Below, in pieces: positions 1-21,665 of a DNA stretch of 21,665 nucleotides. A program made the translations under genes and the position numbers. The notes under the pieces are model-generated. The model saw only the letters and a program-made list of their open reading frames with translations, did no database searches and was not told where the DNA came from. Source of the stretch: a virus. Within the stretch, counting starts at the first letter, position 1. Every line of letters starts with the position of its first letter. The stretch spans positions 1 to 21,665 of IMG/VR virus record IMGVR_UViG_3300008110_002223; one strand, given 5' to 3'.

Positions 1-1
1 T

Positions 2-67
2 CAATCTGCAATAGATCGTCTGGCTAATGCAATTTACATTTTAAATAGTAATACTCCTATACTATGA
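2..67 (+). CDS. C-terminal end of an unidentified upstream gene (partial)
   Basis: Frame 2 is open from the window edge to a TGA at 65-67 and gives about 21 residues ending in NSNTPIL. The stop overlaps the ATG of the next gene as ATGA, the usual tight coupling in phage operons. That overlap is the main reason to believe this frame. Too little is present to name the product. By position just ahead of the small terminase it should belong to the late structural block, for example a neck or tail-completion gene, but this is inference only. Confidence 0.6.
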   Translation, partial: QSAIDRLANAIYILNSNTPIL

Positions 68-453
68 ATAAATTGAATAATAACTTATCTGAAATTTTAG
101 ATGTAGAACCTATTGAAGTAACAAACAATATTGTTTTCGAACCCTTAAATGATATCGATGATGATGCAGAGTTCGCTCGTCAAAATATTAGGCATCTTAT
201 AGAAAAAGGTAACGATGCTATAGAGGGAATTTTAAATGTTGCTAGAGCTTCTGATCATCCAAGAGCATATGAAGTTGCCGCAAATATGTTGAAACACTTA
301 ACGGACATGAATAAAGATTTGATGGAAATACAAAAAAGAAAAAAAGATTTACAACCAAAAGAATCTTCACCTACAAATGGTATTACTGTTGATAAGGCTG
401 TGTTTGTAGGATCAACTAAAGAATTAGTAAAACTTTTAAAGAGTAAAGAATAA
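64..453 (+). CDS. 16: Terminase small subunit (T4 gp16-like)
   Basis: A 129-residue protein matching the small DNA-packaging subunit of T4-like phages. The N-terminus is acidic, followed by a helical core (about residues 35-95, containing FARQNIRHLIEKG and ARASDHPRAYEVAANMLK) that resembles the ring-forming coiled core of gp16. The basic, variable tail ends in a KELVKLLKSKE helix. In T4, gp16 forms rings that regulate the ATPase and nuclease of gp17 when packaging starts. The ATG overlaps the upstream stop (ATGA), and its own TAA overlaps the next start (TAATG). Gene 17 lies about 2.5 kb downstream, so the usual 16-17 pair is interrupted here by appendage genes and a Dps gene. The call rests on remembered family resemblance and synteny. 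Confidence 0.85.
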   Translation: MNKLNNNLSEILDVEPIEVTNNIVFEPLNDIDDDAEFARQNIRHLIEKGNDAIEGILNVARASDHPRAYEVAANMLKHLTDMNKDLMEIQKRKKDLQPKESSPTNGITVDKAVFVGSTKELVKLLKSKE

Positions 454-911
454 TGGCACTAACAAAAATAAAACCTAATGCTGTTGATGAGACACTAGAC
501 TATTCATTTGATGATGTAAATGCAAATACAATGTCTGTTTTAGGCACTTCTACTTTTCAACAAGTAACAGAAAAAATACAAACAAAAACTGCAGCTACAG
601 GTACGGTAACTCATGATTATTCTTTAGGCACTTTATTTTATCACAGTTCAATCTCTGCAAATTTTACTGCAAATATTACAAATGTACCTACAACAAATGA
701 TAGAAGTATTGTGGTAAGTTTAGTTTTAGATCAAGGTGCAACAGGATATATTCCTAATGCGTTACAAATTGATGGTTCATCACAAACAATTAATTGGGTT
801 GGCGGTGCTACTCCAACTCCTATAGCCAATAAAAAAGAAATAGTTTCTTTTGTTTTGCTAAGAGTTTCAAGCAATTGGATCGTGTTGGGTTCAATTTCAA
901 CATATGGTTAA
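453..911 (+). CDS. Tail-appendage/structural protein of the 'MALTKIK' type
   Basis: A 152-residue protein with the opening MALTKIKPNAVDET that recurs in appendage proteins of marine T4-like phages. The rest is rich in Thr, Ser, Asn and Val with alternating hydrophobic residues, suggesting a beta-structured domain, and it ends in VLLRVSSNWIVLGSISTYG, an ending typical of these proteins. There is no signal peptide or membrane segment. The start overlaps the gp16 stop (TAATG). It is probably a virion fibre or baseplate-attached component, because it heads a run of three fibre-like ORFs. No enzymatic motif is visible, and the exact role and place in the virion are unknown. Confidence 0.65.
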   Translation: MALTKIKPNAVDETLDYSFDDVNANTMSVLGTSTFQQVTEKIQTKTAATGTVTHDYSLGTLFYHSSISANFTANITNVPTTNDRSIVVSLVLDQGATGYIPNALQIDGSSQTINWVGGATPTPIANKKEIVSFVLLRVSSNWIVLGSISTYG

Positions 912-913
912 AG

Positions 914-1651
914 ATGCCTAGAGTAAATACCCTTACATCTGTAAGTCCAAATTTGGTCATAAGTGGTGATGGAGAATTTTATTCTTTTTCTGCAAACACA
1001 ACTTCTGTAAATGAGGGTAATACAGCGTTATTTACTGTCTCTACCAGAAACGTAAGTGAGACAACTTTATATTGGACTATAGTTGCAGTATCCGGCGATT
1101 TAAATAGTTTAGATGTAAATTCTTTGTCTGGTTCTTTTAGTCTGACTTCAAATGTAGGAACTTTTCCAATAACATTAACAGAAGATTCTTCAACAGAAGG
1201 TACTGAAATTTTTCAAGTACAACTAAGAAAAAATTCTATATCAGGAACAATTGTAGCAAACTCTAGTTTCATTATAGCTAACGATACATCATTATCACCA
1301 TCATATACTCTTACTGCAAACACAACTTCTGTCAATGAAGGAAGTACAGTTTCGTTTACAGTAGATACACAAAATGTAAATGATGGCACAGTTTTGTATT
1401 GGACCACTTTAGGTGTTAGTGGTACAATAAATGCATCCGATTTTTCAGGATCTCAAATCGAAGGTACAGTTACAATCAACAGTAATGCAGCTTCTTTTAT
1501 TAGAACTTTATCTAACGATGTTACTACAGAAGGAACAGAATCTTTTAGAATACAATTGAGAAGAACATCCAATACAGGAACAATTGTAGCAAATAGTGCA
1601 GTAGTTACACTGTTCCATCTGGAGTTACTAGAATATCTGTGGTCTGTATAG
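914..1651 (+). CDS. Tail fibre/adhesin, N-terminal part with two Calx-beta-like repeats; frame broken at the 3' end
   Basis: I start this ORF at ATG 914 (MPRVNTLTSV), just after the previous stop; an in-frame ATG at 875 would overlap that gene by 37 bases. The 245 residues hold two copies of a roughly 108-residue beta domain. Each copy begins with SANTTSVNEG or TANTTSVNEG and ends with TEGTE, a QLR strand and GTIVANS, as in Calx-beta-type domains of phage fibres and bacterial adhesins. After the second GTIVANSAVVT the frame reads LFHLELLEYLWSV and stops. In the -1 frame the same DNA reads YTVPSGVTRISVVCIGG, the usual lead-in to a glycine-rich fibre domain. The real product was therefore probably one protein continuing into the next ORF. 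The repeats suggest host-surface binding. Confidence 0.7.
   Translation: MPRVNTLTSVSPNLVISGDGEFYSFSANTTSVNEGNTALFTVSTRNVSETTLYWTIVAVSGDLNSLDVNSLSGSFSLTSNVGTFPITLTEDSSTEGTEIFQVQLRKNSISGTIVANSSFIIANDTSLSPSYTLTANTTSVNEGSTVSFTVDTQNVNDGTVLYWTTLGVSGTINASDFSGSQIEGTVTINSNAASFIRTLSNDVTTEGTESFRIQLRRTSNTGTIVANSAVVTLFHLELLEYLWSV
991..1593 (+). repeat. Two-copy intragenic repeat encoding the Calx-beta-like domains
   Basis: An 18-base string beginning TGCAAACACAAC is identical at 991-1008 and 1315-1332 (spacing 324). Another, AGGAACAATTGTAGCAAA, is identical at 1243-1260 and 1576-1593 (spacing 333). These mark the start and end of two tandem domains. The second copy ends just before the frame break, so unequal recombination, or assembly collapse between further copies, is a natural explanation for the break. 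Confidence 0.75.
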
Positions 1652-2451
1652 GCGGTGGAGGCGGCGGTAGTAATTCGGGAACATTCACCAATCCATCTGG
1701 AGGTGGAGGTGGAGGATTATCTTATAGAAATAATTTTACGGTAACGCCGGGAGAAACATTATATTTTACCCATGGCGCTGGAGGTCAAGGAGCTACTCTA
1801 GTAGGATCTTGTGCTACTTTATGGAGAGGTTCACCTTTTCAAGCAGGATCAACTTTAATTTGTGGCGCTTATGGTGGATATGGCCGAAGCGCAGAGGGTG
1901 ATGATGGTATACCTAATGCAATCGGTGGAAATGGAGGAGCAAGATTAACACATAATTCAAGTATTCCAGCTTCACCTAATATAGTTAGTGGTAGTGGTGC
2001 TGTGTCTGGGTCGGATGGTGGCGGCCAAGGCGGCCGAGGAGGAACTGCAACAGGAAATACAAGAGCTGCCGGTGGCGGCGGTGCTGCTGGATATGCCGGC
2101 ACTGGTGGCAACGGAGGTTCTTCGGGTGATGGTTTAAACGGAGCAGGCGGCGGTGGAGGCGGCGGAGGATCAGGAACTTCAAGTGCTGGTGGTGGAGGAG
2201 GAACTTTACCTACAGGACAAAGTTCAAATGGTACAGGAGGAACAGGAGGAACTACCGGCGGCAATGGCGGTGGAGGAACTACTATCTATAATTTTGCTCA
2301 AAGAGGTAGAGCTTATGGCGGCGGCGGCGGTGGAATAGTTGGATCCTACTCTAATACATTTCAAAATGGTGTTGGCGAAATGGGGTGTCTCAGAATCATT
2401 TGGCCAGGTGATACGAGACAGTTCCCTTCTACAAGAACCACTGACGAATAA
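1639..2451 (+). CDS. Glycine-rich tail fibre/adhesin domain (C-terminal part of a broken fibre gene)
   Basis: A 270-residue frame dominated by poly-glycine runs (GGGGGGS, GGNGG, GGTGG) that ends in GCLRIIWPGDTRQFPSTRT, a conserved end of glycine-rich fibres in marine T4-like phages. The only in-frame start near 1639 is a GTG with no ribosome-binding site, inside the strand ISVVCIGGGG. Homology reaches upstream to about 1603 (SYTVPSGVTRIS), and this frame is open from 1597. It is therefore not an independent gene but the continuation of the Calx-beta ORF in the -1 frame. Such domains probably pack as polyglycine helices, as in the T4-like gp38 adhesin, and carry receptor specificity; that role is inferred. 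The GGC/GGT codons make it a GC-rich, recombinogenic island in an AT-rich genome. Confidence 0.75.
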   Translation: MVCIGGGGGGSNSGTFTNPSGGGGGGLSYRNNFTVTPGETLYFTHGAGGQGATLVGSCATLWRGSPFQAGSTLICGAYGGYGRSAEGDDGIPNAIGGNGGARLTHNSSIPASPNIVSGSGAVSGSDGGGQGGRGGTATGNTRAAGGGGAAGYAGTGGNGGSSGDGLNGAGGGGGGGGSGTSSAGGGGGTLPTGQSSNGTGGTGGTTGGNGGGGTTIYNFAQRGRAYGGGGGGIVGSYSNTFQNGVGEMGCLRIIWPGDTRQFPSTRTTDE

Positions 2452-2454
2452 ATA
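2447..2454 (+). promoter_or_regulatory. T4-type late promoter (AATAAATA) before the dps-like gene
   Basis: AATAAATA differs from the T4 late consensus TATAAATA only at the first base. It overlaps the end of the fibre gene and lies 21 bases before the start at 2476. A leader with AAAGGAA follows it. The gp55 factor encoded in this window is the expected reader. Confidence 0.6.
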
Positions 2455-2475
2455 AACACTTTAAAGGAAATAAAA

Positions 2476-2910
2476 ATGGAAACATTAGTAGAGATGATGA
2501 AAAAAGTATTAGCAGATACTTTTGCTATGTACTTAAAATCACACAACTATCATTGGAATGTAGAAGGTTCTAACTTCCCACAATATCATGATTTTTTTGG
2601 TAATTTATATCAAGAACTTCATGGTGCAGTAGATCCTATTGCGGAACAAATTCGTGCATTAGATGCTTATGCGCCAGGTTCTTTTAGTAGATTTATGGAA
2701 TTAACAGACATTCAAGATGAAATGAATGTTCCTCTTGGTACAGACATGGCAAGAAAATTGATGACGGATAATCAAATGGTATTAAATAGTTTGAATATGG
2801 CTTTAAAATTGGCTGAACAGTTTGATCAACAAGGTCTAATGGACTTTCTTGCAGGTAGAATCGACACTCACAACAAACACGCTTGGATGTTACGTAGTAT
2901 CTCTAAGTAA
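2476..2910 (+). CDS. Dps-like ferritin-family protein
   Basis: A 144-residue protein of the Dps/ferritin-like four-helix family. The first helix carries HNYHWNVEG and the second YHDFFGNLYQELHGAVDPIAEQ. His26, His38, Asp53 and Glu57 match the spacing of the intersubunit ferroxidase ligands of Dps (E. coli His51, His63, Asp78, Glu82). The position of E. coli Asp67 is Gly42 here, with an Asp at 39 instead. The C-terminal GRIDTHNKHAWMLRSI is also typical of the family. Dps proteins store iron using peroxide and some coat DNA; this one lacks the long Lys-rich N-terminal tail used for DNA binding in E. coli. It has its own late promoter and an AAGGAA ribosome site, and its stop overlaps the gene 17 start. 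Late expression beside packaging genes suggests protection of newly made DNA or a virion role, which is inference. Confidence 0.88.
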   Translation: METLVEMMKKVLADTFAMYLKSHNYHWNVEGSNFPQYHDFFGNLYQELHGAVDPIAEQIRALDAYAPGSFSRFMELTDIQDEMNVPLGTDMARKLMTDNQMVLNSLNMALKLAEQFDQQGLMDFLAGRIDTHNKHAWMLRSISK

Positions 2911-4532
2911 TGAATGACGGTTATCTTGGTAATGAACGCTTAAAGAAAGTTGGCGTTGAACTCACATACACTGAAGAACAAGCTGTTGAAATTGTTAAGT
3001 GTATGGAAGACCCCGTTTATTTCATTAGAACATATGTTAAGATTGTCAACGTAGACCGTGGTTTAGTTCCTTTTGATATGTGGCCATTTCAAGAAGAAAT
3101 GGTTAAGTCTTTTCATAACAATCGATTTTCAATTGCAAAAATGCCTCGACAGGTTGGTAAAACAACCACAACGGTTGGTTATATGTTGTGGTGTGTTTTA
3201 TTTCAAGAAGAATATTCAATTGCAATCTTGGCCAATAAAGGTCAACTAGCACAAGAAATTCTTTCGAGAATACAGAAGGCCTATGAGTATTTACCTATTT
3301 GGTTGCAACAAGGTATTATAGTTTGGAATAAAAGAAATATTGAACTTGAAAATGGTTCTAAAATTTATGCTTATGCAACCTCAGCAGCTGGTGTTCGAGG
3401 TGGTTCGTATAATTTAATTTTCTTAGATGAATTTGCTTTCGTTCAACATAATATGGCACTTGATTTCTTCCAGTCAACGTATCCTGTTATTTCTTCTGGA
3501 CAAACATCAAAGGTTATTATTGTTTCTACTCCAAATGGATTGAATCTGTTTTACAAAATGTGGACAGATGCAATTGAAAATCGTTCGACTTATGTTCCGG
3601 TTGAAGTTCATTGGTCTATGGTACCAGGTAGAGATCAAAAGTGGAAAGAAGAAACGATACGCAATACCTCTGAAGAACAATTTAGAGTCGAGTTTGAAAC
3701 TGAGTTTATTGGTTCTTCCGCAACACTGGTTTCCGGTGTAAAATTAAGATCGTTGGCTTTCTTCAATCCAATACACTCAGAAGAAGGTCTGGACATTTAT
3801 GAACAACCACAGAAAGATCGATTGTATATTTGTACAGTAGATTGTTCTGAGGGTGTTGACAGAGATTATTCGACAATTAATGTAATAGATGTTTCTCAGG
3901 TACCTTACAGACAGGTTGCCAAATATAGAAACAATAAGTTACCATTATTGTTTTTTCCAACAATAATTTATTCTTTGGCAAACAAATATAATGAAGCCTT
4001 CGTATTGATTGAAACAAATAATGTGGGTCAACAAGTTGTGGACATTTTACATTATGATCTAGAATACGAAAACGTCTATAAGATTGACCACCATCATATT
4101 AAAGGTCAGACGATTTCTGGTGGATTTAAACGATCTGCAAACTTTGGTGTTAAAACTACCAAAACTGTTAAAAAAATTGGTTGTGCCAACTTGAAAACGT
4201 TGGTAGAAAATGATAAATTAATCATTAATGACTTTGATACAATTGCAGAATTAAATACTTTTGTACGTCAGAAAGATAGTTATGCAGCCGAAGAAGGTAA
4301 TAATGATGATTTGGTCATGGGTCTTGTATTGTTTTCGTGGTTATCTGCACAATCGTATTTCAAAGAAGCCACAAATATAGATATAAGGAAGGTTCTTTTA
4401 GAAGAAAATGACATGTTAGGTGACGAACAATTGACGCCTTTTGGTATCATAGATGATGGTAGAGAAGAACCTATCGTAGATTCATCTGGAGACCATTGGT
4501 CGACTAGAGGTTATACACCTTCAACTTTCTAA
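2910..4532 (+). CDS. 17: Terminase large subunit (T4 gp17-like packaging ATPase-nuclease)
   Basis: A 540-residue protein with both halves of the T4 packaging motor. In the ATPase half are an adenine-binding MWPFQEEM (residues 57-64), a Walker A RQVGKTT (80-86), a Walker B LIFLDEF (169-175) and a coupling motif VSTPNG (205-210). In the RNase H-like nuclease half, the probable metal ligands are Asp311 in VDCSEGVDRDYS, Glu368 in LIETNN and Asp466/467 in NNDDLVM. The protein cuts concatemeric DNA and pumps it through the portal into the prohead. It is near the length of the marine homologues (T4 gp17 has 610). The ATG overlaps the dps stop (TAATG), so the two are probably translationally coupled. 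No damage is visible. Confidence 0.97.
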   Translation: MNDGYLGNERLKKVGVELTYTEEQAVEIVKCMEDPVYFIRTYVKIVNVDRGLVPFDMWPFQEEMVKSFHNNRFSIAKMPRQVGKTTTTVGYMLWCVLFQEEYSIAILANKGQLAQEILSRIQKAYEYLPIWLQQGIIVWNKRNIELENGSKIYAYATSAAGVRGGSYNLIFLDEFAFVQHNMALDFFQSTYPVISSGQTSKVIIVSTPNGLNLFYKMWTDAIENRSTYVPVEVHWSMVPGRDQKWKEETIRNTSEEQFRVEFETEFIGSSATLVSGVKLRSLAFFNPIHSEEGLDIYEQPQKDRLYICTVDCSEGVDRDYSTINVIDVSQVPYRQVAKYRNNKLPLLFFPTIIYSLANKYNEAFVLIETNNVGQQVVDILHYDLEYENVYKIDHHHIKGQTISGGFKRSANFGVKTTKTVKKIGCANLKTLVENDKLIINDFDTIAELNTFVRQKDSYAAEEGNNDDLVMGLVLFSWLSAQSYFKEATNIDIRKVLLEENDMLGDEQLTPFGIIDDGREEPIVDSSGDHWSTRGYTPSTF

Positions 4533-4535
4533 AAA

Positions 4536-4543
4536 CATAAATA
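4536..4543 (+). promoter_or_regulatory. T4-type late promoter (CATAAATA) before gene 18
   Basis: CATAAATA lies just after the gene 17 stop and 44 bases before the sheath start at 4588. It matches the NATAAATA late element of marine T4-like phages. A strong AGGAGA ribosome site sits at 4575-4580, showing that 4588 is the authentic gene 18 start. Confidence 0.7.
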
Positions 4544-4587
4544 GACAATAAAAGAATTTATTCAGCCTGAAAAAAGGAGATTTAAAA

Positions 4588-4668
4588 ATGGCTTTTCAAC
4601 TATCACCAGGTGTGAATGTCTCAGAAGTTGATTTTATGCAAATGACATTCGTGTGGTTCGTTCAGTAG
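4588..4668 (+). CDS. 18: N-terminal fragment of the tail sheath gene 18, out of frame with the rest
   Basis: ATG 4588 with a good AGGAGA site gives MAFQLSPGVNVSEVD, the conserved start of marine gp18 sheaths. It then reads FMQMTFVWFVQ and stops at 4666-4668. The body of the sheath continues in another frame, where the DNA from 4632 reads FYANDIRVVRSVG. In intact sheaths I remember about 60-70 residues (a TSTG-type region and the following strand/helix unit) between VSEVD and the ANDIRVVR-like strand. Here those bases are absent, not merely shifted. The junction lies within about 4627-4640, around a short TTTTA. This is the true translational start of the damaged gene. Confidence 0.85.
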   Translation: MAFQLSPGVNVSEVDFMQMTFVWFVQ

Positions 4669-6560
4669 GATCAACCGCAAATAATGCTACAGTGGATGCA
4701 GCAGGTATTTCCATCAAAAATAAAACAGATTATGAAGAACAGTTTCCTATTGCGGAAAATGTATTCGATGCAGGAAGTTACCCTAGAGTTTTTGCTGCCA
4801 AATATCCAGGCGCATTAGGTAATGCCTTAAGAGTTTCTATGTGTGATGCAAATACAACTATACTTTCTACCTGGACATATAGAGATGAATTTAGTGCAAA
4901 TGCATCAAACTCAGCTTTTGCTGTTACAAAAGGTATTAGTAAAGATGAAATTCATATTGTTGTTGTAGATAGAACAGGAGCAATTTCTGGAACAGAAGGA
5001 ACAGTTTTAGAAAAATTTGGTTTTGCTTCCAAATTAAAAGATGCCAAAAATGAAGATGGAACTTCAAACTATTATGTTGATGTTTTAAACAGTAGATCAA
5101 AGTATATTTGGTGGCTAAGCCATCCAATAGTAACTACAAATTGGGGTAGAACTTCTTCTAATTTGTTAGATGATTCAAATTTTATTAGTGCTAATAAACA
5201 GTTGGATGCACTTACATCCACAACATTTGATTTGTCTGGAGGAACAGACGTAGAACCAACTGCTGGAAATAGAAATTCTTCATATGACCTTTTTGATAAC
5301 CCAGATTCAGTTGATGTTTCATTATTAATGACCGGAGAAACTGTTGGTGATACAATACCAGACCATTTAATTTCAATGGCAGAAAATAGAAAAGATGTTT
5401 TGGTTTTCATATCTCCCGAACAATCAGATTGTGTAAATAATTCAGGTAGTGAGGTTACTGATATAAGAACTTTAAGGGATACTATAACGTCATCTTCTTT
5501 TGCTGTTATGGATTCTGGATGGAAATATCAGTACGATAAGTATAATGACGTTTATCGTTGGATTCCTTTAAATGGAGATGTTGCTGGACTATGTGCTAGA
5601 ACTGATATCGAAAGAGATCCTTGGTTCTCACCAGCAGGATTTAACAGAGGTCAAATTAAGAACGTTGTTAAACTTGCTTGGAATCCAACCAAAGCTGAAA
5701 GGGACAGTTTATATAAAATGGGTATCAACCCAGTAGTTACATTCCCTGGTGAAGGCACCGTATTATATGGTGATAAGACCTTATTGTCAAGACCTTCTGC
5801 ATTTGATCGTATCAATGTTCGCCGCCTATTCATTGTTTTAGAGAAAGCGATTGCGAGAGCATCTCGTTCATCGTTGTTTGAATTTAACGATGAATTTACA
5901 AGAGCTCAATTTGTAAATCTTGTAGAACCATTCTTACGTGATGTACAAGGTCGCCGTGGTATTTACGACTACCGTGTTGTATGTGATACTACAAATAATA
6001 CACCAGAAGTTATTGATCGTAACGAGATTAACGAATTCCGCTCTCAAATGCAAGGAGACGGCGCACGCCCAAATTTATTTGAGGTTAGCATGCCGTTCCC
6101 TTCGTTTTCATTGCCAGGAAACGCACAAACAAAATTAACATTCATGTGTAAAACTGCACAATTACCAGGGTCAACTCTTGGTATTGTGCCTGTTCAATAT
6201 TTTGGACGTGAATTAAAATTTGTAGGCAATAGAACATTTGCAGATTGGACAATCACAGTTATTAACGATGAAGATTTTATCATTCGTAATGCTTTCGAAC
6301 GTTGGATGAATGGCATTAATAGTCATAGTCTAAACGTGAGAACACCTTTAGCACAATCACCATTAGGATATACTGTAGATGGAGAAGTTACACAGTATGC
6401 TAAAAATGGCGATTCATTAAAGAAATATAAATTTATCGGTCTTTTTCCGACAGATATTACTCCAATTGATGTTGACTGGGGTGCTAATGATACGATTGAG
6501 GAGTTTTCAGTGACCCTTACCTATCAATGGTGGGAGTCAATTGCAGACAACGTGGTTTGA
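4653..6560 (+). CDS. 18: Tail sheath body (gp18) fused in frame to tail tube (gp19); both sheath ends incomplete
   Basis: A single frame holds most of the contractile sheath protein followed directly by the tube protein. The nominal start at 4653 is a GTG inside the conserved strand DIRVVRSVG and has no ribosome site; the frame is open from 4632. Sheath landmarks are FAAKYPGALGNALRVSMCDA, IERDPWFSPAGFNRG, FPGEGTVLYGDKT, FDRINVRRLF, FEFNDEFTRAQFV and VVCDTTNNTPEVIDRNE (to about residue 458). In T4 and marine gp18 that last motif is followed by about 40 more residues (FVA..Y..PARSI-type strands) that link neighbouring subunits. Here the next residues are INEFRSQMQGDGARPNLFEV, the start of gp19. 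As written, the product would lack both sheath linker regions and tether a tube to each subunit, so a working virion seems unlikely. Confidence 0.85.
   Translation: MVRSVGSTANNATVDAAGISIKNKTDYEEQFPIAENVFDAGSYPRVFAAKYPGALGNALRVSMCDANTTILSTWTYRDEFSANASNSAFAVTKGISKDEIHIVVVDRTGAISGTEGTVLEKFGFASKLKDAKNEDGTSNYYVDVLNSRSKYIWWLSHPIVTTNWGRTSSNLLDDSNFISANKQLDALTSTTFDLSGGTDVEPTAGNRNSSYDLFDNPDSVDVSLLMTGETVGDTIPDHLISMAENRKDVLVFISPEQSDCVNNSGSEVTDIRTLRDTITSSSFAVMDSGWKYQYDKYNDVYRWIPLNGDVAGLCARTDIERDPWFSPAGFNRGQIKNVVKLAWNPTKAERDSLYKMGINPVVTFPGEGTVLYGDKTLLSRPSAFDRINVRRLFIVLEKAIARASRSSLFEFNDEFTRAQFVNLVEPFLRDVQGRRGIYDYRVVCDTTNNTPEVIDRNEINEFRSQMQGDGARPNLFEVSMPFPSFSLPGNAQTKLTFMCKTAQLPGSTLGIVPVQYFGRELKFVGNRTFADWTITVINDEDFIIRNAFERWMNGINSHSLNVRTPLAQSPLGYTVDGEVTQYAKNGDSLKKYKFIGLFPTDITPIDVDWGANDTIEEFSVTLTYQWWESIADNVV
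6027..6560 (+). other. 19: Tail tube protein (gp19) portion of the fusion
   Basis: These 177 codons make an almost complete T4-like tail tube subunit, which stacks in hexamers around the DNA channel inside the sheath. Visible family signatures are FRSQMQGDGARPNLFEV, FMCKTAQLPGSTLG, YFGRELKFVGNRTFADW, INDEDFIIRNAFERWMNGIN, VTQYAKNGDSLKKYKF and DWGANDTIEEFSVTLTYQWW. T4 gp19 has 163 residues, so only the first few residues, including its own start codon, seem lost. There is no ATG or ribosome site near 6027, so it cannot be translated separately. It ends just before a strong terminator, as expected for the end of an 18-19 transcription unit. Confidence 0.92.
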
Positions 6561-6562
6561 TA

Positions 6563-6592
6563 GAGAAAGAGCTCTTGCTCTTTCTCCTTTTA
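6563..6592 (+). terminator. Rho-independent terminator after the tail tube
   Basis: A perfect 10-bp stem, GAGAAAGAGC (6563-6572) with GCTCTTTCTC (6577-6586), closes on a TCTT loop and is followed by CTTTTAT. It lies 2 bases after the tube stop and separates the tail genes from the portal gene. Confidence 0.85.
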
Positions 6593-6607
6593 TAGGATTA
6601 ATATATT

Positions 6608-8266
6608 TTGGCAATTAAACTTTTCGGATTTACTATCGGCAGAAAGGATATTGTTCAGGTTGAAAAACCTGAACAGGCTTCCTTCGCTCTCCCAACTCAG
6701 GCCATCGATGATGGTGCTGTCACTATTACTTCAAATGCTTATTACGGTACATACGTAGACTTAGAAGGTTCTGTTCGTAATGAATTAGAACTTATTACAC
6801 GTTATCGTGAAATGGCAAATCATCCAGAATTAGAAATGGCGATTGATGAAATTGTAAATGAAGCCATTACATATTCTACTGATAAGAGAGTTGTTGATGT
6901 AAATACAGATAATTTGAAAACAACAGATTCCATCAAAAAGAAAATTACTGAGGAATTTGAAACAGTATTGCGTCTTTTAAATTTTTCTAATTTAGCTTCT
7001 GATCTCTTTAAAAGATGGTACATAGATGGTAGAATGTACTATCATATCGTAGTAAATGAGAAGAATCCAAAAGAAGGTATACAAGAATTACGTTATATCG
7101 ACCCAAGAAAAATAAGAAAAGTTCGTGAAGTAAAAACAGGTAGAGATCCAAAAACGGGAGCTACTGTTATTCTTTCAACGGCTGAATATTATGTTTATAG
7201 TGATAGAGGTACAACCACTCAAAATTATACTTCATCAACAAGTTCAGGTTTAAGAATATCACCAGATTCAGTTATCAATATCAATTCTGGTTTAATGGAT
7301 GCAAAGAATACTTTTGTAATTTCTTTCTTACATAAAGTAATCAAACCACTCAATCAATTACGTATGATTGAAGATGCAGTAGTTATTTACCGTATTTCAA
7401 GAGCACCAGAACGTAGAATTTTTTACATCGATGTAGGTAATTTACCAAAAGGTAAAGCAGAACAATATCTACGTGATGTTATGGTTAAGTATCGTAACAA
7501 AATGGTTTATGATGCATCAACAGGTGAATTGCGTGATGATCGTAAACACATGTCGATGCTTGAAGATTTTTGGTTACCACGTAGAGAAGGTGGTAAAGGC
7601 ACAGAGATTACTACATTACCAGCTGGGCAAAATCTTGGCGAACTAGAAGATGTTAAGTATTTTCAAAAGAAACTTCTCAATGCATTGAATGTTCCTCTTT
7701 CTAGATTGGATGAACAGGGCGGTGGCGGTTTCGCAGGTTTAGGTAGAAGTCAAGAAATCACTAGAGATGAATTAAAGTTTGCAAAATTTATTCAAAGATT
7801 GCGTAATAAATTTTCTATTATTTTCACTGAAGCTTTAGGTACACAATTAATACTTAAAGGTATTTGTACTTCAGAAGAATGGAGAGAATGGAAAGAAGTT
7901 ATTAACTATGATTACAAAAAAGACAATAACTTTACTGAGTTAAGAGAAGCTGAATTATTGCAAAATAGACTGCAAATGGTCGGCATGGTTGATCCTTATA
8001 TTGGTAAATATTTCTCACATGAATTTGTAAAGAAGAAAGTTTTACAGATGACGGATGATGAAATTGAAGAAATGCAAGAACAAATAGATGCTGAAAATGA
8101 ACAAGGTTTAAATGATCCTCCAATGGATGAACAACAAGAACCACCAGCATCACCTGATGAATATCCTCCTGTTGATAATACAATAGACGATAGAAATTCT
8201 GAGTCACCTACACCAGAATTAGACGCACAGACAGATAGATATACATCAATACTAAATAGACGATAA
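6608..8266 (+). CDS. 20: Portal vertex protein (T4 gp20-like)
   Basis: A 552-residue portal protein, whose dodecamer forms the DNA entry vertex, nucleates the prohead and docks the terminase. Family landmarks run the full length: LEGSVRNELELITRYREMA (about 55-73), EMAIDEIVNEAI, LRYIDPRKIRKVREV, RRIFYIDVGNLPKGKAEQYL, MLEDFWLPRREGGKGTEI, TLPAGQNLGELEDV and RSQEITRDELKFAKFI. The start is TTG at 6608, with AGGA at 6594-6597; the sequence from MAIKLFGF on looks like a true N-terminus. The C-terminus is acidic and Pro/Glu-rich (about 490-545) and probably disordered. I find no scar in it. It is the first gene after the terminator, so it should have its own promoter or depend on readthrough; I did not find a clear late promoter before it. 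Confidence 0.96.
   Translation: MAIKLFGFTIGRKDIVQVEKPEQASFALPTQAIDDGAVTITSNAYYGTYVDLEGSVRNELELITRYREMANHPELEMAIDEIVNEAITYSTDKRVVDVNTDNLKTTDSIKKKITEEFETVLRLLNFSNLASDLFKRWYIDGRMYYHIVVNEKNPKEGIQELRYIDPRKIRKVREVKTGRDPKTGATVILSTAEYYVYSDRGTTTQNYTSSTSSGLRISPDSVININSGLMDAKNTFVISFLHKVIKPLNQLRMIEDAVVIYRISRAPERRIFYIDVGNLPKGKAEQYLRDVMVKYRNKMVYDASTGELRDDRKHMSMLEDFWLPRREGGKGTEITTLPAGQNLGELEDVKYFQKKLLNALNVPLSRLDEQGGGGFAGLGRSQEITRDELKFAKFIQRLRNKFSIIFTEALGTQLILKGICTSEEWREWKEVINYDYKKDNNFTELREAELLQNRLQMVGMVDPYIGKYFSHEFVKKKVLQMTDDEIEEMQEQIDAENEQGLNDPPMDEQQEPPASPDEYPPVDNTIDDRNSESPTPELDAQTDRYTSILNRR
8251..8258 (+). promoter_or_regulatory. Possible variant late promoter (ACTAAATA) before the prohead core genes
   Basis: ACTAAATA within the last codons of gene 20 resembles the CTAAATA variant of the marine T4-like late promoter. 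It lies 20 bases before ATG 8278. It is one base further from the T4 consensus than the other sites listed and lies in coding sequence, so it may be chance. Confidence 0.3.
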
Positions 8267-8277
8267 TGGAGAAAAAC

Positions 8278-8481
8278 ATGGATATTTCACAATTTATTGA
8301 TAATGTTGTTGCCGGTAATGCAGCCGCTGCAAGAGAAAACTTGAATGACCTTCTATCCACAAAGGCCTTTGAAGCCATAGATGGCCAGAAAAAAGAGTTA
8401 GCCACAAATTTATTTGGTGGTAATTCTGAAGAAAATGAAATAGAAGTTCAAGATACAGAAGAAGAAATAACAGAAGAATGA
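8278..8481 (+). CDS. 67: Small prohead core protein (gp67-like)
   Basis: A small acidic protein in the place of T4 gene 67, directly after the portal. I prefer ATG 8278 (MDISQFIDNVVAGN, 67 residues) because GGAGA at 8268-8272 is well spaced for it. The ATG at 8266 overlaps the gene 20 stop but would put that ribosome site inside the gene. A helical body (AAARENLNDLLSTKAFEAID and KKELATNLFGG) is followed by an all-acidic tail, EIEVQDTEEEITEE. In T4, gp67 is a core component cut up by the gp21 protease; the I/L-x-E cleavage rule is met at several places. Its stop overlaps the next start (ATGA). Confidence 0.7.
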   Translation: MDISQFIDNVVAGNAAAARENLNDLLSTKAFEAIDGQKKELATNLFGGNSEENEIEVQDTEEEITEE

Positions 8482-9302
8482 AATCTTTATACGAATTTAA
8501 AAATTTAGTAGAAGAAGAAAAGTCGGACTATTCTAAGTTCGACATGTTGGTACGAGCTGGTCTGGCAAACAAAGCACAATTACAACGAATTCATAGAATT
8601 CTTGATAAGATGCAAGATGATAGACCACAATTTAATAATGCTGATAAAATGATTCTACAAAATCTTTTTAATAAGATGGTAGATTTAATTAGTAATAATA
8701 AACAGATATTTCAAAAGACTCGTCAAGCTGTTCGTGAAGAAGTAGAGATTGACGAACGTACTATAGATACTTCAGATTTTAAAATTGGACCTTCTGGTAA
8801 AAAAGTAAAAGCTCATCGTGTTAAAGTTGGTGATGATTTAAAAGTTGATGATGAACTAAAAATAAAAGAAGAAAATATTATAGAAGCAGATTCTTCTAAA
8901 AATAGTCAAGAGGATCCTCCTGTAGTATTAATGTTAAAACGTAAAGCAATTCGTATTTACCCAGATAAAACAAAAGTTGCTTTATATTATAATTCAAAAC
9001 TAGATAAACATTTTACTGTGCCTTATGGTACTGCAATTGATTCTGCAATTCAATCAGAAGAAGTTGAATTGAAAGAAGCAGTTATGGATTCATTACATAA
9101 GATTGTTGCGGGTAAACAAGCACAATCAGTAAAGTTTGCTAACGGTCAAACTAGAAAAGTAGATCATTATACAGCATCAGCTATTACACAAGTGCATAAA
9201 GCTGTGAATGATGATAACAAGAAGAAGTTAGCTGACATGGTACATAAATCACCTGCACACTTTGAAAAAGTTGCAAGTTTTGCTTTTAGTAAAGTAAAAT
9301 GA
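8478..9302 (+). CDS. Putative prohead-associated protein of unknown function
   Basis: A 274-residue protein between gp67-like and gp68-like genes, with ATGA overlaps at both ends, so it is co-translated with the prohead core set. The N-terminus MKSLYEFKNLVEEEKSD is a short amphipathic helix ending in LVE, which fits the gp21 protease rule (I/L-x-E) and resembles a capsid-targeting sequence. Three parts follow: a helical region (about 20-85), a charged linker (about 90-145) and a C-terminal part with KAIRIYPDKTKVALYYNS and then SLHKIVAGKQAQSVKFANGQ. The last segment, up to AHFEKVASFAFSKVK, is one I associate with proteins of other marine myophages. The role is not known. Delivery into the head as an internal protein is an inference from position and N-terminus. 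Confidence 0.65.
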   Translation: MKSLYEFKNLVEEEKSDYSKFDMLVRAGLANKAQLQRIHRILDKMQDDRPQFNNADKMILQNLFNKMVDLISNNKQIFQKTRQAVREEVEIDERTIDTSDFKIGPSGKKVKAHRVKVGDDLKVDDELKIKEENIIEADSSKNSQEDPPVVLMLKRKAIRIYPDKTKVALYYNSKLDKHFTVPYGTAIDSAIQSEEVELKEAVMDSLHKIVAGKQAQSVKFANGQTRKVDHYTASAITQVHKAVNDDNKKKLADMVHKSPAHFEKVASFAFSKVK

Positions 9303-9745
9303 AATTAATCGATTTAATTTTAGAAGGCAATGTTGTCGAAGCAAAAAAATGCTTTGACAATTTAATGTCTGAGAAGATACAACAGAAACTAGAAGAAGAA
9401 AGAACAGAAGTAGTTGATTCTTTTTTTGAAGGCGAAGATTTAGTTGAGGCAACAAAAAGAAGAAACCCAAATATTATTAAAATGGGTAGAGTACAAAAAA
9501 TTCGCCGTAGAATTCGAAGAAATGCAAAAGGTAGAATTGTCGTACAGAAAAATGTAAGACGTTCAGGCATTAAAGGTTTCAGAGTGTCAGGTAACACTGT
9601 TAAAAGAATACCTGCAATAGAGAGATTAAGAAAAGCACGCTTACTAAAGCGTTCATGGAAAACAACAAGAAGAGCTAAAATACGCCGTACACTATTGAAA
9701 AGAAAAATGTCAATGCGTAGGCGTTCATCAATGGGACTAAGATAA
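9299..9745 (+). CDS. Arg/Lys-rich prohead core protein (gp68-like position)
   Basis: A 148-residue protein with two opposite halves. The first 50 residues (MKLIDLILEGNVVEAKKCFD, then SEKIQQKLEEERTEVVDSF) are acidic and helical, like the gp67-type protein upstream. The remainder (about 52-148) is extremely basic, with RRRIRR, RLRKARLLKRSWKTTRRAKIRR and a final RRRSSMGLR. An I-L-E site at residues 7-9 would let the gp21 protease free the basic part. It occupies the position of T4 gene 68 (prohead core), but the basic tail looks more like a DNA-neutralising internal protein than a typical scaffold. It overlaps its upstream neighbour by ATGA. A large minus-strand frame opposite it is a coding shadow. 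Confidence 0.7.
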   Translation: MKLIDLILEGNVVEAKKCFDNLMSEKIQQKLEEERTEVVDSFFEGEDLVEATKRRNPNIIKMGRVQKIRRRIRRNAKGRIVVQKNVRRSGIKGFRVSGNTVKRIPAIERLRKARLLKRSWKTTRRAKIRRTLLKRKMSMRRRSSMGLR

Positions 9746-9746
9746 A

Positions 9747-10118
9747 ATGCCACATGAAATTGTAAATAATAAAAGAAGTAAGTCGGTAATTAAAGTAGTG
9801 GGTAATAACGCTATAACAGTTACACTTTCTTCTTTATCAGCAAGTGCAGACGAAACAATTACTAATGCTTCTATTTCACATGTAATGTCACAATCTGATG
9901 GTGCATGGAAAGTTTATAGAGGAGATAGTACCAGTGGAGAATTAGTATTAGATTTAACTGGTGCTGGAAATTGTGATTGGCCATTAGCTCAATATGATAT
10001 TGCAATAGCTAACACTTCTTCTGCAAATATTCATATAACTAATTCTGGTGCAGGCGGTACACTTATTTTAGTAGTAAGTAAAATTAGCACTTATTCACCA
10101 GCTTTAACAGGAATGTAA
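9747..10118 (+). CDS. Small beta-rich putative capsid-associated protein
   Basis: A 123-residue protein rich in Ser, Thr, Ala and Val with alternating strands (SKSVIKVVGNNAITVTLSSL, GAWKVYRGDSTSGELVLDL, GGTLILVVSKIST), and few charged residues after the basic start PHEIVNNKRSKS. This suggests a small beta-sandwich. It is one base after its neighbour and two bases before gene 21, so it belongs to the head operon. The fold impression and location suggest a virion surface or decoration protein, but I recognise no named family and the function is unassigned. Confidence 0.65.
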   Translation: MPHEIVNNKRSKSVIKVVGNNAITVTLSSLSASADETITNASISHVMSQSDGAWKVYRGDSTSGELVLDLTGAGNCDWPLAQYDIAIANTSSANIHITNSGAGGTLILVVSKISTYSPALTGM

Positions 10119-10119
10119 A

Positions 10120-10770
10120 ATGAAACTAATACGAGAAACAGTAGAAAATGTAAAGTATATTAACGAAGCTGCCGAAAACGGTAGCAAAAAACTTTACATT
10201 GAAGGTACATTCTTAGTTGGCGAATCTGTCAACAAAAATAATAGAATGTACAAAATGGACACTTTGCGTAACGAAGTTGAACGATACAATCAAGAATTTA
10301 TTTCTCAGAATCGTGCGTTAGGTGAACTTGGTCATCCCGATACTCCAACCATTAATCTAGAAAGAGTTAGTCATAAAATTCTTTCTTTAGTAGAAGATGG
10401 GAATACCTTTTATGGTAAAGCTTTGATTCTTGACACACCTTATGGTCAAATCGTTAAGAACTTTATAGAAAATGATGTTACTTGTGGAGTTTCTTCAAGA
10501 GCTCTAGGATCTTTAGTACAGACTAAAGAAGGCTACAATTTGGTGCAAGATGATTTAAGACTTGCAACCGCAGCTGATATTGTTGCCGATCCTTCCGCTC
10601 CAGGTGCTTTTGTAAATGGTATTATGGAGAATAAAGAGTGGATGTTTGTTGACGGAATCTTCATGGAGAAACAATTTGACCAAGCCAAAAAACAGATTAA
10701 AAACGCATCCAAAAAAGATATCGAACAAGTTGCACTAAAACTATTTGAAAATTATATTAGAAATCTTTAA
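10120..10770 (+). CDS. 21: Prohead maturation protease (T4 gp21-like)
   Basis: A 216-residue serine protease that matures the head: it degrades the scaffold and trims capsid proteins after I/L-x-E before DNA is packaged. The herpes-assemblin-like active site is visible. His72 lies in GELGHPDTPTINL, and the nucleophile is Ser125 or Ser126 in CGVSSRALG. Asp157 in DIVADPSAPGAF is a conserved family position. The opening KLYIEGTFLVGESVNKNNRMY is also typical. The length is close to T4 gp21 (212). The substrates gp22, gp23 and the small core proteins are all encoded around it. There is no sign of damage. Confidence 0.95.
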   Translation: MKLIRETVENVKYINEAAENGSKKLYIEGTFLVGESVNKNNRMYKMDTLRNEVERYNQEFISQNRALGELGHPDTPTINLERVSHKILSLVEDGNTFYGKALILDTPYGQIVKNFIENDVTCGVSSRALGSLVQTKEGYNLVQDDLRLATAADIVADPSAPGAFVNGIMENKEWMFVDGIFMEKQFDQAKKQIKNASKKDIEQVALKLFENYIRNL

Positions 10771-10773
10771 ATT

Positions 10774-10781
10774 TATAAATA
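10774..10781 (+). promoter_or_regulatory. Consensus T4 late promoter (TATAAATA) before gene 22
   Basis: An exact TATAAATA lies between genes 21 and 22, followed by AAGGAG (10791-10796) and ATG 10804. This is the best late promoter in the window and is placed to drive the highly expressed scaffold and capsid genes 22 and 23. Confidence 0.85.
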
Positions 10782-10803
10782 AAGAATCATAAGGAGAATC
10801 CAA

Positions 10804-11892
10804 ATGGCATCAAACAAACTCATGGAAGCGGCCGCTGAAATTCTTGCAAATAGCAAGAAATCTGCATCAGCCATGCCTCCACAAAAATTAGGTGGTGAAG
10901 TACAAGACCTTGGTGGTCCTACTCCCCAGAACGCTAAACCAGACGATGATTCACACAAGATTCATGCTTCTGCTAAAGCGCCTGACAATTCTGCAAAGAA
11001 TAAGAGTACGATTACAACTAAGCCTTCAGACGCTTCACCTGATACCCAAAACAAAGCTGGTAAAACCATGAAAGAAGAAGAAGAAGTTGCTGATGATGAA
11101 GTTATTGCCGAAGAAGAAACTTTGGACGAAACTTCACACAAAGAAGAAATGAAAAAGAAAATGAAAGAGGATATCGATGCGTTATTCTCTGACGATTCTA
11201 CCATTTCTGAAGAATTCAAAACCAAAGCAGCTACTATTTTTGAAGCTCGTGTTCTTGACAGAGTTACTCAAATCGAAGAAGAAATGGAAGTCGCATATGC
11301 TGGTATGTTAGAAGAAGCTATTGATTCTATCAAAGCTGATTTAACTGAAAAGGTTGATGACTACCTAAACTACGTTGTAGAACAGTGGATGGAAGAAAAT
11401 CAAATTGCTATCCAATCTGGTCTACGTTCAGAAATTACCGAAGAATTCATTGTTGGTTTACGCAATCTATTTGCTGAGCACTACATTGACGTACCTGAAG
11501 ATAAAGTTGATCTAGTCGATGAACTTGCAGGTAAAGTTGAAGAGCTAGAAGATCAGTTAGATGAAGAAATCAAAACTAACATTGAATATAGAAAAGCAAT
11601 TCTTGAATCTGTAAAAAGAGAAACAGTTTATGAAGTTTGCAAGGGACTTACCGAAACTCAAGTTGAAAAAATGAAATCACTCGCAGAGAGTATAGATTTT
11701 TCCACAGAGGAAGAACTAGTAGAAAAACTTGAGACAATTCGTGAGAACTATTTCCCATCAAACATTAAGAAAGCTGATGAGACTCAATTACACGAGCAAG
11801 TGTCTGACGAAGCAGATGATAAGAAAGCAAAAGTATCTTTTGATCCAATTATCAATGCTGTCGTTCAATCGATTTCAAAAACAAAAATTTAA
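10804..11892 (+). CDS. 22: Prohead core scaffold protein (T4 gp22-like)
   Basis: A 362-residue scaffold on which gp23 assembles; it is later digested by gp21. The N-terminus MASNKLMEAAAEILANSKK is typical of marine gp22. A disordered Pro/Ser/Lys region (about 22-90), an acidic stretch (EEEEVADDEVIAEEE) and a long helical, Glu-rich body (about 110-330) follow, with segments such as ARVLDRVTQIEEEM and YVVEQWMEENQIAIQSGLRS. Many I/L-x-E sites are present, as expected for a protein destroyed by gp21. It has an exact late promoter and a strong AAGGAG site, and is followed 18 bases later by gene 23, the usual pairing. Length and composition look intact. Confidence 0.93.
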   Translation: MASNKLMEAAAEILANSKKSASAMPPQKLGGEVQDLGGPTPQNAKPDDDSHKIHASAKAPDNSAKNKSTITTKPSDASPDTQNKAGKTMKEEEEVADDEVIAEEETLDETSHKEEMKKKMKEDIDALFSDDSTISEEFKTKAATIFEARVLDRVTQIEEEMEVAYAGMLEEAIDSIKADLTEKVDDYLNYVVEQWMEENQIAIQSGLRSEITEEFIVGLRNLFAEHYIDVPEDKVDLVDELAGKVEELEDQLDEEIKTNIEYRKAILESVKRETVYEVCKGLTETQVEKMKSLAESIDFSTEEELVEKLETIRENYFPSNIKKADETQLHEQVSDEADDKKAKVSFDPIINAVVQSISKTKI

Positions 11893-11910
11893 TAAACTAA
11901 GGAGTTAAAA

Positions 11911-13164
11911 ATGTATTTAACTGAAGAACTACAAAAGAAATGGGAAGCAGTGTTAGAGCACCCAGCTCTTCCTGCAATTAAAGACCCATATCGTAAGGCA
12001 GTTACCGCTCTTGTTCTTGAAAACCAAGCACAAGAAATGGTAAAATCTGGCGGCAGCGTACAGCAACTTACAGAAGCAACACCAACCAACGCAGCTGGTA
12101 CAGGTGGTTTTGGTGGCGCTGCTACTGCAACTGGTCCTGTTGCTGGTTTCGATCCAATCCTAATCAGTTTGGTTCGTCGTTCATTACCTAATCTTATCGC
12201 TTATGATATCTGCGGCGTTCAGCCAATGACTGGTCCTACAGGACTTATCTTCGCAATGAGAACTATGTATGGTACTAATCGTGTTCCTGGTTCTGGTACT
12301 GAAGCGTTCTACAATGAAGCCGATACCGATTTTGCTGGTACAGGCGCTCACACTGCTTTATCACTTGCTGCTGATACATCACTTGGTAACGGTAACGTAT
12401 TTGCATCAACAGTAACAACTGGTTCTGCTCTCGCAACCGCATCTGCTGAAGATTTATCTTTCGCAGAAATGGGTTTCTCAATTGAGAAAGTATCCGTAAC
12501 TGCTAAGACCCGTGCTCTAAAAGCAGAGTACACAATGGAATTAGCACAAGACTTGAAAGCAGTTCATGGTCTTGACGCTGAAACCGAATTAGCAAATATT
12601 CTTTCAACAGGTACTTTCGACCTAGACACCGATTCAAACGGTCGTTGGATGGTTGAAAAGATCAAAGGTCTTGCTTTCCAAGTTGAGCGTGAAGCTAACA
12701 CTATTGCAAAGACTACTCGTCGTGGTAAAGGTAACATCATGATCTGTTCTTCAGATGTTGCTTCTGCTCTTGCAATGGCAGGTATTCTCGATTATAACTC
12801 AGCATTACAGGGTCAAGTTAACCTAACAGTTGATGATACTGGTAATACATTTGCTGGTACAATCTTCGGTCGTATCAAAGTTTACATCGATCCATACTTC
12901 CCAGCATCAGCATCTTCAGAATTTGCTGTAGTTGGTTACAAGGGTGCAAACGCTTATGACGCAGGTCTATTCTACTGCCCATACGTTCCTCTACAAATGG
13001 TTCGTGCAGTTGATACTGGTAACTTCCAGCCAAAGATTGGCTTCAAGACACGTTATGGTCTAGTTGCTAACCCATTTGCTGAAGGTACTACACAAGGTTC
13101 TGGCGTAATTACTGCCAAAACTAACTTGTACTATCGTGCATTTAAGATTGCTAACTTAATGTAA
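11911..13164 (+). CDS. 23: Major capsid protein (T4 gp23-like) with an apparent internal deletion
   Basis: A 417-residue major head protein. AAGGAG at 11899-11904 precedes ATG 11911. Family landmarks include FDPILISLVRRSLPNLIAYD, GVQPMTGPTGLIFAMR, SVTAKTRALKAEYTMELAQD, DTDSNGRWMVEKIKGL, TRRGKGNIMICSSDVASAL, VDDTGNTFAG, CPYVPLQMVRAVD and FQPKIGFKTRYG. The gp21 cut should fall after a Glu in the N-terminal 65 residues (for example QQLTEATPTN). After HGLDAETELANILST (L231-T233) the frame passes straight to GTFDLDTDSNGRW. In gp23 proteins I know, these two are separated by about 30-35 residues containing the nearly universal EI..EINRE helix. The protein is also shorter than usual (T4 521, marine about 450-475). 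The deletion is in frame; everything else looks conserved. Confidence 0.95.
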   Translation: MYLTEELQKKWEAVLEHPALPAIKDPYRKAVTALVLENQAQEMVKSGGSVQQLTEATPTNAAGTGGFGGAATATGPVAGFDPILISLVRRSLPNLIAYDICGVQPMTGPTGLIFAMRTMYGTNRVPGSGTEAFYNEADTDFAGTGAHTALSLAADTSLGNGNVFASTVTTGSALATASAEDLSFAEMGFSIEKVSVTAKTRALKAEYTMELAQDLKAVHGLDAETELANILSTGTFDLDTDSNGRWMVEKIKGLAFQVEREANTIAKTTRRGKGNIMICSSDVASALAMAGILDYNSALQGQVNLTVDDTGNTFAGTIFGRIKVYIDPYFPASASSEFAVVGYKGANAYDAGLFYCPYVPLQMVRAVDTGNFQPKIGFKTRYGLVANPFAEGTTQGSGVITAKTNLYYRAFKIANLM

Positions 13165-13210
13165 TCTTAAAAACAAAACACAAAACATAATAATAATTAT
13201 AATGTGTTTA

Positions 13211-13241
13211 AAGAGAGACTGTAAAAAGTCTCTCTTTTTTT
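13211..13241 (+). terminator. Rho-independent terminator after gene 23
   Basis: A 10-bp stem, AAGAGAGACT (13211-13220) with AGTCTCTCTT (13227-13236), encloses a GTAAAA loop and runs into seven T residues (13235-13241). It lies 46 bases after the gene 23 stop and marks the end of the head operon. Confidence 0.92.
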
Positions 13242-13247
13242 ATGGCG

Positions 13248-13255
13248 CATAAATA
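13248..13255 (+). promoter_or_regulatory. T4-type late promoter (CATAAATA) directly before the gene at 13261
   Basis: CATAAATA is 6 bases after the gene 23 terminator and only 5 bases before ATG 13261. T4 late transcripts start about 6 bases after this box, so the message would begin at or next to the ATG, with almost no leader. It could also serve the tail gene at 13517. Confidence 0.65.
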
Positions 13256-13260
13256 AGAAT

Positions 13261-13506
13261 ATGAAAACTTTTATTCAATACACTTTAGAAGAAGGCCAAC
13301 ATTGGAGAGATATTCCTGTTGGTAAACATCATGTGAAAAACAAAATGAATATTACTTTTCATGATGATAGAATGGAAATTCATCATGGACCTGAACTGAA
13401 GTACAGTAAAAAAGGTGATTACAGTAAACCAACAAATTTACATCTACAAACTGCCGCGTCTATAATAACAAAATTACATAAAAGCGGTAAAAATTGGGAA
13501 GATTGA
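13261..13506 (+). CDS. Small hypothetical protein with capsid-targeting-like N-terminus
   Basis: An 81-residue basic protein that I cannot assign to a family. MKTFIQYTLEEGQHW resembles the short targeting peptides of T4 internal and head proteins and contains L-E-E, matching the gp21 cleavage rule. The body is rich in His and Lys (HHVKNKMNITFHDDRMEIHHG) and ends in a helix, LQTAASIITKLHKSGKNWED. It has no ribosome site; a late promoter lies 5 bases before its ATG, suggesting a leaderless message. It sits between the gene 23 terminator and a tail gene, so it is transcribed late. An internal-head role is an inference. Confidence 0.6.
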   Translation: MKTFIQYTLEEGQHWRDIPVGKHHVKNKMNITFHDDRMEIHHGPELKYSKKGDYSKPTNLHLQTAASIITKLHKSGKNWED

Positions 13507-13516
13507 AAAATAATCT

Positions 13517-13933
13517 ATGACTGCTATCACAAGAAACCCATCAAATCCAAATTTTTTACAACCTAATAAGTTTATATTAACTTTTAGTAGGTTACCCAAC
13601 ATTCAGTATTTTTGCCAAACGGTTACTGTGCCTGGTATTTCAATGTCAGAGATACCACAATTCACACCTTTCGTAGATGCATATTTGCCTGGCGAGAAAG
13701 CCATATACGATTTATTGAATGTTACGTTTATGGTAGATGAGAACTTGACATCTTGGAAAGAAGTGCATGATTGGATACGTGCAATGACTTTCCCAGAAAA
13801 CTTTGATGAATATAAAAATTTGGCAAATTTAAATCCTAACAGATCACAAAGATTAAAACCACAATATTCGGATGCCAAGATAGTTTTACTAGCAACATTT
13901 AGGTACACTTATTATGATATAAAATATGTTTGA
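13517..13933 (+). CDS. Tail tube-like structural protein in the gene 3 position; possible internal deletion
   Basis: A 138-residue protein with the sequence pattern of the tail tube superfamily of T4-like phages: NPSNPNFLQPNKFILTFSRL, FCQTVTVPGIS, TPFVDAYLPGEKAIYDLLNV, TFMVDENLTSWKEVHDWIRAMTFP and a final ATFRYTYYDIKYV. It lies between genes 23 and uvsY, where marine phages carry the tail-completion gene 3, but the sequence looks tube- or baseplate-tube-like. In proteins of this type that I remember, a stretch of about 35 residues, with a Phe-Pro-x-x-Leu turn, separates the SDAKIVLL strand from the final ATFRY strand. Here they are contiguous at about 13889-13894, so a short in-frame deletion is possible. 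Its TGA stop (13931-13933) forms part of the downstream -35 box. Confidence 0.65.
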   Translation: MTAITRNPSNPNFLQPNKFILTFSRLPNIQYFCQTVTVPGISMSEIPQFTPFVDAYLPGEKAIYDLLNVTFMVDENLTSWKEVHDWIRAMTFPENFDEYKNLANLNPNRSQRLKPQYSDAKIVLLATFRYTYYDIKYV

Positions 13934-13958
13934 CATTTACTAATACATGTAGTATAAT
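13930..13958 (+). promoter_or_regulatory. Consensus sigma70-type promoter for uvsY and downstream genes
   Basis: TTGACA (13930-13935) and TATAAT (13953-13958) are both perfect hexamers with the optimal 17-base spacing. The start point would be about 13964-13966, on the AGGAGG ribosome site (13965-13970) of uvsY, so the leader is only about 10 bases. This would let unmodified host polymerase transcribe the recombination genes early, unlike the late genes upstream. Confidence 0.88.
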
Positions 13959-13975
13959 GTCATTAGGAGGATATT

Positions 13976-14410
13976 ATGAAACAATTGGAAGAATTATTGG
14001 AATTATGGCGACAAGATTGTGATATTGATCGTACCGAACCTGATAGAGAACTTTTAAATATACCCAAACTTCATAGTAAGTATTTAAACATACTTTCTAG
14101 GCATCGTTTACTTTCCAAAGAGTCTGAGTTTAAATATAACAAAATGAAGAAAGTAAAGTGGGAATATTATACAGGCAAATTAGATGACGATGATCTTAAA
14201 GAAAGAGGATGGGAACCTTTTCCTTTCGTGTTGAAATCCGAGATCAATACATATTTGGATAGTGATGAAGATTTAAACAAATATTTAGCAAATAAAATAA
14301 TGCATGATGAAATTGTTGACCTATGTACTGCAATCTTAAAAGAGTTGAATAGTAGAACCTTTCAACTTAGAGATTACATAAGTTGGCAAAAATTTATACA
14401 GGGTATATAA
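13976..14410 (+). CDS. uvsY: Recombination mediator protein UvsY
   Basis: A 144-residue UvsY (T4 137), the mediator that loads UvsX recombinase onto gp32-coated single-stranded DNA. Conserved parts include ELWRQDCDIDRTEPDRELL, IPKLHSKYLNILSRHRLLSK, MKKVKWEYYTGKLDDDDLKE, GWEPFPFVLKSEI, HDEIVDLCTAILKELNSRTF and the C-terminal LRDYISWQKFIQG, the multimerisation region. The start is fixed by AGGAGG five bases upstream of ATG 13976 and by a perfect sigma70-type promoter. The stop is directly followed by the uvsW start, so the two recombination genes form an operon. Confidence 0.96.
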   Translation: MKQLEELLELWRQDCDIDRTEPDRELLNIPKLHSKYLNILSRHRLLSKESEFKYNKMKKVKWEYYTGKLDDDDLKERGWEPFPFVLKSEINTYLDSDEDLNKYLANKIMHDEIVDLCTAILKELNSRTFQLRDYISWQKFIQGI

Positions 14411-15874
14411 TTGACTGATACTATTATTCTTCGTAAAAAGAACGAATCTTTTATACATTTTGAATGTGAAAAAAGTGTAGCACAGGAACTTTCAGAGTAC
14501 TTTACTTTTTATGTTCCTGGTTACCAATTTACTCCAGCATACAAAAATAAAATTTGGGATGGTAAAATTCGATTGGCTGACCTTCGAACGTTTACTATGT
14601 ACCATGGTCTTGTTCCTTATATCGACAAGTTTTGTAAAGAACGTGAGTATAATCTAGAAATAGATTCTGATGTGGTAAACACGGAGAATTTTTCTCTTGT
14701 TGAAGCAGTAGACTTTGTAAAGACATTAAATCTTCCTTTTGAGATTCGTGATTATCAATTACAAGCATTTGTACATGCAATTCGTAATAAAAGAATTTTA
14801 TTATTGTCACCAACAGCATCAGGTAAATCTTTAATACTTTATTGTATAGTAACTTACTTACAGTATTCAGACTTTAAAAAAGGTTTGTTAATTGTTCCAA
14901 CAACATCACTTGTAGAACAAATGTATAAAGACTTTCAGGATTATGGATACGATTCTGATTCTTTTTGTCATCGTCAATATTCTGGTAAAGAAAAACACAC
15001 AGATAAATTTTTGACTATCACCACTTGGCAGTCTATTTACAAAAATGAACCTGAGTACTTCGAACAATTTGATTTTGTATTAGGTGATGAGGCTCATCAA
15101 TTTAAAGCCAAATCGTTAGCAACGATTTTGTCAGGTTGTGTAAATGCCAAATATAGAATTGGTACAACAGGTACATTAGACGGTACACAAACACACAGAT
15201 TGGTATTAGAAGGACTTTTTGGTCCTGTTTATAAAGCAACATCTACGTCGGAATTAATTGCATCTAAACAACTTGCAGATTTTAAAATTAAATGCCTCAT
15301 TCTCAAATATGCGGATAATGTATGTCAGGCAGCAAGAAAGTGGGATTATAATTCCGAACTAGAATACATAGTATTAAATGAAGCTAGAAATAAATTCATA
15401 AAAAATTTAGTGTTATCTTTAGAAGGTAACACTCTTGTACTTTTTCAATTTGTAGAAAAACATGGTAAAGAATTATATAAAATTATTAAAGAGTCTACTA
15501 AAGATAGACATGTATTTTTTGTTTTTGGTGGAACAGATGTCGAAATACGGGAATCAGTTCGTGAGATTACTGAGAAGCAAAGAGATGCAATCATTGTTGC
15601 TAGTTACGGGACTTTCTCTACTGGCGTTAATATCCGCAACTTACATAATATTGTTTTCGCCTCACCTTCTAAATCAAGAGTTCGGAATTTACAATCGATA
15701 GGACGAGGACTAAGAAAGGGTGATAACAAAGAACAAGCTGTGTTGTTTGATATTGTCGATGATATGAGAATAGGCAAATTTACCAATTTCACCTTGAATC
15801 ATTTCATAGAACGTGTTAAAATATACGATGAAGAAAAATTCAACTACAAGTTTTACAACATAGAGCTCAAATGA
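14411..15874 (+). CDS. uvsW: Recombination helicase UvsW
   Basis: A 487-residue SF2 helicase that in T4 drives branch migration, unwinds R-loops and helps switch replication from origin- to recombination-dependent mode. It has an N-terminal accessory domain (about 1-110, YVPGYQFTPAYKNKIWDGKIR), Walker A PTASGKS (134-140), DEAH (226-229), GTTGT (251-255), ASYGTFSTGVNIRN (397-410) and an arginine-finger motif QSIGRGLRKG (428-437). The start is TTG, immediately after the uvsY TAA, with TDTIILRKKNESFIHFEC matching the usual N-terminus. Translation probably depends on coupling to uvsY. The 3' end overlaps the next gene by ATGA. It appears complete (T4 UvsW 503). Confidence 0.96.
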   Translation: MTDTIILRKKNESFIHFECEKSVAQELSEYFTFYVPGYQFTPAYKNKIWDGKIRLADLRTFTMYHGLVPYIDKFCKEREYNLEIDSDVVNTENFSLVEAVDFVKTLNLPFEIRDYQLQAFVHAIRNKRILLLSPTASGKSLILYCIVTYLQYSDFKKGLLIVPTTSLVEQMYKDFQDYGYDSDSFCHRQYSGKEKHTDKFLTITTWQSIYKNEPEYFEQFDFVLGDEAHQFKAKSLATILSGCVNAKYRIGTTGTLDGTQTHRLVLEGLFGPVYKATSTSELIASKQLADFKIKCLILKYADNVCQAARKWDYNSELEYIVLNEARNKFIKNLVLSLEGNTLVLFQFVEKHGKELYKIIKESTKDRHVFFVFGGTDVEIRESVREITEKQRDAIIVASYGTFSTGVNIRNLHNIVFASPSKSRVRNLQSIGRGLRKGDNKEQAVLFDIVDDMRIGKFTNFTLNHFIERVKIYDEEKFNYKFYNIELK

Positions 15875-16287
15875 ATAATCAACCAATAATAAAGATAGTA
15901 CGACTTCAAACTGGTGAAGATATTATTTCCAAGATAACTGAAGATGATGATAGTGATATGGTATTATTAAACAACCCAATGAGAATGATAGTAAAGAGGG
16001 TTGAAACAGGACAATCTGTTTTTATGATGATGCCTTGGTTGCCAATAGAAGTAATTAAGGAAGATTCTGCAATCATATACAATTCAGATATTGTTACTAT
16101 GATAGAACCAAAAGACTCTCTTGTTGAATATTATCAGAGTATGGTAAATGAATCAATTCTTTCTTTGTTACATAGTGAGGAAATGTCTTTTGAGGAAGAA
16201 GAAACTGAAGAAGATGAAGAATACGAATTAACTGAAGAAGAACTTAAAGAGATAGAAGAATACAGAAGGAACAAAAGACTTCATTAA
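15871..16287 (+). CDS. Sm-like hypothetical protein with acidic tail
   Basis: A 138-residue protein that overlaps uvsW by ATGA. Residues 1-95 (IIKIVRLQTGEDIISKITE, LLNNPMRMIVKR, FMMMPWLPIE, AIIYNSDIVTMIEP) have the strand pattern of a small Sm/Lsm-like barrel, and I associate such proteins with this position in marine T4-like phages. The end (about 115-133) is a run of Glu and Asp with few other residues, ending in YRRNKRLH. Sm-like proteins bind RNA or act as assembly platforms; no such role is shown here. It lies between recombination and late-sigma genes. The fold call is an inference from pattern only. Confidence 0.6.
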   Translation: MNNQPIIKIVRLQTGEDIISKITEDDDSDMVLLNNPMRMIVKRVETGQSVFMMMPWLPIEVIKEDSAIIYNSDIVTMIEPKDSLVEYYQSMVNESILSLLHSEEMSFEEEETEEDEEYELTEEELKEIEEYRRNKRLH

Positions 16288-16314
16288 TCTTCATACGGAA
16301 CACCGCTAGTTTAA

Positions 16315-16346
16315 CACTTGTCAAGCACTTTGTCAACACATTTATA
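16315..16346 (+). promoter_or_regulatory. Tandem repeat with weak promoter-like elements before gene 55
   Basis: CACTTGTCAAG (16315-16325) is followed directly by the near-copy CACTTTGTCAAC (16326-16337). The first copy contains TTGTCA (16318-16323), one base from TTGACA, and 17 bases on is TTTATA, a poor -10. This 68-base intergenic gap is unusual in a region of overlapping genes. It could be a promoter with a duplicated regulator site or chance. Confidence 0.35.
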
Positions 16347-16355
16347 GGTAATAAT

Positions 16356-16886
16356 ATGGCTAAATCGAATCACTACATTAATAACGCAGACTTTCTTGCA
16401 GCACTGGTACAATACCATAAAGATTGTGCAGATGCTAAAGAGAATAAGACAGAAGAACCTTCTATACCAAATTACATTGGAGAATGTTTTCTTAAAATTG
16501 CAGAACACCTTTCCAGAAAGCCTAATTTTATTTCTTATACTTTCCGTGATGAAATGATTGCTGATGGTATTGAAAACTGCCTAATGTATTTCCGCAACTT
16601 TGATCCGGCAAAGAGTAATAATCCATTTGCTTATTTTACTCAAATCATATATTATGCATTTCTCCGTAGAATTATGAAAGAGAAGAAACAATTATATGTG
16701 AAGTATAAGGCAACTCAACAGTTTGGATTGCTCGATGAAGGTGAAATGTATGAGGATGAAAACGGTAACATGAAACAGTTTGAACTCTATGACAATATTT
16801 CCGAATTCATACACAACTTTGAAGAAAATAAAAGAAAGAAAAAAGAAAGTAAGACTAAAGGTATAGACAACTTTGTAGAAGAATAA
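16356..16886 (+). CDS. 55: Late-transcription sigma-like factor (T4 gp55-like)
   Basis: A 176-residue homologue of gp55 (T4 185), the minimal sigma factor that directs host RNA polymerase to TATAAATA late promoters, working with the gp45 clamp and gp33 in T4. The conserved core is YIGECFLKIAEHLSRKPNFISY, FRDEMIADGIENCLMYFRNFDP and SNNPFAYFTQIIYYAFLRRI, a sigma region 2-like block (about 40-110). The C-terminus is basic and ends in KGIDNFVEE, near the hydrophobic clamp-binding tail in T4. The late-type boxes before dps, 18, 22 and the 13.26-kb gene are its likely targets. The start ATG 16356 follows a short gap with no strong ribosome site. Confidence 0.94.
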   Translation: MAKSNHYINNADFLAALVQYHKDCADAKENKTEEPSIPNYIGECFLKIAEHLSRKPNFISYTFRDEMIADGIENCLMYFRNFDPAKSNNPFAYFTQIIYYAFLRRIMKEKKQLYVKYKATQQFGLLDEGEMYEDENGNMKQFELYDNISEFIHNFEENKRKKKESKTKGIDNFVEE

Positions 16887-16889
16887 TTT

Positions 16890-17960
16890 ATGAAATTATG
16901 TATATTGGGTGATACACATTTTGGAGCAAGAGGAGATTCGTTGGATTTCCATAACTATTTCAAGAAATTTTATGATGATGTATTTTTTCCTTACCTTGTA
17001 GAAAATAAAATTAATGTAGTTGTTCAAATGGGTGATCTATTTGATAGGCGAAAGTTTATTAATTTTAATTCCCTATATCTTTCCAGAAAATACTTTTTCG
17101 ATAAACTCAAAGAGAACAACATCAACCTGTATACATTAATTGGTAATCATGATGTTGCATTTAAAAATACACTTGAGGTAAACTCACCATCACTGTTATT
17201 AAATGAATATGATAATGTTTTCCTTATAGAAGATTTTCATACAGAAAACTTTGAAGGTGTTTCGGTTGATATCGTTCCTTGGATTTGTTCCGATAATGAA
17301 GAAGAAATATTCCAAAAGATAAAGAATAGTAAATCACAAATTTGTTTTGGGCATTTTGAGATAGATGGTTTTGAAATGGATCGTGGCAATGTTCATCAAG
17401 GTGGGCTTGACAGAAAGACATTATCAAAGTATGATATAGTGTTGAGTGGACACTTTCACCATAAATCTTCTTCGGATAATATTACATATGTCGGTACTCC
17501 TTATGAAATGACCTGGTCAGATTATAATGATCCCAAAGGATTTCATATCTTTGATACCGAAACGAGAGAGATGAAATTTGTGAAGAATAATTTTTCTATC
17601 TTTCATAAAATAATGTATGATGATACGAATCATGATTTTGAATATTGGAAAGAATATGACTTTTCTAAGTATAAAGAAACATATGTAAAGTTGGTGGTGT
17701 TGAATAAACAAAATCCTTTCTTATTTGAACATGTGTTAGACAATCTATATAAGATTGGTGTAAGTGATTTATCAATCGTAGAAGATTTCAGTGATACCGT
17801 TATAGGTGACGATCAAGATATTATTGATCAGGCTGAAGATACACTTACGATTCTATCCAAATATATCGACAATCTAGAACTAGATGTTGAGAGTGATAAA
17901 TTAAAAATTGTTATGCGTGAACTTTATGTTGAAGCATTAAATACTGAGGTATCTGATTAG
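16890..17960 (+). CDS. 47: Recombination nuclease subunit (T4 gp47, Mre11-like)
   Basis: A 356-residue Mre11/SbcD-like phosphoesterase (T4 339), which with gp46 resects DNA ends for recombination-dependent replication and host DNA breakdown. Metal-binding motifs are all present: GDTHFGARG (Asp8, His10), GDLFDRR (Asp49), GNHD (Asn86-Asp88), GHF (His155) and SGHFHHK (His188, His190). The C-terminal part (about 240-356) is the capping and gp46-binding region. It starts three bases after the gene 55 stop and overlaps the gene 46 start as TAGTG, so stoichiometric coupling with gp46 is expected. No damage is seen. Confidence 0.96.
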   Translation: MKLCILGDTHFGARGDSLDFHNYFKKFYDDVFFPYLVENKINVVVQMGDLFDRRKFINFNSLYLSRKYFFDKLKENNINLYTLIGNHDVAFKNTLEVNSPSLLLNEYDNVFLIEDFHTENFEGVSVDIVPWICSDNEEEIFQKIKNSKSQICFGHFEIDGFEMDRGNVHQGGLDRKTLSKYDIVLSGHFHHKSSSDNITYVGTPYEMTWSDYNDPKGFHIFDTETREMKFVKNNFSIFHKIMYDDTNHDFEYWKEYDFSKYKETYVKLVVLNKQNPFLFEHVLDNLYKIGVSDLSIVEDFSDTVIGDDQDIIDQAEDTLTILSKYIDNLELDVESDKLKIVMRELYVEALNTEVSD

Positions 17961-19093
17961 TGATAATTTTTCGTAATATTAGATGGAAAAATTTATTAAG
18001 CACTGGTAATAGTTTTACTGAAGTCAAATTAGATAATATCAGTAATACTTTAATTGTTGGTGAAAATGGTTCAGGTAAGTCAACCTTACTTGATGCTCTT
18101 TGCTTTGCACTCTTTGGTAAAGCATTTAGAAATATCAATAAACCCAATCTAGTAAACTCTATTAATGGTAAAGAAACCGTAGTAGAAGTAGAGTTTAGTA
18201 CTAACAATAAAACGTATAAAATTATACGTGGTATTAAACCAAACATCTTTGAAATCTATTGTAATAATGAATTAATAAATCAAGAAGCTGCATCAAGAGA
18301 TTACCAAGATTACTTGGAAAGATTTGTTCTGAAAATGAACTATAAGTCTTTCACTCAGATTGTTATTTTGGGATCTGCATCATTTACACCATTCATGCAA
18401 TTATCTTCTTCTGATCGTAGAACAATCATTGAAGATTTGTTGGATATTCAAATCTTTAGCACAATGAATGGTATAGTTAAACAAAGAATTTCAACAAACA
18501 AAGAAAATATCACCGTTAAAAAGAGTGATATAGAGTTGCAGACACAAGAATACAAACTAAAGAAAGAACATTTAGATAAATTAAATCAAGATGTTGAGTC
18601 TAAGGTAAAAGAATATGAAACTGAAATACAAGTCAATAATGATACCCTTGAATCATTACACACAGAAATTCAAACATTTGCAAATACAATTTCAGAATTG
18701 CAAACAACCGTTGAACAAAAGATTGATGTCGAAAGTAAAGTTAAGAAAATCACTAAACTTGAGTCGCAAATTGAAAACAACATATCCAAATTCAACAAAG
18801 ATATTGATTTTTTCCGACATCATGATGATTGTCCAACGTGCAGACAAGCCATTGCCTTGGAGATTAAAGAAAGAGAAATTGAATCACTTACTGGAAAAGT
18901 CGAACAATCTCAGCAAGGTCTTACTGAACTTGAAACTAGACTCAATGATGAACAGACAAAATTAAATGATATACTAGAGAAACAAAAAGAGATACAGAAA
19001 CTTCAAGTTGAAGTTGCAACAAAAAATGCATCGATTACAGGTATAAACAAATACCTACAGAAATTAAAACTGGCATCAAAACTAAAATTATAA
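17960..19093 (+). CDS. 46: Recombination ATPase subunit gp46 (Rad50-like), N-terminal part; gene interrupted
   Basis: The N-terminal 370 or so residues of the Rad50/SbcC-like partner of gp47. A GTG start overlaps the gene 47 stop. It has Walker A GENGSGKS (34-41), a Q-loop region (ILGSASFTPFMQL), a first coiled-coil arm (about 170-285) and the zinc hook CPTC (291-294). The second arm runs only from about 295 to 369 (INKYLQKLK) before the frame goes to LASKLKL and stops. The frame that continues the protein, beginning TGIKTKIIKQYLP at 19069, is the other one. The second arm is thus about 45 residues shorter than the first, so bases are missing and it is not a simple one-base slip. The sum of both parts is about 516 residues, against 560 in T4. 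Confidence 0.9.
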   Translation: MIIFRNIRWKNLLSTGNSFTEVKLDNISNTLIVGENGSGKSTLLDALCFALFGKAFRNINKPNLVNSINGKETVVEVEFSTNNKTYKIIRGIKPNIFEIYCNNELINQEAASRDYQDYLERFVLKMNYKSFTQIVILGSASFTPFMQLSSSDRRTIIEDLLDIQIFSTMNGIVKQRISTNKENITVKKSDIELQTQEYKLKKEHLDKLNQDVESKVKEYETEIQVNNDTLESLHTEIQTFANTISELQTTVEQKIDVESKVKKITKLESQIENNISKFNKDIDFFRHHDDCPTCRQAIALEIKEREIESLTGKVEQSQQGLTELETRLNDEQTKLNDILEKQKEIQKLQVEVATKNASITGINKYLQKLKLASKLKL

Positions 19094-19119
19094 AACAGTA
19101 TTTACCTATTATCAATAAA

Positions 19120-19512
19120 TTGGTAAATAAGTATTTGTCATCATTAGATTTTTTTGTAAATTTTAATCTTGACGAATCGTTTAAAGAAACGATTAAGTCC
19201 CGCCATCGTGACGATTTTTCATATCATAACTTCTCTGAAGGTGAAAAACAGAGAATTGATATGGCATTGATGTTAACCTGGCGTGCTGTGGCTAAACTCA
19301 AGAATTCTTCGAATACCAATCTATTGATACTTGATGAAACTTTTGATTCAAGTCTAGATTCGAATGGTACAGAAGAATTGATGAAACTTCTACAGCTGTT
19401 AGAAGATGTAAACCTGTTTGTTATCTCCCACAAAGGAGATATATTGCAGGATAAATTTATGAACGTAATTAAATTTACAAAAGAAAAGAATTTTTCAAGG
19501 ATAGTCAAATGA
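19120..19512 (+). CDS. 46: gp46 (Rad50-like) C-terminal ATPase lobe, separated by a frame break
   Basis: This frame holds the second half of the gp46 ATPase: the signature FSEGEKQRIDMALM, Walker B LLILDETFDSSLD and the switch LFVISHKGD. The nominal start is TTG at 19120, but family sequence reaches back to about 19069 (TGIKTKIIKQYLPIINKLV) without a start codon or ribosome site. It is therefore the continuation of the upstream ORF, not a separate gene. Without fusion to the N-terminal Walker A lobe it could not make a normal ATPase, unless two separate chains associate, for which there is no start signal. Its stop overlaps the methyltransferase start (ATGA). Confidence 0.9.
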   Translation: MVNKYLSSLDFFVNFNLDESFKETIKSRHRDDFSYHNFSEGEKQRIDMALMLTWRAVAKLKNSSNTNLLILDETFDSSLDSNGTEELMKLLQLLEDVNLFVISHKGDILQDKFMNVIKFTKEKNFSRIVK

Positions 19513-20279
19513 ACTTTAAAGATTATTTAACGTGGTATAGGGATGTTGTAGATAAAGAAGTGGAAGGATGGTTTTATCCAATTGATATAATTATTCTATA
19601 CGGACTATTGAAAGAAACGCTAGATAAAGTAAAGGGAGATATTTGTGAAATAGGAGTTGCTTTTGGTAAAAGTGCCATAGCTTTATCTAATTTCAAAAGA
19701 AGCTCAGATACGCTCTATCTATATGATATTTTCCCAAATGAAATTTTTGAAAAGGCAAAATATAATATAAACAAATTTGGAAGTGATGAAAAGTTGGTTT
19801 GGGTAATACAAGACACTACCCAAATGAAAGAAGCCGCATTTCATACTCCTTTAAGATTATTGCACATTGATGGTTGTCACGAGCACTCGGCAGTATTAAA
19901 TGATTTGCAATTGTTTAGTCCTTATATGCATGATGCTGGAATAATAGTGCTTGACGATTTCAATGATTACGAGTATCCTGGTGTGAACAGTGCTGCCATA
20001 GAATTTAGTTTGGCAAAATATAATCATAAAAATTGGAGAGTATTTGCAATAGGTGATAATAAAGCATATATGTGCCAAAAGAAATATGTACAAATGTATC
20101 AAATTAGTTTAGCTGGATTTATGAAAAATGCCTCGCAATCAATGAATGTTCCTTTTCCACTTCCTTTAGGATTAAGAGAAATGTTGGACATTAATGTTTT
20201 AATGTGTGATTCAAGAGATGATTGGGGAGATTTAAATAATATAGCTCAAAAATTATTTGATAAACCGAAGATAGGATAA
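19509..20279 (+). CDS. Class I SAM-dependent methyltransferase-like protein
   Basis: A 256-residue protein of the Methyltransf_24/TylF-like type. Motif I is GDICEIGVAFGKSAIALS (about 43-60), followed by an acidic strand LYLYDIFPNEIF (about 69-80). Then come LLHIDGCHEHSAVLNDLQLF (Asp121, His124, His126) and GIIVLDDFNDYEYPG (Asp149, Asp150), the metal- or substrate-side motif of this family. Such enzymes often modify sugars or small molecules in surface polysaccharide or natural-product pathways; the substrate here is unknown. It is not a T4 core gene, so it is an accessory insertion between gene 46, which it overlaps by ATGA, and the deformylase. Base composition is like its neighbours, so it is not a recent arrival. 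Confidence 0.8.
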   Translation: MNFKDYLTWYRDVVDKEVEGWFYPIDIIILYGLLKETLDKVKGDICEIGVAFGKSAIALSNFKRSSDTLYLYDIFPNEIFEKAKYNINKFGSDEKLVWVIQDTTQMKEAAFHTPLRLLHIDGCHEHSAVLNDLQLFSPYMHDAGIIVLDDFNDYEYPGVNSAAIEFSLAKYNHKNWRVFAIGDNKAYMCQKKYVQMYQISLAGFMKNASQSMNVPFPLPLGLREMLDINVLMCDSRDDWGDLNNIAQKLFDKPKIG

Positions 20280-20282
20280 AAT

Positions 20283-20861
20283 ATGAGTGAAGTGCTAACA
20301 ATTAATACTGAAAGTGGTATTGTACAAGAAGAAAAGATTGAACCTTTAACTGTATTTGATGATAGACATCCTTTTCTGAATACAGAATTGCCCGAATATA
20401 CAGAACAACTACCGAATAAACGTATGACTACTTTAATTAAAAGATTGAAGATGACTATGAAACTTTATGGTGGTATAGGTCTTTCGGCTAATCAGTGTGG
20501 TTTAAAAGATCGTGTATTTGTTATGGGTACAGATCAGTTTCAGATTGCATGTATCAACCCTAAAGTTTTGGAAGTGTCTGAAGAAATTATTAAAGATGTG
20601 GAAGGTTGTCTTTCTTTTCCAGCAATGTTTATGAAAATTGAAAGACCTAAATCCGTATTTGCTGAATTTACGGATGAAAACGGACAAGTTCATCAAGAAT
20701 GGTTTGATGGTTTAACTGCAAGATGTTTCTTACATGAAACTGATCATATGAATGGTATCAAGTATACAAAGTATGTTGGTCCAGTGGCTTTAAAAATGGC
20801 CAAACAAAAACAATTGAAAAAAATTAAAACTGTGAAAAGAAAATTGAAAAATGTCGTATAG
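20283..20861 (+). CDS. def: Peptide deformylase
   Basis: A 192-residue peptide deformylase, which removes the formyl group from new proteins. All three motifs are present: GGIGLSANQ (63-71, the GxGLxAxQ box), EGCLSFP (107-113, metal ligand Cys109) and HETDHMNG (151-158, ligands His151 and His155, catalytic Glu152). There is a 45-residue N-terminal extension compared with minimal phage forms and a Lys-rich C-terminus (MAKQKQLKKIKTVKRKLK). Phage deformylases of marine viruses are thought to support the turnover of N-terminal-formylated proteins such as photosystem D1 in cyanobacterial hosts. The presence of def is consistent with a cyanobacterial host but not proof. Its 3' end overlaps the next gene by 11 bases. 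Confidence 0.95.
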   Translation: MSEVLTINTESGIVQEEKIEPLTVFDDRHPFLNTELPEYTEQLPNKRMTTLIKRLKMTMKLYGGIGLSANQCGLKDRVFVMGTDQFQIACINPKVLEVSEEIIKDVEGCLSFPAMFMKIERPKSVFAEFTDENGQVHQEWFDGLTARCFLHETDHMNGIKYTKYVGPVALKMAKQKQLKKIKTVKRKLKNVV

Positions 20862-21665
20862 TTTTGATCCTAAAGATGATGTAGAAACTCAGTGGAAAAA
20901 ATGGCAAGAACATAATCCACCAGAATCTTTTACGCATGTAGACGAAAAAGAATTGTGTGAGAAAACGATTGAAGAACTCACATATGTTTCGGCTATGGAT
21001 GTAAAAGAATATACTTTATTTCAAAAGTGGTGTGAAGTGCAAGATAAATTTCCTACAGAAATCGTAAATGATTTGTGGGAAGGTGAAAAGAAAGTACTTA
21101 AAGATGAAAAACAAAGGCGTGCAATTGAAGAAATAAAATCCAATATTTGGATGCCTAATAGTCCTGAAGATTATTTGACACTTGAACCTGAATTACTTTA
21201 CACAAGTAAACAAGATGATCTGCCAGAATTGTGGAATACCATAAGAACATTTTCTTCTACGATGAAGAATAATAGTAATATTGGACGCAATTTGAATTTT
21301 GTTGTAAGAGATAAAGTAACAAAAAAATACCTAGGTGTTATCTGTATTAGTTCAGACTTTCTTGATTTGACACCAAGAGATAATTTCATTGGGTGGTCGA
21401 GAGAATTAAAAACACAAGGTGGTATGATTAACCACACAGCCATCGGATCAACGATTGTACCTTTACAACCATTGGGATATAATTATGTTGGTGGCAAATT
21501 GCTTGCTCTGTTGTGCTTATCCGATCCTGTACAAGAGTTGTGGGAAAAACTTTACGGTGATAAGTTAGTTTCCGTAACAACTACTTCACTTTATGGAAAA
21601 ACAAAAGCAGGAGGATTATCACAATATGATAATCTAGATTATTGGCAATCGATGGGATTTACATC
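20851..21665 (+). CDS. DUF4338 (DruA-like) protein, 3' end beyond the window
   Basis: Frame 1 is open from ATG 20851, inside the end of def, to the window edge (271 codons), so the gene is incomplete here. The N-terminal 120 residues (DVETQWKKWQEHNPPESF; DLWEGEKKVLKDEKQRR) are charged and helical. From about residue 145 a conserved-looking core appears: NLNFVVRDKVTKKYLGVICI, SSDFLDLTPRDNFIGWSREL, INHTAIGSTIVPLQPLGYNY, VGGKLLALLCLSDPVQELW and KLVSVTTTSLYGKTKAGGLS. I associate the IGWS, GGKLLAL and TTTSLYGK pattern with DUF4338, the family of DruA in the Druantia anti-phage system. It is also known to me as a hypothetical protein of marine T4-like phages. A function cannot be assigned; a phage copy would more likely be a decoy, a counter-defence or an unrelated DNA-associated role than defence. 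I am moderately sure of the family. Confidence 0.6.
   Translation, partial: MSYSFDPKDDVETQWKKWQEHNPPESFTHVDEKELCEKTIEELTYVSAMDVKEYTLFQKWCEVQDKFPTEIVNDLWEGEKKVLKDEKQRRAIEEIKSNIWMPNSPEDYLTLEPELLYTSKQDDLPELWNTIRTFSSTMKNNSNIGRNLNFVVRDKVTKKYLGVICISSDFLDLTPRDNFIGWSRELKTQGGMINHTAIGSTIVPLQPLGYNYVGGKLLALLCLSDPVQELWEKLYGDKLVSVTTTSLYGKTKAGGLSQYDNLDYWQSMGFT

Follow-up and report, generated by a model that had tools for sequence, protein, structure and literature searches.

A conserved gene of the DUF4338/DruA family in T4-like Kyanoviridae evolves under strong purifying selection. Its product is more likely a DNA-working protein of the acetyltransferase fold than an anti-Druantia trick.

Identity and conservation of the gene

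The window is the whole stretch of 21,665 nucleotides analysed here, and it equals the whole viral record. An ORF opening with ATG at 20851 runs for 271 aa and meets no stop before the window end (ORF listing). Because this end cuts the gene, its 3′ part was taken from the IMG/VR relatives L002 and L025, which are 93% identical to the window protein and complete at 427 aa. The gene and its neighbours are as follows.

16356..16886, + strand: gp55-type late sigma factor, first gene of the conserved block (phrog_234, E=1.3e-60)
16890..17960, + strand: gp47 (Mre11-like) recombination nuclease subunit (PF00149, E=3.8e-11)
17960..19512, + strand: gp46 (Rad50/SbcC-like), in two frames here (PF13476, E=3.7e-17; PF02463/PF13558)
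19509..20279, + strand: class I methyltransferase-domain protein between gp46 and def (PF13578, E=3.7e-15)
20283..20861, + strand: peptide deformylase, def (PF01327, E=9.8e-36), with an 11-bp overlap with the DUF4338 start
20851..21665, + strand: DUF4338/DruA-family gene, long ('def-locus') paralogue, 5′ 271 codons (ORF, PF14236, relatives L002/L025)

The window protein matches the DruA/DUF4338 family PF14236 with E=2.3e-16 and 60.3 bits, above the Pfam cut-off of 27, and the PADLOC DruA profile with 1.6e-10. The complete L025 protein (427 aa) matches PF14236 over residues 111–359 (1.5e-20, 74 bits). The family assignment in the first-pass annotation is thus confirmed by profile search. A phmmer search of the protein against the PDB sequences gave no match.

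At least 596 IMG/VR stretches code for relatives of the window protein, and the complete long-paralogue relatives are about 425 aa long with up to 93% identity. The pairwise dN/dS between the window gene and that of L025 is about 0.05 (dN 0.063, dS 1.16). A chance ORF at 20851 was rejected on both the spread of the relatives and this ratio.

The first pass had also placed the gene in phage core-gene surroundings and overlapping def. Both statements hold, as terminase, sheath, portal, UvsW, late sigma factor, gp47 and gp46 were matched and 11 bp are shared between the DUF4338 ORF and 20283–20861.

The order of the long-copy block is gp55–gp47–gp46–(methyltransferase)–def–DUF4338–peptidase–CobS, and the gp55-gp47-gp46-def block with the long paralogue occurs in HTVC008M, Mosig and IMG/VR records. 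A def match lies directly upstream of the long paralogue at 62 of the 74 related loci; at the remaining 12 it is either absent or too divergent to be matched. In pelagimyophages, def sits in a DNA-metabolism operon (PMC7029224).

Two irregular ORFs were observed in the window. The gp46 gene is split into two frames (17960–19093 and 19120–19512) but is one 570-aa ORF in L025, L004 and L040, so the split reflects a faulty assembly or a genuine break. At 4653–6560, a single 635-aa ORF matches the tail sheath by residues 2–459 and the tail tube by residues 458–633, which are two genes in HTVC008M. This ORF is a fusion, a deletion or an assembly chimera.

Two paralogues in replication and recombination blocks

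Among the annotated phages, DUF4338 was found only in Kyanoviridae-type T4-like phages (phage search, E 0.01): the Pelagibacter phages HTVC008M and Mosig, 25 Synechococcus records, one cyanophage and two unclassified marine viruses. Relatives of T4 from both the ocean and freshwater carry it. T4 itself gave no match in the same search at E 0.01, and to our knowledge it has no DUF4338 gene. In the Synechococcus phages the gene is accessory, because only 25 records have it versus 376 with a gp44 match, and it is therefore not essential for their replication.

By family search, 8 of the 12 IMG/VR records and HTVC008M have two copies each, while Mosig and each of five cyanophages have a single one. 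The long copy of HTVC008M lies after def at 86116–87258, and its second copy lies between gp43 and uvsX at 99535–100659.

The short paralogue of about 375 aa is located in the replication cluster, and each of the 80 loci has one or more of the replication genes tested. Its nearest tested upstream gene is gp44 (48/80) or gp43 (25/80), and its nearest tested downstream gene is gp62 (48/80) or uvsX (21/80). The T4 cluster reads 45-44-62-regA-43, and it is there that the short paralogue is inserted in cyanophages and pelagiphages. In cyanophages it shares 4 bp with gp44 and/or gp62; such overlaps would be typical of translationally coupled operons.

The extreme C-terminus is almost fixed: the 74 complete long copies all end in [VI]GR (L025 residues 425–427) and the 76 complete short ones all end in IIR (L148–L227). 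This suggests a docking or processing signal. A direct clamp-binding tail was rejected, as the VGR/IIR end is unlike the NLEDFF of gp43; therefore, clamp binding via a known peptide is not indicated.

Relation to DruA and Druantia

DruA of Druantia type I (PF14236, PADLOC PDLC00002) belongs to the same Pfam family as the phage proteins. True DruA and the phage proteins share the GGKL and TTxSxxG..Y motifs in the alignment, in which the DruA-numbered residues G202, G203, K204, L205, T244, S246, G249 and Y254 are invariant. However, only the GNAT core is common to them, and their N-terminal parts are unlike.

A tree was built from 37 proteins, including the phage long and short paralogues, three phage-like cellular proteins, DruA and the NurA–HerA-linked proteins. 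The two phage paralogues and the three phage-like cellular proteins split from the DruA and NurA–HerA-linked ones with 100/100 support, while long branches meet at this phage/DruA split so that the tree depth is unsure there.

Unlike the DruA of Druantia, the phage proteins are encoded in replication/recombination blocks without a DruE-type DUF1998 gene. DUF1998 (PF09369, DruE) was found in none of the 8 phage records searched, and it was found in the positive control, a genome with true DruA. The true DruA locus L270 also has DruD. As the first pass had it, no further Druantia gene is present among the window proteins scanned. A host-derived Druantia fragment was rejected on the separate clade and the lack of partner genes.

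Among the genomes sampled from two bacterial classes, 5 of 385 in the first and 6 of 369 in the second have the family, both counts including the query genomes.

Predicted fold and motifs

The AlphaFold model of L025, made with an alignment of both paralogues, has a pLDDT of 82.5 and a pTM of 0.80. Its best solved matches are nearly all GNATs with Z of 8–10 (VIA-align of Foldseek candidates). The top match is phage Mu Mom, a GNAT-fold DNA base-modifying enzyme (8bv8, Z 9.8, 4.1 Å, 175 residues), tied with SpeG and other GNATs at Z of about 9, its lead being within the tie margin. Foldseek alone gave no match with E below 0.001, the best E being about 0.01. DUF4338 has been labelled a GNAT domain by Aravind and colleagues (PMC10853773). 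Thus, the predicted GNAT fold of the phage protein is supported, and acyl-transfer catalysis by it is plausible from the model.

Three motifs stand out in the window protein.

21466..21504, + strand: QPLGYNYVGGKLL, residues 206–218 (invariant residues in 150 phage sequences, DruA alignment, predicted secondary structure)
21577..21597, + strand: TTTSLYG, residues 243–249 (predicted strand 241–248; T244, S246 and G249 also in true DruA)
21619..21630, + strand: SQYD, residues 257–260, start of a GNAT motif-B-like segment (SQYDxLxxWxxMGFT)

The QPLGYNYVGGKLL segment makes the loop and the helix start after the strand 196–204, where GNATs have their cofactor-binding motif A. The strand-loop-helix motif of the phage proteins, QPxGxNxxGGKLL, is a variant of the usual GNAT motif. 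The canonical GNAT acyl-CoA loop is Q/RxxGxG/A, whereas DUF4338 has the non-canonical NxxGGK at that position. Because of this loop we treat catalysis as putative. The polar residues R176, N211, K216, T244, S246, Y259 and R389 are invariant in the 150 phage sequences.

The kinship with Mom is by fold only, because hhalign of the DUF4338 profile against a Mom alignment gave no signal (Prob 0.3%). The Mom residue S124, whose mutation inactivates Mom, has no clear counterpart in DUF4338, and by motif position it would correspond to a Gly. Separately, the Methylophilales phage Melnitz-3, a marine member of Kyanoviridae, has a gene whose product, deposited as DUF465, is a Mom homologue at E=7e-17 (L246 5992–6801, that is, MZ577098.1 69571–70380). 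Melnitz-3 gave no DUF4338 match in the phage search.

Cellular homologues and a clamp-like partner

A motif scan of 84,980 cellular species genomes gave 12 DUF4338 relatives, some of which are phage contigs inside bins, L228 and L229 being examples. Binning assigned these two to a Thermoplasmata archaeon, but they hold genes of T4-like phages, with two DUF4338 genes in tandem (L228 2280–4708, L229 969–3478).

Two others come from a Rhizobiales MAG (L230; 42% identity over the full protein length) and from a Polynucleobacter isolate (L231; 30%). In both, the DUF4338 gene lies tail-to-tail with a two-gene unit (L230 4989–7567, L231 4965–7640). One gene of the unit has phrog_223, the T4-type processivity factor, as its best PHROG (E=1.8e-5 and 1.6e-3), and hhalign of its product against the phage gp45 gave E=1.4e-4 and Prob 52.7%. 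On these profile matches, the partner is probably a gp45-like sliding clamp. Identity between the two clamp-like proteins is no more than 18%, yet the same arrangement is kept; the products of the other gene are 35% identical and belong to no known family. A structure predicted for the clamp-like protein from the two sequences reached a pLDDT of 35, and its profile found no match in the PDB.

Each of the two loci has a tyrosine integrase nearby, and a relationship between these integrases is detected at E=2e-20. Serine recombinase-like ORFs were also seen near islands, in L277, L278 and, by inspection, L276.

A viral scan with the Polynucleobacter homologue gave no match, a plasmid scan found nothing but a DruA in Nitrosococcus, and a search of about 1,400 sampled genomes for clamp-linked copies added none with a full-length phage-type match. 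If the clamp call is right, the pairing of DUF4338 with a clamp recurs in phages and bacterial elements.

Elsewhere, the cellular DUF4338 genes adjoin other DNA machines, NurA-HerA and DruE. A bacterial three-gene unit combines DUF4338 with a NurA-like protein and a HerA-like ATPase (L268 6555–10731; L269 3284–7400; L271 7394–11500; L272 4813–8901). The Pfam and PADLOC matches are for L271 only, and the other three were assigned by gene order and sequence similarity. We found no paper naming such a unit, and it looks like an undescribed defence-type operon.

Discussion

DruA-like structures were reported by Phold in six Synechococcus phages (PMC12774648), the one from S-PRM1 being our short paralogue. 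In the part of that report available, the likeness is structural only, and the long paralogue, the pelagiphage and freshwater spread, the synteny and the clamp link do not appear (PMC12774648). The Mosig gene is deposited as a 'DUF4338 domain-containing protein'. The first-pass view that the family is not described in phages is hence nearly right. We found no paper assigning it a phage function, but the structures of PMC12774648 and the Mosig label precede us. Likewise, no reported activity was found for DruA. In the literature searched, we saw no precedent for the layout with two paralogues or for the link to the clamp, and both appear to be new.

We tentatively propose, at a little below an even chance, that the long paralogue is a GNAT-fold protein working at replicating or recombining phage DNA with the clamp system and gp46/gp47, and most likely an acyltransferase. 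The proposal builds on the family membership, the predicted fold, the paralogue synteny, the purifying selection and the separation from DruA; from these we infer the action at DNA, the clamp link, the catalysis and the substrate. The synteny speaks for such a role indirectly. The long paralogue, embedded in replication/recombination blocks of T4-like Kyanoviridae, would work on phage DNA being replicated or recombined. Its partners would be the gp46/gp47 block and the sliding clamp with its loader. Most likely it would act as phage Mu Mom does and acylate either a base of the DNA or a protein bound to it. Of the roles listed at first pass, a DNA transaction unrelated to defence fits these blocks best, whereas inhibition or mimicry of Druantia finds no support.

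A non-catalytic accessory is rather unlikely but deserves weighing. With the GNAT fold kept but acyl transfer lost, it would bind DNA or proteins as an adaptor of the clamp loader or of gp46/gp47. The non-canonical NxxGGK loop is consistent with it, and so is the location of the family beside DNA machines as unrelated as the clamp loader, gp46/47, NurA-HerA and DruE. However, T244, S246, Y259, R176 and K216 are invariant in 150 sequences, lie in the segments making up the GNAT cleft and resemble an active or ligand-binding site.

It is improbable that the phages use the gene for defence or exclusion, with a DruA-family protein turned against rival phages or mobile elements. PF14236 does define DruA, true DruA and the NurA-HerA-linked members are in defence-like operons, and the cellular phage-type homologues are in integrase-flanked islands. 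Yet the site of the phage genes in replication/recombination blocks is conserved and core-like, unlike a variable site for cargo, and no partner defence gene is found in the window or the annotated neighbourhoods.

Very unlikely is an enzyme of translation or the protein N-terminus that works with def, for example in N-terminal acetylation after deformylation. The 11 bp shared with def and the GNAT fold of the RimI/NAT enzymes would suit it, but the short paralogue is tied to replication genes and not to def, and def itself is in a DNA-metabolism operon of pelagimyophages (PMC7029224). Moreover, true DruA and the NurA-HerA-linked relatives are not beside def, as far as the inspected ORF starts go.

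A decoy or inhibitor of the host Druantia by DruA mimicry, suggested at first pass, is scarcely credible, since family membership speaks for it but the phage clade is separate (100/100) with the GNAT core alone in common, DUF1998 is absent from the 8 phage records searched, the family is rare among the sampled bacterial genomes and a decoy needs no two long-diverged, replication-tied paralogues.

The preferred reading of an acyltransferase at phage DNA has a bolder extension, which we regard as distinctly unlikely though worth stating. DUF4338 proteins would be clamp- or replisome-coupled DNA-modifying acyltransferases that act on the T4-like marine phages' own nascent DNA and were the source of DruA and of the clamp-bearing bacterial elements.

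In summary, DUF4338 is fixed, in two copies, in the replication/recombination blocks of very abundant marine phages, which gives a testable handle on the family. If the phage copies modify DNA, phages thought to have plain DNA may not have it, and a mark on DNA may prove to be what Druantia type I senses or makes. Bacterial islands in which DUF4338 is paired with what is probably a T4-type clamp would form a novel class of element.
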